From: Natronobeatus ordinarius
GTDB lineage: Archaea > Halobacteriota > Halobacteria > Halobacteriales > Natrialbaceae
NCBI RefSeq assembly: GCF_024362485.1
Contig: NZ_CP101456.1
Coordinates: 2,666,001-2,730,000, forward strand
Length of the DNA stretch: 64,000 nt
Direction of reading: 5' to 3'
Shown here: piece after piece, positions 1-64,000 of the stretch
Layout: every line of letters starts with the position of its first letter
Numbering within the stretch: position 1 is the first letter of the stretch
Position numbers and translations under genes: made by a program
Notes under the pieces: generated by a model
The model's input: only the letters and a program-made list of their open reading frames with translations
Databases searched by the model: none
Told to the model about the DNA's origin: nothing

Positions 1-489
1 ATCACCACGCCGGTCGTCGCTGTCGCCGACGGCGAGTACTCGATCTACGCGACCCAGGACGCGCTGCGCGACGACCAGGACCGCTACGGCGTCATCTTCA
101 ACCGCTCGGCGCTCGGCTTTTTGGTGTCGGGCTTTTTCGGAACCGTCCTCTGGACGACCGCGAACGAGACGCTCGGGGAAGACGGCGAGGGACGACCGTA
201 CCCCCGAAGATACGCCTCCATCCGCCGCTGCGTGAAAGACGTGATCGACGAGGGCGGGGAGTTCTACGCGACGATCGAGGGTCGCGAGGTCGAGACCGGG
301 AGCGCCACGGTCGTCCGCGGCCGGATCGTCGACGTCTCCTTCGAGCTGACCGAAGAAGTCGCCGGACTCACCCTCGAGACCGACGCGGGCGAGGTAACGA
401 TCGGCGGCCGCGTCGCCGCCCTCGAGGACGTCGAGGCCTACGAGATCCACATCGGCCGCTCGAGTCCGCCGACCCTCGAAGACGAGTAA
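1..489 (+). CDS. Hypothetical protein, C-terminal part (5' end outside window)
   Basis: The frame is open from base 1, so the gene begins before the window; 162 residues are visible before TAA at 487-489. I do not recognise the family. The visible part starts with a mixed segment (ITTPVVAVADGEYSIYATQD), then a short hydrophobic stretch around GFLVSGFFGTVLW, and ends in an acidic, beta-rich region of alternating charged and hydrophobic residues. The amino-acid bias is typical of a haloarchaeal cytosolic protein. A TTG at 121 is inside the frame and is not a convincing start. About 170 bp separate it from pccB, which has its own promoter and ribosome-binding site, so the two are probably separate units. 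Confidence 0.7.
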   Translation: MTTPVVAVADGEYSIYATQDALRDDQDRYGVIFNRSALGFLVSGFFGTVLWTTANETLGEDGEGRPYPRRYASIRRCVKDVIDEGGEFYATIEGREVETGSATVVRGRIVDVSFELTEEVAGLTLETDAGEVTIGGRVAALEDVEAYEIHIGRSSPPTLEDE

Positions 490-657
490 GCCGCCGACCG
501 GCGGGGGCGTCGAAAGCCGCTCGAGGCCCGTCTCGAGGCGATGTATCCCCTACCTGTGGGGTGGGGTGGGTCCGTCGCAGGATTACGCGGTTACAGAACG
601 TTTTTTGTGCCGGTGGCCGTTCCCCCGCACAATGACCCACCAGCGGAGGGCGTATCC

Positions 658-2208
658 ATGACGATGGAAGATCGCATCGAAGAGCTCGAGGAAATGCGTG
701 AGGAGGCCCTCATGGGCGGCGGTGAAGCCCGCATCGAACGCCAGCACGAGAAGGGGAAGATGACCGCCCGCGAGCGGATCGACTACTTCCTCGACGACGG
801 CACGTTCACGGAGTTCGACCAGCTTCGGACCCACCAGACGCGTCAGTTCGGGATGGACGAGCAGAAGATCCCGGGCGACGGCGTCGTTACGGGCTACGGT
901 GAGGTCAACGGCCGAACCGTCTTCGTTTTCGCCCACGACTTTACCGTCTTCGGGGGCTCGCTCGGCGAGGTGTTCGCCGAGAAGATTACCAAGGTGATGG
1001 ACATGGCGATGGAGGTCGGCGCCCCGATCGTCGGCCTGAACGACTCCGCGGGCGCACGCATCCAGGAAGGCGTCAAGAGCCTCGCCGGCTTCACCGAGAT
1101 CTTCCGGCGCAACCAGGAGGCCAGTGGCGTCGTTCCCCAGATCTCGGCCATCATGGGCCCGTGTGCCGGCGGCGCGGTCTACTCCCCGTCGATCACCGAC
1201 TTCATCTTCATGGTGAAAGATACGAGCCACATGTACATCACCGGCCCCGGCGTCACCAAGACCGTCACCGGTGAGGACGTCACCCACGAGGAACTCGGCG
1301 GCGCGATGACTCACGCCGATAAGACCGGCGTCGCCCAGTTCGCCGTCGAGGACGAAGAGCAGGCGCTCGATCAGATCAAGCGACTGCTCTCGTACCTGCC
1401 ACAGAACAACGTCGAGGACCCACCCCGGGTCGAGCCGTGGGACGACCCCGACCGTCGGGACGAGCAACTCGAGTCGATCATCCCCGAGAGCGCACAGAAG
1501 CCATACGACATGACACAGGTGATCGGCTCTGTCGTCGACGAGGGGTCGTTCTTCGAGGTCGCCGAGAACCACGCCCAGAACATCGTCGTCGGCTTCGGTC
1601 GGCTCGACGGCCGTTCCGTGGGGATCGTCGCGAACCAGCCGCGAGTCAACGCCGGGACGCTCACCGTCGACGCCTCGATGAAGGGCTCGCGCTTCGTCCG
1701 CTTCTGTGACTCCTTTAACATCCCGATCGTCACCTTCGTCGACGTCCCCGGCTACATGCCCGGCACCGACCAGGAACACCGCGGGATCATCCGTCACGGC
1801 GCCAAACTGCTCTACGCCTACTCCGAGGCGACCGTCCCGCTGCTGACGGTCATCACCCGGAAAGCCTACGGTGGGGCCTACTGCGTCATGGCCTCGAAGA
1901 ACCTCGGCGCGGACATCAACTACGCCTGGCCGACCGCCGAAATCGCCGTCATGGGCCCACAGGGTGCCGTCAACATCCTCTACCGGAACGAACTCGCCGA
2001 GGCAGACGACCCCGACGCCCTGCGCGACGAACTCATCGATGAGTACCGCGAGGAGTTCGCCAACCCCTACACCGCCACGGACAAGGGCTTCCTCGACGAC
2101 GTCATCCTCCCGACCGAGACGCGTTCCCGGCTCATCGACGACCTCGAGATGCTCGAGACGAAACGCGAGGACAACCCCGATAAGAAACACGGCAACATCC
2201 CGCTGTGA
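658..2208 (+). CDS. pccB: Propionyl-CoA (acyl-CoA) carboxylase, carboxyltransferase beta subunit
   Basis: A 516-residue biotin-dependent carboxyltransferase. It transfers the carboxyl group from biotin on PccA to propionyl-CoA (or acetyl-CoA), giving methylmalonyl-CoA in the cytosol. Two crotonase-fold halves are visible: [11 protein letters not shown] near residue 167 and [14 protein letters not shown] near residue 401 are the typical Gly-rich oxyanion segments, and [20 protein letters not shown] is characteristic of acyl-CoA carboxylase beta subunits. Length is normal. ATG 658 is chosen over upstream in-frame codons because GGAGGG at 645-650 is a well-placed Shine-Dalgarno and the N-terminus [18 protein letters not shown] matches homologues. 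Its stop overlaps the pccX start (TGATG). Substrate preference cannot be read from sequence. Confidence 0.95.
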
Positions 2209-2513
2209 TGAGCCGAGAACGATCCGTGACCGACGGCGGGATCGACGAATCCGGCACGGCCGGCGCGTTCGATCTCACCATCCCCGACGACGCCACCGAC
2301 GAAGAGGCCGCGGCGATCGCCGCCGCCATCGGCGCCCACGTGCGCGACCTCGAGCTCGCGGCGGCCGCCGCGGCCGCCGGCGAGGAGACGTGGGACGGCA
2401 AGCGGTGGTCGTACGCCGGCCGGATCCAGAGCCAGCAGCGCCGGACGATCCGCGTCCCGCGGGATGCCCCGACGAACCCCTGGACTGCGGCGGGGCGGAC
2501 GGACCGGTTCTAG
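2208..2513 (+). CDS. pccX: Propionyl-CoA carboxylase small (epsilon-like) subunit PccX
   Basis: A 101-residue protein whose ATG overlaps the pccB TGA by one base (TGATG), which implies translational coupling. The middle contains the acyl-CoA carboxylase epsilon-type pattern ([20 protein letters not shown] followed by an Ala-rich helix) and the C-terminus is basic and Trp-containing ([13 protein letters not shown] ... NPW). A small third subunit of this kind, PccX, has been described as needed for the Haloferax mediterranei propionyl-CoA carboxylase. Position between pccB and pccA supports that role. A GTG at 2205 is also in frame, but the overlapping ATG is the better start. Assignment to the epsilon family is by pattern and context. 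Confidence 0.8.
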
Positions 2514-2666
2514 TACTTACCGACCCGTTCTCGAGTCGATCGACAGAGAGCCGACGGCTCGAGCGAACGGTCACCGACCGTGCGAACAGCCAACAGGCTG
2601 GAATACGTGCCGATAAAACCGCTTGCGAAAAAGTAAGGTAGCGCCCTTGCGACCGTTCACACAGGA

Positions 2667-4463
<1,797 letters not shown>

Positions 4464-4695
4464 GCCCCAGCCGCTGACGGGCGTTTCGGCCGACCGGGGC
4501 TCGAGTCTCGACCTGGTTTATCCGTTCGCGTTCGATTTCGGCCGATTTTCTCGATGACAGGTACGACCCGGTGGGACCGTTTATCCGAACTCGTGGCGTA
4601 TTCGCCCTATGGGCGGCGAGAACCGACGGTCGACCGATGCGCGACTCTCCGTCCTGGCCCGTCGGACGACGCCGTGGGGGTTTCCCGTGCTCTGC

Positions 4696-4980
4696 TCAGT
4701 CGTCGTCAGCTGTATACGCGCCGCCGCGCCGTTTGATTCGAGCAACGACCATTCGGTACTCGTCTCGATGGAAAGTGACCGCAAGACGGAATTCACCAAT
4801 ACGCACCTTACGGCGTGGACTGTTCTGGAGCGGTTCACCGTAGTCTGGTGGGTCGCGCCACGGAGAATTGACGATTTCGTCAAGTTTGTCGATAATTCGT
4901 TGCTGCGCGTTCGGAGTGAGCGCATCGAGGTCGTCCTGCGCTTTCGTTGCGAGTTCCCACGTCTACCCGTTGTCACTCAT
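4696..4980 (-). pseudogene. RelE/ParE-family toxin interrupted by an amber codon at codon 6
   Basis: Reading the minus strand from ATG 4980 gives M-S-D-N-G-TAG-T-W-E-L-A-T-K-A-Q-D-D-L and then an uninterrupted frame to TGA at 4696-4698, 94 codons in all. The reading after the stop has the features of a haloarchaeal RelE/ParE toxin: SPWRDPPDYGEPLQNSP, then KVRIGEFRLAVTF, then VVARIKRRGGAYTADDD. The ATG overlaps the antitoxin stop (ATGAGTGA), the usual antitoxin-toxin overlap. TAG at 4963-4965 would stop translation after five residues, and I see no in-frame ATG, GTG or TTG shortly after it. The toxin is therefore probably inactive unless the stop is read through or is a sequencing error. Confidence 0.85.
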
Positions 4981-5257
4981 TCGTGTCGTCGGTGCCAAAT
5001 CGTTCGCGTGCTTCCTCGGCGCTCATCGTCCGTTGTTCACGGACATCCTCCTCCGCTTGGAGAAGTGCGACGAGTTCGTCACGGTCGAACGTGGGATGTT
5101 CGACGGCGTCACGCAAGGTATACCGGATGAATTCGCTCCGACTGTTGAATCCCCGTCCTTGCCACGTGTCTTCGATTTCGTCGAGAAACGACCGTGTGAG
5201 TTTGAAGTTCACCGTGAGGATCTCGTCGTCGCCATTGTTCGTGGTCGCTTCAGACAT
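4973..5257 (-). CDS. Ribbon-helix-helix antitoxin
   Basis: A 94-residue acidic protein with an N-terminal ribbon-helix-helix signature: ILTVNFKLTRSFLDEIEDTW (beta strand then helix A), followed by GFNSRSEFIRYTLRDAV (turn and helix B). The acidic C-terminal tail (VREQRTMSAEEARERF) would be the toxin-binding part. RHH antitoxins bind operators as dimers and repress their own operon; a 19-bp near-perfect palindrome sits directly before the ATG (5258-5276). The gene overlaps the toxin reading frame at 4973-4980. The antitoxin frame is intact while the toxin frame carries an amber codon. Confidence 0.85.
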   Translation of the reverse strand: MSEATTNNGDDEILTVNFKLTRSFLDEIEDTWQGRGFNSRSEFIRYTLRDAVEHPTFDRDELVALLQAEEDVREQRTMSAEEARERFGTDDTNE

Positions 5258-5276
5258 ACGCTAGTATTACCAGCGT
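5258..5276. promoter_or_regulatory. Probable operator of the RHH antitoxin operon
   Basis: The 19-bp sequence ACGCTAGTATTACCAGCGT is a near-perfect palindrome: arms ACGCT/AGCGT and inner GTA/TAC match, with mismatches only at three positions including the centre. It ends one base before the antitoxin ATG (5257, minus strand), the usual place for autoregulation by RHH antitoxins. The role is inferred from symmetry and position. Confidence 0.6.
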
Positions 5277-5448
5277 GTTACTGTAGGTGTTTCGGCGCTC
5301 AAACGTTGACGCCATCGAGAGAAGAGACAACAGTGCACAATGGTAGTGTTGCTTGTTACCGGTTCTCGCGCTGATGAACCTTGTTCAGGTAGATGAAATC
5401 CATGGTACGAATCACAGAAAATATCTCTCGTGGGTAATAGTGGGCAAC

Positions 5449-5456
5449 ACTTATTC
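5449..5456 (+). promoter_or_regulatory. TATA box of the MazF-type toxin-antitoxin operon
   Basis: ACTTATTC is centred about 27 nt before ATG 5480, the expected spacing for a leaderless haloarchaeal transcript. Confidence 0.5.
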
Positions 5457-5479
5457 AGCAATAGGTCCAAGTCGGTAAC

Positions 5480-5719
5480 ATGACGAAAGTAGATGCTCGG
5501 GACCTACGAACTAACGAAACCGATGACCGAGGTCGAATCTATCTCGGAACGGAGTACGCGAACAAGCGTGTGACCGTCGCCGTTGTTGAGGTAGAATCTG
5601 ACCATCCCAACGAAGATGAACTGGCTGCTGCGTACCGTGAGGCATCTGAGAGTGCGGAAGAGTTTGCAGAAGAGTGGGACGGAGCATCGGACGAGGCGTG
5701 GGACGGGCTGGATAAATGA
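5480..5719 (+). CDS. Antitoxin of a MazF-type pair (AbrB-like N-terminus)
   Basis: A 79-residue acidic protein. The N-terminal half (TDDRGRIYLGTEYANKRVTVAVVEVE) resembles the beta-rich swapped-hairpin segment of haloarchaeal AbrB/SpoVT-like antitoxins; the C-terminal half is a Glu/Asp-rich helix ending AWDGLDK, suited to binding a basic toxin. It overlaps the next gene by 4 nt (ATGA), so the two are co-translated. A TATA-like box at 5449-5456 suggests a leaderless start at 5480. Base composition is lower in GC than the flanking core genes. Confidence 0.8.
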   Translation: MTKVDARDLRTNETDDRGRIYLGTEYANKRVTVAVVEVESDHPNEDELAAAYREASESAEEFAEEWDGASDEAWDGLDK

Positions 5720-6069
5720 GTGAGGACGTGGAAATTCGTCGCGGCGACGTTGTTATCGTTCGGCTTGATCCAGCGGAAGGGCACGAGATGAAGAAAACTC
5801 GCCCTGCGGTAGTCGTCCAGAACGATGTTGGGAATAACAATGCTAGTACGACTATCGTTGCACCTGCGACGGGGACATATCGGGGCTATCCGTTCGAGGT
5901 TCTCGTTGAAGCAGCGGAGTCGCCGTTCGAGAAAGATTCCTCGATTCGCCTCGATCAAATTCGTGTCGTTTCCATCGAAAAACGGATTCACTCGGTGCTT
6001 GGAAGCCTCGACGGGGAGACGATGGAGGCGGTGGACGGGGCGTTGAAACTGAGTCTCGGACTGGACTGA
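5716..6069 (+). CDS. MazF/PemK-family endoribonuclease toxin
   Basis: A 117-residue protein with the full MazF/PemK pattern: RRGDVVIVRLDPAEGHEMKKTRPAVVVQ (strand 1, loop and strand 2), TTIVAPATGTYRGYPFEVLVE, SSIRLDQIRVVSIEKRI and the C-terminal helix LDGETMEAVDGALKLSLGL. Family members cleave RNA; the conserved RPAVVV and DQIR blocks are present, so this toxin looks intact. The start overlaps the antitoxin stop by 4 nt. It probably arrived with the rest of the low-GC islet. Target specificity cannot be inferred. Confidence 0.88.
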   Translation: MSEDVEIRRGDVVIVRLDPAEGHEMKKTRPAVVVQNDVGNNNASTTIVAPATGTYRGYPFEVLVEAAESPFEKDSSIRLDQIRVVSIEKRIHSVLGSLDGETMEAVDGALKLSLGLD

Positions 6070-6130
6070 CGTATCTGCCGTGATCAGTATAGAGCGTGCG
6101 TGTACTGGTTGGCACTCCTTGGTTTGCAGA

Positions 6131-6141
6131 ATGATTATAAT
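6131..6141 (+). promoter_or_regulatory. TATA box for the small membrane protein gene
   Basis: The core TTATAA at 6135-6140 is 27 nt before ATG 6164, which supports a leaderless transcript and the chosen start. Confidence 0.6.
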
Positions 6142-6163
6142 TCAGTCTACCTAATCAAACAGT

Positions 6164-6361
6164 ATGTCCGCGCTTCGGTCCACCCTTTTCCATTGGAACC
6201 TGAATCGAATGGCAAGAGTTGCTGTGAGCGGTATTGCAGTCTTCCTCGCAATTCGACTCACGGATGGGTTACTGGTTGGACTCGGAGTAGTAGTCGCACT
6301 GGCTATGGTACTTGATGTTCCGTGGTGGCTGTACGACCGATACGCGCAGTCAGACAAGTGA
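6164..6361 (+). CDS. Small two-segment membrane protein, unknown function
   Basis: A 65-residue protein with two hydrophobic segments, VAVSGIAVFLAIRLTDGL and GLGVVVALAMVLDVPWWL, ending in a short polar tail (YDRYAQSDK). I do not recognise the family. A strong TATA box 27 nt upstream supports expression as a leaderless mRNA. It is the last gene of the lower-GC islet that also holds two toxin-antitoxin modules; no functional link to them is visible. Confidence 0.6.
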   Translation: MSALRSTLFHWNLNRMARVAVSGIAVFLAIRLTDGLLVGLGVVVALAMVLDVPWWLYDRYAQSDK

Positions 6362-6500
6362 TGTATTTGCACGTGTAGTGTCCGCTGGTTCTGGTGATCG
6401 GCCTACTGCTCAAACCATTCGACATGAACCAACTCAACAGCAATCGTAAGATTTCTGAACGCGGATCGAGCAGTAGACGCTCTCAAAAACTCGCTTAGTG

Positions 6501-6824
6501 CTATCTAGTACTCCTTTGCTCAACCTTGTTCAACTCGATGAGCAGCCGAAAGATCGCCTTCACGAGGTTCGAGTCCACGTCGAACTGTTCGGCGTTCTCG
6601 CCCGCCCGGTCCATCACGCGCTCTTCTTGCTTCTCGTCGGTCGTCGGCAGTCCTTCGGCTTCTTTGACCTGGGCGATCGAGTCGGCGACGTACGTCCGCC
6701 GGGCGATCAACTCGACGATGTCGCGGTCGATCTCCTGGATCTCCTCGCGGAGCTCGTCGAGGTCGGTCTCCGTCGCGTCTCGATCTAGCAGTTCGTCTTT
6801 CGTCTCCGCTGAATTTCCTGTCAT
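6501..6824 (-). CDS. Chorismate mutase (AroQ type)
   Basis: A 107-residue all-helical AroQ-type protein that converts chorismate to prephenate for phenylalanine and tyrosine synthesis. The pattern DLDELREEIQEIDRDIVELIARRTYVADSIAQVKEAEGLP, with the conserved Arg/Lys and Glu positions, is diagnostic, and LVKAIFRLLIELNKVEQ forms the C-terminal helix. Its ATG overlaps the shikimate kinase stop by 4 nt on the same strand, so it is co-translated with the upstream step of the same pathway. Length is typical of a monofunctional enzyme. Confidence 0.92.
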   Translation of the reverse strand: MTGNSAETKDELLDRDATETDLDELREEIQEIDRDIVELIARRTYVADSIAQVKEAEGLPTTDEKQEERVMDRAGENAEQFDVDSNLVKAIFRLLIELNKVEQRSTR

Positions 6825-7693
6825 GTCGGTCGTGTCCCGTCAGTTCGTGTTCGGAGTAGTCGCGTCGTTCCGTCTCGCTCTCCCCATCGCCCTCGAACCG
6901 TCTCGAGCGCCTCCCGGTCGCCGACGGCGACGTAGCTCGGGCCGGTGCCCGACAGCGAGACGCCCGCGACGTCGGGCAGGGCCTCGAGTAGCGGTCCCGT
7001 CGGGAACTCGAGGGCACCACAGAAGGCGAAGCCGTTGACGGTCATCGCCTCGCCGTATCGCCCGTCGAGGGCGAGTTCGGCGACGAGGTCGGCCATCGGG
7101 GCGATTCGCTCACAGGCGCTCACGTCGGTGTCGGCGGAGTAGGCTCGCTCGGGCGGCGTGTAGACCAGTGCGTGCCAGTCGACGGGCTCGTGGGCGAGCA
7201 ACTCGTCGGCCGTGTTGTCGGTCACCGTCACGCCGCCGAGCATGCTCGCGCTGGCGTCGTCGAACGCGCCCGTCACCGTCACGCCGGCGTCGCGGGCCGC
7301 CGCCACGCCGAGTCGACAGGCGTCGAGCCGGTCGACCGCGTCGGCGATCTCGAGGGCGTCGAGCGTCGCGAGCACCGTGGCGTTGGCCGCGGCGCTCGAA
7401 CTCTTCAATCCGGATGCCATCGGCACCTCGGTCTCGGTCCGGACGTGTGCCCCGACGTCGGCTCGCTCGAGCCCCGCCTCGGGGGCGTAGCGCTCGAGAG
7501 TGAGGTCGACACAGCGTTCGATCAGTGAGGCGTCGGCGTCGGGCTCCTCGGCGATTTCGCCGGAGACGACGCCGTCGCTCGTGAGCGAGACGGTGGCGGT
7601 CGTCTCGAGATCGATGGCGAACGCCGATCCGGTGCCGGTGGCGAGCGCGTTGAGCACCGTTCCGGCTGCGGGGGCGACTGCCCGGCCGTCCAT
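6821..7693 (-). CDS. aroK: Archaeal shikimate kinase (GHMP family)
   Basis: A 290-residue GHMP-type kinase that phosphorylates shikimate with ATP, the archaeal replacement for bacterial AroK. The phosphate-binding motif PMASGLKSSSAAANA is clear, as are the N-terminal APAAGTVLNALATG and the C-terminal SLSGTGPSYVA glycine motif. ATG 7693 is preferred to the in-frame GTG at 7699 because homologues begin near MDGRA and a TATA-like GGTAAATAGG lies near 7720. It overlaps chorismate mutase by 4 nt, forming a two-gene aromatic amino-acid operon. Confidence 0.92.
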   Translation of the reverse strand: MDGRAVAPAAGTVLNALATGTGSAFAIDLETTATVSLTSDGVVSGEIAEEPDADASLIERCVDLTLERYAPEAGLERADVGAHVRTETEVPMASGLKSSSAAANATVLATLDALEIADAVDRLDACRLGVAAARDAGVTVTGAFDDASASMLGGVTVTDNTADELLAHEPVDWHALVYTPPERAYSADTDVSACERIAPMADLVAELALDGRYGEAMTVNGFAFCGALEFPTGPLLEALPDVAGVSLSGTGPSYVAVGDREALETVRGRWGERDGTTRLLRTRTDGTRPT

Positions 7694-7906
7694 ACCCACA
7701 GTTGCTCAGTCGGCCTATTTACCGCTGGCGGTCGGTGCCGTTATGGCCGAGAGCGCAGCCGGGCCCGAATTATAGTGTCTTATACCCACAACACCGCCCA
7801 AGTGCGGCTATTCCCCAGGTTGGCACCTTGCGACTCAAGGCTGGGCTTTCCGCCACAAAGGAGGGGCAAGGACCGGAGCCACCGTTTGCATGGCTTTGGG
7901 AACTTT

Positions 7907-7919
7907 GCACAATATATTT
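7907..7919 (+). promoter_or_regulatory. TATA box for the VKOR-like gene
   Basis: CACAATATATTTG is centred about 31 nt before ATG 7945. It supports the start at 7945, not the longer open frame that begins at 7702. Confidence 0.55.
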
Positions 7920-7944
7920 GTACCCTCGACTCGAACGTCGATCC

Positions 7945-8580
7945 ATGGCAACACAAACGAAGTCGTCGAACGCATCGACGAACGTCTCCGAGTACGGCTG
8001 GCGTTACTCGCCACGGGTATCGACGCTGTTCGGCCTGTTCACGGCCGTCGCCGTGTTCGGCTGGGTGGTCAGCACGTTCCTGAGCGGGATTCACTTCTGG
8101 GCGATCCCCCAGATCCCGGCCGGAGCCGAGGTGTCGGGGAGTCTCGAGGTCGTCACGAGTAGTTACGCCTACGTCTTCGGCGTCCCGCTCGCGACGCTCG
8201 GGGCGTTTTACTACCTCACGACGATCGGGCTCGCAGTCTGGTGGCTCGACACCCGCCACCCGCTGATCGTGAAGATCCTGACGCCGATCACAGCCTCAGG
8301 TGTGCTCGCCTCGTCGTACTTCGTCTGGCTCCAGCTGTTCCCGATCGGCGAAATCTGCCCGTTCTGTATGATGTCGGCCGCGGCGACGGTGACCCTGTTC
8401 GGCCTCGAGCTGGCGATCCTTCGCTCGAGCGACCTGCCGCCGACGTCGGCGATGCTCGAGGACGCGGGCTCGCTGCTGCGCCAGACCACGTTCACGTGGC
8501 CGCTGCTCGTGGTCGTGATCGGTGGCCTCACGCTCGCCGCGTTCTTCGGCGTGACGATGGCACCGGTTCCCGGAACGTAA
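7945..8580 (+). CDS. VKOR-family membrane protein with only the CPFC pair
   Basis: A 211-residue membrane protein with about five hydrophobic segments. VFGVPLATLGAFYYL and FPIGEICPFCMMSAAATV are typical of vitamin K epoxide reductase homologues, which reoxidise thiol oxidoreductases at the membrane using quinone. The CxxC active site (CPFC) is present, but the loop cysteine pair normally found before the FG(I/V)P motif is absent: that stretch reads SGSLEVVTSSYAYVFGVPLA and the protein has no other cysteine. It may therefore work with a partner protein or do a different reaction. Start chosen from the TATA box at 7907-7919. Confidence 0.8.
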   Translation: MATQTKSSNASTNVSEYGWRYSPRVSTLFGLFTAVAVFGWVVSTFLSGIHFWAIPQIPAGAEVSGSLEVVTSSYAYVFGVPLATLGAFYYLTTIGLAVWWLDTRHPLIVKILTPITASGVLASSYFVWLQLFPIGEICPFCMMSAAATVTLFGLELAILRSSDLPPTSAMLEDAGSLLRQTTFTWPLLVVVIGGLTLAAFFGVTMAPVPGT

Positions 8581-8648
8581 GCGAATCGACCCGAACTCCG
8601 CAGCGGTCGAACGGTCCGTTTTTCCCGATTCGCGTTCAATCACGGTCT

Positions 8649-9077
8649 ATGAGCGCCCGTTCTACCGTTGCACCGAGTACGCTCCCGGTCGAACTCGTCG
8701 ACGGTGGCGTCGTCGTCCGGTATCTCGACGGCCGGGAAGCCTTCTACCACGGCGTCCCCGAGGCCGTCGAGGGATCGATCAAAACGCCGCCCGGGAAAGA
8801 GGTCCACGTCCTCGTCACCGATCCCGACGGCGTCGAGGGCGTGATGACCTACGTCAACGACCGCAACACCCACGACGAGATCCTCGAGTCGACCGGCGTC
8901 GGCCGCGTCGTGCTCGAGGCCGACGACGAGGAAGAGCTGTTCCCGGGCGTTTCGGTCACGACGGAGGGCTACTCGGTGCTCGTCGAGGCCGACCTCGAGG
9001 TGGTCGACGGCCGCGTCTTCGTCTTCGCGGAGGACGAACTGAGCGAACACGCCTACGAACTCGTGGGGGACGCCTGA
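8649..9077 (+). CDS. Conserved haloarchaeal protein (DUF5796-like)
   Basis: A 142-residue acidic protein found in many haloarchaea; I recall it as DUF5796, unverified. Recognisable blocks are GGVVVRYLDGREAFYHGVPE, PPGKEVHVLVTDPDGVEGVM and YVNDRNTHDEILESTGVGRV. No membrane segment, signal peptide or catalytic motif is evident. ATG 8649 is used because the upstream part of the open frame is Arg/Ser-rich non-coding sequence. Its stop overlaps the start of the next gene (TGATG), so the two are probably co-expressed. Function unknown. Confidence 0.8.
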   Translation: MSARSTVAPSTLPVELVDGGVVVRYLDGREAFYHGVPEAVEGSIKTPPGKEVHVLVTDPDGVEGVMTYVNDRNTHDEILESTGVGRVVLEADDEEELFPGVSVTTEGYSVLVEADLEVVDGRVFVFAEDELSEHAYELVGDA

Positions 9078-9328
9078 TGCCGCTGCAGAAGGGCTGGCGC
9101 GACCTCGACCGGACGACGGTCGCGAGCGCGCCGGATCGACCCGGCGTCTACGAACTCGGCGACGCCGACGGAACCGTCCTCGCCGTCGAGTCGGGCGTGC
9201 TGCGAGACGAACTCAAGAGCGCCCTGGCCTACGGCGACGGCGAACGCGTCCGCTGGGAGGAGACGCACACGCTCGAGCAAGCCGCCGAACTCGCGGTCGA
9301 CCACCGCGAGCGACTCGGCGATCACTGA
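9077..9328 (+). CDS. Conserved haloarchaeal protein (DUF7508-like)
   Basis: An 83-residue protein beginning MPLQKGWRDLDRTTVASAPD, with GVYELGDADGTVLAVESG and RWEETHTLEQAAELAVDHRE. I recall it as DUF7508. The GVYEL...VLAVESG layout resembles the start of a GIY-YIG fold, but no nuclease residues can be assigned with confidence. It is coupled to the previous gene by a one-base TGATG overlap. Its 3' end overlaps by 7 nt the convergent small zinc-finger gene at 9322-9456. Confidence 0.75.
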   Translation: MPLQKGWRDLDRTTVASAPDRPGVYELGDADGTVLAVESGVLRDELKSALAYGDGERVRWEETHTLEQAAELAVDHRERLGDH

Positions 9329-9456
9329 ATGTAGGTCGGGTCGTCGTCGTCACACTGCTGTTCGTGTTTCTCCGCGTCCGTCCGATCGTCGAACAGAAGC
9401 CCACAGGTTTCACACTCGTACCAGGTACCGTCGTCACGCTGGGTCTGGACCACCAT
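9322..9456 (-). CDS. 44-residue zinc-finger protein
   Basis: Read on the minus strand: MVVQTQRDDGTWYECETCGL, then LFDDRTDAEKHEQQCDDDDP and TYIQ. Cys15-x2-Cys18 and His31-x3-Cys35 form a C2HC zinc-binding pattern. Small haloarchaeal proteins of this form (I recall DUF7128) are widespread and easily missed by gene callers. The gene is convergent with the DUF7508-like gene and overlaps it by 7 nt. GC3 bias and acidic composition look like a real gene. Function unknown; protein-protein or nucleic-acid binding is only a possibility. Confidence 0.8.
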   Translation of the reverse strand: MVVQTQRDDGTWYECETCGLLFDDRTDAEKHEQQCDDDDPTYIQ

Positions 9457-9584
9457 CACGATAACCGATTCGTGCCGCTCTCCAAAGCCGTTTTTCAGGA
9501 GTTTCGATCAGTACCCGCTGGTGATCCGCCGAGGTCGTACCGGACAGGGGAATCCTCAAGGCCGCGGGGACGATACTGACGGCC

Positions 9585-11765
9585 ATGAGCGAGTCGGATA
9601 CTGGTGGCGTCACGCTGTCGGTCCGCGCCGCGGAAAAACGCGATGCCGGCCGTGGCGTCGCACGAATTCCCGAACTGGCCCGACGACAGCTGGGGGTCCT
9701 CAGTGGCGACACCGTCGTCATCGAGGGCGAGGAGACGACCGTCGCCAAGATGTGGCCGGCCGATCCGACCGTTTCCGAGAGCGTCGTCCAGATCGACGCG
9801 GACACCCGTGCGAACGCCGGCGTTCACGTCGGTGACACCGTCACCGTTCGACCGAGGGACAAATCCGCCATCCCGGAGGCGACCTCCGTAACACTGTCGC
9901 CACCGCCGTCGCTGACCGAAGCGGAGGTCCGGCTGGCACAGCGAGTCGCGAACGGAAAGCTTCGCACGCGACCGGTTCGGGCCGGCGAACAGGTCCGAAT
10001 CGAAGGCGTCGCCGCCGAGCCGTTCAAGGTCGTCGAAACGAAGCCAACCGGCGACGTCCAGATCACGAACGCGACCGACGTCGCGGTCGTCGACCGCCCC
10101 TGGAGCGAGCGATCGGCGTCCTCGAGTCGGTCCGCTGCGGCCGCCGAGTCGAGGGAGGCAGAGGCCCCATCGACGCCCTCGGGCGTCACTTACGAGGACA
10201 TCGGCGGCCTGGACGAGGAACTCGAGCTGGTCCGGGAGATGATCGAACTCCCGCTTTCCGAACCCGAACTGTTCCAGCGGCTGGGGATCGACCCGCCGTC
10301 TGGCGTCCTGCTCTACGGACCGCCGGGGACGGGCAAGACGCTGATCGCCCGTGCCGTCGCGAACGAGGTCGACGCCCACTTCGTCTCGATTTCGGGTCCA
10401 GAGATCATGTCGAAGTACAAAGGCGAGAGCGAGGAACGGCTCAGAGAGAAGTTCGGTGAGGCCGAGGAGAACGCGCCGTCGATCCTCTTTTTCGACGAGA
10501 TCGACTCCATCGCGGCCGCCCGTGACGACGACGGTGACGCCGAGAGTCGCGTCGTCGGCCAGCTGCTGACGCTGATGGACGGCCTCGACGGCCGCGGCGA
10601 AGTGATCGTCATCGGCGCGACGAACCGCGTTGACACCCTCGACCCCGCGCTCCGTCGTGGCGGCCGGTTCGACCGCGAGATCCAGATCGGCGTCCCCGAC
10701 GAGAAGGGCCGAAAAGAGATCCTCGAGGTCCACACCCGCGGCATGCCGCTGTCCGACGACGTCTCGGTCGAGAAGCTCGCGTCCCGCACCCACGGCTTCG
10801 TCGGCGCGGACCTCGACGCCGTCGCCAGCGAGGCCGCGATGGCCGCGATTCGCCGCCGACCGGCCGACGAGGACGAACGGGCCGCGTGGAACCGGGACCC
10901 GGAGGTGACGAAAACCGACTTCGATACGGCACTCGCCTCCGTCGAGCCCTCCGCGATGCGCGAGTACGTCGCCGAATCGCCCGACGTCGACTTCTCGCGG
11001 GTCGGCGGCCTCGAGGACGCAAAACAGACGCTCCGTGAGTCCGTCGAGTGGCCCCTGACCTACGATCGGCTGTTCGAGGAGACGAACACGGAGCCGCCGT
11101 CGGGCGTCCTGCTCTACGGCCCGCCAGGGACGGGGAAGACGCTGCTCGCGCGAGCACTCGCGGGAGAGACCGACGTCAACTTCGTTCGCGTCGACGGGCC
11201 GGAGATCATCGACCGCTACGTCGGCGAGTCCGAACGGGCGATCCGCAAGGTGTTCGAACGAGCCCGCCAGGCCGCTCCATCGATCGTCTTCTTCGACGAG
11301 CTCGACGCCATCGCCGCCACCCGCGGGGAGAGCCACGAGGTGACCGAACGCGTCGTCTCACAGCTGTTGACCGAACTCGACGGGATGAGTGAGAACCCGA
11401 ACCTCGTCGTCCTCGCGGCGACCAACCGCAAGGAGTTCATCGATCCCGCACTCCTCCGACCCGGTCGACTCGACACCCACGTGCTCGTTCCCGAACCCGA
11501 CGTCGACGCCCGCGAGAAGATCCTCGAGGTCCACACCCGGGGCAAGCCGCTGGCCGACGACGTCGACCTCGCCGCACTCGCGGCCGACCTCGAGGGGTAC
11601 ACCGGCGCGGACTTAGAAGCAGTCGTCCGCGACGCGTCGATGACGGCCATCCGCGAGGTCGCGACCGAGTACGGCCCCGAGGAGGCGAACGACCGGGCCG
11701 ACGAGGTCCTGATCGAACGACGACACCTCGAGGCCGCCACAGCGCGCGTCGACTCGAGTCAGTGA
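9585..11765 (+). CDS. CDC48/VCP-type AAA+ ATPase
   Basis: A 726-residue protein with a CDC48 N-domain (about residues 1-185) followed by two AAA+ modules. Walker A GPPGTGKT occurs near residues 245 and 513, with Walker B ILFFDEID and IVFFDELD and the second-region motifs ATNR and RPGR. Such proteins unfold substrates for degradation or disassemble complexes. A Ser/Ala/Glu-rich linker (WSERSASSSRSAAAAESREA) separates the N-domain and D1. The C-terminus ends ATARVDSSQ without the hydrophobic-Tyr-X motif some proteasome partners use, so direct docking to the 20S particle (psmB is at 44856) is not indicated. First ATPase sensor motif reads RRGGRFDREI. Confidence 0.93.
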   Translation: MSESDTGGVTLSVRAAEKRDAGRGVARIPELARRQLGVLSGDTVVIEGEETTVAKMWPADPTVSESVVQIDADTRANAGVHVGDTVTVRPRDKSAIPEATSVTLSPPPSLTEAEVRLAQRVANGKLRTRPVRAGEQVRIEGVAAEPFKVVETKPTGDVQITNATDVAVVDRPWSERSASSSRSAAAAESREAEAPSTPSGVTYEDIGGLDEELELVREMIELPLSEPELFQRLGIDPPSGVLLYGPPGTGKTLIARAVANEVDAHFVSISGPEIMSKYKGESEERLREKFGEAEENAPSILFFDEIDSIAAARDDDGDAESRVVGQLLTLMDGLDGRGEVIVIGATNRVDTLDPALRRGGRFDREIQIGVPDEKGRKEILEVHTRGMPLSDDVSVEKLASRTHGFVGADLDAVASEAAMAAIRRRPADEDERAAWNRDPEVTKTDFDTALASVEPSAMREYVAESPDVDFSRVGGLEDAKQTLRESVEWPLTYDRLFEETNTEPPSGVLLYGPPGTGKTLLARALAGETDVNFVRVDGPEIIDRYVGESERAIRKVFERARQAAPSIVFFDELDAIAATRGESHEVTERVVSQLLTELDGMSENPNLVVLAATNRKEFIDPALLRPGRLDTHVLVPEPDVDAREKILEVHTRGKPLADDVDLAALAADLEGYTGADLEAVVRDASMTAIREVATEYGPEEANDRADEVLIERRHLEAATARVDSSQ

Positions 11766-11838
11766 TCGCAAGCACCGACCTGCCATCCCGGACGGTCGTC
11801 GTCCGTACGCTCAAGTAATCGCGGAGCGAACGGCCGGT

Positions 11839-12138
11839 ATGGACGACGCTCGTCGGACGAGTGGACAGCGAATGGCAACCGTCTACCGGGCGCTCGGGGT
11901 CGCGATCACGACCGTCGGCGTCCTGGCGCTCGTCGAACTGTTCACGATTTCCGAGTCGATCGGCTTCGGCGCAATCCTGGCCGACCTCGGGCTGTCGGCC
12001 CCCGGCGGGGTCGGGCGCCTGTCGCTACTGCTGGTCGCCGCCTTCGGCCCGCCCGCCGGACTCCTGTTGCTCGGCCTCGCCGACCACGTCCTCGAGTCCA
12101 CTCGCGTCGACGGCGGTCTCGGACGGAACCAGTTCTGA
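11839..12138 (+). CDS. Small membrane protein, unknown
   Basis: A 99-residue protein with two predicted transmembrane segments (VYRALGVAITTVGVLALVEL and LSLLLVAAFGPPAGLLLLGL) and charged ends. No family recognised. It starts 73 bp after the AAA ATPase on the same strand and converges on the lipoprotein gene at 12174, whose stop is 35 bp away. Confidence 0.6.
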   Translation: MDDARRTSGQRMATVYRALGVAITTVGVLALVELFTISESIGFGAILADLGLSAPGGVGRLSLLLVAAFGPPAGLLLLGLADHVLESTRVDGGLGRNQF

Positions 12139-12173
12139 CGCCGTCAGATACGAGCCGTCGCGCTCGAGCACCG

Positions 12174-13481
12174 TTACCGTTCGCGAACGCCGATCCCGTG
12201 GAAGTCGCTGTTCTCGTTGCCCTCGTCGGGTTCGATTACCTCGACGACCTCGCGATCCTCGACGCTCAGCACCGAGAAGCCGGGCGTCTCGCCGGTGGCC
12301 GCGTGGGCGTCCCCCGAGAGCGGATTCGGTCCGCGCAAGGTGGCGAACATGTACTCGTCGTCCGGGGAGCCCCACATGATGTCCGGCGACGGGCCGTAGT
12401 CGTCGATCTCGTCGATCACCTCGTGCGTCTCGGGGTCGATGACGAGGCCGTCGTCGGTCTCGCGATTCAGGACCCACAGCTCCTCGCCGTCCTCGGTGAA
12501 CCAGAAGCCATGGGCGTCGTAGCCGTCGGTCGGGCGGGCGACGTCCTCGTACGTGTACTCGCCCTCGAGAAGTGCTTCGGTCTCGGGGTCGTACGGCTCG
12601 AGCGTCTCGGTGTCGTAGACATACCACTCGCCGACGCCGCCGGTCGCCTCGTGGTTCGAGGGTGCGCCGGCCGTGACGAACAGCTTCTCCTCGTCGGGTG
12701 AGGTCAGGGTGCCACAGTTCGTCCGGGTCTGCTCGAGGCTGACCGCGTCGACGAGTTCGAACGCCTCGTAGTCGACGGCGACAATACCGCCGTTGTCGAC
12801 GGATGGCCCGAGCGAGTGGAACGACCGACCGCTCGCGTGCCAGTGGCAAATTGGCGAGAGAATCTCCTCGCCGTCGCCGTTCTCGTACGGTTCGAACTCC
12901 TCGAGGCGCTCCTGGACGACGTCGGCGCCGAGGACGTCGATCTCGTCGGCGATCTCGAACTCGCCGGCCTCGAGGTCGGCGTCAACCCGCACGATGGCCC
13001 CCTCGCCGATGACGTCCACCAGGATGGACTCGCCGTCCGGCGTGAAGCCGGCGAAGTGCGTGCTCGCACCGGTGTCGAGGTCCGCGACCAGCTCGCGCTC
13101 GTCGGCGTCGTAGACGAGCGTTCGCGCGCCGGCCGTGCAAGCGATCGCGACGTACGCACCGTCCGGCGAGAAGTGGAGCATGTGCGGCACGAGCCCGAAC
13201 TCGCCGACGTCTTCGCCGATGTCGAACGCGTCGACTTCCTCGAACCCGTCGCCGCGGGGCTGGTAGATGTACGCCACGTCCGTCCCCTGATCGAGCGCCC
13301 AGACCTCGTAGGCGGCCTCGTGGTCCGGCTCTCCCCCTTCCTCAGATTCGTCGTCGGTCGTTGGCTCGGTGTCCTCCGGCCCGTCGCCGTTTTCCTCCCC
13401 GCCGGTGCAGCCGGCCAGGGTGACGGCGCCGACCGCGACACTCCCGACCAGAAACTTTCTCCGAGTTGATTCGCTGTTCAT
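12174..13481 (-). CDS. Tat-exported lipoprotein with a WD40/YncE-like beta-propeller
   Basis: A 435-residue protein starting MNSESTRRKFLVGSVAVGAV followed by the lipobox TLAGC (Cys25), so a twin-arginine signal with lipidation. After a low-complexity acidic linker come repeated blade-like units: HMLHFSPDGAYVAIA, FAGFTPDGESILVDV, GTLTSPDEEKLFVTAG, HGFWFTEDGEELWVLN and DIMWGSPDDEYMFA, each with a (S/T)PD pattern. It probably forms a secreted beta-propeller that binds ligand or metal; the substrate is unknown. The open frame extends 5' to 13691, but ATG 13481 is supported by the signal peptide and a TATA-like ACTTTTGAAT about 30 nt upstream. Confidence 0.85.
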   Translation of the reverse strand: MNSESTRRKFLVGSVAVGAVTLAGCTGGEENGDGPEDTEPTTDDESEEGGEPDHEAAYEVWALDQGTDVAYIYQPRGDGFEEVDAFDIGEDVGEFGLVPHMLHFSPDGAYVAIACTAGARTLVYDADERELVADLDTGASTHFAGFTPDGESILVDVIGEGAIVRVDADLEAGEFEIADEIDVLGADVVQERLEEFEPYENGDGEEILSPICHWHASGRSFHSLGPSVDNGGIVAVDYEAFELVDAVSLEQTRTNCGTLTSPDEEKLFVTAGAPSNHEATGGVGEWYVYDTETLEPYDPETEALLEGEYTYEDVARPTDGYDAHGFWFTEDGEELWVLNRETDDGLVIDPETHEVIDEIDDYGPSPDIMWGSPDDEYMFATLRGPNPLSGDAHAATGETPGFSVLSVEDREVVEVIEPDEGNENSDFHGIGVRER

Positions 13482-13977
13482 AGAGGTGCGTTGTAACTGC
13501 ACATTCAAAAGTTTGCGGGTTTCAGGGCCTCTGTGCGGCAAATTTCGAACTTCAGCAGAGACGGGGGCAAAACTTGACTCGAGTTGAGACACGTCGAATT
13601 TGCGGCCGCGACAGCGGCCGTGTTCCCCCCGAACGACGATCGAACTCGGTCGACAAAGCGGTGAATGTTGCCTCCGACTAGGTCGGGCCACTCGCCTTCG
13701 TGGTCGCGCGACGAGTTCGTCTCCGCAGGAGACACTCGACCTTGCACGGGCAACCCCAACCTACAATGACCGGACGGTGGTTCGGGGGGTCACGTATGCA
13801 CTCCTCGAGTCCCATTGCCGCACGTCGACCTCCCAGATCGCCAGCGCCTCCGTTCCAGTTCGTTCGCACCACGACCGGCAGGGTCGCTCGTCGGTCGCAC
13901 GTGGTTCGCGACCGGCAGTGCATCGATGGCGACGGACTCGAGTGGCCCGAACCAACCGCTCGAGAGGACGACGACTG
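13482..13977. other. Intergenic region between the lipoprotein and the oxidase gene
   Basis: 496 bp between divergent genes. It holds the lipoprotein promoter (A/T-rich tract near 13505-13517). Open frames here are Arg- and Pro-rich and unlike the acidic neighbours. One ends in TGA at 13976-13978, overlapping the oxidase ATG as TGATG; I could not recognise it as a gene. Confidence 0.5.
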
Positions 13978-16464
13978 ATGGCGGAAATGCCCTCACGGCG
14001 GTCGATCAAGTACTGGCTGGTCACGACGAACCACAAGGACGTCGGGGTGTTGTACTTCGTGACGGCGCTGGCCGTGCTCGTCGTCGGTGGCGTCCTCGCG
14101 CTCCTGTTTCGCCTCCAGCTGTGGACATCCGGGCCGGGACTCCTCGACCACTGGCAGTACACCGAGTACGTGACCGCCCACGGCCTGCTCATGGTCTTTC
14201 TGTTCATCTCCCCGCTCGGACTGGCGTTTGGCAACTATATCGTCCCGCTGCAGATCGGGGCGAACGACCTCGCCTTTCCGCGGCTGAACGCACTGAGTTA
14301 CTGGATGTACCTCGGCGCAGTCGTGCTGTTCGGCGTCTCCTTCTTCCAGGGCGGCTCGTTCGCCGGCGGCTGGACGATGTACGCGCCGTTGAACGTCCCC
14401 ACCTATCACGGCGCGATGGAGATGACGACGGGCGCGAACAGCGTCGTCTTCGCACTGATGCTCTTCGTCGGGTCGGTGACGATCGGGACGGTGAACTTCC
14501 TGACGACGATCCACCGCTACCGCGCGGAGGGGATGGGCCTGTGGAGCATGCCGCTGTTCACGTGGTCGATCCTGCTCACCGTCTGGATGATGCTGTTCGC
14601 GTTCGCGGCGCTGCTCGCCGCGTTGCTCATGCTGGGTGCCGACCGGGTGCTCCTGACGCAGTACTTCGCGACCGACCAGGGCTCGAGTCTGCTGTGGGCG
14701 CACCTGTTCTGGTTTTTCGGCCATCCCGAGGTGTACATCGTCTTTTTCCCCTCGCTCGGGATCATGTTCGAGACGTTCCAGACGTTCAGCGGCCGGCGGA
14801 TCGTCGGCCGCAAGTGGGTCATCGTCTCGATGATCCTTGTGGCCGTCCAGTCGTTTCTCGTCTGGATGCACCACATGTTCCTGACGACCATCAACCTCGA
14901 GATCAAGACGCTGATGATGGCCACGACCATCGGGATCTCGCTTCCCTTCGACCTGATGGTCTTCGCGTTGATCTACACGATGGTCAAAGGCCGCGTGCAG
15001 TTCACCACGCCGTTTCTCTACGCGCTGGGTGCGCTCGTGCTCTTTATCATCGGCGGCATCACTGGCGTCTTCCTCGGGGCCATCGTCCTCGACTACGAGT
15101 TCCGCGGCACCTACTGGGTCGTCGCCCACTTCCACTACGTGATGGTCTCGGGCGTCACCGCGCTCGTCGCCGGGCTGTTCTACTGGTGGCCGAAGATCAG
15201 CGGGAAGATGTACTCCGAGACGCTGGGCAAACTCAGCTTCGCCGCCCACTTCGTCGGCTTCAACCTGCTCTACTTCCCGATGTTCCTCGCCTGGGAGACC
15301 CCCCGGCGGGTCTTTCACTTCGCCGAGGGACTCACCCTCTACCACCAGCTCGCGACCGTCGGCGCGTTCGTCTTCGGCCTCTCGTTCCTGCTCGTGTTCG
15401 TCACGCTCGCCCACAGCCTGCTGTACGGCCCCGACGCGCCCGACAACCCCTGGGAGTTCTCCCGGACCGCCGAGTGGGCCGTTCCGTCACCCCCGCCGCT
15501 CGAGAGCTTCGAGAAGCGTCCGACGTACGCGAGCGGCCGCCTCGAGTTCGTCGACGACACGCCGACGGCGACCGACGGCGGCTCCGGTGGCGCGTCCGAG
15601 GCCGACGGTGGGACCAGCGAGGCGACAATCCCCGGTCCGGCTCACGGGGCGTTCGGCGACGACGTCCACATGGACCACGCCAGCATCTGGCCGGTGTGTA
15701 TCGCGGCCGGCTTCTTCGTCTTCTTCCTCGGGCTCGGGGGACTCACGCCGCTGTTCGAGTCGTTCCAGGACCCCGAGGTCCCGATGAGCGCCGTCGGAGT
15801 CCTCTACCCATCCCTGACGGTCCTCGGGCTCGCGGTCCTCGCCGTCGCGCTCTTCAAGTTCGGCGTCGAGGAGTTCCACGCCCCGGAGATGGCGATCGCC
15901 GAGCGCTGGCCGTTCGAGGACATCGAGTCGTCGAAACTCGGCGTCTGGATCTTCCTCGCCTCCGACGTCGTCGTCTTCGGCGCGGTCATCGGCGCGTACA
16001 TTTTCATGCGCCTGCACGTCGGCTGGGGGGAGTGGGATCCCGTGCCGCCCGCCGCCTGGCCGGGCCTGCTCAACACGTACGTCCTGCTCACCTCGAGTTT
16101 CACCGTCGTCATGGCGCTCGTGATGGCCGAGCGACGGAACAAACGCGGCCTGCTGCTGAGCCTGGGAGCGACGCTCACACTCGGACTGATCTTCCTCGGC
16201 GTCAAGGCCTGGGAGTACTCCGAGAAGTTCGCCGAGGGCGAATACTGGTTCACCGGCCTCCAGTACTCGCTGTACTACGTGACGACGGGGCTCCACGCCC
16301 TGCACGTCATCCTGGGGATGTGCATCGGCCTCTTCCTCCTCTACCGCGTCGTCTCGATCGACGCCTACCTCGAGGACCACCGCCCCGTGGAGTTCTTCGG
16401 CCTCTACTGGCACTTCGTCGACATCGTCTGGGTCATCCTCTTCCCGCTGTTCTACCTCATGTGA
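13978..16464 (+). CDS. Haem-copper oxidase, fused subunits I and III
   Basis: An 828-residue membrane protein. Residues 1 to about 540 are subunit I: AHGLLMVF holds the low-spin haem ligand, His249-x3-Tyr253 in HPEVY gives the Cu-B/cross-linked pair, His298-His299 (MHHMF) are further Cu-B ligands, and His384/His386 in AHFHYV bind the haems. After a Gly/Ser/Thr/Glu-rich linker and an extra hairpin, residues from about 640 (IESSKLGVWIFLASDVVVF ... FGLYWHFVDIVWVILF) are subunit III. The enzyme reduces O2 to water and pumps protons. I/III fusions are known in caa3-type oxidases. No subunit II gene lies within several kb on either side, which is odd for this family. Confidence 0.92.
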   Translation: MAEMPSRRSIKYWLVTTNHKDVGVLYFVTALAVLVVGGVLALLFRLQLWTSGPGLLDHWQYTEYVTAHGLLMVFLFISPLGLAFGNYIVPLQIGANDLAFPRLNALSYWMYLGAVVLFGVSFFQGGSFAGGWTMYAPLNVPTYHGAMEMTTGANSVVFALMLFVGSVTIGTVNFLTTIHRYRAEGMGLWSMPLFTWSILLTVWMMLFAFAALLAALLMLGADRVLLTQYFATDQGSSLLWAHLFWFFGHPEVYIVFFPSLGIMFETFQTFSGRRIVGRKWVIVSMILVAVQSFLVWMHHMFLTTINLEIKTLMMATTIGISLPFDLMVFALIYTMVKGRVQFTTPFLYALGALVLFIIGGITGVFLGAIVLDYEFRGTYWVVAHFHYVMVSGVTALVAGLFYWWPKISGKMYSETLGKLSFAAHFVGFNLLYFPMFLAWETPRRVFHFAEGLTLYHQLATVGAFVFGLSFLLVFVTLAHSLLYGPDAPDNPWEFSRTAEWAVPSPPPLESFEKRPTYASGRLEFVDDTPTATDGGSGGASEADGGTSEATIPGPAHGAFGDDVHMDHASIWPVCIAAGFFVFFLGLGGLTPLFESFQDPEVPMSAVGVLYPSLTVLGLAVLAVALFKFGVEEFHAPEMAIAERWPFEDIESSKLGVWIFLASDVVVFGAVIGAYIFMRLHVGWGEWDPVPPAAWPGLLNTYVLLTSSFTVVMALVMAERRNKRGLLLSLGATLTLGLIFLGVKAWEYSEKFAEGEYWFTGLQYSLYYVTTGLHALHVILGMCIGLFLLYRVVSIDAYLEDHRPVEFFGLYWHFVDIVWVILFPLFYLM

Positions 16465-16908
16465 CCGGGCGACGAACTCCGTCTTCCGATCGCGTTCACC
16501 CCGCCTCGTCAGCCGTTTGCCCACCCCCTCCGTCGTCACCCTGGTCATCCGCCGTTCGCCCACCCTCCGTCCAACCCGTCTCCACTTCGGTCGTAGGAAG
16601 CGGCGGCACACCCGTTCGGCCCGCGCCGCCGGGGTGGAGTGGTGGCTCACCCTCGAGCGCGTGGCCGAGTCGTGCGCACGGCGACGTGCGGAGCCGTGCG
16701 CCCGTGAGGCCCGCGCGAGGACGAGCGGTGACTCGTTGTGTTTCGTGCGACGCAAGAGCCCGTCCCGTCGGGACCGACCCAGCGGTACCGTCACGGCCTC
16801 GAGTCTGCCCTTGTAGCACACTTCGAGTGACTGCTCGAGTGACCGCGACAAGCTCGAAATCGGTGCCCGATGATAAGCCTTAATAGCGGACCAGGGCTGA
16901 GTTATTAC
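16465..16908. other. Intergenic region after the oxidase gene
   Basis: 444 bp. The first 400 bp hold only Arg/Pro-rich frames on both strands with no recognisable family. The last 40 bp carry the nikR-like promoter (TATA-like CTTAATAG at 16879-16886). Confidence 0.5.
16879..16886 (+). promoter_or_regulatory. TATA box for the NikR-like regulator gene
   Basis: CTTAATAG is centred 26 nt before ATG 16909. It supports a leaderless start there and argues against the in-frame ATG at 16870, which precedes the box. Confidence 0.55.
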
Positions 16909-17337
16909 ATGGCAGTTGTCAGCGTCTCGATGCCCGACGAACTCCTCGAACGACTCGACCAGTTCGCCGAGGAACACGGTTACACCGGGCGAAGCGAGGT
17001 CGTTCGCGAAGCCTCGCGAAACCTGCTCGGCGAGTTCGAGGACACCCGCCTCGAGGAGCGCGACCTCATGGGAATCGTCACCGTGCTGTTCGACTACGAG
17101 ACTACCACCGTCGAACAGCGGATGATGCACCTGCGCCACGAACACGAGGAGCTCGTCGCCTCGAACTTCCACAGCCACGTCGGCGACCACTACTGCATGG
17201 AGCTGTTCGTCCTCGAGGGAGCCCTCGAGGACATCTCGACGTTCGTCGGCAAGGTCCGGGCGACCAAAGACGTGTTGACGGTCGACTACTCGGTGACGCC
17301 CGTCGACGAGTTCGATCCGATCTCCCAGGACGGCTGA
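16909..17337 (+). CDS. NikR-family nickel-responsive transcription regulator
   Basis: A 142-residue protein with an N-terminal ribbon-helix-helix ([20 protein letters not shown] then [14 protein letters not shown]) and a C-terminal ACT-like domain. The four square-planar nickel ligands of NikR are conserved in spacing: His77, His88, His90 and Cys96 ([20 protein letters not shown]). NikR dimers bind palindromic operators when loaded with nickel and repress nickel uptake. No nickel transporter or hydrogenase gene is visible nearby, so the targets lie elsewhere or the metal differs. TATA box at 16879. Confidence 0.85.
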
Positions 17338-17435
17338 GCCGAGCCGATCCCGACAGGTCCACTTCCCGCCGAGTCCACTCCCGAGACGAGAACGAGCACC
17401 TAGTTTTACTATTTCCCGAGCGAAGGACGACTAGA

Positions 17436-17813
17436 ATGTCGTACACGAAGGTCAACTACGAGGAGGTCGAGCAGGTCTCCAACGCGATGCACTTTCTGGG
17501 GGAGCCACTCGAGACCGAACAGGTCGGGGTGACCATCGCCCGCTGTGACCCTGGCTGGAACAGCATGCCCCACGACCACACCGACAACGATCACGAGGAG
17601 GTCTACGTCCTCATCGAGGGAGCGGCGACGGTCGTCATCGACGACGACGACGTCGAGATGGAGACCGGCGACGCGGTCTGGATCTCGCCGGAGTCGACGC
17701 GCCAGATCAAAAACGGCGATGCAGAGAGCGCGTTCGTCCTCGTCAGCGCCCCGAGCATCAGTGACGAGGACGCAGAGAGCGGCGACTGGCCGTTCACCGG
17801 GCTCACCGGCTGA
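17436..17813 (+). CDS. Cupin-domain protein
   Basis: A 125-residue single cupin. The first cupin motif is HDHTDNDHEEVYVLIEGAAT, with His residues and Glu as likely metal ligands, followed by GDAVWISPESTRQIKNGD as the second motif, in which the usual His is replaced (STRQI). Substrate unknown; small haloarchaeal cupins of this type may be enzymes or binding proteins. A TATA-like AGTTTTACTAT lies at 17402-17412, about 29 nt upstream, so it has its own leaderless promoter. Confidence 0.82.
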   Translation: MSYTKVNYEEVEQVSNAMHFLGEPLETEQVGVTIARCDPGWNSMPHDHTDNDHEEVYVLIEGAATVVIDDDDVEMETGDAVWISPESTRQIKNGDAESAFVLVSAPSISDEDAESGDWPFTGLTG

Positions 17814-17954
17814 GTCAGCTATTTCTCGCCAGCGTGCTGCCCGACTCGTCGGCTGCCCGGTTCCCGGTTTCTGACTGCCCTCCACCGGCGTTTCGACACC
17901 CCCAACCGGAGCGCTCGAGTGTCCGAACCGGACCGTCGACTCACGCCCCCTCGA

Positions 17955-18260
17955 TCACTCGCCCGAGCCCGGCGTCTCGGCCGTCTCGAGTCGTCCCCGA
18001 TACTTCTCGAGGGCGACCTCCAGCGCTTCACCGACGTCGATATCGAGGGCGTCGGCGGCCGCGAGCAGCGTGAAGTAGACGTCGCCGACCTCGTCGGTCG
18101 CCACCTCGAGGTCCTCGGGCGTCGATCCGTAGCCGGTCGATCCGTTCACTTCCTTGGCGAGTTCGCCGACCTCCGAGACGAGGTCGAGCAGCCGGTACTC
18201 GGGGTCACACTCGAGGTCGTGCGCTTCGACGAACGCCGCGACGCGTCGTTGGTCGTCCAT
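17955..18260 (-). CDS. MazG-type nucleotide pyrophosphohydrolase
   Basis: A 101-residue MazG-like all-alpha NTP pyrophosphatase. YRLLDLVSEVGELAKEV (the ExxE half of the metal site) and DEVGDVYFTLLAAADALDID (the ExxD half) are the diagnostic motifs. It would hydrolyse (d)NTPs to monophosphates as a house-cleaning enzyme. ATG 18260 is chosen because the upstream extension is Arg/Ser-rich and because MDDQRRVAAFVE is a normal family start. Confidence 0.87.
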   Translation of the reverse strand: MDDQRRVAAFVEAHDLECDPEYRLLDLVSEVGELAKEVNGSTGYGSTPEDLEVATDEVGDVYFTLLAAADALDIDVGEALEVALEKYRGRLETAETPGSGE

Positions 18261-18385
18261 GGTGTGCTCGACCTGACAGCGAGCAGCAATAACCGTTTCC
18301 GATCGCGCTCGGCGCCGACGGCTCGAGGTACCGACACATGTCGACCACGAAACGCGCTGTCGACTACGTAACGCAACATCCATAC

Positions 18386-18393
18386 GCATATAG
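18386..18393 (+). promoter_or_regulatory. TATA box for the GCPTCN membrane protein gene
   Basis: GCATATAG is centred 28 nt before ATG 18418. Confidence 0.55.
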
Positions 18394-18417
18394 TCGTGCA
18401 GGAATTACACACGACCG

Positions 18418-18825
18418 ATGGAACTCACTCGAGGGGCGGTCCTCCGGGGAACGGCCGTCGGTACGGGCGTCTTCGTGCTGTTCGGGATCGTCACGGGGCT
18501 CGTTCCAAACCCGCTGTACGTCCGGATGGTCCCGCGGACGCCGACCGACTACGCGTTCCTGACGCTGACGTCCGTTCTCGCGGCCGCCTACGTGATCCAG
18601 CGGTCGACCCTGCCGGAGTGTGACGGCGACGCCTGCGCGTACGCCGGCGCAGTCGGCGGGTTTTTAGCTGTCGGGTGTCCGACCTGCAACGCGCTGTTGC
18701 TCGCGCTGTTCAGTTCGTCGGCGCTGATGACCTACCTCGATCCCCTTCGACCGCTGTTCGGCGTCCTCGCCGTGGCGCTCCTCGGCGGCGTGATCGTCCA
18801 GCGCCACCGTCGGCTGGCTGACTGA
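18418..18825 (+). CDS. Membrane protein with a GCPTCN motif
   Basis: A 135-residue protein with four hydrophobic segments. The third carries FLAVGCPTCNALLLALFSSS, a CxxC at the start of a membrane helix followed by a small-residue-rich segment. Two further cysteines occur in the preceding loop (PECDGDACAYAG). A similar GCPxCN membrane motif occurs in unannotated proteins of other prokaryotes (from memory). A thiol redox or metal role is plausible, especially as a P1B-type ATPase is 0.8 kb away, but the sequence does not prove it. Strong TATA box at 18386. Confidence 0.6.
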   Translation: MELTRGAVLRGTAVGTGVFVLFGIVTGLVPNPLYVRMVPRTPTDYAFLTLTSVLAAAYVIQRSTLPECDGDACAYAGAVGGFLAVGCPTCNALLLALFSSSALMTYLDPLRPLFGVLAVALLGGVIVQRHRRLAD

Positions 18826-18842
18826 TCGGGTAGCGACGTCAG

Positions 18843-19484
18843 CTACCGTTCACCGGCGACCTCCGCCTCGAGCCGCTCGACGAACGTCTGGACGAACGCG
18901 TGGCGCTCTTCGGCCAGGGCGCGTCCTTCCTCGGTGTACATCCGGTCGCGGAGCCGCAGGATCTTCTTTTGCAGGTGGTTCGCGCTCGTGCATCCCGCGG
19001 CGGAGTCGTCCGCGTCGGCGGGCAAGTTGGGGTCGTGGATCGGCGTCCCCAGCTCGCCGCCGTGGGCGAACGTCCGGGCGACGCCGATCGCGCCGAGCGC
19101 GTCGAGGTTGTCGGCGTCCGAGAGCACTTTCGCCTCGGGCGTCTCGGGTTCGACGTCGTTCGAGTACCGGTGAGCCCGGATGCAGTGATAGACGGCGTCG
19201 ATCGTCTCCGCGTCGACGTCGACCTCGAGGTCGTCGAGGATTCGGCGGGCTTCCCGAGCACCCCACGCGGCGTGGTCGTCGATCTCGCCGGCGTCTTCGG
19301 CGGGGCGACCGACGTCGTGGAGCAAGACGGCGGCGCCGAGGACCGTCTCGTCGATATTGGATCGCTCGGCGGTCAGCCGGTCGGCCAACACCTCGACGCG
19401 TTCGACGTGGTGCCAGTCGTGTGCGGGGAGGACGCGCTCGTCGAAGTACGATCGGGCGATAGGGCGGACGCGCTCGCAGAGCAT
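18843..19484 (-). CDS. HD-domain phosphohydrolase
   Basis: A 213-residue HD-superfamily metal-dependent phosphohydrolase. HDWHHVERVEVLADRL, VLGAAVLLHDVGRPAED (the HD pair) and IRAHRYSND with AKVLSDADNLDALGAIG (the distal Asp) give the full H...HD...D metal set. Close relatives hydrolyse nucleotides, but the substrate is unknown. The frame is open 5' to 19895, but that extension is Arg/Pro-rich; MLCERVRPIARSYFDERVLP is a standard start. It converges with the GCPTCN membrane gene and is divergent from the P-type ATPase. Confidence 0.87.
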   Translation of the reverse strand: MLCERVRPIARSYFDERVLPAHDWHHVERVEVLADRLTAERSNIDETVLGAAVLLHDVGRPAEDAGEIDDHAAWGAREARRILDDLEVDVDAETIDAVYHCIRAHRYSNDVEPETPEAKVLSDADNLDALGAIGVARTFAHGGELGTPIHDPNLPADADDSAAGCTSANHLQKKILRLRDRMYTEEGRALAEERHAFVQTFVERLEAEVAGER

Positions 19485-19658
19485 GCCGGGAGTTCGAACG
19501 AGGGGGTTATAGACGGTGGTGATCGCCCGGCGACCCCGCTCGCCGCCCCAGCGGACGGTTTTTGTCAGTGGTCGGCGTACCGAAATCCATGTGCGTGGAC
19601 AGTTCGTCCACCGGGCTCCTCGAGCGACCGGGATCCCAGGCGGCGAACGGTGGTCGCC

Positions 19659-22148
19659 GTGACCGCTGACGGCTCTCGGGCCGGCGCGTGTGACCTGTGC
19701 GGACGGCCGACGGCCGATGCGGCCGTCGTCGACGACGGCGTGGCGTTCTGCTGTGTCGGCTGTCGCGACGTCCACCGGACGCTCGAGGAGCCGGACGGAT
19801 CGGTTCCCAGGGCGAACGAGCCGGGGACGAACGCCGGCGAGGAGCCGGGGCCGGAAGGGATCGAGCGTACGTTCCTCCGGGTCGACGGGATGCACTGTGC
19901 GACCTGCGAGACGTACCTCGAGTCACTCGCGGCGGCCCGCGAGGGAGTCGTCGACGCCGAGGCGAGTTACGTCACAGAGACGGTGCGGGTCGACTACGAC
20001 CCCGAACGACTCTCGAAGCCGGAGCTCCGGGACGCGCTGAGTCGGACCGGCTACACGGCGTACCTGCGCGAGGAGGTATCGGGAGCCGACGAGGACGAGG
20101 GGCCCACGATTCGCGCCCGGGAGATGACGGGACTGCGCAGCCGGCGGGCGTGGGACATGCTCGAGGGGCGGTACGTTGCGGGCGTCGTCTTCGGCACGTT
20201 CGTCCTGCTGCAGTACGTGGCCGTCCTCTACCCGACGCACCTCTGGTTCTTCTACGACGAGGCCATCCTCGAGGTTCTCCACAGCGCACTCACGAGCCGG
20301 GCGGCGTTCATGTTCTTCCTCGTGATCTTCACCCTGACCGGCTTCGTGCTCTGGTTCACCGGCATGCCGCTGCTGCGCGGGGCGTACGTCAGCCTGAAGC
20401 TGCGTCGGCCGAACACGGATCTGCTCGTCGCCGTCACTGCGGTGGCCGCTTACGGCTACAGCCTGCTGGCGATTGCCCTCCGGCGGACGGACCTCTACTT
20501 CGACCTGACGATCGCGATCGTCGTCGTCGTGATGACGGCGGTCTACTACGAGGCGGCGGTCAAGCGGCGGGCGATGGACCAGCTCACCGAGCTCACGATC
20601 TCGCAGGTCGAGGAGGCCCGGGTGGTCGACGCGGACGGCTCGACCGCTGTCGTTCCCGTCGAGGCCGTCGAACCTGGCGACCGGGTGCTCGTCCGGACGG
20701 GCGAACGGGTGCCGATCGACGGCCGGCTGCTCGAGGGGACGTGTACGGTCGACGAGGCGGTCGTGACCGGGGAGACCCTGCCGATCGGCAAGCGGGCCGG
20801 CGAGGAGCTGATCGGCGGCTCGGTCGTGACGAACGGCCCGGCCGTCCTCGCGGTCGGTCCGGCGGCGACCAGCAGCATCGACCGGCTCACGACGCTCGTG
20901 TGGAGCCTCCAGAGCGCCGACCACGGCGTCAGGCGGCGCGCCGACCGGGTGGCGGCGCGGCTCGTCCCGGCCGTCGTCGGCCTCGCGCTACTCGTCGGCC
21001 TCGGCGCGCTCGCAGTCGGAGCTGGTGGCGTCGGTGCGCTGCTCGCCGCGCTGACCACGCTGCTCGTCGCCTCGCCATGGGTGGTCGGGCTGGCCACGCC
21101 GCTGTCGGTCGCGACGAGCATCCAGGAGGCGAGTGAGCGTGGGATCGTCGTCTTCGACGAGACCGTCTTCGAGCGCCTGCGCGGGATCGACGTCGTCGTC
21201 TTCGACAAGACGGGCACCCTCACGACGGGACGGATGGACGTCCTCGAGGCCGACGCGCCCGACGAGCTGCTCGAGGCCGCGGGACGGCTCGAGCGGCGGG
21301 CGAGCCACCCCGCGGCGGCGGCGATCGCGACGGCGTTTAGCCCGGACGGGGCGATGGATCGAGCTACACGGACCGACGGCGGCATGAGCGAGGGGACGGA
21401 CGACGGTCGTCGAATCGTCGACGTCGAGAGCCACGCGACCGGCATCGAGGGGACCGTCGACGGCCGGTCGGTGCTCGTCGGCCACCCCGATCTCTTCGCG
21501 GCACGGGGGTGGGCGGTCGACGACTCGATCGCGGTGCAGGTGGCGGACGCCCGCGGCTTCGGCCGGCTGCCGGTCGTCGTCGGTCGCGACGGTGAGGCCG
21601 AGGGCGTCATCGTCGTCGGCGACGAGCCGCGAGCCGGCTGGGAGGAAACCCTCGATGGATTGCGCGAGCGGGGAATCGACGTCGTCGTCCTCACCGGCGA
21701 CGACGAGGCGGCGACCACGTTCTTCGACCGTCACCCGGCGGTCGAGCACGTCTTCGCGGGCGTCCCGCCCGAGGGAAAGACGGAGACGATCCGCCGACTC
21801 CGGGCCGAGGGGTGCGTCGCGATGGTCGGCGACGGGACGAACGACGCGCCAGCGCTGGCGACGGCCGACCTGGGAATCTCCCTGGGCAGCGGAACCGCGC
21901 TGGCCTCCGACGCCGCCGACGTCGCCATCGTTGCCGACGACCTCGAGTCGGTCGCGACGGCGTTCGATCTCTCGAGCGCGGCCCGGCGGCGCCTGCGGTG
22001 GAACGTCGGACTGGCGCTCAGCTACAACGCGATCGTGCTCCCGATCGCGGTCGTCGGGCTGTTGAATCCCGTGATCGCCGCAGCGGCAACGATCTCGAGC
22101 GTGGTGCTCGTCGTCGGGAACGCCTCGCGGGACCTCGTCGACGGGTAG
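19659..22148 (+). CDS. P1B-type (heavy-metal) ATPase lacking the CPC motif
   Basis: An 829-residue P-type ATPase. In order: a Cys-rich N-terminal zinc-ribbon-like segment (Cys11, Cys14, Cys31, Cys32, Cys35), an HMA domain with GMHCATC (Cys80, Cys83), membrane helices, the actuator motif VTGETLP, DKTGT with phosphorylated Asp516, SHP in the N-domain, and GDGTNDAP from residue 724. The membrane metal-binding motif, normally CPC or a CPx variant, here reads Ser472-Pro473-Trp474. It should still autophosphorylate, but transport of Cu+ by the standard route is doubtful. The start is a GTG; 19650 is an equally possible in-frame GTG. Divergent from the HD gene. Confidence 0.88.
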   Translation: MTADGSRAGACDLCGRPTADAAVVDDGVAFCCVGCRDVHRTLEEPDGSVPRANEPGTNAGEEPGPEGIERTFLRVDGMHCATCETYLESLAAAREGVVDAEASYVTETVRVDYDPERLSKPELRDALSRTGYTAYLREEVSGADEDEGPTIRAREMTGLRSRRAWDMLEGRYVAGVVFGTFVLLQYVAVLYPTHLWFFYDEAILEVLHSALTSRAAFMFFLVIFTLTGFVLWFTGMPLLRGAYVSLKLRRPNTDLLVAVTAVAAYGYSLLAIALRRTDLYFDLTIAIVVVVMTAVYYEAAVKRRAMDQLTELTISQVEEARVVDADGSTAVVPVEAVEPGDRVLVRTGERVPIDGRLLEGTCTVDEAVVTGETLPIGKRAGEELIGGSVVTNGPAVLAVGPAATSSIDRLTTLVWSLQSADHGVRRRADRVAARLVPAVVGLALLVGLGALAVGAGGVGALLAALTTLLVASPWVVGLATPLSVATSIQEASERGIVVFDETVFERLRGIDVVVFDKTGTLTTGRMDVLEADAPDELLEAAGRLERRASHPAAAAIATAFSPDGAMDRATRTDGGMSEGTDDGRRIVDVESHATGIEGTVDGRSVLVGHPDLFAARGWAVDDSIAVQVADARGFGRLPVVVGRDGEAEGVIVVGDEPRAGWEETLDGLRERGIDVVVLTGDDEAATTFFDRHPAVEHVFAGVPPEGKTETIRRLRAEGCVAMVGDGTNDAPALATADLGISLGSGTALASDAADVAIVADDLESVATAFDLSSAARRRLRWNVGLALSYNAIVLPIAVVGLLNPVIAAAATISSVVLVVGNASRDLVDG

Positions 22149-22321
22149 GGAACGACGTCGGCCCCGGAGCCGGATTGTATCGGACAGATAACATGAGTCT
22201 CTCTTCTTCGATTACCTAACGTGTAAAATTTCGCGACCCGACGTACAATCCGTACTGACGAATATTGGCCAGTGGAAATCATTCTCCATAAAAACAGACA
22301 CTCTGGTTAAGGCCAACGTAT

Positions 22322-24310
22322 ATGCGGCTGTCGTATCGCTACTCGGACTGTATGGCACGCGAACCTTCGGTAGCGGACAGTGGAGAGACGGAAAGATCCG
22401 ACGGACGCTCGTCGAGCGTCGGCGGTAACGACGGCGTACTGCACCGTCGGTCGTACCTGAAACTGGCTGGAACGGCGGCGGCTGGGATCGCGGCGAGCGC
22501 CATGGCTGGGACGGCCGCAGCCAGCGAGGACTACGAGGTCATCAAGATCTCCGCCGGTCGCCACGAGACGATCTTCGTCGGCGACAACGAGGTTTTCGAG
22601 AACAAGATCATCGACGTATCAGCCGACGGCGCGCAGTGTTCGATCAACTCGAGAGGCAACACCAACTGGACGATCCGCAACGTCGGCTTCCGCGGCGCAG
22701 CCGACGGCGGCGCTTTCTTCGGCATCTCCGAGTCGGACCCCAACGGAACGTCCGTGATGGAGAACATCTACATCGGCGACGGCACCGTCTCGGGCCATCG
22801 CTCCGGGCTGGGTGTCTTCCTCGGCGGCGAGCACGAAGGCACCGTCGAGATCAAGCGCACCTACATCGAGGGGATGGGCGACAACTCCTTCTACTGCTCA
22901 TCCTCGCGCGGGAGCGGCGAGGTCCACTTCGAGAACTGCTACTCGAAGAACTCGTGGGTCGCCCACTACCGCCTCGCGCGAGGCTCGCTCAAAAACTGCG
23001 TCGCCGTCAACGACGGCAACCCCCGCTCGCGAGATCAGCCCAACCACGACGGCCGCGGCGTCTGGCTCTGGAACCCAGGTCCCGTCGAAGTCGAAGACTG
23101 CCACTTCGCGATGGGCGGGCGCCACTACTCGTTCGTCCACTCAGCCGGCCACGGCGGTGGGACGATCCACGTTCGCAACACGCAGTGGGACAACACGTTC
23201 AACGGCGGCACTCGCGGGAGCGAGGGTGAGGTGCGCTTCCACTCTGGCAACGGCAACAACCCACGGGACTTCGTCCCTGAGGGCTGTCCGACCAGCGCCG
23301 AGGAGGCCGCCAGCGGTGGGGGGTCCAGCGGCGGGGCTCCCCCGCGGCGATCGCTCGAGCACACGATGCGGTTCGACGGCGAACCCGGCGCGTACTTCTG
23401 GCAGGTTCACGACGGCCCGATCGAGCCGGTCGGCGGCGGCGAGAAGATGTGGGTCAGTGAGAACGGCCGCTACGCCGCGGGCGTCCTCGAGGACGGCGAA
23501 GAACACCGCTGGGCGTACGACAGCTTCCTTGCCGACATCGAGGTCGACGACGGCGTCGATGCCACCATCAACGACGCGCACACGCCGTCGTGGGACCTCT
23601 ACCCCGACGAGGACGCCGACCCCCGCGACTGGTACGACGACGTCCCGTGGTACGGCGACGACGATGACGAGGAGGCGTCCGAGCAGGAACCCGAACGCGA
23701 GCACACGATGACGTTCGACGGCGAGGGCGCGTACTTCTGGCAGGTCCACGACGGTCCGATCGAACCGGTTGGCGGCGGCGAGAAGATGTGGGTCAGTGAG
23801 AACGGCCGCTACGCCGCGGGCGTCCTCGAGGACGGCGAGGAACACCGCTGGGCGTACGACAGCTTTCTCGCGGACATCGAAGTTGAGGACGACGTCGACG
23901 CGACCATCAACGGCGCACACACCCCGACGTGGAGTTACTATCCCGACGAGGGGGCCGACCCCCGCGACTGGTACGACGACGTTCCGTGGTACGACGGAGG
24001 ATCGTCGTTCGAGGGCGAGCACACGATGACGTTCGACGGCGAGGGCGCGTACTTCTGGCAGGTTCACGACGGCCCGATTCAGCCGGTCGGCGGCGGCGAG
24101 AAGATGTGGGTCAGTGAGAACGGCCGCTACGCCGCGGGTGTCCTCGAGGACGGCGAGGAACATCAGTGGGCGTACGACAGCTTCCTCGCGGACATCGAGG
24201 TCGACGACGGCGTCGACGCGACGATCAACGGCGCGCACACGCCGACGTGGAGCTTCTACCCCGACGAGGATGCCGACCCCCGCGACTGGTACGACGACGT
24301 CCCGTGGTGA
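22322..24310 (+). CDS. Tat-exported beta-helix protein with three C-terminal repeats
   Basis: A 662-residue secreted protein. A twin-arginine signal (HRRSYLKLAGTAAAGIAASA ending AAAS) precedes a right-handed beta-helix-like region (residues about 65-330: TIRNVGFRG, MENIYIGDG, VHFENCYSKNSW, LKNCVAVND, VEVEDCHF). A Gly/Ser linker leads to three tandem units of about 97 residues that share HTM(T/R)FDGE..AYFWQVHDGP, GGGEKMWVSENGRYAAGVLE and PRDWYDDVPW. The fold suggests polysaccharide or surface binding, but no catalytic residues can be assigned. ATG 22322 fits a TATA box near 22291; ATG 22352 is the alternative. Confidence 0.8.
   Translation: MRLSYRYSDCMAREPSVADSGETERSDGRSSSVGGNDGVLHRRSYLKLAGTAAAGIAASAMAGTAAASEDYEVIKISAGRHETIFVGDNEVFENKIIDVSADGAQCSINSRGNTNWTIRNVGFRGAADGGAFFGISESDPNGTSVMENIYIGDGTVSGHRSGLGVFLGGEHEGTVEIKRTYIEGMGDNSFYCSSSRGSGEVHFENCYSKNSWVAHYRLARGSLKNCVAVNDGNPRSRDQPNHDGRGVWLWNPGPVEVEDCHFAMGGRHYSFVHSAGHGGGTIHVRNTQWDNTFNGGTRGSEGEVRFHSGNGNNPRDFVPEGCPTSAEEAASGGGSSGGAPPRRSLEHTMRFDGEPGAYFWQVHDGPIEPVGGGEKMWVSENGRYAAGVLEDGEEHRWAYDSFLADIEVDDGVDATINDAHTPSWDLYPDEDADPRDWYDDVPWYGDDDDEEASEQEPEREHTMTFDGEGAYFWQVHDGPIEPVGGGEKMWVSENGRYAAGVLEDGEEHRWAYDSFLADIEVEDDVDATINGAHTPTWSYYPDEGADPRDWYDDVPWYDGGSSFEGEHTMTFDGEGAYFWQVHDGPIQPVGGGEKMWVSENGRYAAGVLEDGEEHQWAYDSFLADIEVDDGVDATINGAHTPTWSFYPDEDADPRDWYDDVPW
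23357..23653 (+). repeat. C-terminal repeat unit 1 (within the beta-helix protein)
   Basis: 99 codons from EHTMRFDGEPGAYFWQ to DDVPWY. Long stretches match units 2 and 3 at the nucleotide level, including synonymous positions, most clearly around the GEKMWVSENGRYAAGVLEDG block. Confidence 0.85.
23699..23992 (+). repeat. C-terminal repeat unit 2
   Basis: 98 codons from EHTMTFDGEGAYFWQ to DDVPWY. It is separated from unit 1 by an acidic spacer (DDDDEEASEQEPER) and from unit 3 by DGGSSFEG. Confidence 0.85.
24017..24307 (+). repeat. C-terminal repeat unit 3
   Basis: 97 codons from EHTMTFDGEGAYFWQ to DDVPW, directly before the stop codon. It differs from unit 2 mainly by IQP for IEP, HQW for HRW and FYP for YYP. 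Confidence 0.85.
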
Positions 24311-24519
24311 GTCAGCTCCAGCGCTGAATCCCGGAAACACCGACTCGAACGACGCCGAGAACCGACCGTCTCGTCCTCGAGTCGGGTGAGCCGGCTGTCC
24401 CACCCTCGAGCCAGGCGAACCGACTGTCTCGCCCCCGTGTCAGGTGACCCTCCTCGAGTTGCGATCACGGCACGCAGAACGGGTTCGACGGACGCGACGC
24501 GTTCGACGACGACCGGTTG

Positions 24520-25713
24520 CTACCGAACCGTTTCGGCTGGCTGACGTGCGTCCGGCACGTCGTCGAGTTCGGATGCCGACCGTTCCTGCTCCCGATCGTC
24601 GGGCGAAACGTCGAGGACGTCCGCACAGAACGCCTCGAGTCGCCGTGCCTGGTGCTCCCAGGTGAACTGCCGGGCGGCCTCCCGTGCCTGCTCGCCGAAC
24701 GTCCGCCTGCGGTCGGGCGAACCGACGAGCGTCTCGAGGGCGTGGGCGAGTTCGACCGTATCGCCGGGCTGCACCAGGAGTCCGTGCGCTTCGTCCGTCA
24801 GGTATGCACGGATTCCCTCGAGGTCGCTCGTCACGACGGGCGTGGCACACGCCATCGCCTCGACGTTCACCATCCCGAAGCTCTCGGCGTGTGACGGCAG
24901 ACAGAAGACGTCGGCAGCGACGTAGTAACCCGGCAACTCGAGGTGCGGGCGCTCCCCGTGGAGCGTGACCGCGTCGGCAATCCCGAGTTCGCGACATCGC
25001 CGTCGGACGCGAGCAGTCTCTCCGTAGCCGACGACGTGTAACGCGGCCGGTTCGTCGAGACGGGCGAACGCCTCGAGCAGGTCGTAGATCCCCTTCTGTT
25101 CGAACAGGCGGCCGACGTAGAGGACGACGGGGACGTCGCTCGAAAACGCGGGCTCGACGTCCGGCCGGAACTGTTCGGGATCGACGCCCGGATAGATCAC
25201 CTCGTCGACCTCGTAGCCGAACACCTCGTGGACGCGGCGAGCCGTGTCGTCGGCGTTCGCGATGGTCCACTCGGCGTCCGAGAGGTGGTGACGCACCCGC
25301 CCGAACACGCCGGCGCCGGTGAGGCTGTGAAAGCCGTAGACCGTCGGCACGTCGACGAGATTCGACGCGACCAGGTCGTCGATCCACGTGAACGTCAACA
25401 AGAGGTCGACGTGCTCGTCGACGTGCTCGAAGAGGCCGTTTCGCAGCCCCCAGACTGCCATCGCCGCGGTCGCCCAGTCCTCACTCGAGAACGGCGTCCA
25501 GTGGTGGACCGCACTGAGGAGGCGCTCGTTGAACGAGGGCGTCTCGACCACCGTCACGTCAGACTGGACCAGCAGCTCCGAGAGGTCGCCACCTCGCGTG
25601 TAGAGGTAGACGTCGTTCGACCGCGAGAGTTCGACCGCCAGCTGCTGGATGTAGACAGCGATGCCCCCGGCGTGACGCGTCCCGGCCGACGGATTGAAAA
25701 AGCCGATCCTCAT
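24520..25713 (-). CDS. Glycosyltransferase family 4
   Basis: A 397-residue GT-B glycosyltransferase. The N-terminal domain starts MRIGFFNPSAGTRHAGGIAV, with the glycine-rich acceptor loop. The C-terminal domain has VVLYVGRLFEQKGIYDLLEA and the E-x7-E nucleotide-sugar motif HAESFGMVNVEAMACATPVV. It would transfer a sugar from a nucleotide donor onto a glycan or lipid at the inner membrane face. A TATA-like box (GAATAACTAA on the minus strand, near 25740) precedes it. It lies downstream of an FkbM methyltransferase on the same strand, so both may serve surface glycan synthesis. Confidence 0.9.
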   Translation of the reverse strand: MRIGFFNPSAGTRHAGGIAVYIQQLAVELSRSNDVYLYTRGGDLSELLVQSDVTVVETPSFNERLLSAVHHWTPFSSEDWATAAMAVWGLRNGLFEHVDEHVDLLLTFTWIDDLVASNLVDVPTVYGFHSLTGAGVFGRVRHHLSDAEWTIANADDTARRVHEVFGYEVDEVIYPGVDPEQFRPDVEPAFSSDVPVVLYVGRLFEQKGIYDLLEAFARLDEPAALHVVGYGETARVRRRCRELGIADAVTLHGERPHLELPGYYVAADVFCLPSHAESFGMVNVEAMACATPVVTSDLEGIRAYLTDEAHGLLVQPGDTVELAHALETLVGSPDRRRTFGEQAREAARQFTWEHQARRLEAFCADVLDVSPDDREQERSASELDDVPDARQPAETVR

Positions 25714-25818
25714 GGGTGAGAGACGACCGGATGCCTGATTAGTTATTCACCGGATACCGAAGATCACGATCGATACACCGTACCGATGGAGACACCGTAC
25801 GGCAGAGTGAACGGTCGG

Positions 25819-26730
25819 TTACGGGCGCTGTTCGATCACCCTCCGCTCACACCCGTTCGCCTCGAGGACGTCCTCGACGGGTTCGAAGTTCGAGAAGTAG
25901 TAGCCGGGGGTCTTCGCTTTCGCCTTGACCATCGCGTACTCGAATCCGTTCGCGTCGAGCGCGTCGAACAGGTCGTCGACGGGCGTGTGCATTCGCTCCG
26001 GGTGGACTTCCAGGATTCCGCTGAGCCGGCCGTTCGACGCGTTCGAAAGCAGGTCCTCGACGATCTTGCCCTCCTCGCCTTCCGCGTCGATCTTGAGAAA
26101 GGCGTCGTCGATCGCTTCTGCAGCGAACAGCTGTGAGAGGGCGATCGACTCCGTCCGCGTGGTCGAAAACTCGCGGGCGTCGGCTGGACGAGCCGTCGTG
26201 TGGGCGTTGTGTGCGCTCGGATGCTCGAAGAACTCGATCTCGCCGTCACCGTCGCTCACGGCGCGTTCGACGACGGTCCCGTCGATCCCGTTCGCTTCCA
26301 TATTGGCCCGCAGCACCGCCGCGTTCTGCTCGCTCGGCTCGAACGCGTACACCGGCGTCTCGGGGTTTAACACCCCGAGTGCGACGGTGTACACCCCGAA
26401 GTGTGCGCCCACGTCGACGATCGCGTCGAACGACGGCTCGAGGTCGAGCAGGTCGAGCGAGAGTCCCTCGTGGCGCATCCGGCCGTCGACGATGCAGTTG
26501 TACAGGTAGGCGAACGAGTAGAAGTCGGCGTACTCGTACCGAAACTCCCGGCCGTCGTACTCGTAGACGAACCGGTTGCGACCCAGCGCACTCGAGGCGG
26601 CGACGTACGCCGAACCGGCGGCTTTCACGAGCGGACGTGGGAATCGCCTCCCGATGCTGGTGAGGTCCACGGACGGTCGACCGCCGGCGAATGGGTGTCG
26701 TCTCGAGACGGTGTCGGAGCGCTGACGCAT
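25819..26730 (-). CDS. FkbM-family SAM-dependent methyltransferase
   Basis: A 303-residue methyltransferase. IVDVGAHFGVYTVALGVLNP is motif I (SAM binding), VYAFEPSEQNAAVLRANMEA is motif II, and FLKIDAEGEEGKIVEDLLSN is the FkbM hallmark. FkbM enzymes O-methylate sugars or similar hydroxyls. The first 55 residues are basic and may contact membrane or substrate. A TATA-like AGTATAACAATG lies near 26757-26765. It is followed on the same strand, after 105 bp containing a promoter, by the GT4 glycosyltransferase, which suggests a shared glycan pathway. Confidence 0.88.
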   Translation of the reverse strand: MRQRSDTVSRRHPFAGGRPSVDLTSIGRRFPRPLVKAAGSAYVAASSALGRNRFVYEYDGREFRYEYADFYSFAYLYNCIVDGRMRHEGLSLDLLDLEPSFDAIVDVGAHFGVYTVALGVLNPETPVYAFEPSEQNAAVLRANMEANGIDGTVVERAVSDGDGEIEFFEHPSAHNAHTTARPADAREFSTTRTESIALSQLFAAEAIDDAFLKIDAEGEEGKIVEDLLSNASNGRLSGILEVHPERMHTPVDDLFDALDANGFEYAMVKAKAKTPGYYFSNFEPVEDVLEANGCERRVIEQRP

Positions 26731-26802
26731 ACGTTCACGACACCGTCAGGTCGGCATTGTTATACTGGCGCTACCGCCGCTCCGATCTGGACACCAGCGT
26801 GC

Positions 26803-26850
26803 TATAGTACTCGTTACAACCGGTTGCACTGACTTTCAACGGTTACTATA
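26803..26850. repeat. Short palindromic element, relative of 50083-50204
   Basis: 48 bp bounded by perfect 7-bp inverted repeats TATAGTA/TACTATA, with an internal perfect palindrome CAACCGGTTG. Its right half (TGACTTTCAACGGTTACTA) matches the right end of the 122-bp element at 50083-50204 (TGACGTTCAACGGTTACTA), so the two belong to one family of intergenic elements. Confidence 0.65.
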
Positions 26851-27106
26851 CCGGGACCGACCACTGAACGTGGCGGTCGCTCTCGAGCGACGTGTCGGTG
26901 GTCGGCCGAAGCGTTCCGCCAACCCCGGAGGGGTCGGTGAACGCCGGCCCAGTGACCGAGAAACGACCGCGTACCGGAGCGGCCGTCGACCAGGGACGAC
27001 GGGGCGTCCGCCGGTCGTTCGCGTGCCAGGCATCCCGACTGTCGGGTAGTCGGACGGGTAGTTCTTCTGGCGTCTCGATTCACGAGTTAAGTGCCTGCGG
27101 GGCCGG

Positions 27107-27130
27107 ACCCGTACGGATTGCTGTACGGGT
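27107..27130 (-). terminator. Hairpin downstream of the thioredoxin gene
   Basis: ACCCGTAC and GTACGGGT form a perfect 8-bp stem with an 8-nt loop, 60-85 nt after the thioredoxin stop. No T-run follows in the minus direction, so a terminator role is only possible. Confidence 0.3.
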
Positions 27131-27190
27131 GTCCCGGCGCAACCACGACCGTGCGGTAGATGGGCCGAAACTGACGGGCAGCGGTGCCTA

Positions 27191-27565
27191 TCACTCGAGT
27201 TCGGCGTCGATCCGGTCGGCCAGGTAGACGGCCGGCGGGAGGGACTCGCTCTCGACGAACCGGGCCACCTCCTCGCCGTCGTCACGCTCGACGACGATGG
27301 TCGGAATGTACTCGACGTCGTACGCTTCGACCTCGGGTCCCTGCTTGTCCTGGTCGAGGGCGAACTCCTCGATCCGCTCGTCCGGAACTGCGGCCGCCTC
27401 GAGGGCGGCCCCGAAGTCGGGCAACAGTGCACGACAGTCCTTGCACCAGTCACCACCCCAGATCTTGTACGTGAGTTCGTCGCGGTGGGCGGCCAGAGTG
27501 TCGACGGTATCCTCGTACGACGCGGCGTCCCACGTCGGCGTCGGACGCATGGTCTCGAGACTCAT
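27191..27565 (-). CDS. Thioredoxin-family protein
   Basis: A 124-residue thioredoxin-fold protein. The active site is WCKDC (Cys41, Cys44), followed by LLPDFGAALEAA, and the cis-Pro segment is YIPTIVVERDDGEEVARF. WCKDC is typical of a haloarchaeal thioredoxin group, distinct from the classical WCGPC. It would exchange disulfides in the cytosol. The 149 bp between it and the transducer gene upstream on the same strand contain four copies of a 25-bp tandem repeat, so its promoter must lie in or next to that array. Confidence 0.87.
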   Translation of the reverse strand: MSLETMRPTPTWDAASYEDTVDTLAAHRDELTYKIWGGDWCKDCRALLPDFGAALEAAAVPDERIEEFALDQDKQGPEVEAYDVEYIPTIVVERDDGEEVARFVESESLPPAVYLADRIDAELE

Positions 27566-27615
27566 GCCTCCGAATTGTGTCGGGGAGGGCTTAACCGCCC
27601 CGCTCGCGACACCAG

Positions 27616-27723
27616 TACGCCGATCAGTGTGGACGAGAACTACGCCGATCAGTGTGGACGAGAACTACGCCGATCAGTGTGGACGAGAACTACGCCGATC
27701 AGTGTGGACGAGAACTACGCCGA
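27616..27723. repeat. 25-bp tandem repeat, four full copies
   Basis: The unit starts TACGCCGATCAG and ends GACGAGAAC. Identical copies occupy 27616-27640, 27641-27665, 27666-27690 and 27691-27715, followed by a partial TACGCCGA (27716-27723). The array ends at the stop codon of the transducer gene (27715-27717) and lies before the thioredoxin start on the same strand. There are no spacers of CRISPR type. Confidence 0.9.
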
Positions 27724-29343
27724 CCGAGCCGTGTACCGGGTGTCACGTTCGTCGCCCTTCCTGGCCAGTTCGGTGACGACGGACTCGACCGTCTCGACTT
27801 TCGAGAACTGCTCTTCGATGGCGGCGGTGACGGCTTCCAGTTCGTCGCTGATCGACTGGGCTTCGTCGTCGATCGTGTCGATCACTACCGCCATCTCTTC
27901 GGTGTTTGCGGCCTGCTCCTCGACGAGCGAGGAGAGTTCCTGAACCTCCATGGAGAAGCCTTCGACACTCTCGCGGATCTCGCCGAGGGCGTCTTTCAGC
28001 TCGATTGCTTCGCGGATGTTGTCGTCCACGCGCTCTCGATCCGCTTCGAGTGCGTCGAGCGTCTCGTCCGTCTGCGTGCGAACGCCCTCGACCCGTGCAT
28101 CGACCTCTTTCGTCTGGGTTTTGATCTCGTCGGAGAGCTCCTTGAACTCGCTGGCGACGACGTTGAACCCCTCGTCTCGATCCGATCGTTTGGCCTCCAG
28201 GTTCGCGTTTACCGCGAGCGTCTTCGTCTCCTCTGCGGCTTCCTCGATCGTTTCGACGAGGTGCCAGATCTCGTCGACGGCCTCGATCAGTTCGGCGACG
28301 TCGTCGTGGGCCCGTTGGCTGTCCTCGCGAACGTGTTCCATCGACTCGATCGCCTGCTCGCACAGCGATTCGCCGGTCTCGACGCGCCCGAGCAACTCGT
28401 CGTCGCGACCCGCAACCGCGTCCGTGGTCGTCGCCAGCTGCTCGATCGCGACGCTGACGTCTTGCATGCTCGCTGCAGCCTGTGTGGTCTGCTGTGACTG
28501 CTCGCCGACGGAGTGGGCGATGTCTTCGACGCCACCGGCGACCTGTTGCCCGGCGTTCGTGATGTCCTGCATCGCGTGGGAGACCTGCTTCGTGACGTGC
28601 TGTTGGTGATCCAGCATTTCTTCGACGTCCGAGTAGGAGTCGATGTACGTGTCGATCGCCACCTGCATGTCGAGGTTGATGATCTTGAGAATCGAGTGCA
28701 GTTCGGCGATCCGCTCGTCGATCCGTTCGGACAGTTCGTCCTCGAGTTCTTCGATCGCCTCCTCGAACGCCTCGTCGTCACCGTCGCTTCCGCGGCCGAG
28801 CAGTCCCGACAGGCGGCCACCGCCGTCGTCGTCCCGGAGTTCCTCCTGGCGGTCGATCGCCGCGCGAATCGACGCCGAGATGTCCTCATGGATCTGCTCT
28901 GCGATGATCGGGAGGATCAGGTTGTAGTAGACGCCGTACTGGCCGACGTAGTGTTTCATCGGCATCTCGAGCATGTCGTGGAGCTTCCCGATCCGGGCGC
29001 GGTTCTCGAAGTACGCCTGGTCGTACTCCCCGGTCGCGAGCGTCACCAGGTACATCTTCTGGGACCACTTGAGCTGCTCGACGCTTCGTGGCGATCGGTC
29101 CATGATCTCGAGCGTCTGACCGTGTTTCTCGAGGTTTTCGTAGAACAACTCCGCGACGTCGTCACCACGAAGATTGAACGTTTCTTCATATCGGCGCAGG
29201 CGCTCGACGTCCTCGTCGGTGAAGTCGATGAACTCCTTTCGCCATTCGATCTCCGCTTCAGTGAGGCCGATACGATCGGCGACATCGCTCGCATCGACGT
29301 CTTTGCTGTACCCCACCGAACCGAACTGCCCGGATCCTGCCAT
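27715..29343 (-). CDS. HemAT-like globin-coupled aerotaxis transducer
   Basis: A 542-residue soluble methyl-accepting transducer. Residues about 20-180 form a protoglobin sensor: IEWRKEFIDFTDEDVERL, SQKMYLVTLATGEYDQAYFE and RIGKLHDMLEMPMKHYVGQY, with His122 as the likely haem-binding proximal His. No transmembrane segment is present. The C-terminal signalling domain is a long coiled coil with the hairpin tip NANLEAKRSDRDEGFNVVAS that contacts CheA/CheW. HemAT proteins sense O2 for aerotaxis. A T-rich stretch with candidate TATA sequences lies upstream (29350-29400). The C-terminus ends at the edge of a tandem repeat array. Confidence 0.9.
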   Translation of the reverse strand: MAGSGQFGSVGYSKDVDASDVADRIGLTEAEIEWRKEFIDFTDEDVERLRRYEETFNLRGDDVAELFYENLEKHGQTLEIMDRSPRSVEQLKWSQKMYLVTLATGEYDQAYFENRARIGKLHDMLEMPMKHYVGQYGVYYNLILPIIAEQIHEDISASIRAAIDRQEELRDDDGGGRLSGLLGRGSDGDDEAFEEAIEELEDELSERIDERIAELHSILKIINLDMQVAIDTYIDSYSDVEEMLDHQQHVTKQVSHAMQDITNAGQQVAGGVEDIAHSVGEQSQQTTQAAASMQDVSVAIEQLATTTDAVAGRDDELLGRVETGESLCEQAIESMEHVREDSQRAHDDVAELIEAVDEIWHLVETIEEAAEETKTLAVNANLEAKRSDRDEGFNVVASEFKELSDEIKTQTKEVDARVEGVRTQTDETLDALEADRERVDDNIREAIELKDALGEIRESVEGFSMEVQELSSLVEEQAANTEEMAVVIDTIDDEAQSISDELEAVTAAIEEQFSKVETVESVVTELARKGDERDTRYTARSA

Positions 29344-29571
29344 GAGTTAACTTCACAACAATTCAGTAAAAAAGGTTTTGGTTAATTATGGAGTTATTCA
29401 TATGAATCACCTAAACTAATGGTAGAAGACCACAACCATTAACCACCTATTATTCTAAAAACTGTAGTTGAATATAGTCACACGGACGAACAATCGTCGA
29501 CGCGACCTCGTGTCGGCACGTCCTGCCGGGGTCCAGTACGGGTTTACGTCTCCATCGCCTAGAGCCGCCGA

Positions 29572-30552
29572 ATGAAGGCTAGCATCCTGGACACCATCGG
29601 TTCACCGCTGGTTCAGGTGGCGTCACCCGATGGAGCGACGATCGCCGCCAAGATCGAGTCGTTCAACCCGGGCGGATCGGCCAAGGATCGACCGGCGCTG
29701 GCGATGGTCCGGGCGGCAGAACGCGACGGAACGCTCGAGCCGGGCGACCGGATCGTCGAGCCGACGAGCGGCAACACCGGGATCGGGCTCGCGCTCGTCT
29801 GTGCGGCCCGGGGATACGACCTCACGATCGTCATGCCCGCTTCGAAGTCGAAAGAACGGCGCCAGATCATGGCCGCCTACGGAGCCGACCTCGAGCTCGT
29901 CGACGGCGATATGACTGACGCGCGCGAGCGGGCGGACGAGCTCGAAGCCGAGGGCGCAGTCCAGCTAGGACAGTTCGAGAACCCTGCAAACCCCGACGCA
30001 CACTACCGGACCACCGGCTCGGAGATCCTCGAGCAGGTGGGCGACCGTGAGGTCGACGTCTTCGTCGCCGGCGTCGGCACCGGCGGGACGCTCTCGGGGG
30101 TCGGCCGCCGGCTGCGCGAGGCGTTCCCCGACGTCGAGATCGTCGCCGTCGAGCCGGAGCGCAACCCCGTGCTCTCGACCGGTGAGCCCGGCCACGACGA
30201 CTTCCAGGGCATGGGGCCCGGCTTCGTCAGCGACAACCTCGACGTCGACCTGATCGACCGCGTCGAGACCGTCAGACTCGAGGACGCGGAGGCCGAGTGT
30301 CGCCGCCTCGCTCGCGAGGAGGGGATCCTGGTGGGCCAGTCCAGCGGCGCGACCAGCCTCGTCTCCCGGCGGGTCGCCCGCGAGATCGCCGATCCGAGCC
30401 TCGAGTGTCCGGAGCTCCCCGACGCCTTCGAGGGGCAGTTCGGGACGCCGACGGAGACCGACGGCGGAAGTCGGACGGACGACTGTCCGCTCGTGGTGAC
30501 CGTCTTCTGGGACAGCGGCGAGCGCTACCTCTCGACCGGGCTGTTCGACTGA
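29572..30552 (+). CDS. Cysteine synthase family protein (PLP-dependent)
   Basis: A 326-residue PLP enzyme of the O-acetylserine sulfhydrylase/cystathionine beta-synthase fold. Lys38 in FNPGGSAKDRPA is the PLP lysine, PTSGNTGIGLALVCAARGY binds the substrate carboxylate, and GVGTGGTLSGVGRRL is the PLP phosphate loop. It probably makes cysteine from O-acetyl- or O-phosphoserine and sulfide. The C-terminus (VFWDSGERYLSTGLFD) is typical of CysK. A TATA-like GGTTTACG near 29540 fits the start. It precedes the ABC cluster by 98 bp, but a TATA box there (30611-30620) suggests a separate unit. Confidence 0.88.
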   Translation: MKASILDTIGSPLVQVASPDGATIAAKIESFNPGGSAKDRPALAMVRAAERDGTLEPGDRIVEPTSGNTGIGLALVCAARGYDLTIVMPASKSKERRQIMAAYGADLELVDGDMTDARERADELEAEGAVQLGQFENPANPDAHYRTTGSEILEQVGDREVDVFVAGVGTGGTLSGVGRRLREAFPDVEIVAVEPERNPVLSTGEPGHDDFQGMGPGFVSDNLDVDLIDRVETVRLEDAEAECRRLAREEGILVGQSSGATSLVSRRVAREIADPSLECPELPDAFEGQFGTPTETDGGSRTDDCPLVVTVFWDSGERYLSTGLFD

Positions 30553-30650
30553 CAGGATTCGGTTCCGGTTCACTCAGTCGCCTATCAGTCTCGGTGAGAC
30601 TCTCGAGTCGCTATATTTTACTGACCTGACGCCTTCGGTCGAACCGACCG

Positions 30651-31541
30651 ATGATCGAAGTCGAGAACCTCCGCAAAGAGTACGGAGGATTCGTCGCCGT
30701 CGAGGGGAGTTCGTTCGCCGTCGACCGCGGCGAGGTCTTCGGCGTCGTCGGCCCGAACGGGGCCGGCAAGACGACCACGCTGAAGACGCTCGCCGGGCTG
30801 ATCGAACCCACCGAGGGGACGGCGACGGTCGCGGGCTACCCCGCAGGCGACCCGGAGATGCAACGCCGGCTCGGATTTCTCCCGGAGGAGTCCCCGCTCT
30901 ACGAGGAGATGACCGCCCGGTCGTACCTCCACTTTTTCGCCGACCTCTACGCCGTCTCTCGCGACGTCGCCAGCGAGCGCATCGAGACCGCGCTCGACCG
31001 CCTCGAGCTGGAGCATCGCGATCGCCGGATCGGCAACATGTCGAAGGGGATGAAACGCAAGGTCGCTATCGCCCGCGCGCTGGTGAACGACCCAGACGTA
31101 CTCATCTTCGACGAGCCCGCCTCGGGGCTCGACCCGCTGACGACGAACTACGTCGTCGAGTTTACCCGCGAACTCGCCGAGGAAGGCAAGACGATCGTCT
31201 TCAGCGCGCACAACCTCTTTCACGTCGAGAGCGTCTGCGACCGCGTCGTCATCATGACCGAGGGACGGATCGTCGCCCGCGGCACCATCGAGGAGATCCG
31301 CGAGGAACACGGCGGGACGGAGTACCACGTCTACGCGACCGTCGACGCCGGTGGCGGCGTCCGCGAGAACGGCGACTTCCGCCACATCGTCTCCGACATG
31401 GACGCCGTGGAACGCCTCAGAGAGACCGTCGAGCACGAAGGCGGGGAGGTCACGGACATCCAGACCCACACGCCGAGCCTCGAGGAGATCTTCCTCGAGG
31501 TCGCCGACGACGACGGAACGGCCGATTCGGCGACGTCATGA
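30651..31541 (+). CDS. ABC transporter ATP-binding protein (NatA/CcmA type)
   Basis: A 296-residue ABC ATPase. Walker A GPNGAGKT (34-41), the signature MSKGMKRKVAIARAL, Walker B VLIFDEPASGLDP and the switch His in VFSAHNLFHVE are all present. The C-terminal extension (about residues 225-296) ends THTPSLEEIFLEV, as in NatA-type exporters. It energises the two ABC-2 permeases encoded directly downstream: its stop overlaps the next start (ATGA). TATA-like CTATATTTTA lies at 30611-30620. The transported substrate is unknown. Confidence 0.92.
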   Translation: MIEVENLRKEYGGFVAVEGSSFAVDRGEVFGVVGPNGAGKTTTLKTLAGLIEPTEGTATVAGYPAGDPEMQRRLGFLPEESPLYEEMTARSYLHFFADLYAVSRDVASERIETALDRLELEHRDRRIGNMSKGMKRKVAIARALVNDPDVLIFDEPASGLDPLTTNYVVEFTRELAEEGKTIVFSAHNLFHVESVCDRVVIMTEGRIVARGTIEEIREEHGGTEYHVYATVDAGGGVRENGDFRHIVSDMDAVERLRETVEHEGGEVTDIQTHTPSLEEIFLEVADDDGTADSATS

Positions 31542-33433
31542 CCGCGGAAGGACGAACGGACGAGGCCGATCGGTCCTGCGGAAGCGACGCCGACACCGCT
31601 GGCAACTCCGGAACGGCCGGAAGTCAGCTTCACGGCGTCCTCGAGCGGACCGGTCGGATCGCCCGCTGGGAGGTCACCCGAAGCGCGGGCACCGTCGATC
31701 GGACGACGGTGTTCGTCGTGATCACGCTCGTGCTCGTCGTCGGCGTCGTCGGCCCGTCGGTCGCCGACGCCGGCCTGAACCTCGAGGACGACCTCTACGT
31801 CGTCGGCGTCGACGAGGAGAGCCCGTACCACGACGTCGTCCTCGAGAGCGACGCGTTCAGGGCGGTTGCGCTCCCGGACGTCGACAACGCGTCTGTCGAC
31901 CTCGTGATCCGCGACGACGAGGTCGAACCGGTCGGCGACAACGGGGCACCGGCCGCGGAGGCGTTTCGCGAGGCGGTCGCGGCGTACAACGAACGGCTGA
32001 TGCGCCAGGAACCCAACGAGACGGCCGCCCAGCCGGTCGTAGTGGTGATCGAGTACGAGGGTCGGTCGCTCGCGGACGCGCTCGAGGCGGCGGAGGACGA
32101 GGGGACTGCAGGCGCTGACGACGAGGACGAGGACGCAGCCGACGACGATGCAACCGAGGCCGACGACGGAGCGAGTGGGGACGGGGGCGGCGAGGTCGAC
32201 GGTGATGGTCGGGACGACGCAGCCGACGGAGACCGCGCGCCGAACGCGAGCGCCGAGGTGGCCGCGGATGGCGACGCGCCGGGGACGATCTCGCCGCCGT
32301 TTCCCTTCCAGTCGCTCGTGCTCGCATTCTTGTTCGTCGTGCCGATGAACTTCGTCGCCCAGGCCTACGGGAGCACGATAATGGACGAACGCATCAAGCG
32401 CCGGGGGGAACTGTTGTTGGTCGCCCCCGTTTCGCGCTACGAGATCGTCGCGGGCAAGACCCTGCCGTACCTGCTCGCGCTCGTCGCGATCGTGGTCGGG
32501 ATCGCAGTCACTATCGGCGGCGGAATCGTCTCGGTGGCGGCGGCGCTCCCGATCGCGCTGCTCTTTCTCGCGGCGACGTTTACCGGCGCGATGTTCGCCC
32601 GGTCGTTCAAGGAACTGACGTTCGTGACGGTGGCGATCAGCGTCTTCCTGACGACCTACACGTTCGTGCCGGCGATCTTCACCGACGTTACGCCGATCGC
32701 GTTGATCTCGCCGCTCACGCTCGTCGTGATGGATCTCCAAGGCGATTCCGTCGGGCTCGGGACGTATCTCTTCTCGACGGGCCCGTCGTACCTCACCGCC
32801 GTCGTGCTCTTCCTGTTCGGCGTCGGCAGCTACCGCGAGGAGGACATGTTCGCCCAGAAGCCGATTCCGACGAAGGTGATCGACACGATCGCGAGCCGAC
32901 TCTCGAGTACGCGGACCGTCCCCCTGTTCACGATGCTCACTATCCCCTTCGTCTTCGTCGCCCAGTTGCTCGCCGTTGCACTCCTGTTCGCCGCCCCACC
33001 AGTCCTCGCGTTCGCCCTGATCTTCGTCTTCGCCGCGGCGGTCGAAGAACTCGCGAAGAGCCTCCACGTCTATGCCGGCTTCGCCCGCGCCCGGTTCGAA
33101 TCGACCGTGACCGTCGCCGTCGGCCTCGGGGTCCTCTCGGGGAGTGCGTTCTTCGTCGCCGAGAAGGCGACTCAGGTCGTCCAGTTCGTCGGACTGGAGG
33201 AGTTCGAGGTCGCCGTCGCCGCCTTCGGGCCGGAGACGTTCGCCCACCTCGTGACGACCGATCCGCTCGTCTTCGCCGGGCTCTTTCTCGCACCCCTGGG
33301 GTTGCACGTCGTCACGGCAGTCATCACGGCGGTCGGTGCGACCCGCGGACGCACCGTCTACGCGCTCGCGCTCGCCGCGGCGACGATCGTCCACGCCGGC
33401 TACAACATCGGGGTGATCCTCCTTGTCACGTGA
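31538..33433 (+). CDS. ABC-2 permease fused to a PrsW-like intramembrane protease domain
   Basis: A 631-residue membrane protein with two parts. Residues about 40-450 resemble a NatB-type ABC-2 permease: a first membrane helix, a large extracytoplasmic region with a very acidic low-complexity insert (about 185-245), then a helix bundle beginning near MNFVAQAYGSTIMDERIKRR. From about 465 on it resembles the PrsW glutamic-type intramembrane protease family, with EELAK (Glu503-Glu504...Lys507), Glu542 in FFVAEK, His590 and His619 in HAGYN. The start overlaps the ATPase gene by 4 nt and the end overlaps the next permease. Activity of the protease part is inferred from motifs only. Confidence 0.82.
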   Translation: MTAEGRTDEADRSCGSDADTAGNSGTAGSQLHGVLERTGRIARWEVTRSAGTVDRTTVFVVITLVLVVGVVGPSVADAGLNLEDDLYVVGVDEESPYHDVVLESDAFRAVALPDVDNASVDLVIRDDEVEPVGDNGAPAAEAFREAVAAYNERLMRQEPNETAAQPVVVVIEYEGRSLADALEAAEDEGTAGADDEDEDAADDDATEADDGASGDGGGEVDGDGRDDAADGDRAPNASAEVAADGDAPGTISPPFPFQSLVLAFLFVVPMNFVAQAYGSTIMDERIKRRGELLLVAPVSRYEIVAGKTLPYLLALVAIVVGIAVTIGGGIVSVAAALPIALLFLAATFTGAMFARSFKELTFVTVAISVFLTTYTFVPAIFTDVTPIALISPLTLVVMDLQGDSVGLGTYLFSTGPSYLTAVVLFLFGVGSYREEDMFAQKPIPTKVIDTIASRLSSTRTVPLFTMLTIPFVFVAQLLAVALLFAAPPVLAFALIFVFAAAVEELAKSLHVYAGFARARFESTVTVAVGLGVLSGSAFFVAEKATQVVQFVGLEEFEVAVAAFGPETFAHLVTTDPLVFAGLFLAPLGLHVVTAVITAVGATRGRTVYALALAAATIVHAGYNIGVILLVT

Positions 33434-34568
33434 CGTCGACGCCCCTCGAGGCCGAACGGACGACTCGAGCGGTGGCCGACGGGGGCCGAATCCGCCGACG
33501 CCGAGCGAGGACGGCTCGTCCCTCGGCCCGCGCTGGTCGATCGTCCGCCGGGAACTGCGCTCGCTGCGCTCTGAGAAGACGATCGTCCTCGCGCTGGCCA
33601 TCCAGCTGTTCGTCGCGGCGTTCTCGTCGTTCCTGCTGGTCGGGTTCGTCTCGATGTACGATCCCGGGAGCGTCGATGGCTACGAGGCCCAGGTCGCGAT
33701 CACGGGCGACGATCCGGACCCGCTGGTCGCCGCCGTAAACGAGCGCGAGGGGCTGAGCGGAACGCAGTACGACCGCGACGCGGCCTACGAGGCGTTCGAC
33801 GACGGCTCGGTCGGCGCGGTCGTCGACGCGAATCGAGACGACGACGGGCGGCTCCTCGTCAGCGTCATCGCCCCGGACGAAGGGATCGAGACCACCCTGC
33901 TCGTCGTCCAGCTTCAGGAAACCCTCGAGCACGTCGAACTGACAGAGCGCGAGCGAAACGCCGAACACCTCGAGCGCCAGCCACTGCCCCTCCCACCCGC
34001 AGTCGAGGCGAGTCCGTACTTCGGGTTCACCTACACCGTGTTGCTCCCGCTGTTGCTCTTCTTGCCGGTGTTCATCAGCGGCTCGATCGCCGTCGACTCG
34101 TTGATCGAGGAACGCCAGCGGGGTACCCTCGAGTTGCTCCGGGTCGCGCCGCCATCGTTCGCGGACGTGGTAGCCTCGAAGCTGGTCGCGACGGCGGGAA
34201 TCGCGCCGGTGCAGGCGGTCGCGTGGCTCGCCCTGTTGGTGCTCAACGGGATCGCCGTCGCCAACGTCCTCGCGCTCGTGATCCTGGTCGCTGCGTTCGC
34301 CGCGTTCGTCGTCGCCTTCGGCCTGCTCGTGGCGCTGACTGCGCCCGACCGCCGGCAGGCACAACTGCTCTACTCCGGGGGCGTCATCGGCGCGCTCGTC
34401 CTGGCGTTGCTGTTGCCGGAACACCCGGCGAACACGATCGCGAAGCTCGCCGTCGGCAATCCGGCGCCGACGACGTGGCTCTCCCTTCTCGCCTACTGTC
34501 TCGTCGGGGTCGTCGCCGTCGTCGCGCTCCGAGGGGTCGTCGATCGGCTCGATCCCGAGTCGCTGTGA
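33423..34568 (+). CDS. ABC-2 type permease
   Basis: A 381-residue ABC-2 permease. A cytoplasmic N-terminus rich in Arg, Gly and Pro precedes RRELRSLRSEKTIVLALAIQ and the first helix; a large external domain (about 85-200) follows, then five to six helices starting PLLLFLPVFISGSIAVDSLI with ERQRGTLELLRVAPPSF as the coupling segment. It probably forms a heterodimer with the preceding permease. Start is TTG 33423, overlapping the previous gene by 11 nt; I found no ATG or GTG before the first helix. Confidence 0.85.
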   Translation: MSRDVDAPRGRTDDSSGGRRGPNPPTPSEDGSSLGPRWSIVRRELRSLRSEKTIVLALAIQLFVAAFSSFLLVGFVSMYDPGSVDGYEAQVAITGDDPDPLVAAVNEREGLSGTQYDRDAAYEAFDDGSVGAVVDANRDDDGRLLVSVIAPDEGIETTLLVVQLQETLEHVELTERERNAEHLERQPLPLPPAVEASPYFGFTYTVLLPLLLFLPVFISGSIAVDSLIEERQRGTLELLRVAPPSFADVVASKLVATAGIAPVQAVAWLALLVLNGIAVANVLALVILVAAFAAFVVAFGLLVALTAPDRRQAQLLYSGGVIGALVLALLLPEHPANTIAKLAVGNPAPTTWLSLLAYCLVGVVAVVALRGVVDRLDPESL

Positions 34569-34601
34569 GCAGGGTCGAGAAACGCTTACGGTCGCTCGGG
34601 C

Positions 34602-36371
34602 GTGACGTACCCGGACGTGGCACAGCGCGACTCGATCCTCCGCGTCGACCTCACGGCGGAGACCGTGCGGAGCGAACGGGTGCCCGAGCCGTGGCTCCGG
34701 ACGTACGTCGGTGGGAAGGGCCTCGGCGCCCGATATCTGTACGACGAACTCGAGCCCGGAACCGACCCGTTCGACGAGGCGAACGTCCTGCTCGTGCTCG
34801 TCGGCCCGCTCACCGGCTTCCTCCCCGGCGAACAGCGCGCCGTCGTCGTGACGAAGTCGCCGCTCACGGGGACGTTTCTCGACTCCTACGCCGGCGGCAC
34901 GATGGCGGGACGACTCGCAGGCTCGCTCGGCGAGCACGTCGGCCTCCTCGTCACCGGGCGCGCAGCGCGACCCGTCTTCCTCTCGGTCGCCGACGGCGAC
35001 GTCACGCTCGAGGCGGCCGACGACTGCTGGGGGCTCGACGCCCGCGAGACCGACGACCGATTCCCGGACGCCGCCGTGGCGTGTATCGGTCCCGCCGGCG
35101 AGAATCGGGTCGCCTACGCCACCATCGCCACGGACGGCGGCGAGCACCACGCGGGACGGGGCGGCGCCGGTGCCGTCATGGGCGCAAAGCGGCTGAAAGC
35201 GATCGTCGCCCGCGACGGGCCGCCCGAGCCGACCGACCGGCTGTGCGAACTCCGCGAGCGGTACGAGGCGGCGTTCGCCGACGACGACACCGGCCGCTGG
35301 CACGCCGCGAGCGAGACGCTCGAGACGGTCGACGTCGCCAACGAGGTCGGCGTCCTCCCGACCCGGGGCTGGCAGGAAGGTCGCTTCGAGGGAGCGGCGG
35401 ACGTGGGGATCGAGGCCGCGAAGGACGCCGCCCGCGAGCGCGAACGCGCGGACGATCCGGTCCCGGGCGGCTTCCGCGTCGAGAGCGACGACGGCGAGAG
35501 CGTGCCACGGGGGGCGACGCCCACCGTCCTGGGCGCCGGCCTCGGCATCGACGACTTCGACGCCGTCGCCACGCTCGGCTCGCTCTGTGACCGCCTCGCG
35601 ATGGACGTCATCTCGAGTGGCAACGCCGTCGCCTGGGCGATCCGGGCGAGCGAGGAGGGACTCCTCGAGCGCGACCGCTCGTTCGGGGACGAGACGGCCG
35701 CCCGCGAACTCCTCGAAGAAATCGCGACCCGTGAGACCCCGGTCGGGGACGCGCTCGCAGAGGGCGTCGCCGCGGCGGCCACCGAGTACGGTGGGGCCGA
35801 GCTGATCCCGTCGGTGAAGGGGATGGCGTTGCCGGCGTACGATCCGCGGGGGGCGGCCGCGATGGCGCTCGCGTACGCGACGAGCGACCGCGGCGCCTGC
35901 CACCGTCGCGCCCGGCCGGTCGAGGTCGAGGCGGTCACCGGCGACGCCTGGACGGTCGACGAGCGCGTCGCGGCGGTCGTCGAGGAGCAAAACCGCCGGG
36001 CGATCCTCTGGAGTCTGATCGCCGACGACTTCTTCGGCGACGCGCTCGTCGACCTCGGCGCGGCGTGGCTCTCGGCGGTCGGGCGGGAGTACGACCCCGC
36101 CGACCTCGAGCGCGCCGGGGAGCGGATCTGGACGCTCGTCCGGCTGTTCAACGTGCGCGAGGGCTTCTCGCGGGCCGACGACGACCTCCCCGAGGTCCTC
36201 ACGAAACCGCTCGAGGGCGGGCCGAACGACGGCCGTGCGGTGGACCGAGAGGCGTTCGAGGCGATGCTCGATCGGTACTACGAGGTGCGCGGCTGGGACT
36301 CGGACGGTCGGCCGACCGCGGAGACGCTCGAGCGGCTCGGACTCGAGGACGTGCTCGAGGATCGATCGTAG
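34602..36371 (+). CDS. Aldehyde:ferredoxin oxidoreductase homologue without Fe-S ligands
   Basis: A 589-residue member of the tungsten-pterin AOR family by overall pattern: ILRVDLTAETVRSERVPE, YVGGKGLGARYLYDEL, GEQRAVVVTKSPLTGTFLDS, AGRGGAGAVMGAKRLKAI, NEVGVLPTRGWQEGRFEGA and YDPRGAAAMALAYATSDRGA. AORs normally bind a [4Fe-4S] cluster through CxxCxxxC after the EGRFEGA block and a fourth Cys near the C-terminal SLG.C segment. Here the first region (about residues 271-300) has no Cys and the second reads SLIADDFFG. It may bind the pterin but not transfer electrons in the usual way. GTG start; 33 bp after the permease. Confidence 0.83.
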   Translation: MTYPDVAQRDSILRVDLTAETVRSERVPEPWLRTYVGGKGLGARYLYDELEPGTDPFDEANVLLVLVGPLTGFLPGEQRAVVVTKSPLTGTFLDSYAGGTMAGRLAGSLGEHVGLLVTGRAARPVFLSVADGDVTLEAADDCWGLDARETDDRFPDAAVACIGPAGENRVAYATIATDGGEHHAGRGGAGAVMGAKRLKAIVARDGPPEPTDRLCELRERYEAAFADDDTGRWHAASETLETVDVANEVGVLPTRGWQEGRFEGAADVGIEAAKDAARERERADDPVPGGFRVESDDGESVPRGATPTVLGAGLGIDDFDAVATLGSLCDRLAMDVISSGNAVAWAIRASEEGLLERDRSFGDETAARELLEEIATRETPVGDALAEGVAAAATEYGGAELIPSVKGMALPAYDPRGAAAMALAYATSDRGACHRRARPVEVEAVTGDAWTVDERVAAVVEEQNRRAILWSLIADDFFGDALVDLGAAWLSAVGREYDPADLERAGERIWTLVRLFNVREGFSRADDDLPEVLTKPLEGGPNDGRAVDREAFEAMLDRYYEVRGWDSDGRPTAETLERLGLEDVLEDRS

Positions 36372-36444
36372 GAGACGAACTCGACCACGATTGCGTGGCC
36401 GGTGGCCGACAACGATTACTGACCGGTTCCCCATGTGTCGAGTC

Positions 36445-38928
36445 ATGGTCACAGAGCGCACGAGGCGCGCCGTTATCGTTGGCTCGCTGGCGGCGGGGAT
36501 CGGCGGGCTCTCACTATCTGGTGCCCGCGGCCTCCTCGAGTCGTTCGCGCCGCTGTCGGGGGACGTCTGGGAGGCCGCCGGCCGGGAGCGCTCCGAACGG
36601 GTCGCGAGCCCGTACGGCGAGGCGACGGTCCGGATCGACGACGAGGGTGTCCCACACGTCGAGGCCAACGACGAGGCGGCGGCGTACTTCGCCGTCGGCT
36701 ACTGCCACGGCTTCGACCGGACCTTCCAGCTCGACCTCGGGCGGCGGGTGATGCGGGGTCGGCTCTCGGAGATCGTCGGCGAGGCGACGCTCGAGGACGA
36801 CGAGTTCCACCTCTCGATGGACTTCGTCGGGGCGGCCGAGGCCACCTGGGACGGCGTGCGCGAGACGCCGGCGGGCTCCCTGATCGAAGCCTACGCCGAC
36901 GGGGTGAACGCCGCGATCGAGACCGAACAGCTCCCGCTCGAGTTCCAGTTGCTCGAGTACGAGCCAGAGCCGTGGACGCCCGTGGATACGATGCTGATGG
37001 AGAAACAGATCGCCTGGACGCTGACGGGGAACTTCGACGAGCTTCGCGAGGCACTCGTCGCCGATCGGCTGGGCGAGGACCTCGCCGCGGCGCTCTACCC
37101 CGAACGGATGGATCATGACGTCCCGATCCTGCGCGAGTCCGATCGGCTGGGGACGATCGGTGGGCTCAGCGGGGGCGCGGAGTCGAACGACGGAAACGTG
37201 GGGTCCCCCGCCGACTCGAGTGACGAACTCGGTGGGAGTCCAGCCGGCTCGAGCGACGACGAGCCGACCGGCGACCGGACGGAGCGAGCAGCGATCGGTC
37301 CGGCGCTCCTCGAGTGGCTCTCGCGATTCGAGTCGCCGCCCGGCGTCGGCTCGAACAGCTGGGTCGTCTCGGGCGAGCACACCTCGAGTGGCCGACCGAT
37401 CGTGGCGAACGATCCCCACCTCCCCCTGATGACGCCGCCGCTGTGGTACGAACAGCACGTCCAGACGCCCGAGACGTCGGTTCGGGGGGTCACCTTCCCC
37501 GGCGTGCCGTTCGTCCTCATCGGCGCGAACGAGCACGGGGCGTGGGGGTTCACCAACGTCGGTGCGGACGTCCTCGACTGTTACACCTACGAGTTCAGCG
37601 AGGATCGCGAGCGCTACCGCTATCGTGGCGAGTGGCGCGAACTCGAGACCGAACGGCGGGAACTGCCCGTCGCCGGCGCCGAGGACCGGTCGCTGCTCGT
37701 CTCGAAGACCGTCCACGGGCCGGTGCTCGAGCGCGAGGGGCGGACGGTCGGCGTCTCCTGGACCGGCCTGACGGCCACGCGCACGACCGAAGCGATCTAC
37801 GCCTACGCCAGAAGCGAGGGGCTCGAGGACGTCCTCGAGGCGACCGAGTACTTCGACCTCCCCACGCAGAACCTCGTCTACGCCGACGCCGACGGGCGGA
37901 CGTGTTACTACGTCACCGGGAAGCTCCCGATCCGGACGGTCGACGGCGAGCCCGTCTCCGGACACCGGCTCTTCGACGGCTCCACGGGTGAGGGCGAGTG
38001 GGAAGGGTTCACCCCATACGGCGAGTCCTCCTGGGAGGGGTTCGTCCCGTTCGAGGAGCAACCCCACGCGATCGATCCCGACCTCCTCGCGACGGCCAAC
38101 CAGCGCGTCGCCGACGAGCCCGCCCACTACATCGGGGTCGACTACGCGACCCCCTACCGCGGCGCGCGCATCGACGAGTTCCTCGAGGCGTACGCCGAGT
38201 CTGGCGAGCCGATCGACCCCGGCGTCCACCGCGACCTTCAGCGCGACGTCCACGACGGCCGGGCGGCGGCGTTCGTCCCCGACCTGCTCGAGGCGGTCTC
38301 CGAGGCCGACGCGGCCGACGAACTCGGCGACGCCGCCGAGACGCTCGAGGCGTGGGACGGCCGGATGCACCGCGACTCACGGGGGGCGCTGCTGTTCGCT
38401 CGCTGGCTCCACCACTATCGCCGGGCGACCTTCGAGCCGACGTTCGCGGACGCGGGGCTCGACGCGTCGTACTACCCGAACGACTGGGTGCTCGCGCGCC
38501 TCCCCGAAGAGCGCGAGTTCTTCACGGAGGCCTCGCGTGCGGAGACGATGGTCGACGCGCTCCGGGAGACGGTGTCGGAACTCGATGCCGAAGGCTGGGA
38601 CCGGTACGGCGACTGGAACACGACCGGCGCCGTCGAACACCCGTTTGGCTCCGAAGCACCGTTTCTGAACTACGAGGAGCGGCCGACCGACGGCTCGGCG
38701 GCGACGGTGGACAACTACCGGTTCGAGTCGGCCGTCGGGGCGAGCTGGAAACAGGTCGTCGAGCCGGGCGGCGAGGCGTGGGGGATCCTCCCCGGTGGCA
38801 ACTCTGGCGACTACTTTTCGCCGCACTACGACGACCAGTTCACCCGGTGGGCCGACGGCGAGTACAAACCGATGGCGCTCGAGCCCGCTGGTGAGGTCGC
38901 GATTACCTTCGAGGAGGGGTCGTCGTGA
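36445..38928 (+). CDS. Penicillin acylase-type Ntn hydrolase
   Basis: An 827-residue protein of the penicillin acylase/N-acyl-homoserine lactone acylase family. The N-terminus MVTERTRRAVIVGSLAAGIG is a Tat-like signal or anchor. The alpha-chain part (VRIDDEGVPHVEANDEAAAY, GYCHGFDRTFQLDL) is followed by an acidic Ser/Gly/Asp linker and GVGSNSWVVSG, where Ser303 would become the N-terminal nucleophile after autocleavage. NDPHLPLMTPPLWYE and GANEHGAWGFTNVGADVLD are family motifs. It probably hydrolyses amide bonds of acylated compounds at the cell surface. ATG 36433 is also in frame. Confidence 0.9.
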   Translation: MVTERTRRAVIVGSLAAGIGGLSLSGARGLLESFAPLSGDVWEAAGRERSERVASPYGEATVRIDDEGVPHVEANDEAAAYFAVGYCHGFDRTFQLDLGRRVMRGRLSEIVGEATLEDDEFHLSMDFVGAAEATWDGVRETPAGSLIEAYADGVNAAIETEQLPLEFQLLEYEPEPWTPVDTMLMEKQIAWTLTGNFDELREALVADRLGEDLAAALYPERMDHDVPILRESDRLGTIGGLSGGAESNDGNVGSPADSSDELGGSPAGSSDDEPTGDRTERAAIGPALLEWLSRFESPPGVGSNSWVVSGEHTSSGRPIVANDPHLPLMTPPLWYEQHVQTPETSVRGVTFPGVPFVLIGANEHGAWGFTNVGADVLDCYTYEFSEDRERYRYRGEWRELETERRELPVAGAEDRSLLVSKTVHGPVLEREGRTVGVSWTGLTATRTTEAIYAYARSEGLEDVLEATEYFDLPTQNLVYADADGRTCYYVTGKLPIRTVDGEPVSGHRLFDGSTGEGEWEGFTPYGESSWEGFVPFEEQPHAIDPDLLATANQRVADEPAHYIGVDYATPYRGARIDEFLEAYAESGEPIDPGVHRDLQRDVHDGRAAAFVPDLLEAVSEADAADELGDAAETLEAWDGRMHRDSRGALLFARWLHHYRRATFEPTFADAGLDASYYPNDWVLARLPEEREFFTEASRAETMVDALRETVSELDAEGWDRYGDWNTTGAVEHPFGSEAPFLNYEERPTDGSAATVDNYRFESAVGASWKQVVEPGGEAWGILPGGNSGDYFSPHYDDQFTRWADGEYKPMALEPAGEVAITFEEGSS

Positions 38929-39314
38929 CGGCCGAATCGCCGGACCCCGGATCAGCCAAACCGGCGGAGACCGAGTCGGCCACGAGCGGGCGGGCGCCGC
39001 TCGAGCGAGTCCGAACGGAGCCTCGCGCGCACGCGGCAGCGCTTCTGGTGATCGTGATCGTCGGCCTGGCGGCCGCCTGGCTCCACTGGCTGGGCCTCGT
39101 CCTCGGCGGCGCGCTCGTCGGCGTCGTCTCGAGGAGCCTTCCACGGGCGGTGCTGGGCGGCGTCGGGTTCGGCGTCGTCGTCCTCGTCGTCTTCGTCGCC
39201 TCGCTCGGACCGGCGGTGGGGCCTGCCCTCGAGATGACGCCGGTCAGTTACCTGGTCGTCGCCACAGCGCTCGGGCTTCCGGTGCTCGGCTCGCTCGTGC
39301 GGGGGGTCGTCTGA
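38925..39314 (+). CDS. Small membrane protein downstream of the acylase
   Basis: A 129-residue protein with a polar N-terminus (about 35 residues) and three to four hydrophobic segments rich in Gly, Val and Leu. GTG start overlaps the acylase stop by 4 nt (GTGA), so it is co-translated with the acylase. No family recognised. Confidence 0.7.
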   Translation: MTAESPDPGSAKPAETESATSGRAPLERVRTEPRAHAAALLVIVIVGLAAAWLHWLGLVLGGALVGVVSRSLPRAVLGGVGFGVVVLVVFVASLGPAVGPALEMTPVSYLVVATALGLPVLGSLVRGVV

Positions 39315-39410
39315 CGCCCGTCGACTAGAACGGGCGGCGGGGTGACGCGACCGTCACAGCCGGACGGAAAGGTCGATAGTTTGACGATATCCGGGACGGT
39401 ACGTGACGGT

Positions 39411-40316
39411 ATGGACCCGTTGCAGACCCTCCGTGATGGGCTGGCCGACGACTCGCTGCGGTTCGCGATCCTCGTCGGGCTCGCGTCGGTCCCGTTCACC
39501 GTCGTCCTCTCCTGGGACCCGGTGGCCGACGACGCCGTGGTCTTCGGCGGTTCGGTCGAGGGGTTGCCACTGCTCCTTGCCGGCTTGCTCGTCGGCTACC
39601 GGTACAGCGACCGAGCGACCGAGACGCGTCGCGCTGGCATCTGGACCGGCCTCGCGGCCTCGATCGCGCCGGTACTCGTCTACGTCGCCACCACGGTCGC
39701 CTCGCTGGGGTCACTCTCCTCGAGGATGGCCGTCCTCGCCGTCGCCCTCACGCCGATCGCCCTCGCGTTCGGCGTCGGCGTCACCGTCCTCGTGACCACG
39801 GTCTGTGCGCTGATCGCCGACGTGGTGACGACGCGCCTCGACCGGGACCGACGGACGGTCGACGCGTCCGGGGACGACGGGTGGGATGGAACCGGCTCGA
39901 ACTGGTGGAAACACGTCGCCCTCTACGCGATTGCGGCGCCGGTCGTGCTCGGATACACGCTGGTTGTCTTCGAGGTGTGGTCGGTTCCGGCCCACGCCGG
40001 CTGGCTCCTCCTCACCGCACTGGCGGCGATCGGGCTGGTCCTGTACTCGATCGTCGCCGTCGTCGCGCTCTTCATGGACGCGACCGCCCCGCGAGAGGCC
40101 GACGCGGGCTGGCTCCCACGGGTGTGGGTGTACGTCGGCGTCCCGCTCGCCGCGTACGCGCTCGTCTATCTCGAGGCGGTGAACCGGGGATCTGTGAACC
40201 CGGCCGGGGACGGAGTGTACGGCTACCTCGTCGCGCTCTGGGCGATCTCGATCGTCTACCTGGTCAACCGTCGCCGCCACGGTGAGACGATCCGACCCGC
40301 GGCGCTTGGGGGGTAA
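39411..40316 (+). CDS. Multi-pass membrane protein (DUF5518-like N-terminus)
   Basis: A 301-residue protein with about seven transmembrane segments. PLLLAGLLVGYRYSDRATET followed by RRAGIWTGLAASIAPVLVY is reminiscent of the haloarchaeal DUF5518 membrane family, repeated or extended here. Function unknown. ATG 39411 is chosen because the preceding residues are polar and without a start signal. It lies 96 bp after the acylase-linked membrane gene on the same strand. Confidence 0.7.
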   Translation: MDPLQTLRDGLADDSLRFAILVGLASVPFTVVLSWDPVADDAVVFGGSVEGLPLLLAGLLVGYRYSDRATETRRAGIWTGLAASIAPVLVYVATTVASLGSLSSRMAVLAVALTPIALAFGVGVTVLVTTVCALIADVVTTRLDRDRRTVDASGDDGWDGTGSNWWKHVALYAIAAPVVLGYTLVVFEVWSVPAHAGWLLLTALAAIGLVLYSIVAVVALFMDATAPREADAGWLPRVWVYVGVPLAAYALVYLEAVNRGSVNPAGDGVYGYLVALWAISIVYLVNRRRHGETIRPAALGG

Positions 40317-40412
40317 TCCGTCCGGCGGAACCGATCGCGAGCCGTGTGGCGGGGCGGGCGCCTCGATGGCCGACTCACCTAGGCTTTTTTGTCGCCTGGG
40401 CGTAGGCCCGGC

Positions 40413-41387
40413 ATGGAGTACACGACACTTGGCAACACGGGACTCGAGGTCAGCCGGCTCTGTCTGGGCTGTATGAGCTTCGGCTCGAGCGACTGGCGCG
40501 AGTGGGTCTTAGACGAGGAGGAGAGCCACGAGGTCATCGAACGGGCGATCGACCTCGGGATCAACTTCTTCGATACGGCGAACATGTATTCGAGCGGTGA
40601 GTCAGAACGCGTACTCGGATCCGCCCTCGAGGGCCGGCGCGAGGAGGCCGTCGTCGCCACCAAGTGTTACTTCCAGATGGACGAAGGCGACCCGAACTCG
40701 GGCGGGCTCTCCCGGAAGGCGATCGAACAGGAACTCGAGGCCTCCCTCGAGCGGCTGGGGATGGAGACGATCGACCTCTACCAGATCCACCGCTGGGATT
40801 ACGACACGCCGATCGCAGAGACGCTGTCGGCGCTCGACGACGCGGTTCGGCGAGAGAAGGTTCGCTACATCGGTGCGTCGTCGATGTGGGCTCACCAGTT
40901 CGCCGAGTCGCTCTACACGAGCGAGTTGCTCGGCCTCGAGCGGTTCGTCTCGATGCAGAACCACTACAACCTCGTCTACCGCGAGGAAGAACGGGAGATG
41001 CTCCCGCTGTGTGAAAAAGAGGGCATCGGCGTGATCCCCTGGTCGCCGCTGGCCCGGGGCTACCTCACGCGCCCGCACGCGGAGATCGACGCCACGACGC
41101 GGGGTTCGACAGAAGAGCGCATGTACGAACACCCCTACCGCGAGGGCGGCGGCCGGGAGATCAACGAACGCGTCGAGCAACTCGCCGCGGACCACGGCGT
41201 GACGATGGCCCAGCTCGCCCTCGCCTGGCTGCTCCACCAGGACGCCGTCGACGCGCCCATCGTCGGCACGACGAGCGTCGAACACTTAGAGCAGGCGGTC
41301 GAGGCGCTCGAGCTCTCGCTGTCGAGTTCTGATCTCGAGTACCTCGAAGAGCCGTACGAGCCGGTCCGGGTGTCGGGTCACGACTGA
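40413..41387 (+). CDS. Aldo/keto reductase
   Basis: A 324-residue NAD(P)H-dependent TIM-barrel reductase. The catalytic tetrad is visible: Asp and Tyr in FFDTANMYSSG, Lys in VVATKCYF and His in YQIHRWDY. Cofactor-binding features near the C-terminus include APIVGTTSVEHLEQAVEAL. Substrate unknown. A T-run (CTTTTTT, 40384-40390) lies 26 nt upstream and can act as a TATA element, supporting a leaderless ATG at 40413 and not the in-frame codon at 40389. Confidence 0.92.
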   Translation: MEYTTLGNTGLEVSRLCLGCMSFGSSDWREWVLDEEESHEVIERAIDLGINFFDTANMYSSGESERVLGSALEGRREEAVVATKCYFQMDEGDPNSGGLSRKAIEQELEASLERLGMETIDLYQIHRWDYDTPIAETLSALDDAVRREKVRYIGASSMWAHQFAESLYTSELLGLERFVSMQNHYNLVYREEEREMLPLCEKEGIGVIPWSPLARGYLTRPHAEIDATTRGSTEERMYEHPYREGGGREINERVEQLAADHGVTMAQLALAWLLHQDAVDAPIVGTTSVEHLEQAVEALELSLSSSDLEYLEEPYEPVRVSGHD

Positions 41388-41416
41388 GCTTCGGAGAACA
41401 GATGGCGGCAGGGGCC

Positions 41417-41752
41417 TCAGTCGGTCGCCTGCAGCCGTGTGAGCGCGAACTCGATCGTTCGGACGAAGATCACCGATAGCAGGTAGAAGTACGCGATCAA
41501 CAGGCCGAACGCGACCCCGTCGCCGAGCCGACTCGAGATTCCAACCAGCCCCGTCGCGAACTCGATCGTCACGAAGAAAGGGGCCAGCAGCGGTTCGTAG
41601 AGGGCCATCGGGTCGCCGAGAAACGGCGGAAACAGCAAGAGCAACCGGAGCAGGAGGACGCCGAACGAAATCGCGAAGACGGCTACGACGGTGCGATCGG
41701 GCGCGAGGAGTCGACCGAGCCGCTCGTGGGCGGCCACGCTGGATTCGGGCAC
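41417..41752 (-). CDS. Membrane protein, unknown
   Basis: A 111-residue protein with three hydrophobic segments (VVAVFAISFGVLLLRLLLLF, PFFVTIEFATGLVGI and GVAFGLLIAYFYLLSVIFV). No family recognised. The start is GTG 41752, because a TATA box (TTATAA, 41775-41780 read on the minus strand) lies 26 nt upstream; an in-frame ATG at 41803 lies beyond that box and is rejected. Confidence 0.65.
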   Translation of the reverse strand: MPESSVAAHERLGRLLAPDRTVVAVFAISFGVLLLRLLLLFPPFLGDPMALYEPLLAPFFVTIEFATGLVGISSRLGDGVAFGLLIAYFYLLSVIFVRTIEFALTRLQATD

Positions 41753-41773
41753 ACCGGAGGTACAGGTCGACTG

Positions 41774-41783
41774 GTTATAAAAT
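41774..41783 (-). promoter_or_regulatory. TATA box for the membrane protein at 41752
   Basis: Minus-strand TTTTATAACC is centred about 27 nt before GTG 41752, which fixes the start codon choice. Confidence 0.6.
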
Positions 41784-41904
41784 TGATCACTCCAGAGCAC
41801 CATCGAGCGCCGACCGCCGTCACGAAACCTAATTCGGTTTCGATACCCCGGTTCTGTACATCAAAGTAATTACCCTCCGTTGCGTACTGGTCACTCAGTA
41901 CACG

Positions 41905-42873
41905 ATGGACTCGACGGAACCCGAGCGACCACCGCCCGATGGAGAGCCGGACGACCGACCGCGTGTGGACGACACCGAGACCTGTCCCGAGTGCGGTGGA
42001 CGGCTCGTATCGTCCTCGAACGGCGGCGAACTCGTCTGTGCGGAGTGCGGACTGGTCGCCGACGAGACGAACATCGACTACGGCCCCGAGTGGCGCGCGT
42101 TCGACGCCAGCGAGCGCGAATCGAAAACGCGCGTCGGCGCCCCGACGACGAACTTGATGCACGACCGCGGACTCTCGACGCGCATCGACTGGCGCGACCG
42201 CGACGCCTCGGGCGGGCAGCTGTCGGCGCGAAAGCGCCAGCAGATGAATCGCTTACGGACGTGGGACCGGCGGTTCCGGACCCGCGACTCGAGCGATCGG
42301 AACCTGAAACACGCTCTCGGGGAGATCGACCGGATGGCCTCGGCGCTCGGCATCCCGTCGTCGACGCGGGAAACGGCGAGCGTCCTCTACCGGCGAGCCA
42401 TCGAGGAAGAGCTCCTGCCGGGTCGCTCGATCGAGGGGATGGCGACGGCCGCGCTGTACGCCGCGGTCCGACAGACCGGCGTCCCGCGATCGGTCGACGA
42501 ACTGGCGACGGTGAGCCGAGTCGACCGCCTCGAGGTGACCCGGACCTACCGCTACCTCGTGAGAGAACTCGAGCTCCCGATGGAGCCGCCAGATCCGGTC
42601 GAGTACGTGGCGCGGTACGCCTCCGGGCTCGCGGTCAGCGACGAAGCCGAGCGGCTGGCGCGAGAGCTGCTCGAGGCGGGCAAACGCGCCGGCGTTCACA
42701 GCGGGAAACACCCCGTCGGGCTCGCGGCGGCCGCGCTCTACGCCGCGGCACAGCTCACCAACGAGTCGATTCCGCAGGCGGAGATTTCGGCGGTCGCAGA
42801 CGTGAGCGAGGTGACGATCCGCAACCGCTATCAGGAACTACTCGAGGCGCGGGCGAACGAAGAACGCCAGTGA
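41905..42873 (+). CDS. tfb: Transcription initiation factor TFB
   Basis: A 322-residue archaeal TFIIB. The N-terminal zinc ribbon is CPECGG...CAECG (Cys27, Cys30, Cys45, Cys48), followed by the B-reader/linker block (DYGPEWRAFDASERESKTRV then GAPTTNLMHDRGLSTRIDW). Two cyclin folds follow (GEIDRMASALGIPSSTRETA and ASGLAVSDEAERLARELLEA), ending with the helix-turn-helix AEISAVADVSEVTIRNRYQE that reads the BRE. It recruits RNA polymerase to TATA-TBP. Haloarchaea usually encode several TFBs; which paralogue this is cannot be told here. A TATA-like GTAATTACC near 41866 precedes it. Confidence 0.95.
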   Translation: MDSTEPERPPPDGEPDDRPRVDDTETCPECGGRLVSSSNGGELVCAECGLVADETNIDYGPEWRAFDASERESKTRVGAPTTNLMHDRGLSTRIDWRDRDASGGQLSARKRQQMNRLRTWDRRFRTRDSSDRNLKHALGEIDRMASALGIPSSTRETASVLYRRAIEEELLPGRSIEGMATAALYAAVRQTGVPRSVDELATVSRVDRLEVTRTYRYLVRELELPMEPPDPVEYVARYASGLAVSDEAERLARELLEAGKRAGVHSGKHPVGLAAAALYAAAQLTNESIPQAEISAVADVSEVTIRNRYQELLEARANEERQ

Positions 42874-42880
42874 GTCGTCG

Positions 42881-43279
42881 ATGAGCAATCCGGTACCCAC
42901 CAACGTTCGTTGCTACGAGTGTGGCCACGAATACGCCCACCTCGGTACGGACGTCCACCCTGGACGGTGCCCACGATGTCGGTCGCGGGCGGTCTCGCCC
43001 GCCGGTCGACTCGAGTTCACGGTGACCGTCGACGCGTCCCCGACGGCAGCGCAGCCGCGAGCGACGGCGGTCGGCACGGACGAGACGTACCGGATGTTCC
43101 TCGTCGAACTCGACGGCGACGTCCCGGCGCTCGTCGCCGTCGACTTCGTCCAGATCGAAGGGATGGTGTTCACGGCCGCGGACCTCCCCGCAGATCCACG
43201 TCTCTGGGAGCCGCTCGAGCGGACGATCCGGCACAGCGGCGCACTCAGGAGAGGCGCGCGGCGAGGTCGGCCTCCGTGA
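42881..43279 (+). CDS. Zinc-ribbon hypothetical protein
   Basis: A 132-residue protein 7 bp after tfb. The N-terminus CYECGHEYAHLGTDVHPGRCPRC is a zinc ribbon (CxxC...CxxC), followed by an acidic beta-rich region (MFLVELDGDVPALVAVDFVQ). The C-terminus becomes basic (HSGALRRGARRGRPP) where the gene overlaps by 35 nt the 3' end of the convergent CBS gene, so the true protein may be extended relative to its relatives. Function unknown; co-transcription with tfb is likely. Confidence 0.65.
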   Translation: MSNPVPTNVRCYECGHEYAHLGTDVHPGRCPRCRSRAVSPAGRLEFTVTVDASPTAAQPRATAVGTDETYRMFLVELDGDVPALVAVDFVQIEGMVFTAADLPADPRLWEPLERTIRHSGALRRGARRGRPP

Positions 43280-43784
43280 GGATGCCGACGGTTTCGCCGG
43301 CCTCGGTGATCATGACTGCCTTGTAGTGGTCGAGCAGGTTGGAGATCTCGTCGAGGGTGGCGTCCTTCGAGACCGTTGGGAAACTCTCGGCCATGTGTTC
43401 TTCGACCGGCTCGTCCCGCGCGTTGGCGTCGAGGTGAGCGAGGTCGCTCTGGCTGATCGAGCCGACTGGCGTACCATCCTGGATGACCGCCAGCTGCGAG
43501 TAGGCCTCCTCGTCCATCAGTCGAGCGGCTTCACTGACCGGATCTTCGGGCGCGACGCTGACGACCGCTTCGTTCATCAGGTCTGCGGCGCGGATGACGT
43601 CGCCCTCGGCGTCCTCGAGGGCGTTGACGATCCGTCGGAGCGTCGAGAGCCGCGGGTCGACGTCGCCGCCTTCGATCCGGGCGATCAGCGGCTGGGAGAC
43701 GTCCGCACGGTCGGCGAGTTCGCTCTGGGTCAGCCCCAGATCGGTCCGGCGCTGTTTGAGGTCCTCGGGCGTCGGGAGTTCCAT
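43245..43784 (-). CDS. XRE-type HTH regulator with CBS-domain pair
   Basis: A 179-residue protein. The N-terminal XRE helix-turn-helix reads LKQRRTDLGLTQSELADRAD then VSQPLIARIEGGDVDPRLST. Two CBS motifs follow (DLMNEAVVSVAPEDPVSEAA and MAESFPTVSKDATLDEISNL), which together bind adenine nucleotides or similar ligands. It is likely a ligand-responsive transcription regulator, a combination common in archaea. ATG 43784 is supported by a TATA box at 43802-43815. The gene is convergent with the tfb-linked zinc-ribbon gene. Confidence 0.88.
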   Translation of the reverse strand: MELPTPEDLKQRRTDLGLTQSELADRADVSQPLIARIEGGDVDPRLSTLRRIVNALEDAEGDVIRAADLMNEAVVSVAPEDPVSEAARLMDEEAYSQLAVIQDGTPVGSISQSDLAHLDANARDEPVEEHMAESFPTVSKDATLDEISNLLDHYKAVMITEAGETVGILTEADLAARLS

Positions 43785-43801
43785 GCGGTACAATAACCGC
43801 A

Positions 43802-43815
43802 GGTTATAGAAAACC
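43802..43815 (-). promoter_or_regulatory. TATA box for the HTH-CBS regulator
   Basis: The minus-strand sequence GGTTTTCTATAACC is centred about 25 nt before ATG 43784. Confidence 0.5.
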
Positions 43816-43839
43816 GTTTGGGTGTGCCCGGACGCCGCC

Positions 43840-44193
43840 TCAGTCCTCGTCGGGGAGTTCGAACACCTCGACGACCGAGAGCGGCACGTCACGCAGCGCG
43901 CCGCCGACTTCGCTCTTGGCGATCCGGGAGGCGTGTTCCTCGCCGTCGGCGTTGTACACCTTCATCTCGAGGGCGAGTCCGACGAGCGCGGTGTCGGCGG
44001 CGATGAACGCCGAGTCGAACGGCTCCCCGCAGGCAGGACAGCCCGTCGCGCCGACTTCGACCTCGACGTACTTCAGTCCCTGACTGTTGAGTCGCTTTCC
44101 GGCTTCGCTGACGGCGACGCCAATCGCGTCGTCGATCTGCTCGACGTCACGAACCAGCCACGCGGCTTCCATCGCGACGAGATAGTTGCTCAT
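43840..44193 (-). CDS. UPF0212 (DUF555) family protein
   Basis: A 117-residue protein matching the archaeal UPF0212 family: [20 protein letters not shown], then [36 protein letters not shown] and [19 protein letters not shown]. The CxxC pair probably binds zinc. Its biochemical role is not established. It lies 55 bp upstream of the HTH-CBS gene on the same strand, but that gene has its own TATA box. Confidence 0.9.
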
Positions 44194-44557
44194 ACCTGAT
44201 GATCGGTCCGGGGGGTTTCGTGCTTTGTGGTTCGGCGGTCACCCGTCCATCACTCGAACGGCAGGGCGATGAACGGTCGACCAGCCGTGCTGGTAGATCC
44301 CACGTCGCGCAGGGCTCACTCCCGGCCGTGTCCGCGCGCACCTGAGGTCGATGATGGGCATAAGTTATGAGAAACGATCCAGTCTGGTTCCATCATAATT
44401 ACCGTATTTCGACTCGAGCGAACCTCCAGTTGCGCCGATCACAACCGTAGTTGAATCGCAAGACTGCGCCGACCTGATCTGGTATAGAAGATCGTTATGT
44501 ATTCTCCCGTTCAGCAATTCTTATATATGGGCACGGACTCCCCCCGACTGAACTCCG
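44194..44557. other. Intergenic region between UPF0212 and the small membrane gene
   Basis: 364 bp between divergent genes. The GC-rich part near the UPF0212 start carries no recognised gene; the rest is AT-rich, with the TATA box for the next gene at 44521-44528. No RNA gene or convincing open frame was seen. Confidence 0.5.
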
Positions 44558-44734
44558 ATGAAATCCCGCGTGCATCACGCGACACTGTTCGCCCTGTACC
44601 AGCTCTGTATCGTGCTCGGCATCCTCGCGATGCCGGTCGCGATCGTCGCCCGCCAGGCGGGCGTCACCCTGCCGATCCACCGCCTCCTCGTGCGTGTGGG
44701 GGAGGCGTACGAAAACGCACAGGCCGCCGAGTAA
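44558..44734 (+). CDS. 58-residue membrane protein
   Basis: Starts MKSRVHHATLFALYQLCIVL and continues GILAMPVAIVARQAGVTLPI with an amphipathic end (HRLLVRVGEAYENAQAAE). One long or two short hydrophobic segments are predicted. It is preceded by a strong TATA box (TTATATAT, 44521-44528), and codon use looks like a real haloarchaeal gene. Small proteins of this form recur in haloarchaea (from memory), without known function. It lies 121 bp before psmB. Confidence 0.65.
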   Translation: MKSRVHHATLFALYQLCIVLGILAMPVAIVARQAGVTLPIHRLLVRVGEAYENAQAAE

Positions 44735-44855
44735 CCGTTCTGACGCCGGTTCGTCGCTTCCAGCCGCTCGAGAGCCACGCCGCCACCGACCGATCGCGCA
44801 ATCGGCGGTGGTCAACGCCGCTCTTTTATATTGTGCCGGCCGTTAGTATCGAGCA

Positions 44856-45587
44856 ATGCGAACGCCCATGCACGACTCCGAGTTCTCGCGGACGGTCGAC
44901 CAGCTGTCGAACGAGCCAAACCCCTACGAGCCCGAGATCGGCTCACTCCCCAAGAACGAGCTCTCACAGGCCGAACTCGACACCGTGAACAAGACCGGAA
45001 CGACGACCATCGGCATCACCACGGCCGACGGCGTCGTCATCGCGACGGACATGCGCGCCAGCCTCGGCGGCCGGTTCGTCTCGAACAAGAACGTCCAGAA
45101 GGTCGAACAGATCCACCCCACCGCGGCGCTCACGATGGTCGGCAGCGTCGGCGGCGCCCAGTCGTTCATCTCGAGCCTGCGCGCCGAGGTCAACCTCTAC
45201 GAGGCTCGCCGCGGCGAGGACATGAGTATGGAGGCGCTCTCGACGCTCGCGGGCAACTTCGCCCGCGGCGGCCCCTTCTTCGCCATCCATCCCATCCTCG
45301 GCGGTGTCGACGACGAGGGCAGCCACGTCTACAGCATCGACCCCGCCGGCGGCGTGATGGGAGACGACTACACCGTCACCGGCTCCGGGATGCAACTCGC
45401 CTACGGCCACTTAGAGCAGGCCTACGAAGACGACCTGTCCAACGAGGAGGCGATGACCATCGCCGCCCGCGGCATCAAGTCCGCCGCCGAGCGCGACACG
45501 GGTTCGGGCAACGGCGTCTTCCTCTGTGAGATCACCGGAGAGGGCGTCGACATCCACGGCCACAACGAGTTCGAGGAAGTCATCTAA
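44856..45587 (+). CDS. psmB: Proteasome beta subunit
   Basis: A 243-residue 20S proteasome beta subunit. A 48-residue propeptide ends NKTG, and cleavage exposes Thr49 (TTTIGITTADGVVIATDMRA) as the N-terminal nucleophile; Asp and Lys of the active site are in ATDMRA and the conserved GRFVSNKN block. SVGGAQSFISSLRAEVNLYE and DPAGGVMGDDYTVTGSG complete the family pattern. It assembles with alpha subunits encoded elsewhere. TATA-like TTTTATATTG lies near 44822. Confidence 0.95.
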   Translation: MRTPMHDSEFSRTVDQLSNEPNPYEPEIGSLPKNELSQAELDTVNKTGTTTIGITTADGVVIATDMRASLGGRFVSNKNVQKVEQIHPTAALTMVGSVGGAQSFISSLRAEVNLYEARRGEDMSMEALSTLAGNFARGGPFFAIHPILGGVDDEGSHVYSIDPAGGVMGDDYTVTGSGMQLAYGHLEQAYEDDLSNEEAMTIAARGIKSAAERDTGSGNGVFLCEITGEGVDIHGHNEFEEVI

Positions 45588-45633
45588 GCTCCTCGAGCGT
45601 AACCACTACGTGAGCGGGCTGTGAAGCGCGACT

Positions 45634-45912
45634 ATGCGCCCCATCAGACGGCTCCTCTCGGCGCTTGTCGGGAGCGCCATCGCCATCGCCGTGATGGTGG
45701 TCCTCGCGACGATCGTCTTCTCGATCATCATCGTCGTCGTCTCGACCAGTGCCCGACTGGCGGGCTACGACCCCAGTTCTGACTACGTGGTCCTCTCGTC
45801 GGCGCTGATCGTCGTCGCCGTGATCCTCACCGGTGGCCTGACGCCGGGACTCTCTCGACGCAGTAACGACGCGTACGAAACCGACGACGTCGACGACCGA
45901 ATGTACGGCTGA
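45634..45912 (+). CDS. Small membrane protein
   Basis: A 92-residue protein with two transmembrane segments (LVGSAIAIAVMVVLATIVFS with IIIVVVS, and VVLSSALIVVAVILTGGL) and an acidic tail ending DDVDDRMYG. It begins 46 bp after psmB on the same strand. No family recognised. Confidence 0.6.
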   Translation: MRPIRRLLSALVGSAIAIAVMVVLATIVFSIIIVVVSTSARLAGYDPSSDYVVLSSALIVVAVILTGGLTPGLSRRSNDAYETDDVDDRMYG

Positions 45913-46092
45913 GTGCACCCGGTGGGGACGAGACGGGACGCCGCGAGTCAGTTCCGGGCGAGCTGCCGCGCGGTTGCGCCGATCACGCAGGGCCACAATC
46001 CATCTCACCGACACACGCCATCCCGTCGAACCGACCGACGTCCCCGCCGCCAAGCCGTTCCATTCAAGCCCGTCGCGGTTCCTCTCGAGTCC

Positions 46093-47040
46093 ATGAACGA
46101 GACGCGTCGATCGATCCTCGAGGCCATCGCCGACGGCCCCGTCCCCGGTCCCGAACTCGCCGAGTCCAACGGGGTCTCGCGGGCGGCCGTCTGGAAGCAC
46201 GTCGAGGAACTCCGCGAAGCCGGCTTCGAGGTCGAGAGCGGGCCCAGGGGCTACGAACTCGTCGGCGTGGCCGAATACAACGGCCCGGCGATCGAGTACG
46301 GCCTCGAGGCTCCGTTCTCGATCGAGTACCACGAATCGATCGGGAGCACGAACGATCGCGCGCGCGAACTCGCGACCGACGGCGAGACGGACGTGGTCGT
46401 CCTCGCCGGCGAGCAGACCGGCGGCCGGGGTCGCCTCGAGCGTGAGTGGTCGTCCCCCGCGGGCGGCGTCTGGGCGAGCGTCGTCTACCGACCGGACGTC
46501 CCGCCGGCTCGCGCACCGCTGTTTACGTTCGCTGCGGCCGTCGCGACGGCGAACGCAGCACGCGAAGCCGGCGTCGACGCACGGATCAAGTGGCCAAACG
46601 ACGTCGTCGTGCCCGTCGACGACGAAGGCGGCTACGAGAAGCTCGCGGGCATCCTGACCGAGATGGAAGCCGAGACCGATCGCGTGGAGTGGCTCGTCGT
46701 CGGCATCGGCGTCAACGCCGACATCGACGCCGAGACGCTCCCGGCGGGAGCGACGAGCATCCGCGAGCAGGCCGGTGCGTTCGACCGTCGGGTGTTCGTC
46801 CAGCGACTGCTCGAGCAGTTCCACGCCCAGCGCGACCTCGAGGGCGTGATCGACGACTGGCGCGACCTCGCGCTCACGCTCGGCCAGCGCGTCCGCCTCG
46901 AGTTACCCGAGGACGTCCTCGAAGGCGACGCCGTCGACGTCACGGCGACCGGCGCGCTCGTCGTCGAGACGGCCGACGGCCTCGAGGAAATTTCCGCCGG
47001 CGACTGCGAGCACCTCAGGCCAACCGAGAGTGGTCGGTGA
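46093..47040 (+). CDS. birA: Biotin-[acetyl-CoA-carboxylase] ligase with N-terminal HTH
   Basis: A 315-residue BirA. The N-terminal winged helix (MNETRRSILEAIADGPVPGP ... VSRAAVWKHVEELREAG) suggests it also acts as a repressor. The ligase core has STNDRARELA, the biotinyl-AMP loop GGRGRLEREWSSPAGGVWAS, IKWPNDVVV and KLAGILTEMEAETDRVEWLV. The SH3-like C-terminal domain follows (LGQRVRLELPEDVLEGDAVD). It attaches biotin to Lys564 of PccA. ATG 46093 is chosen; the upstream open frame is Arg/Pro-rich. Confidence 0.93.
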   Translation: MNETRRSILEAIADGPVPGPELAESNGVSRAAVWKHVEELREAGFEVESGPRGYELVGVAEYNGPAIEYGLEAPFSIEYHESIGSTNDRARELATDGETDVVVLAGEQTGGRGRLEREWSSPAGGVWASVVYRPDVPPARAPLFTFAAAVATANAAREAGVDARIKWPNDVVVPVDDEGGYEKLAGILTEMEAETDRVEWLVVGIGVNADIDAETLPAGATSIREQAGAFDRRVFVQRLLEQFHAQRDLEGVIDDWRDLALTLGQRVRLELPEDVLEGDAVDVTATGALVVETADGLEEISAGDCEHLRPTESGR

Positions 47041-47080
47041 GATCCAAACAGGTATGACGATCGTGACCGTCGGCTGAGAC

Positions 47081-47278
47081 ATGCCACGACTCGAGCCACC
47101 GTGTCTGCGATCGAAACACGCCTCCCGCGGTGCGGCCCGCGGGGCGAAACTGGGCGGCCGGATCGGCGGTCTCGGCGGCCCGGCGACGGGTGCGGTTGGG
47201 GCTGGCGTCGGCGCCGCGACGGGCTACCTCGCCGGGACGGCTCGCGACTCGATCGGCGGGGCGCTGAAACCCTGGTGA
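47081..47278 (+). CDS. Small glycine-zipper protein
   Basis: A 65-residue protein: basic N-terminus (MPRLEPPCLRSKHASRG) followed by a Gly/Ala-rich stretch with GxxxG spacing (GRIGGLGGPATGAVGAGVGA). Glycine-zipper segments of this type often insert in membranes. It lies 40 bp after birA on the same strand. Family unknown; low-complexity composition makes the call moderate. Confidence 0.5.
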   Translation: MPRLEPPCLRSKHASRGAARGAKLGGRIGGLGGPATGAVGAGVGAATGYLAGTARDSIGGALKPW

Positions 47279-47348
47279 CGTGCGCTCGCGACGGACGTGG
47301 TAGCGCCGTTCAAGAAGTCATAAATCCCTCCTCCGGTTCCGTTCGGAC

Positions 47349-48347
47349 ATGGACGCCTACGAGTTGCTCACGCGGAACGCAGAAGAGGTGGTCACGGAGG
47401 AGGAGGTGCGCGAACTCGCCGCCGATCCCGAAGGAAAGCGAGTCTACGTCGGCTACGAACCCTCCGGCGTCCTCCACATCGGCCACCTGCTCACCGCGAA
47501 CAAGCTCATCGACTGCCAGGAGGCAGGCATGGACGTGGTCATCTTACTCGCCGACGTCCACGCCTACCTCAACGGGAAAGGTACTTTCGAGGAGATTCGC
47601 GAGACGGCCGAACGGATGCGCGCACAGTTTCTCGCCTACGGCCTCGACGAGGAGCGCACGGAGTTCGTCTACGGCTCTACGTACCAGCTCGAGGAGGAGT
47701 ACGCCCTCGACTTACACGAGCTCGAGCTCTCGACGACGCTCAACCGCGCCCAGCGGGCGATGGCCGAACTCCAGGGCGGCGAGACGGCGAAGGTCAGCCA
47801 CGTCGTCTACCCGCTGATGCAGGCGCTCGACATCGAGTACCTCGACCTCGACCTGGCCGTCGGCGGGATGGACCAGCGAAAGGTCCACATGCTCCACCGC
47901 GAGGAGCTTCCCGGCCTGGGCTACGAGGCCCGCCCCTGCCTGCACACGCCGATCGTCGCCGACCTCACGACCGGGGAGGGGAAGATGTCCTCGAGCGCGG
48001 GCGTCACCATCTCGATGGAAGACTCCACCGAGGAGATCGAAGAGAAGGTCAACTCGGCCTTCTGTCCGCCGACGCGCGACCCAGAAGGCGACCTCGAGAA
48101 CCCCGTCCTCGAGCTGTTCGAGTACCACGTCTTCCCGCGCTTTTCGGAGGTGCTCGTCGAGCGACCCGAGAAGTACGGCGGCGACCTCACCTACGAGGAG
48201 TACGAGGCCCTCGCAACGGACCTCGAGTCGGGCGAACTTCACCCCGCCGACGCGAAGAGTACGCTCGCGGCGTACCTCGACGAGCTGATCGCACCCGGCC
48301 GCGACATCCTTCGCGAACTCCGCGAGGAGTCATCGACCCACGACTGA
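47349..48347 (+). CDS. tyrS: Tyrosyl-tRNA synthetase
   Basis: A 332-residue class I synthetase of archaeal type. VYVGYEPSGVLHIGHLLTAN contains the HIGH motif, GEGKMSSSAG the KMSKS loop, and VYPLMQALDIEYLDLDLAVG with GGMDQRKVHML the tyrosine/adenylate pocket. It charges tRNA-Tyr. Length is typical of archaeal TyrRS without the bacterial S4 domain. A TATA-like CATAAATCC lies near 47320-47328. Confidence 0.95.
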   Translation: MDAYELLTRNAEEVVTEEEVRELAADPEGKRVYVGYEPSGVLHIGHLLTANKLIDCQEAGMDVVILLADVHAYLNGKGTFEEIRETAERMRAQFLAYGLDEERTEFVYGSTYQLEEEYALDLHELELSTTLNRAQRAMAELQGGETAKVSHVVYPLMQALDIEYLDLDLAVGGMDQRKVHMLHREELPGLGYEARPCLHTPIVADLTTGEGKMSSSAGVTISMEDSTEEIEEKVNSAFCPPTRDPEGDLENPVLELFEYHVFPRFSEVLVERPEKYGGDLTYEEYEALATDLESGELHPADAKSTLAAYLDELIAPGRDILRELREESSTHD

Positions 48348-48373
48348 ACAGTCGATTCCGATCTCTCGACTGT
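48348..48373 (+). terminator. Hairpin directly after tyrS
   Basis: ACAGTCGA (48348-48355) and TCGACTGT (48366-48373) form an 8-bp perfect stem with a 10-nt loop beginning at the base after the tyrS stop codon. A terminator or mRNA-end role is plausible but no T-run follows. Confidence 0.35.
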
Positions 48374-48963
48374 CGGTCCAGAGCCCCTTTCGACGATCGT
48401 CTGTACGGCGTGACGATCACCGGCACCCAGTTACGACCGCCGGCACGAGAGGCAGTCGGCGGACTCGCTCAGGGTTCGACGTCGAAAGGAAACAGGGGAA
48501 TGGTGGCTATTGACGTGGCCCCTGGGTCACTGCAGTGTGGCCAGTTACAGTGATTCGGCGGGCAACGGTGATCGGTTCTGTGGACCACACCGACAGACAG
48601 TTCGGGTCTTCTCCCGCCACGTCATGGATAATCAGGCCATTTAGAAAAGCGTATTGGCCGTCTTGACGCTCGAATTCACCGACTGCGACGGGACTCGAGC
48701 GGTCCTGGCTCTCGGTATCGACGTCGTTCGTCCGAGCCGGAAAGAACAGGGTGGCTGCTCCACCGTCGTACGTACCGACGATCCCCGCGTCGTCGCGATC
48801 ACACTCGGGGGCGACCGTGTCGGTTACCAGTGTATTGGGTTCGACTCCTCGACGTCCAGCAACGCGATCCCTGCTATCGCTGTGAGTGCAACCACGATCA
48901 CGACTGGCACCGATTCACCCCGAGCTTGAACCGTACTGCGACGCAGTCGGGCGGGGCTGACGG
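48374..48963. other. Region after tyrS with a possible gene remnant
   Basis: About 590 bp without an intact gene. The left 130 bp show nothing. The rest contains minus-strand frames that look coding but lack a start and are out of register (see the pseudogene entry at 48507). Confidence 0.45.
48507..48945 (-). pseudogene. Possible frameshifted remnant of a secreted or membrane protein
   Basis: On the minus strand one frame encodes RGESVPVVIVVALTAIAGIA then LLDVEESN, a membrane-anchor-like segment, and stops soon after (TAA near 48825). Another frame starting near 48865 runs to TAG 48507-48509 as an acidic, GC3-rich sequence (TDTVAPECDRDDAGIVGTYD ... FERQDGQYAFLNGL). Neither has a convincing start codon. 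Joining them needs a frameshift near 48850-48870. This pattern suggests a decayed gene downstream of the 48964-49245 gene, but it could be chance. Confidence 0.3.
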
Positions 48964-49245
48964 TTACTGATCGGTGTACTGATCGACGACGACCGACATC
49001 GCGAAGAATCCGATGGCGACCACGAGCGCGACGACCATCGTCGTCGTTCCACGAAACAGGTACTGAAACGCCAGCACTGCACCGAAGACGACGACCGACT
49101 GTACGAGATACTGCATCCAGGGAACGTCCGAACGATTCATATCGTCGAGCCGACCCAGTCGCTCCACCGTAGTGAATCGCTCGGCTTTCCGCCGCGCTAC
49201 AGGCGGTTCGGTGCTGGCGTTCGTCCTCGAGTCACCAGCGCTCAC
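48964..49245 (-). CDS. Membrane protein, second gene of the Nmad3-like operon
   Basis: A 93-residue protein with a polar N-terminus (about 45 residues) and two transmembrane segments (YLVQSVVVFGAVLAFQYLF and MVVALVVAIGFFAMSVVV). GTG 49245 lies 6 nt after the stop of the upstream gene, and a G-run in that gap (CGGGGG) can serve as ribosome-binding site. An internal ATG at 49140 is the alternative (58 residues). No family recognised. Co-transcription with the Nmad3-like gene is likely. Confidence 0.6.
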   Translation of the reverse strand: MSAGDSRTNASTEPPVARRKAERFTTVERLGRLDDMNRSDVPWMQYLVQSVVVFGAVLAFQYLFRGTTTMVVALVVAIGFFAMSVVVDQYTDQ

Positions 49246-49251
49246 CCCCCG

Positions 49252-50055
49252 TTACGCTTCGTCGGCCGCCCGCTCGCCGGGGATGCCGATCTCGTCGACG
49301 AACTCGGTGCCCGAAAGCGCACATCGGTACGCCGGTTTGTACATCATGTTCTCGCCACCCTCGCGAACCTCCCACGCCGTCGCGATTTCCTCTCTCAGGT
49401 AGTACTGAGCCCGCTCATTGCCCTCCTTCACGTAGTAGTCGCTGAGCCGAATCGGGTCGCGGTCGAACAGCCCGCCGGGCTCGCAGCCGTCGACGATGAC
49501 CACCGTCTTTCCCTCGAGGTAGAGCTCACTGTCTCGAGCGCGCTTCGCGTGGGCGTTCTCGGCGTGGCGCTCGAGCAACCGTTCGCGCTCGGACGCGGGC
49601 GTCTCCGGTCCGATCACTGCCACCTCGTTCACCGTGAAGTAGCCGATCAGGTACCGGTGGGCTCGCTCGCCGCGCGGGCGGCGCAGTCCCGCGTAGAAGC
49701 CGACCACGTCGCCCGGCTCGAGCGCCCGGAGGCGGGAGACGTAGCCGCTCGTGCGGTGTTCACCGTAGGTCAGCGCCTCGAAGTTCGGGTCGTGGTGGAG
49801 TGGCCAGGACTCGAGGTCCGCTCCGGCGACGACCGTCTTCCCGTCCCGAACGGGCTGGGGAGTGATCCGTGTCGTCAGGTCCGCCGGGACGGCGTCGCTG
49901 TATCGGAGTCGCCACGAGCCGAGCGTCTCGGTTTCCCGGGTCTCGTCCGTCTTTTCCGGGATTGGAACGTACTCGAACGTCCCGTTGTCGTACAGCGGTG
50001 CGAGTGCGCCGAGGTTGGTGCTGTCGGCGCCGATGCCAGCGAGGACGACCGTCAT
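49252..50055 (-). CDS. Nmad3-like protein (nucleotide modification associated domain 3)
   Basis: A 267-residue protein beginning MTVVLAGIGADSTNLGALAP, then LYDNGTFEYVPIPE, a pattern I associate with the Nmad3 family, predicted from context to take part in DNA base hypermodification. Further blocks are HHDPNFEALTYGEHRTSGYV, SRLRALEPGDVVGFYAGLR, YLIGYFTVNEVAV and VIVDGCEPGGLFDRDPIRLS. Catalytic residues are not established. A TATA box (minus strand ACTATATG, near 50082-50088) lies at the edge of a 122-bp palindromic element. The two-TM gene at 48964 follows in the operon. Family assignment is from memory and moderate. Confidence 0.55.
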   Translation of the reverse strand: MTVVLAGIGADSTNLGALAPLYDNGTFEYVPIPEKTDETRETETLGSWRLRYSDAVPADLTTRITPQPVRDGKTVVAGADLESWPLHHDPNFEALTYGEHRTSGYVSRLRALEPGDVVGFYAGLRRPRGERAHRYLIGYFTVNEVAVIGPETPASERERLLERHAENAHAKRARDSELYLEGKTVVIVDGCEPGGLFDRDPIRLSDYYVKEGNERAQYYLREEIATAWEVREGGENMMYKPAYRCALSGTEFVDEIGIPGERAADEA

Positions 50056-50082
50056 TGGGGAGTACTCGAGAGGCCGTCGACA

Positions 50083-50204
50083 TATAGTACTCGGTGAAAC
50101 GATTTACACCCGGTCACGACCGTTGGCGGTCAGCCTCGACAACGAGGCCGAGGCTGCCCGCTCGGCTGTGACCGGGTGTGTAATGACGTTCAACGGTTAC
50201 TAGA
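50083..50204. repeat. 122-bp palindromic element with cloverleaf-like folding potential
   Basis: The ends are inverted repeats (TATAGTA at 50083; TACTA to 50202). Inside, 50106-50117 pairs perfectly over 12 bp with 50168-50179 (ACACCCGGTCAC/GTGACCGGGTGT). Between these arms three hairpins can form: 50118-50131 (4 bp), 50134-50147 (5 bp, loop ACAA) and 50148-50165 (5 bp). Competing pairings such as AGCCTCG/CGAGGCT (50132-50155) also exist. The left edge supplies the TATA box of the Nmad3-like gene. A shorter relative is at 26803-26850. This resembles a REP or MITE type element. Confidence 0.7.
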
Positions 50205-50284
50205 ACGTCGTCCGTTCGGCGGCGGGCGATCCCACGACGAACCGATCGCCTGGATCGAGTACCACGGTTCCGTGATGGATGATA

Positions 50285-50292
50285 GTTTTATG
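50285..50292 (+). promoter_or_regulatory. TATA box for the small zinc-ribbon gene
   Basis: GTTTTATG is centred about 25 nt before ATG 50313, supporting that start over the in-frame GTG at 50292. Confidence 0.5.
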
Positions 50293-50312
50293 TGAAAAAG
50301 TGGCATGTAACA

Positions 50313-50483
50313 ATGTGTCGTGTCCCCATGGCGAGCGAGGACGACCTCACCAAAGTGGCCGCAACGTGTGACAACTGCGGAACCATCGTCGCCGCCCGCG
50401 TCTGGCCGGATGGCACGATTAGACCGATCGGACGCGGTGATAGATGTTCGTGTAACGATGCGTCACTTCGGATCCTCGAGTAA
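50313..50483 (+). CDS. 56-residue zinc-ribbon protein
   Basis: Starts MCRVPMASEDDLTKVAATCD and continues NCGTIVAARVWPDGTIRPIG with RCSC near the end: CDNC and CSC form a likely zinc ribbon. A TATA box 25 nt upstream supports ATG 50313. Function unknown; such ribbons often bind nucleic acid or proteins. A second small zinc-finger gene follows 78 bp downstream on the same strand. Confidence 0.6.
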   Translation: MCRVPMASEDDLTKVAATCDNCGTIVAARVWPDGTIRPIGRGDRCSCNDASLRILE

Positions 50484-50561
50484 GAGGACGCGTGATCGAC
50501 AAGAAAACGCGGCGTCAGGTGCAAGGCATACTCTTTTGGGCCGGTACGAACACCGTTAGCC

Positions 50562-50720
50562 ATGGTCTCACGCCCCCCGGTACAGTGTCCGCTCTGTCAC
50601 AGCGTCGTGAGCCCCAAGCGATGCCTCGAGGATCACCTCGTAGAGAAGCACACGGGGCGTGAACTCGCCAAATCGATCGTCGCCGAGTACGAGGTGATCG
50701 TCGGCGGCGATCCCTCCTGA
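50562..50720 (+). CDS. 52-residue C2H2-type zinc-finger protein
   Basis: Starts MVSRPPVQCPLCHSVVSPKR and continues CLEDHLVEKHTGRELAKSIV. Cys9-x2-Cys12 and His25-x4-His30 form a C2H2 zinc finger, with a further Cys at 21. A TATA-like CTCTTTTG (50531-50538) is about 28 nt upstream, consistent with a leaderless mRNA. Too small for standard gene-length cut-offs. Function unknown; DNA or protein binding is possible. Confidence 0.7.
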   Translation: MVSRPPVQCPLCHSVVSPKRCLEDHLVEKHTGRELAKSIVAEYEVIVGGDPS

Positions 50721-50912
50721 CTCGAGCAATCGGGCACTCGGCAGAACTCCTCTCGAAGCGCCGTGTGGAGCGCCGATTCTGGGTGGGAGAGGGAACTCGT
50801 CCTCGAGTCGGCGGCTTGGGTGACTTTCAGCCGACAGTAACCCCCCAACTGCCGTAGACGGGACTCTCAGGTGGGTGAGATGTTCGCTGTTGAATACTTG
50901 GGAAACGAAAAG
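50721..50912. other. Spacer between the zinc-finger gene and tRNA-Pro
   Basis: 192 bp with no recognised feature; the overlapping minus-strand frame has no family resemblance. Confidence 0.5.
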
Positions 50913-50983
50913 TGGGACCGCCGAGAGTCGAACTCGAGTCCTACGGACCCCATCCGCAGAGGATACCACTACCCCACGGTCCC
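50913..50983 (-). tRNA. tRNA-Pro (anticodon GGG)
   Basis: Minus-strand cloverleaf of 71 nt. Acceptor stem GGGACCG/CGGTCCC with discriminator A; D-arm with GGTAGTGGTATCC; anticodon stem TGCGG/CCGTA enclosing the loop ATGGGGT, so the anticodon is GGG; T-arm TCGAG/CTCGG with loop TTCGACT. CCA is not encoded and there is no intron. A TATA-like CTTAAACC lies about 30-38 nt upstream (near 51013-51020). Confidence 0.95.
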
Positions 50984-51207
50984 GCAATTTGAACCACGAG
51001 TGTGTTCGGTTTAAGGGTGTCGTTTCGGTCACGGTCTGCGGTGGGTTACCGACCGGCGGGTTCGGTGTCGATCCAATTTCGGTTACCGACGTCTCCGGAG
51101 CGAGAGCGTTGACGTCGACACTAACGTGAATCCTCGAGGGGCGGAGGGACGACGACGGCGTCCCACAGGGAGCCGTTGGAGAAGGCTATGGAAGCAGTCG
51201 GCCTGCG

Positions 51208-51231
51208 AGTCACCGTCACTCGACGGTGACT
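51208..51231. terminator. Perfect hairpin over the hydrolase stop codon
   Basis: AGTCACCGTC and GACGGTGACT form a perfect 10-bp stem with loop ACTC. The stop codon of the hydrolase (51216-51218) lies in the stem and loop. It may mark the mRNA end; no T-run follows. Confidence 0.35.
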
Positions 51232-52901
51232 GTTTCTGACGCGACGATTGAGCCGTCCATCAAGCCGACAGTGACCTGTTCGCCGCTCTCGAGCGGTCGC
51301 TCGGTTTCGAACGTCCGAACCTCGTCGACGGGCATATCGTCCGGCCTCATGTGTCTATCCCCCGATAGCGAGATACGGTCGCGCCAGTCGATCTCCGTGC
51401 CCGTATCCAGCATCGGCGCGACCGAGCCGTCCGAGAACTTTCCGTCCAGCAGGTAGTCCTCCGGGACGGTAATCTGGATCGTGATGGACGTATCACCGTC
51501 GCGTGGGTTCGACGCGAAGGAGACGTCGAGGTCGGGCGCGTCACGGACCTCGATCGGCTCGAAGGCCGCGTCGGGGTCGAGGTGCTGGCGGTGGAACTCG
51601 TAGATGTCCCGTTTCACTGCGTTAGGGACCGTGTGACCGACGTCCTGATAGACGTGTATCTGGGCGTTCGCCCCGGCGTCGTCGTAGACGGATTCGCAGT
51701 ACGGCATCCGATCGTCTTGCATGTCCTCGCCGTAGACGTCGAGCGCGATCGATCGCAGGGTGTCGTTCCACGCGTCGTCGTACGGAATTGTGTCGTTCTC
51801 GTCTGCGCTGCCCATGTAGATGAACTGCGGAACCGACGACCAGGTCGCCTCGTCGAACTCGTCGCCGGTCAGGTCTCCCACGTCTGCAACCCCGATCGGA
51901 TACGGGAGGTCGTGGCCGCCGTCGCGTTCGAGCGGGAGGATCAGTGTGCCGTTGACCCCGCCAGCTGTGACGGCCCGGACCCGCTCAGGGTGGAGCGCCG
52001 CGAATCGGTTGACGAAGTTGCCCGAGGCAGAGAATCCGTTCAGGTGGAACTCCGGCGTGGCGTCGTACCCGATCGACGCTTCCAATGACGCCCGGTAGTG
52101 ATCGACCATCGCGAGCAACTGAAGGTCCACCCGTTCGAGCGGTCCGTCGTCGATTTGCATCGTTTCCGCGTCGAGTGCGTGAACGTAGTGTCGCCAGCTC
52201 ACCGGATCGCGCCGAGGACGGGGAAAGATGGGGACCAGATACGGGACGCCGAGTCGTTCTGGAACCTCTCGGCGCCAGGAGTCCGAATCGATTCGGTCCT
52301 CGGCTCGAGATCGGTGGACGTCGAAATCGTCAGAAGGTATGCCGGTGTTGTTCGGTTCGACGTACACTGGCCCGCTTGACTCGAGCTCGTCCGGTACGTA
52401 CGCGAAATAGGGGTAATTGAAGCCGAGATCCGGCTCCGCCTCGACGAACTGGACCTCGCCGCGCGTCAGGTTCACGAGGTCGAGCAACACCGAAGCGGAA
52501 GCGGACTCGATCACGCCGCCATCATCGCCGTCGACGAGCCGAACCGTCACCGTCTGTGGCTGTTCGAGCGGTTCGGTGTACTCGATGCCGTAGTCGGCTA
52601 ACTCCCCGCCGGCGTCGAGCCAGATAGTCGCCGCCAGGGAATTTCCCTCCTCGTCGACGATTTCCAGGTGCGCGTCAACCGCCGTCTCGACGGCGTCGAG
52701 TCGCAACCGGTCGTGGGCTATCTGATCGGAGACCGAGATCGTCGCCTTCGCCGAATCCGACCGGTTATCGGTGCTGTTCTCATCGCTGGTCTCGTCGCTC
52801 TCTAGGAACGCACACCCCGCAATCAGTGCGCCGATCCCGGCGGAGGCCGTGGCGAGCATCGTCCGTCTACGCTGTCGGTTCGGCTCATCGTTCCGTGTCA
52901 T
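51216..52901 (-). CDS. Tat lipoprotein, alpha/beta hydrolase-like
   Basis: A 561-residue exported lipoprotein: twin Arg in RQRRRTMLATASAGIGALIA and lipobox LIAGC (Cys30), then an acidic linker. A beta-rich domain (about 55-150) precedes an alpha/beta hydrolase core with GFSASG (nucleophile Ser291), HPERVRAVTAGGVNGTLILP, FIYMGSADENDTIPYD (acid) and YQDVGHTVPNAV (His). A C-terminal beta domain follows (residues about 440-561). It may be a surface esterase or peptidase-like enzyme; the substrate is unknown. A TATA-like CTTACAAATAG lies near 52930-52940. Confidence 0.82.
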   Translation of the reverse strand: MTRNDEPNRQRRRTMLATASAGIGALIAGCAFLESDETSDENSTDNRSDSAKATISVSDQIAHDRLRLDAVETAVDAHLEIVDEEGNSLAATIWLDAGGELADYGIEYTEPLEQPQTVTVRLVDGDDGGVIESASASVLLDLVNLTRGEVQFVEAEPDLGFNYPYFAYVPDELESSGPVYVEPNNTGIPSDDFDVHRSRAEDRIDSDSWRREVPERLGVPYLVPIFPRPRRDPVSWRHYVHALDAETMQIDDGPLERVDLQLLAMVDHYRASLEASIGYDATPEFHLNGFSASGNFVNRFAALHPERVRAVTAGGVNGTLILPLERDGGHDLPYPIGVADVGDLTGDEFDEATWSSVPQFIYMGSADENDTIPYDDAWNDTLRSIALDVYGEDMQDDRMPYCESVYDDAGANAQIHVYQDVGHTVPNAVKRDIYEFHRQHLDPDAAFEPIEVRDAPDLDVSFASNPRDGDTSITIQITVPEDYLLDGKFSDGSVAPMLDTGTEIDWRDRISLSGDRHMRPDDMPVDEVRTFETERPLESGEQVTVGLMDGSIVASETVTVE

Positions 52902-53374
52902 CTGATTGGTTAAGAAATCGAACCGTTCCCTATTTGTAAGTATCTGTCACACGGTCGAAAGAAGAGGCGAGCACTCTCAATGCGTGAGTCGAGCGCCCAG
53001 TGATACACTCGTCTGCACTCAGCAGGCGTCCCCTCGCCAGTTTCGTTGTCGAAATCCCCGACGTGTCGTGATCTCACGAGGATGGCGCAGTCGTTCGTTC
53101 ACTGGACCCAGACGCCCCTCGTTCCAGCGGCTGTTGCACGCACGCCTCCACGGCGCCAGCGAAATCCCCAGCCACCACTGGCGACACCGTTGCACTCACG
53201 GACGTGCTGATCTTTCGTGCCGGATGTGAGAGACGGGTCTCGAGTACAGGTAACGGGCTAGCGACGTCACAACCATAGAACTGTTCAATACGCTCATACG
53301 GATCGTTGTCCCGTGTTACCGGCAATCGCTTCCCCGTTCGAGCGATCACTGGGACCGAATCACAACAGACCGTA
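52902..53374. other. Intergenic region with hydrolase promoter
   Basis: 473 bp. It holds the hydrolase promoter at its left end. Open frames on both strands are Arg/Ser-rich; the minus-strand frame at 53074-53349 (MIARTGKRLPVTRDNDPYER) could not be tied to any family. No RNA gene seen. Confidence 0.5.
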
Positions 53375-53959
53375 TCAGTCGCTAATGAACTTGTTGTCGC
53401 GCCAGTTGACCCCGCCTTTCGAGCCCGTTCGCTCTCGTGGGCCTTCGACGACTTCGACGTCGGCTGGCCGGGGTTCGCCGTCGACGATTCTGGTGGCCTC
53501 GAGTTGGCCGTCTCGTTCGGAGATTGCCGTCAGCGTCCCCTTCTCGGCCTCTTCGGCGATCTCACACAGGACGAGGAACATCTCGTACTGGAGCAAGGAG
53601 TTCTGGAGGACGGTCTCGCGGTCGCCTTTGAACGCGGCGAACTCGACGAGTTCGGACTCGGGCTCTTCTTCCTCCTCGTCCCAGCGGAACGAGCTACGAC
53701 GTTCGTCGGGGTCTTCCTCGTAGACCCGGTTTTCGGTGACGCTGGCTTTCAGCTGTGCCGTCGGCGTGTACTTGCTGATGCTCTCGTCCTCGGCGACGGC
53801 CTTGAGGATGAGCGTGTTGTTCCGGCGGGTGATCTCGACGTCGGCGACGCCGTCGGGATAGGTCGCTTCCTCGATGTGATCGCGAAGCTCCTCGAGTGGA
53901 AGTTCGAGCGTCGAGTGGAGTCGATATACGTGTCTGGAACTGGAATCCTCTGTTGACAT
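53375..53959 (-). CDS. Conserved haloarchaeal acidic protein
   Basis: A 194-residue protein found in haloarchaea (I recall DUF7110, unverified). Blocks: HVYRLHSTLELPLEELRDHI, VEITRRNNTLILKAV, SISKYTPTAQLKASVT and LLQYEMFLVLCEIAEEAEKG, ending GVNWRDNKFISD. A central Glu/Asp-rich stretch is low complexity. No catalytic motif or membrane segment is evident. It is upstream of no other same-strand gene within 400 bp. Confidence 0.75.
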   Translation of the reverse strand: MSTEDSSSRHVYRLHSTLELPLEELRDHIEEATYPDGVADVEITRRNNTLILKAVAEDESISKYTPTAQLKASVTENRVYEEDPDERRSSFRWDEEEEEPESELVEFAAFKGDRETVLQNSLLQYEMFLVLCEIAEEAEKGTLTAISERDGQLEATRIVDGEPRPADVEVVEGPRERTGSKGGVNWRDNKFISD

Positions 53960-54079
53960 GGTGGGAAGGTGTACGACGAGGTCTTCTCTACCCCCTAGTA
54001 CGAGGGCGTGACTTATATGGCCTGCTGTTGCGTTCTTACTCGGTTCGGAAGTATGAATCCCTCGTTTGGCCCGTGGTCG

Positions 54080-54424
54080 TCACTCGACCGACAGCGTCGC
54101 CTCGAGTTCGCCTCGCTCCTCGAGTTCGGCGAGAATGTCAGAGCCGCCGACGAACTCGCCGTCGACGAACGTCTGGGGGATCGTCTCCCAGCCGCTGTGG
54201 CGCTCGAGTGCGACCCGGTACTCGTCGAGCGACTCGAGGACGTCGACGGTTTCGACGTCGTCGCGGTACTGCCCGATGAGCCCGAGCGCGCGCCGGGAGT
54301 AGCCACACTGGGGCATGAGCGCGGTTCCTTTCATGAACAGGACGACGTCGTGCTCCTCGAGGGTCTCGTCGACGAACTCGTTGACCTCTTCCTGGTCGTA
54401 ACCGGTGTTCGGCGGGAAGTCCAT
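54080..54424 (-). CDS. Monothiol-type glutaredoxin
   Basis: A 114-residue glutaredoxin-fold protein of the Grx4/GrxD type. VVLFMKGTALMPQCGYSRRA contains the active site CGYS (Cys40; the family standard is CGFS), WETIPQTFVDGEFVGGSDIL holds the cis-Pro and the glutathione-binding GG. Such proteins carry [2Fe-2S] clusters and take part in Fe-S delivery. The gene lies 119 bp downstream of pckA on the same strand. Confidence 0.9.
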   Translation of the reverse strand: MDFPPNTGYDQEEVNEFVDETLEEHDVVLFMKGTALMPQCGYSRRALGLIGQYRDDVETVDVLESLDEYRVALERHSGWETIPQTFVDGEFVGGSDILAELEERGELEATLSVE

Positions 54425-54543
54425 GTGAAGGAGTTAGAAACGCGTCCGGATAGTCCTTGCGTCACCGGGCCCCACGACGGGTTCCGATCCGGTCGGTCGA
54501 CGGCGAGGGGATCGGTGGCGACGCAAAACCGGGATGGGTCGGC

Positions 54544-56061
54544 TCAGTAGGTCGCGTCTTTGATATCGGGGTCGAGGTCCCCGAACGCCTCGAGGTACTC
54601 GAGTCGCTCTTCGCGCAGCGACGCGGCGGCGTCCTCGTAGTCGTCGACGTGGTCGGGAACGTAATACTCCTCGATGTCCAGTCCCGGGACGGTTTCGGGA
54701 ATTGTCAGTCCGGTCCGTTCGTCGTCGGTCCACTCGACGGTGTCACGGGCGAGCTCGGTGAGAATCGTCACCGACTCGGTGACGCCGACGTCTTTCGATT
54801 CGTCGCCGAGGTAGCCGGTGTTGATGACGAAACAGTCGACGTCGAGGTCGGCGATGAGGTCGCGGAAATGGTTCCCTTCCTCGCCCTCGGAGCCGACGAT
54901 GAAGGGGTTCGTGCCGACGACGCGGATCGACTCGCCGGCGCGGGAGGGGTCGCCCGCGCTGGTCTCGATCGATTCACCGAGCATGAACGCGACGGCGGCT
55001 TCCTCCTCGTCGAGTTTCGCGACCGGCGGCATCAGTGGATTGCGAGTGATGAAGTAGACCTGATCGACGCGGTCTAAGTCGATCTCCTCGTCGGCGCTCG
55101 CCAGCTCCGAGCGCTGGACGATCGCCCGGGAGTTCTTCCCGTAGCGGGGTTCGTCGAAGTCGACCGTGCCGTCGTCGTCCACGGCGACGTTCTCGAGCAC
55201 CGCGGATTCGTGGGTTGCGGCGTGGTAGAGACCGGGCTGTTCGTCCTCGTCGAGGCCGATGGTCTTGATGTACAGTCCGCGGCCCTCGCTGCCGGCGACG
55301 GAGCCGTCGGGCAACAGCGCACAGACGTCGTCCTGGAGCATGACCGCTTCCTCGGGCTCGTCCAGCCAGAGCCCGTGGGAGGTGAGCGTCGACTTGCCGG
55401 TCGCCGAGAGGCCGAGGAAGACCTGTCCGACGTCGCGCAGGTCGCCGTCGGCGTCACGGACGCGAACGCGCTTGCTGCCGGCGTGGAGCCCCAGTCCGCC
55501 GAGTGCTTTCGTCCGATACATGAACAGCCGGAGGAAGGACTTCTTCGCCTCGCCGGTGTAGTCGCTTCCCAGCGCTGCCGTGAAGCCCTCGTCGGGCTCG
55601 ACGCGGATCGCTACCTCGTCGTAGTCGGGAATCTGGACGGTGTAGAAGTCGGGTTCGCGACCGTCAGTCGGCTCGAACAGGTTCGCCCAGGCGAGCGCGA
55701 TCCGTGAGAACTCCTTCGGGACGAACAGCCGGCAGCAGAAGGTCGCGTCGGGATGGCGGCCCATGAGCCGATCGATGCAGACCATCTCACGCTCGCCGGT
55801 GAGTTCGATGGCGTCGCCGAGCAGGTCGTAGTCTTCGCCGGTGAACTCGTCGTCGATCGCGTTCTTCGTCCGATCGGAGCTGCGCGAGCGGAACTCGCTG
55901 ACGTACGACGGGGATCCGTACTCGGTCGTCGTCTCGTCGTGAGCCGCGAACTCGCGAAGCTCCTCGAGTGTCGGATTGTAGACGACATTGCTCGCACGTT
56001 TCGGATCAGGAAGCCGTGTTCCCAGCGGACGGGGCTCCGTCCCGGTTTCGGACATATACAT
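54544..56061 (-). CDS. pckA: Phosphoenolpyruvate carboxykinase (ATP)
   Basis: A 505-residue ATP-type PEP carboxykinase, interconverting oxaloacetate + ATP and PEP + CO2 + ADP at the entry to gluconeogenesis. The kinase P-loop is GLSATGKSTLTSHGLW, preceded by VRVRDADGDLRDVGQVFLG; FITRNPLMPPVAKLDEEEAA and GEEGNHFRDLI are further conserved blocks. ATG 56061 is used because a Shine-Dalgarno (GGAGGT on the minus strand, 56070-56075) lies 8 nt before it; MYMSETG has a second in-frame ATG at 56055. Confidence 0.92.
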   Translation of the reverse strand: MYMSETGTEPRPLGTRLPDPKRASNVVYNPTLEELREFAAHDETTTEYGSPSYVSEFRSRSSDRTKNAIDDEFTGEDYDLLGDAIELTGEREMVCIDRLMGRHPDATFCCRLFVPKEFSRIALAWANLFEPTDGREPDFYTVQIPDYDEVAIRVEPDEGFTAALGSDYTGEAKKSFLRLFMYRTKALGGLGLHAGSKRVRVRDADGDLRDVGQVFLGLSATGKSTLTSHGLWLDEPEEAVMLQDDVCALLPDGSVAGSEGRGLYIKTIGLDEDEQPGLYHAATHESAVLENVAVDDDGTVDFDEPRYGKNSRAIVQRSELASADEEIDLDRVDQVYFITRNPLMPPVAKLDEEEAAVAFMLGESIETSAGDPSRAGESIRVVGTNPFIVGSEGEEGNHFRDLIADLDVDCFVINTGYLGDESKDVGVTESVTILTELARDTVEWTDDERTGLTIPETVPGLDIEEYYVPDHVDDYEDAAASLREERLEYLEAFGDLDPDIKDATY

Positions 56062-56344
56062 GAACCACCACCTCCCTGATGCATAAACCTGGAGGTTCTA
56101 CTTCTCGTGTGCTATCTCGTAGCGATCGTCTACCTGCAGTATGGCAATTTGTAACATCCACGGTGGTAGGTGTAAGGATTTCATACGCACCTCAATGCTG
56201 TCAGCACTTCAGAATATTCTGGAGCCGATCACGCAGGGGCGGCCATCGTCGTACGGTCGCTGAGCAGTCACACCGAGTGCGACGAATCCGGGTGTCGATC
56301 GAGAGGGATACGCCTTTCAGCACCGCCATCCCATCGACGACTCG

Positions 56345-57184
56345 ATGACGACCCTCGAGCGCATCCTCGTCTACCCGATCAAGTCCCTCGACGCGGCATC
56401 GATCCCGTCGGTCGCGGTCGTCGACAACGGCGGCCTCGAGTGGGATCGACGGTACGCGATCGTCGACGAGCGAGGAAGTTTCGTGAACGGCAAACGCGAG
56501 CCCCAGATCTACCGGCTCCGATCGGCGTTCGACCTCGAGCGCGAGACCGTCACCCTCTGGGAGCACGGGGGCGAGCACAGCGACGGCGGTGCCGGGGATG
56601 ATCGACGAACGTTCCACCTCGAGGACGACCGAGCGCTCCTCGACGACTGGCTCTCGGCGTACTTCGGCCGCTCGGTCGAGCTCGTCCGAGACGACGAAGG
56701 CGGCTTTCCGGACGACACCGACGCGTCGGGCCCGACGGTGCTCTCGACGGCGACGCTCGAGGCTGTCGCCTCGTGGTTCGAGGGCGAAATCGATGTCGAG
56801 GGCGCCCGCCGACGGTTCCGGGCGAACCTCGAGATCGGTGGCGTCCCCGCCTTCTGGGAGGACCGGCTCTACGATCGGCCGGGCCGGGTGGTGCCGTTCG
56901 GGATCGGCGACGTCGAGTTCCACGGCGCCACCCCCTGTCAGCGCTGTGTCGTCCCGACCCGCGACCCGGACACCGGCGAGCCCACCGCGGGCTTTCAGGA
57001 GCGCTTTCTCGAGCGCCGGGAGGCGACGCTGCCGTCCTGGGCGAATCGGGCACAGTTCGATCACTACTTTCGGCTGACGGTCAACACGAAGGTGCCGGAA
57101 CCGTCGTGGGGCGAGCGCCTCGCTGTGGGTGACGACCTCGAGGTCGGCGAGCCGATCACCGACCCGACCGACGGGGTCGACTGA
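56345..57184 (+). CDS. MOSC-domain protein
   Basis: A 279-residue MOSC family protein. The N-terminal beta-barrel starts LERILVYPIKSLDAASIPSV and contains LEWDRRYAIVDERGSFVNGK. The MOSC domain has RRRFRANLEIGGVPAFWEDR, VEFHGATPCQRCVVPTRDPD and FDHYFRLTVNTKV, with the Cys that coordinates the molybdenum cofactor in CQRC. Related proteins bind or transfer Moco sulfur or reduce N-hydroxylated compounds. Substrate unknown. Confidence 0.87.
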   Translation: MTTLERILVYPIKSLDAASIPSVAVVDNGGLEWDRRYAIVDERGSFVNGKREPQIYRLRSAFDLERETVTLWEHGGEHSDGGAGDDRRTFHLEDDRALLDDWLSAYFGRSVELVRDDEGGFPDDTDASGPTVLSTATLEAVASWFEGEIDVEGARRRFRANLEIGGVPAFWEDRLYDRPGRVVPFGIGDVEFHGATPCQRCVVPTRDPDTGEPTAGFQERFLERREATLPSWANRAQFDHYFRLTVNTKVPEPSWGERLAVGDDLEVGEPITDPTDGVD

Positions 57185-57301
57185 AGTCGGGAGCCGATCT
57201 CGAGGTCGCGAGAGCAGGTGTGTGACGACGACCGTCACCCACACGCTCCACCCGACACGTGTGTAACCGGTCAGTGCCAGTGAAGCCGTGCTGGCGGTTG
57301 T

Positions 57302-57670
57302 TCAGGGCTCGTACGGTCGAACGTCGTCGGTCGCGGGTGCGCCGAGTGCGAGGACCTCGACGGGAGCATCCGCCCGTTCTGGGTTGTACGCCCGGTGTGG
57401 ACTTTCGGGTTCGACGACGAACAGCGATCCCTCGTCGACGACGTATTCCTCGTCTGGAGTTTCGACGTGCAAGACGCCGCTGACGACGTAGAACGCCTCT
57501 TCCTGCCGTTCGTGATAGTGATAGCGTAGCGGGATCTGTTCGCCCGGTGCCGCGACCACGTGGCTAATTCCGAGCGTCTCCATCCCGATGGCACGTCCGA
57601 TCGATCGAAAGTCGCGGCCGGACGTGTCGAACGGCTCGACGTCGGCCGGATCGACGAGGTGATATCCCAT
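57302..57670 (-). CDS. Cupin-domain protein
   Basis: A 122-residue single cupin. The first motif RYHYHERQEEAFYVVSGVLH carries two His and a Glu; the second is GSLFVVEPESPHRAYNPE with a His. Metal-binding cupin of unknown substrate, unrelated in detail to the cupin at 17436. ATG 57670 is preferred to the longer frame (57694) because a TATA-like ATTTTACG (minus strand) lies near 57697. Confidence 0.82.
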   Translation of the reverse strand: MGYHLVDPADVEPFDTSGRDFRSIGRAIGMETLGISHVVAAPGEQIPLRYHYHERQEEAFYVVSGVLHVETPDEEYVVDEGSLFVVEPESPHRAYNPERADAPVEVLALGAPATDDVRPYEP

Positions 57671-57734
57671 AACACGACGTATCGCTCCACTCACGTAAAA
57701 TGACAGGTCATTCGAGCGACGTGTCGCTATCGAC

Positions 57735-59639
57735 TCAAACGCCCCAGATCGCGACGATGCCGAGGGTCGTCACGACCGTCAGAATAAGTTGCAACGGCGC
57801 TCCCACGCGCGCGAAGTCGGTGAACTCGTAGCCGCCGGGGCCGTACACCATGAGGTTCGTCTGGTAGCCCACCGGCGAGAGCAGCGGCGTGCTCGCGGCG
57901 AAGACGACCGCGAGGAGAAACGCGTACGGCTCCGCGCCGAGTCTGACCGCCGCGTCGAACGCTACCGGGATCATCAACACCACACTCGCGTTGTTGCTCA
58001 GCAGTTCGGTGAGGACCGCCGTGAACAGGTAAAACAGCGCGAGCACGACGATCACGTGGAAACCGCCGGCTCCCGAGACGGCCACACCGGCGAGAAGGGC
58101 CGCCGCCCCGGTTCGCTCCATCGCCAGTCCGAGTGGAATCAGGCCCGCGAGCAGGAAGATGACGCTCCAGTCGACCGCGCCGTACACCTCGCCGGGCTCG
58201 AGCACGCCCGTCGCGACCATCAGGACCGCCCCCGCGATCGAGGTGAGCAGGATCGGGTAGCGCTCGAGCCCGGCGATCAGGACGACGCCGGCGACGATGG
58301 CGAGCGCAAGTGGGAGCTTCGACCGGCGGTAGACGGGTCGAGTGTAATCGCCGGCGACGATCACGTCCCGGTTGCGCTCGAGTCGCTCGAGGGACTCCTC
58401 GCTCGCCTGGACGAGTAGCGTGTCACCCCCGCGGAGGATCCGCTGGTCCATCCGCGTGTGGACGATCTCAGGGCCGCGGCGCATCGCCAGCACGGTCGCG
58501 TCGTAGCGCTCGCGGAAGTTCGTGCTCGCGAGCGTCCGCCCGACCAGGTCGCCGTCGGGGGCGACGATCAGTTCGGCGAGGATCTGCGGGGCTGCCCGCT
58601 CGGCCCCGTTCGCGTCCGTCTCGAGAACGGCGTCGTCAACCTCGAGCCGGGGGAGCAACTCGAGTCCCGCCACGTCGGCGACGTCGATGACGGCCTGCCG
58701 ACCCGTGCGGACGACGAGGACGTCGCCCGCCGCGAGTTCTTTCTCCTCGATTGCGGTTCCGAAGACGTCAGGGCCGCGCACGAGCGTTACCGCCTCGAGA
58801 TCGACCTCGAGGTCGGCGAGGGCCTCGCGGACGGTCAGGCCGACGAGCGGGGAGCCCTCGGGGACGACGACCTCGGTGAGGTAGGCGGTCAGCTCGAACT
58901 CGTCGGTGAGTTCCTCGCTGGGTTCGATCCGATCGGGGAGCAGTCGCGGCGCGAACAGCAGCAGGTAGAGCGAGCCGACGACGAGGACGAGCGCGCCGAG
59001 GGCGGTGAATTCGAACATCGTGAACGGCCGACCGAGGTACGCCTCCTGGGCCACGATGCCGCTCGCTAGCAGGTTCGTCGAGGTGCCGATGAGCGTCAGC
59101 ATGCCGCCGAGCATCGAGGCGTAGGAGATGGGGATCAGGAGCCGCGAGGGAGACGTATTGGTCCGCGCGGCGAGTTCGTTCGCGACCGGGATCATCAGCG
59201 CCACCACGGGGGTGTTGTTGACGAACCCCGCCGAGAGTCCGGAGACGCCGATCACCGACCCGAGCTGGCGGCGCTCGTCGGTCCCGGCGAATTCGACGAG
59301 CTTCTGACCGAGTAGCTGGACCGCTCCCGTTCGTCTGACTCCTTCACTCAGGATGAACATCATCAACACGGTGATCGTTGCCGGGTTCGCGAAGCCGGCG
59401 ATCCCCTCGTCGGCCGAGATGGTGGTCCAGGGCTCGAGGACGACCAGCGCGACGATGACCCCGAGGGCGGTGACGTCGAGAGGCACCGGCTGGACGACGA
59501 AGAGGGCGACGGCGATCGCGATGATCGCGAAGACGACGAGCATCTCCGCCGTCAGCGGCGGAATCTCCGCTTCGGCCGTCGCTGCTGGAATCGCAGGGAG
59601 CGTGACGAGCGACGCGATGGAGTGGGGCGCAGCGTGCAT
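57735..59639 (-). CDS. SLC13/DASS-type anion transporter with TrkA-C domains
   Basis: A 634-residue SLC13-family permease. Two hydrophobic halves carry the family hairpin motifs (FVNNTPVVALMIPVANELA and LLSNNASVVLMIPVAFDAA; TLIGTSTNLLASG and SPVGYQTNLMVYGPGGY). Between them lie two RCK_C/TrkA-C domains (VVVPEGSPLVGLTVREALAD; IVAPDGDLVGRTLASTNF), typical of this subgroup and likely ligand-binding. Substrate may be a dicarboxylate, sulfate or similar anion. Divergent from hisA across 324 bp. Confidence 0.9.
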   Translation of the reverse strand: MHAAPHSIASLVTLPAIPAATAEAEIPPLTAEMLVVFAIIAIAVALFVVQPVPLDVTALGVIVALVVLEPWTTISADEGIAGFANPATITVLMMFILSEGVRRTGAVQLLGQKLVEFAGTDERRQLGSVIGVSGLSAGFVNNTPVVALMIPVANELAARTNTSPSRLLIPISYASMLGGMLTLIGTSTNLLASGIVAQEAYLGRPFTMFEFTALGALVLVVGSLYLLLFAPRLLPDRIEPSEELTDEFELTAYLTEVVVPEGSPLVGLTVREALADLEVDLEAVTLVRGPDVFGTAIEEKELAAGDVLVVRTGRQAVIDVADVAGLELLPRLEVDDAVLETDANGAERAAPQILAELIVAPDGDLVGRTLASTNFRERYDATVLAMRRGPEIVHTRMDQRILRGGDTLLVQASEESLERLERNRDVIVAGDYTRPVYRRSKLPLALAIVAGVVLIAGLERYPILLTSIAGAVLMVATGVLEPGEVYGAVDWSVIFLLAGLIPLGLAMERTGAAALLAGVAVSGAGGFHVIVVLALFYLFTAVLTELLSNNASVVLMIPVAFDAAVRLGAEPYAFLLAVVFAASTPLLSPVGYQTNLMVYGPGGYEFTDFARVGAPLQLILTVVTTLGIVAIWGV

Positions 59640-59963
59640 CTCGTGTGCTCGAGTCGAGATCGACCGGATCCGGAGCCGCCCGCTGGCGTGGCCGGTCTGT
59701 CACCGACCGGTCGGCTCACGGGACCGACACGGTTGCAGACAGAACGCCGACGGGGGGACGGGAGCGGTCGACCGATTCGGCCCCCGGAATCTACGTGCGT
59801 CGAATCGACCCGCCATGGAACAGCAACCACCACGTGAACACGTAAGGATTCCCCACAGGAATCGAACAGTATCGCCCCGATCGACGCCGGTCGCGTCGGT
59901 CGTCGTCGCGCGCCGCGACCGAAAACCGAAGGCGTTACTCGAGTCGGCGCCGCGCTCTCGAGC
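59640..59963. other. Divergent promoter region between the SLC13 gene and hisA
   Basis: 324 bp. It should hold both promoters, but no strong TATA box stands out on either side. A small hairpin, GATTCC/GGAATC, occurs near 59847-59865. Open frames here are Arg/Pro-rich and rejected. Confidence 0.4.
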
Positions 59964-60701
59964 ATGAACGAATCGTTCGAGGTTATCCCGGCGGTCGACG
60001 TCCAGGACGGCGAGGTCGTCCAGCTGGTCCAGGGCGAGCGCGGCACCGAGAAACGGTACGGCGACCCGGTCGAGGCGGCCGAACGGTGGATCGACGCTGG
60101 CGCGGAGACGCTCCACCTGATCGACCTCGACGGCGCGTTCGAGGGCGAGCGCGCCAACGCCGAGGCCATCGACGCCGTGGTCGACGCGGTCGACGTTCCC
60201 ACGCAGCTCGGCGGTGGGATTCGAACGGCCGACGACGCCACCGGCCTGCTCGAGCGAGGCGTCGACCGGGTCATCCTCGGCACCGCGGCCGTCGAGAACC
60301 CGGAACTCGTCGCGGAGATCAGCGAGGCGTATCCGGAGAGCGTCGTCGTGAGCCTCGACGCGAAAGACGGCGAGGTCGTCGTCGAAGGCTGGACCGAAGG
60401 AGCGGGAATCGCTCCCGCCGAGGCCGCCGATCGCTACGAGGGCCTCGGCGCTGCGGCGATCCTCTTTACGAACGTCGACGTCGAGGGTCGACTCGAGGGC
60501 GTTCGCACGGAACCGGTCGAAGAACTCGTCGCGGCGACCGACGTGCCGATTATCGCCAGCGGCGGGGTTGCGACGCTCGAGGACGTGCTCGCCCTGCGCG
60601 AGGCCGGCGCGGCGGCCGTCGTCGTCGGCAGCGCGCTCTACGAAGGGCAGTTCACGCTCGAGGAGGCGCGGGCCGCGCTCGAAGCCGGATCGGTCGACTG
60701 A
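59964..60701 (+). CDS. hisA: Phosphoribosylformimino-AICAR ribotide isomerase
   Basis: A 245-residue HisA TIM barrel that isomerises ProFAR to PRFAR in histidine biosynthesis. VIPAVDVQDGEVVQLVQGER gives the N-terminal catalytic Asp, LHLIDLDGAFEGERAN and QLGGGIRTADDATGLLERGV the first phosphate site, VVVSLDAKDGEVVVEGW the second catalytic Asp and IASGGVATLEDVLALREAGA the second phosphate site. ATG 59964 is the natural family start. No other his gene is adjacent in this window. Confidence 0.95.
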   Translation: MNESFEVIPAVDVQDGEVVQLVQGERGTEKRYGDPVEAAERWIDAGAETLHLIDLDGAFEGERANAEAIDAVVDAVDVPTQLGGGIRTADDATGLLERGVDRVILGTAAVENPELVAEISEAYPESVVVSLDAKDGEVVVEGWTEGAGIAPAEAADRYEGLGAAAILFTNVDVEGRLEGVRTEPVEELVAATDVPIIASGGVATLEDVLALREAGAAAVVVGSALYEGQFTLEEARAALEAGSVD

Positions 60702-60716
60702 ACCGGCCGGAGCCGC

Positions 60717-60956
60717 TCACCGGCCGTAGATTAGCCGGTCGGCCGTTCGGTCGAGCCAGTTTTTCATTCGGCCAGCGTAGACAGCCGGTGCCGAGACGAG
60801 GCGCAGCTCTCGCTCGTCGACCTCGATGTACCCCCCTTCGAACGGATCGTGACGCGGCCGTTCGTCGTCCGGCTCCGTTCTGTCGTCGTTCACCGCGTCG
60901 ACGACGGTGGTGAAGCTACACCGACCACAGGTTTCCTTGCCCCTCGAAGTTCCCAT
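60717..60956 (-). CDS. Small CxxC protein
   Basis: A 79-residue protein starting MGTSRGKETCGRCSFTTVVD; the CGRC pair could bind zinc. An acidic middle (NDDRTEPDDERPRHDPFEGG) leads to a basic C-terminus (RMKNWLDRTADRLIYGR). No family recognised. ATG 60956 is supported by a minus-strand TATA-like CTTATCAC about 28 nt upstream (near 60984). Convergent with hisA, stops 15 bp apart. Confidence 0.6.
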   Translation of the reverse strand: MGTSRGKETCGRCSFTTVVDAVNDDRTEPDDERPRHDPFEGGYIEVDERELRLVSAPAVYAGRMKNWLDRTADRLIYGR

Positions 60957-61114
60957 ACTGGGTTGTGATACGTGGTTCGTCGTGATAAGTGCACCCACGG
61001 GATCGATGCCGGTGAACACGGAGGTCCACGAGAGAGTGTGAGCGTCGGTGGTCGGTCGACAGTATATTGATGATCGCGTCGCTACGAGAGGACCACGAGA
61101 ATGCGGGGACGACG

Positions 61115-61711
61115 ATGACAGACGCAAATTCGCAACCAGACCGACCCGACGACGTGCCGGTGTGGGACGACGAGTACGTAGACGCCGTCGCGAGGCGGCT
61201 CATGCACCACTACGACCTAGAGCGTGGGTGCACGATCGACGGGCGACGATTCGAACTGTACGGGCAGATGCACGTCCTCCACGAACGCCACGCAGTTCAT
61301 CCGAAGCTGTCGTTCGCTCACCACGAGACTGAAGAACACGTCTTCGCCACCCGGATCGACCGGCCGACGGTCGAGGATTTCGAGCGACTCGAGGCGCTCG
61401 GCGAGCGGTTGGCCGACGAGTGGGTCGACGCCGACGAAGATCACTACAGCACGGACTTCTCCTTCGTCGTGGTCGCGGCGGAGCTCCCCGAGTCGGTCCG
61501 GGAGTTCGTCTCGAGCTACGAGAACCGAACTCTGCTTCGCTACGGCTACTACGGACACTACGAGATCAACCTGCTCTGTGTCGTCCCCGAACGGGAGACG
61601 ACGGTAGCGAGTCAGAACGCCGACGTCGAGCAGGCGTTCAGAATCTGGGAACCGATCGTCAAAACGGAGCCGGGACGGGTCGGTCGGTTCCTCGAGTGGA
61701 TCTCTCGGTGA
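61115..61711 (+). CDS. Conserved hypothetical protein
   Basis: A 198-residue acidic, soluble-looking protein. Notable blocks are VWDDEYVDAVARRLMHHYDL, ERGCTIDGRRFELYGQMHVL, HPKLSFAHHETEEHVFATRI and YGYYGHYEINLLCVVPERET. His-rich positions might bind metal, but no family or activity is recognised. ATG 61115 is chosen over 61067 because the preceding residues are poorly haloarchaeal. Its TGA and the CstA-type gene stop abut as TGATCA (61709-61714). Confidence 0.7.
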   Translation: MTDANSQPDRPDDVPVWDDEYVDAVARRLMHHYDLERGCTIDGRRFELYGQMHVLHERHAVHPKLSFAHHETEEHVFATRIDRPTVEDFERLEALGERLADEWVDADEDHYSTDFSFVVVAAELPESVREFVSSYENRTLLRYGYYGHYEINLLCVVPERETTVASQNADVEQAFRIWEPIVKTEPGRVGRFLEWISR

Positions 61712-63568
61712 TCAGTTCTCTTCTTCCGGCTGGCCACCATCGGTGACCGCGTCGGCCCCGACGCCGGCTCTCGATTCGCGGATGTTCGTCACACCCATGT
61801 AGATCAGCGAGAGCGCCAGTGCGACGAGCACGAGCGCGATCAGACTCTGCAGTGCGAGGGCGACCGACGCGGCGTTCAGTTCGCCGATCTCCATGATCGC
61901 CTGCGTGTTCGAGAGCAGAGCCAGCCAGACCAGTCCGACCGTGGTCACGACGGTCATGAACACCAGCGGGACGCCGGTAGTCAGGAGCTGTTTGGTGTCG
62001 CTCCAGTTGGCCAGCCAGACGGTCGCGACGAGCAACGCGAGCACCGCGAGCAACTGGTTGGCGCCGCCGAACAGCGGCCAGATGCTCTCCCAGGTCCCGG
62101 AGGCGACGAGGATGTAGCCACCGAGTGCAATGACGGCCGCGTTCATGTACCGGTTGGTCATCGTCTCCTGGAAGGTGGTCTCGGGCGTTCCGATCAGCTC
62201 CTCGATCATGTACCGCCCGAGGCGGACCGCGGTGTCGGTACTGGTGAGCAAGAAGCTCAAGAACAGCAGGGCGATGAACGTCGATCCGACCGCGGCAGAG
62301 ACGCCGAACACCGTCACGAGCGCCCCGCCGCCGGCCGGGAAGATCGCGATCGCGTTCGCGAGCCCGTCGGTGACGGTCGCCGCCGCGAGCGAAACCGCGA
62401 TGATCGCCGTCACGGCCAGTAGCCCCTCGCCGAGCATTGCGCCGTAGCCGATCGTCCGGGCGTCGCTCTCCTTGTCGAGTTGTTTGGCCGTCGTCCCCGA
62501 GGAGACCAGCGAGTGGAAGCCGCTGATCGTCCCACACGCGATCGTCAGGAACAGGAACGGAAGCAGCGGCCCGAGTTCCGGGCTCACGAACCCGGTGAAC
62601 GCGGGAACCGCCGCAGTCAGCGACTCGATCGTGATCGGGTCTTCGAAGCCAGCGACCGGGACGTCGACGCTGGTGAAGCCGACGACCGTGCCGACGATCA
62701 CGCCGAGCAGCATTCCGGCGATCCCGACGTAGAGGATCGTCGAAGTGAGGAAGTCACGGGGCTGCAACAGGAGCCAGACCGGCAGCGTCGCCGCGAAGAA
62801 CGTGTAGATGATCGTCAGAACCGCCCAGGCAGCGAAGTTGACGCCAAACTGGTCGGCCAGCGGCAGCCACGACAACGCCGCCCCGTCGCCCAGCAGGACG
62901 ATCGTGTTGTCGGGCAGCCCCTCCACCTCGGCGATCGCGATCGGGAACTCGATCCCGACGAAGATCCCCCCGAAGACGGCCGCGATGAACAGCGCCGCAC
63001 CCGGGAGGAACGGCCCATTGAACTGGTAAAGGTAGATTCCAAAGAGGATCGCGAGCACGATGTATACGATGCTCGCGGTCGCCGCCGGCGGGTACGCGTT
63101 CATCACACTTGCGATGAGGAACACGAACGCCGCGACCACCAGGATGGTCAGCAGGATGGCGAACCACAGCAGCATGTTCTTCCCGCGCTGGCCGACGTAC
63201 TCGCCGATGATGTATCCGATCGACTTCCCCTCGTGGCGGACGCTCGAGGAGAGCGCCATGAAATCGTGAACGGCGCCGAAGATCGGGTTCCCGATGGCGA
63301 CCCACAGCAGCGCCGGCAGCCAGCCGAACGCTGCGACCGCCGTTAGCGGTCCGGCGATCGGCGCACCCCCCGCAATGCTCGAGAAGTGGTGTCCGAGCAA
63401 CACCGGTTTCTTCGATGGCACGTACTCCTGTCCGTCTTCGTATTTGTGTGCGGGCGTCTCGCGCTCGTCGTCCAGTTCGACCAGCTGGTTGGCCAGGTAT
63501 TTCGAGTATCCAACATACCCGACCGTGAACGTTACGAGCACGAACACCACGAACCATATTACTTGCAT
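61712..63568 (-). CDS. Carbon starvation protein A (CstA) family transporter
   Basis: A 618-residue CstA family membrane protein with about 16 helices. GHHFSSIAGGAPIAGPLTAV, GNPIFGAVHDFMALSSSVRH and ACGTISGFHSLVSSGTTAKQ are hallmark motifs. Bacterial relatives take up peptides or pyruvate; the substrate here is unknown. The C-terminal tail is hydrophilic. A minus-strand TATA-like TTTTAAGA (63603-63610) precedes ATG 63568. Confidence 0.92.
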   Translation of the reverse strand: MQVIWFVVFVLVTFTVGYVGYSKYLANQLVELDDERETPAHKYEDGQEYVPSKKPVLLGHHFSSIAGGAPIAGPLTAVAAFGWLPALLWVAIGNPIFGAVHDFMALSSSVRHEGKSIGYIIGEYVGQRGKNMLLWFAILLTILVVAAFVFLIASVMNAYPPAATASIVYIVLAILFGIYLYQFNGPFLPGAALFIAAVFGGIFVGIEFPIAIAEVEGLPDNTIVLLGDGAALSWLPLADQFGVNFAAWAVLTIIYTFFAATLPVWLLLQPRDFLTSTILYVGIAGMLLGVIVGTVVGFTSVDVPVAGFEDPITIESLTAAVPAFTGFVSPELGPLLPFLFLTIACGTISGFHSLVSSGTTAKQLDKESDARTIGYGAMLGEGLLAVTAIIAVSLAAATVTDGLANAIAIFPAGGGALVTVFGVSAAVGSTFIALLFLSFLLTSTDTAVRLGRYMIEELIGTPETTFQETMTNRYMNAAVIALGGYILVASGTWESIWPLFGGANQLLAVLALLVATVWLANWSDTKQLLTTGVPLVFMTVVTTVGLVWLALLSNTQAIMEIGELNAASVALALQSLIALVLVALALSLIYMGVTNIRESRAGVGADAVTDGGQPEEEN

Positions 63569-63715
63569 GCTCTCACAACACGCTAACCCATATCATAGAA
63601 AGCTCTTAAAACCTTCCACATTAATTCATGCTATTCAGCCCCCAACACATCAATTTTCGGCAGTGACCAATATTTAATGAGAGTGTCCTGATGTGTGAGA
63701 TTGTGTGGGTCACGT

Positions 63716-64000
63716 TCACGACTGGTCCGAGTCTCCAGTCGCCGACCGCCCCGTACCGGTGTCGTCGACGACGTCGGTACGAAGCTTCCCGGCGACGTCG
63801 CGGAGCAACTCCCCTTTCACATCGCGAACACGTGACTCGATTTCGGCGATAACGGGAACCTCGAGTGTGTCGTTCGCTTCCCGAATCCGCTCGCGTTCGC
63901 TCTCACAGCGGTCACGGAGGTACCGCGCTCCGCGCCCCTCCTCGTGGGGTTCGGGTGCTGGCGTCACCTTGTTCACGACCACGCCGCCGACGGTCAGGCC
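63716..64000 (-). CDS. ArsA/GET3-like ATPase, C-terminal part (5' end outside window)
   Basis: The frame enters from the right edge and gives 94 residues before TGA (63716-63718). GLTVGGVVVNKVTPAPEPHE followed by EGRGARYLRDRCESERERIR matches the (V/I)VN(K/R) and RR..Q..YL region near the end of ArsA/GET3 (TRC40) type anion-pump or tail-anchored-protein ATPases. The last 30 residues are variable. The nucleotide-binding domain lies beyond the window, so the exact subfamily is uncertain. A GTG at 63982 is inside the frame and is not the start. Confidence 0.6.
   Translation of the reverse strand, partial: GLTVGGVVVNKVTPAPEPHEEGRGARYLRDRCESERERIREANDTLEVPVIAEIESRVRDVKGELLRDVAGKLRTDVVDDTGTGRSATGDSDQS

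What the first reader, a model, noticed from the sequence alone, without database searches (positions are those of the whole stretch)
4696..4980. RelE-type toxin killed by an amber codon beside an intact antitoxin
The minus-strand frame from ATG 4980 reads MSDNG, TAG, TWELATKAQDDL and onward with full RelE/ParE character, while the overlapping antitoxin frame is clean. A single change in codon 6 (likely TGG to TAG, since Trp often stands there in homologues I recall) would explain it. The cell would keep an addiction-type antitoxin with no poison, a snapshot of toxin-antitoxin decay or anti-addiction.
Basis: partly seen in the sequence, partly recalled or inferred. Interest (0 to 1): 0.72.

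Follow-up and report, generated by a model that had tools for sequence, protein, structure and literature searches.

The report
Haloarchaeal RelE toxin lost to nonsense
A salt-loving archaeon carries a toxin-antitoxin gene pair whose toxin gene stops at codon 6 while its antitoxin is intact; this is ordinary toxin loss, but the same toxin has been switched off independently many times across haloarchaea, most often by a stop at one of two neighbouring tryptophan codons.

Summary
On the minus strand a RelE-superfamily toxin frame starts at ATG 4980, overlaps the end of an intact ribbon-helix-helix antitoxin gene (4973-5257) by 8 bases, and is cut by TAG at codon 6 (4963-4965). All 84 full-length open homologues found have TGG (Trp) there, so TGG to TAG is well supported. 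The genome has no second copy of the toxin, no pyrrolysine synthetase above cut-off and no recognised suppressor tRNA, and TAG is an ordinary stop, so the toxin is most likely silent. Frame and antitoxin otherwise look constrained (post-stop dN/dS about 0.07; operator conserved), so the loss is probably recent. It is not unique. Among 129 distinct loci, five lineages carry a stop at this same codon (three TAG, two TGA), five more at Trp8, and roughly 20 carry frameshifts or truncations. Toxin broken with antitoxin complete occurs 24 times, the reverse at most twice. Stops at codons 6 and 8 exceed mutational opportunity (10 of 14 against 34% expected, P about 0.005). This is recurrent, asymmetric decay of a type II module, a known process. 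Anti-addiction is possible but untested. A sequencing error at this one base cannot be excluded from the assembly alone.

The parts
4973..5257 (-). intact ribbon-helix-helix (CopG/RHH-type) antitoxin, 94 aa
   Evidence: weak RHH_1 15.4 bits, below the Pfam cut-off, and NikR/ParD-type RHH hits below their cut-offs; 92-95% identical to antitoxins of the closest intact pairs; pN/pS 0.023/0.29 against L001
4696..4980 (-). RelE-superfamily toxin frame (94 codons) interrupted at codon 6
   Evidence: fold prediction of an intact homologue matches RelE structures
4963..4965 (-). TAG replacing the invariant Trp6 TGG codon
4973..4980 (-). 8-base overlap ATGAGTGA coupling antitoxin stop and toxin start, kept in nearly all homologues
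   Evidence: stop end 8 bases into the toxin in nearly all loci
5258..5298 (-). conserved upstream element cgaaacacctacagtaacacgcNNgtaatac just before the antitoxin ATG (probable promoter/operator), retained in the window
   Evidence: compared by eye across ten Natrialbaceae loci

Best explanation
This is a type II RHH-antitoxin / RelE-toxin operon of haloarchaea whose toxin was silenced, probably recently, by a G-to-A change turning the invariant Trp6 TGG into TAG. Shown: the stop, the conserved Trp, the intact antitoxin and upstream element, single copy, no PylS above cut-off and no suppressor tRNA recognised, and repeated toxin loss in relatives. Inferred: the ribosome ends antitoxin synthesis, re-initiates at the overlapping ATG, makes a five-residue peptide and terminates, so no toxin is made; the antitoxin remains expressed (probably as an autorepressor) and is now free to be lost or to serve against related toxins. 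Addiction logic gives the asymmetry: toxin loss is tolerated at once, antitoxin loss only after the toxin is dead.
For: TGG in all 84 open homologues. Stops at the same codon in L030, L031, L035 and L118 and at codon 8 in L038, L064, L139, L141 and L217, on scattered tips of a tree with intact relatives. Toxin lesion with complete antitoxin 24 loci, toxin open with antitoxin broken at most 2 (L012, where a deletion removes the promoter too, and L138, degenerate in both). In-frame antitoxin stops (L141, L154) occur only where the toxin is already dead. Single toxin and antitoxin copy in the genome. No PylS hit over cut-off and no CTA, TCA or TTA anticodon among the tRNAs recognised. 9 of 40 plausible window genes end in TAG. 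Constraint after the stop fits a recent event.
Against: Strong constraint after the stop is also what a still-translated toxin would show. Base-level sequencing error at 4964 cannot be excluded without reads. Clustering of nonsense at codons 6 and 8 is not explained by opportunity alone.
Confidence: 0.82

Rival explanations
1. The retained antitoxin is selected as an anti-addiction or immunity factor against homologous toxins on incoming plasmids; toxin silencing is the adaptive step.
For: Antitoxin dN/dS is low and the upstream element is kept. Highly similar modules occur on haloarchaeal plasmids: Natrononativus amylolyticus (96.8%, itself with a Trp8 stop) and Natronorubrum bangense (91.5%). 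Many relatives keep the antitoxin beside a dead toxin. Reviews describe the anti-addiction model, shown for the chromosomal ccd system of Erwinia chrysanthemi (PMC2654758).
Against: Low dN/dS across these distances may mostly reflect time before the stop, because the toxin frame shows it too. No partner plasmid known in this genome and no functional test.
Confidence: 0.25
2. The stop is leaky (readthrough, or re-initiation just downstream) and leaves a low, tolerable toxin level, so the allele is attenuated rather than dead.
For: Five of five Trp6 alleles have no second lesion and N/S of 0.40, not above intact copies at 0.50. In L035 the stop is followed directly by ATG (TGAATG), a plausible restart at codon 7. 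Early stops are over-represented.
Against: Codon 7 is ACG in the window and no ATG/GTG/TTG follows in frame until codon 59. No suppressor tRNA recognised and no PylS over cut-off. Both TAG and TGA occur, arguing against a dedicated recoding signal. Frameshifted copies also look young (N/S 0.56-0.63), so constraint is not special to Trp6 alleles.
Confidence: 0.07
3. Sequencing or assembly error at one base.
For: A single-base difference seen in one assembly; reads not available.
Against: The same codon carries a stop in four other unrelated assemblies, and the in-frame stops counted are of the G:C to A:T kind. The assembly is 4.2 Mb in 2 contigs, 99% complete.
Confidence: 0.06

Closest known systems
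Decay of chromosomal ccdO157 and other E. coli type II modules (Mine et al. 2009, cited in PMC7167474 and PMC2654758)
   Same: Chromosomal TA modules degenerate, with nonsense mutations and deletions; inactive toxin mutants explained by time and drift
   Different: Here a RelE/RHH pair in haloarchaea, with recurrent stops at the same two Trp codons
Orphan antitoxins in Klebsiella and E. coli (PMC7192599, PMC10790755)
   Same: Antitoxins persisting without a functional toxin are abundant
   Different: Those surveys count unpaired antitoxins; here the dead toxin frame is still readable beside the antitoxin
Archaeal RelBE of Pyrococcus horikoshii (1wmi) and Thermus RelE (2khe)
   Same: Same fold as the intact homologue model (TM about 0.7-0.8); 2khe also found by sequence profile (E 4.5e-5)
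   Different: Here the antitoxin is apparently of ribbon-helix-helix type and the window's toxin carries a stop

Membership tests
RelE/ParE toxin superfamily | sequence profile match | tested here: met
   PF05016 28 bits, gathering 23
RelE/ParE toxin superfamily | beta-alpha-alpha-beta-beta-beta fold | tested here: met
   model of intact homologue L001 (pLDDT 72, pTM 0.55, modest): E7-10 H12-20 H23-38 E56-61 E64-71 E76-84; best PDB hits are RelE toxins 9g12, 2khe, 3g5o, 1wmi
RelE (ribosome-dependent mRNase) rather than ParE (gyrase) | basic catalytic set and C-terminal Tyr; RNase activity | tested here: inconclusive
   K58, R60, R65, R81, K83-R85 and Y89 invariant in the alignment; equivalence to E. 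coli RelE residues is recalled, activity not testable; RelE structures rank above ParE
Type II TA module | antitoxin upstream, overlapping two-gene operon | tested here: met
   8-base overlap, conserved in nearly all loci
Type II TA module | functional toxin neutralised by antitoxin | tested here: not met
   toxin frame interrupted at codon 6 with no downstream start in frame before codon 59; the window locus is a decayed member
RHH antitoxin | N-terminal ribbon-helix-helix | tested here: inconclusive
   below-threshold hits to RHH_1 and NikR N-terminus; plasmid homologues annotated ribbon-helix-helix
Anti-addiction module | antitoxin neutralises a plasmid-borne homologue | not testable with these tools
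   very similar modules exist on plasmids, activity unknown
Recoded (pyrrolysine) gene | PylS and tRNA-CUA present | tested here: not met
   PylS below cut-off; no CTA anticodon among the tRNAs recognised, although an intron-bearing tRNA could be missed

The most novel reading that the evidence does not exclude
Nonsense at Trp6 or Trp8 of this haloarchaeal RelE is a favoured, possibly reversible off or low state: the stop silences or attenuates the toxin with a five- to seven-residue peptide and preserves the rest of the frame, so lineages can move between armed and disarmed modules while the antitoxin stays under selection.
Probability: 0.08. Interest if true: 0.6.

Novelty: new member of a known kind. 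Interest (0 to 1): 0.36.

Why it matters
Toxin decay beside a kept antitoxin is known from bacteria. A family in which roughly a quarter of the loci found are broken, with about ten apparently independent nonsense losses and almost no antitoxin-only losses, is a natural experiment on addiction in archaea and offers many ready-made pairs for testing anti-addiction.

Tried and rejected
Viral contigs gave no relative and phages one distant one (Harhisp1, 42%), so virus-borne origin was not pursued. Same-genus strain variation could not be tested: the genus holds one genome. An alternative start downstream of the stop was rejected (no ATG/GTG/TTG before codon 59). A shared inherited Trp6 stop was considered and rejected on the tree: L118 pairs with intact L020 at 96% support, and L031 (TAG) and L035 (TGA) differ in codon and lie among intact copies on weakly supported nodes. 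Two protein alignments failed because the chosen frames contained stops. A paper search for one phrase combination found nothing, and the original ccdO157 paper is not held.

Full report
Observation. The minus-strand frame starting at ATG 4980 reads MSDNG, TAG (4965-4963), then 88 further codons to TGA 4698-4696. The antitoxin frame 5257-4973 is uninterrupted and overlaps the toxin start by 8 bases, ATGAGTGA. The post-stop peptide passes the Pfam ParE_toxin threshold and has relatives in 57 haloarchaeal loci. The genome carries one copy each of toxin and antitoxin.

What codon 6 should be. In all 84 full-length, in-register open homologues codon 6 is TGG; Trp6 and Trp8 are both invariant in the alignment. 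Codon 6 lies just before, and codon 8 within, the first beta strand of the modelled fold (residues 7-10). The model of an intact homologue (modest confidence, pLDDT 72) finds RelE toxins as best structural matches, including archaeal RelE 1wmi.

Is the toxin made anyway? There is no ATG, GTG or TTG in frame before codon 59. PylS gives only a sub-threshold hit of the kind that rings in 13 of 14 control genomes. Of 46 tRNA matches, 45 were recognised by ARAGORN and none has a CTA, TCA or TTA anticodon; the remaining one contains no CTA on reading. An intron-bearing suppressor could be missed, but TAG ends 9 of 40 plausible genes in the window. Silence is the most likely state (inference).

It is not alone. 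A survey of 391 genomes of the class and of four families, with sequences fetched, gave 129 distinct loci. In-frame stops at codon 6 are found in the window (TAG), L030 Halorarius litoreus (TGA), L031 Halorubrum rubrum (TAG), L035 Natronomonas MAG (TGA) and L118 (TAG). Stops at codon 8, TGA in every case where the codon was printed, are found in L038, L064, L139, L141 and L217. Other in-frame stops are at codon 41 (second lesion of L139), 42 and 75 (L208), 75 (L041) and 89 (L136, which may be a truncation). About 20 loci carry frameshifts or truncations spread along the gene. On a maximum-likelihood tree the stop-bearing alleles are scattered tips with intact relatives; many nodes have low support, but the spread across families and the mixture of TAG and TGA argue for independent events.

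Clustering. Under G:C to A:T mutation an average intact gene has 11.8 one-step routes to a stop, of which codons 6 and 8 hold 34%. Observed: 10 of 14 (L136 left out), one-sided binomial P 0.005; 9 of 13, allowing one non-independent event, gives 0.010. Part of the recurrence is simply that TGG has two routes to a stop; the remaining excess at the N-terminus is moderate, was noticed after the fact, and is unexplained. Early stops leave no folded fragment, which might matter if longer fragments titrate antitoxin (speculation).

Age. Window against L001 after codon 8: dS 0.28, dN 0.021, ratio 0.07. Changes unique to the window in three-way comparison are 5-9 synonymous and 2-4 non-synonymous; against its nearest intact relative L001 every non-synonymous difference lies in codons 4 to 38. 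Nearest-intact N/S is 0.40 for codon-6 alleles, 0.71 for codon-8 alleles, 0.63 for frameshift and other late lesions, 0.50 for intact copies. None of the classes looks long neutral, so lesions are young as a rule. The test does not separate recent death from continued translation.

Asymmetry. By automatic calling plus reading of the odd cases, 24 loci have a broken toxin with a complete antitoxin (L030, L031, L038, L041, L043, L044, L045, L049, L052, L056, window, L064, L118, L119, L136, L139, L142, L145, L147, L152, L153, L155, L217, L227). The reverse occurs at most twice: L012, where a deletion also removes the promoter, and L138, where both genes are degenerate. In-frame antitoxin stops (L141, L154) are seen only beside dead toxins. 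A sign test on 24 against 2 gives about 1e-5 (hand calculation; relatedness ignored). This is what addiction predicts: the toxin must die first. The window keeps the conserved upstream element found before the antitoxin in other Natrialbaceae, so the antitoxin is probably still expressed (inference).

Comparison with what is known. Decay of chromosomal TA modules by nonsense mutation and deletion (PMC7167474; PMC2654758) and abundant orphan antitoxins (PMC7192599; PMC10790755) are established in bacteria. The window locus is a new archaeal case of a known kind. RelE with an RHH antitoxin has been listed in Haloferax volcanii (PMC5566976). Anti-addiction is a live possibility because closely similar modules sit on plasmids, but nothing here tests it.

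Verdict.

Noticed in passing
window 5480-6069 (+): An intact MazEF-type module (MazF: PemK_toxin, 104 bits) lies divergently, about 222 bases from the antitoxin start. The same divergent pairing with nearly the same gap occurs in L001, L008 and L009 (shorter in L012, which has a deletion), and mazEF lies within 3 kb in several other Natrialbaceae loci, as if the two modules travel together.
   Followed up: partly
L035 codons 6-7: The Trp6 TGA is followed directly by ATG (GGGTGAATGTGGGAACTC), so an almost complete toxin could be re-initiated there, unlike in the window.
   Followed up: no
L012 upstream of toxin: A deletion has removed the antitoxin promoter and first 18 codons, leaving an open toxin frame next to mazE.
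   Followed up: partly
toxin codons 70-77 in L043, L045, L049, L056, L143, L147: Frameshifts recur around codons 70-77 of the toxin, a possible indel hot spot.
   Followed up: no
NZ_CP101460.1 99324-99605: The plasmid copy in Natrononativus amylolyticus with the Trp8 stop has only the antitoxin listed in the gene table used here.
   Followed up: no
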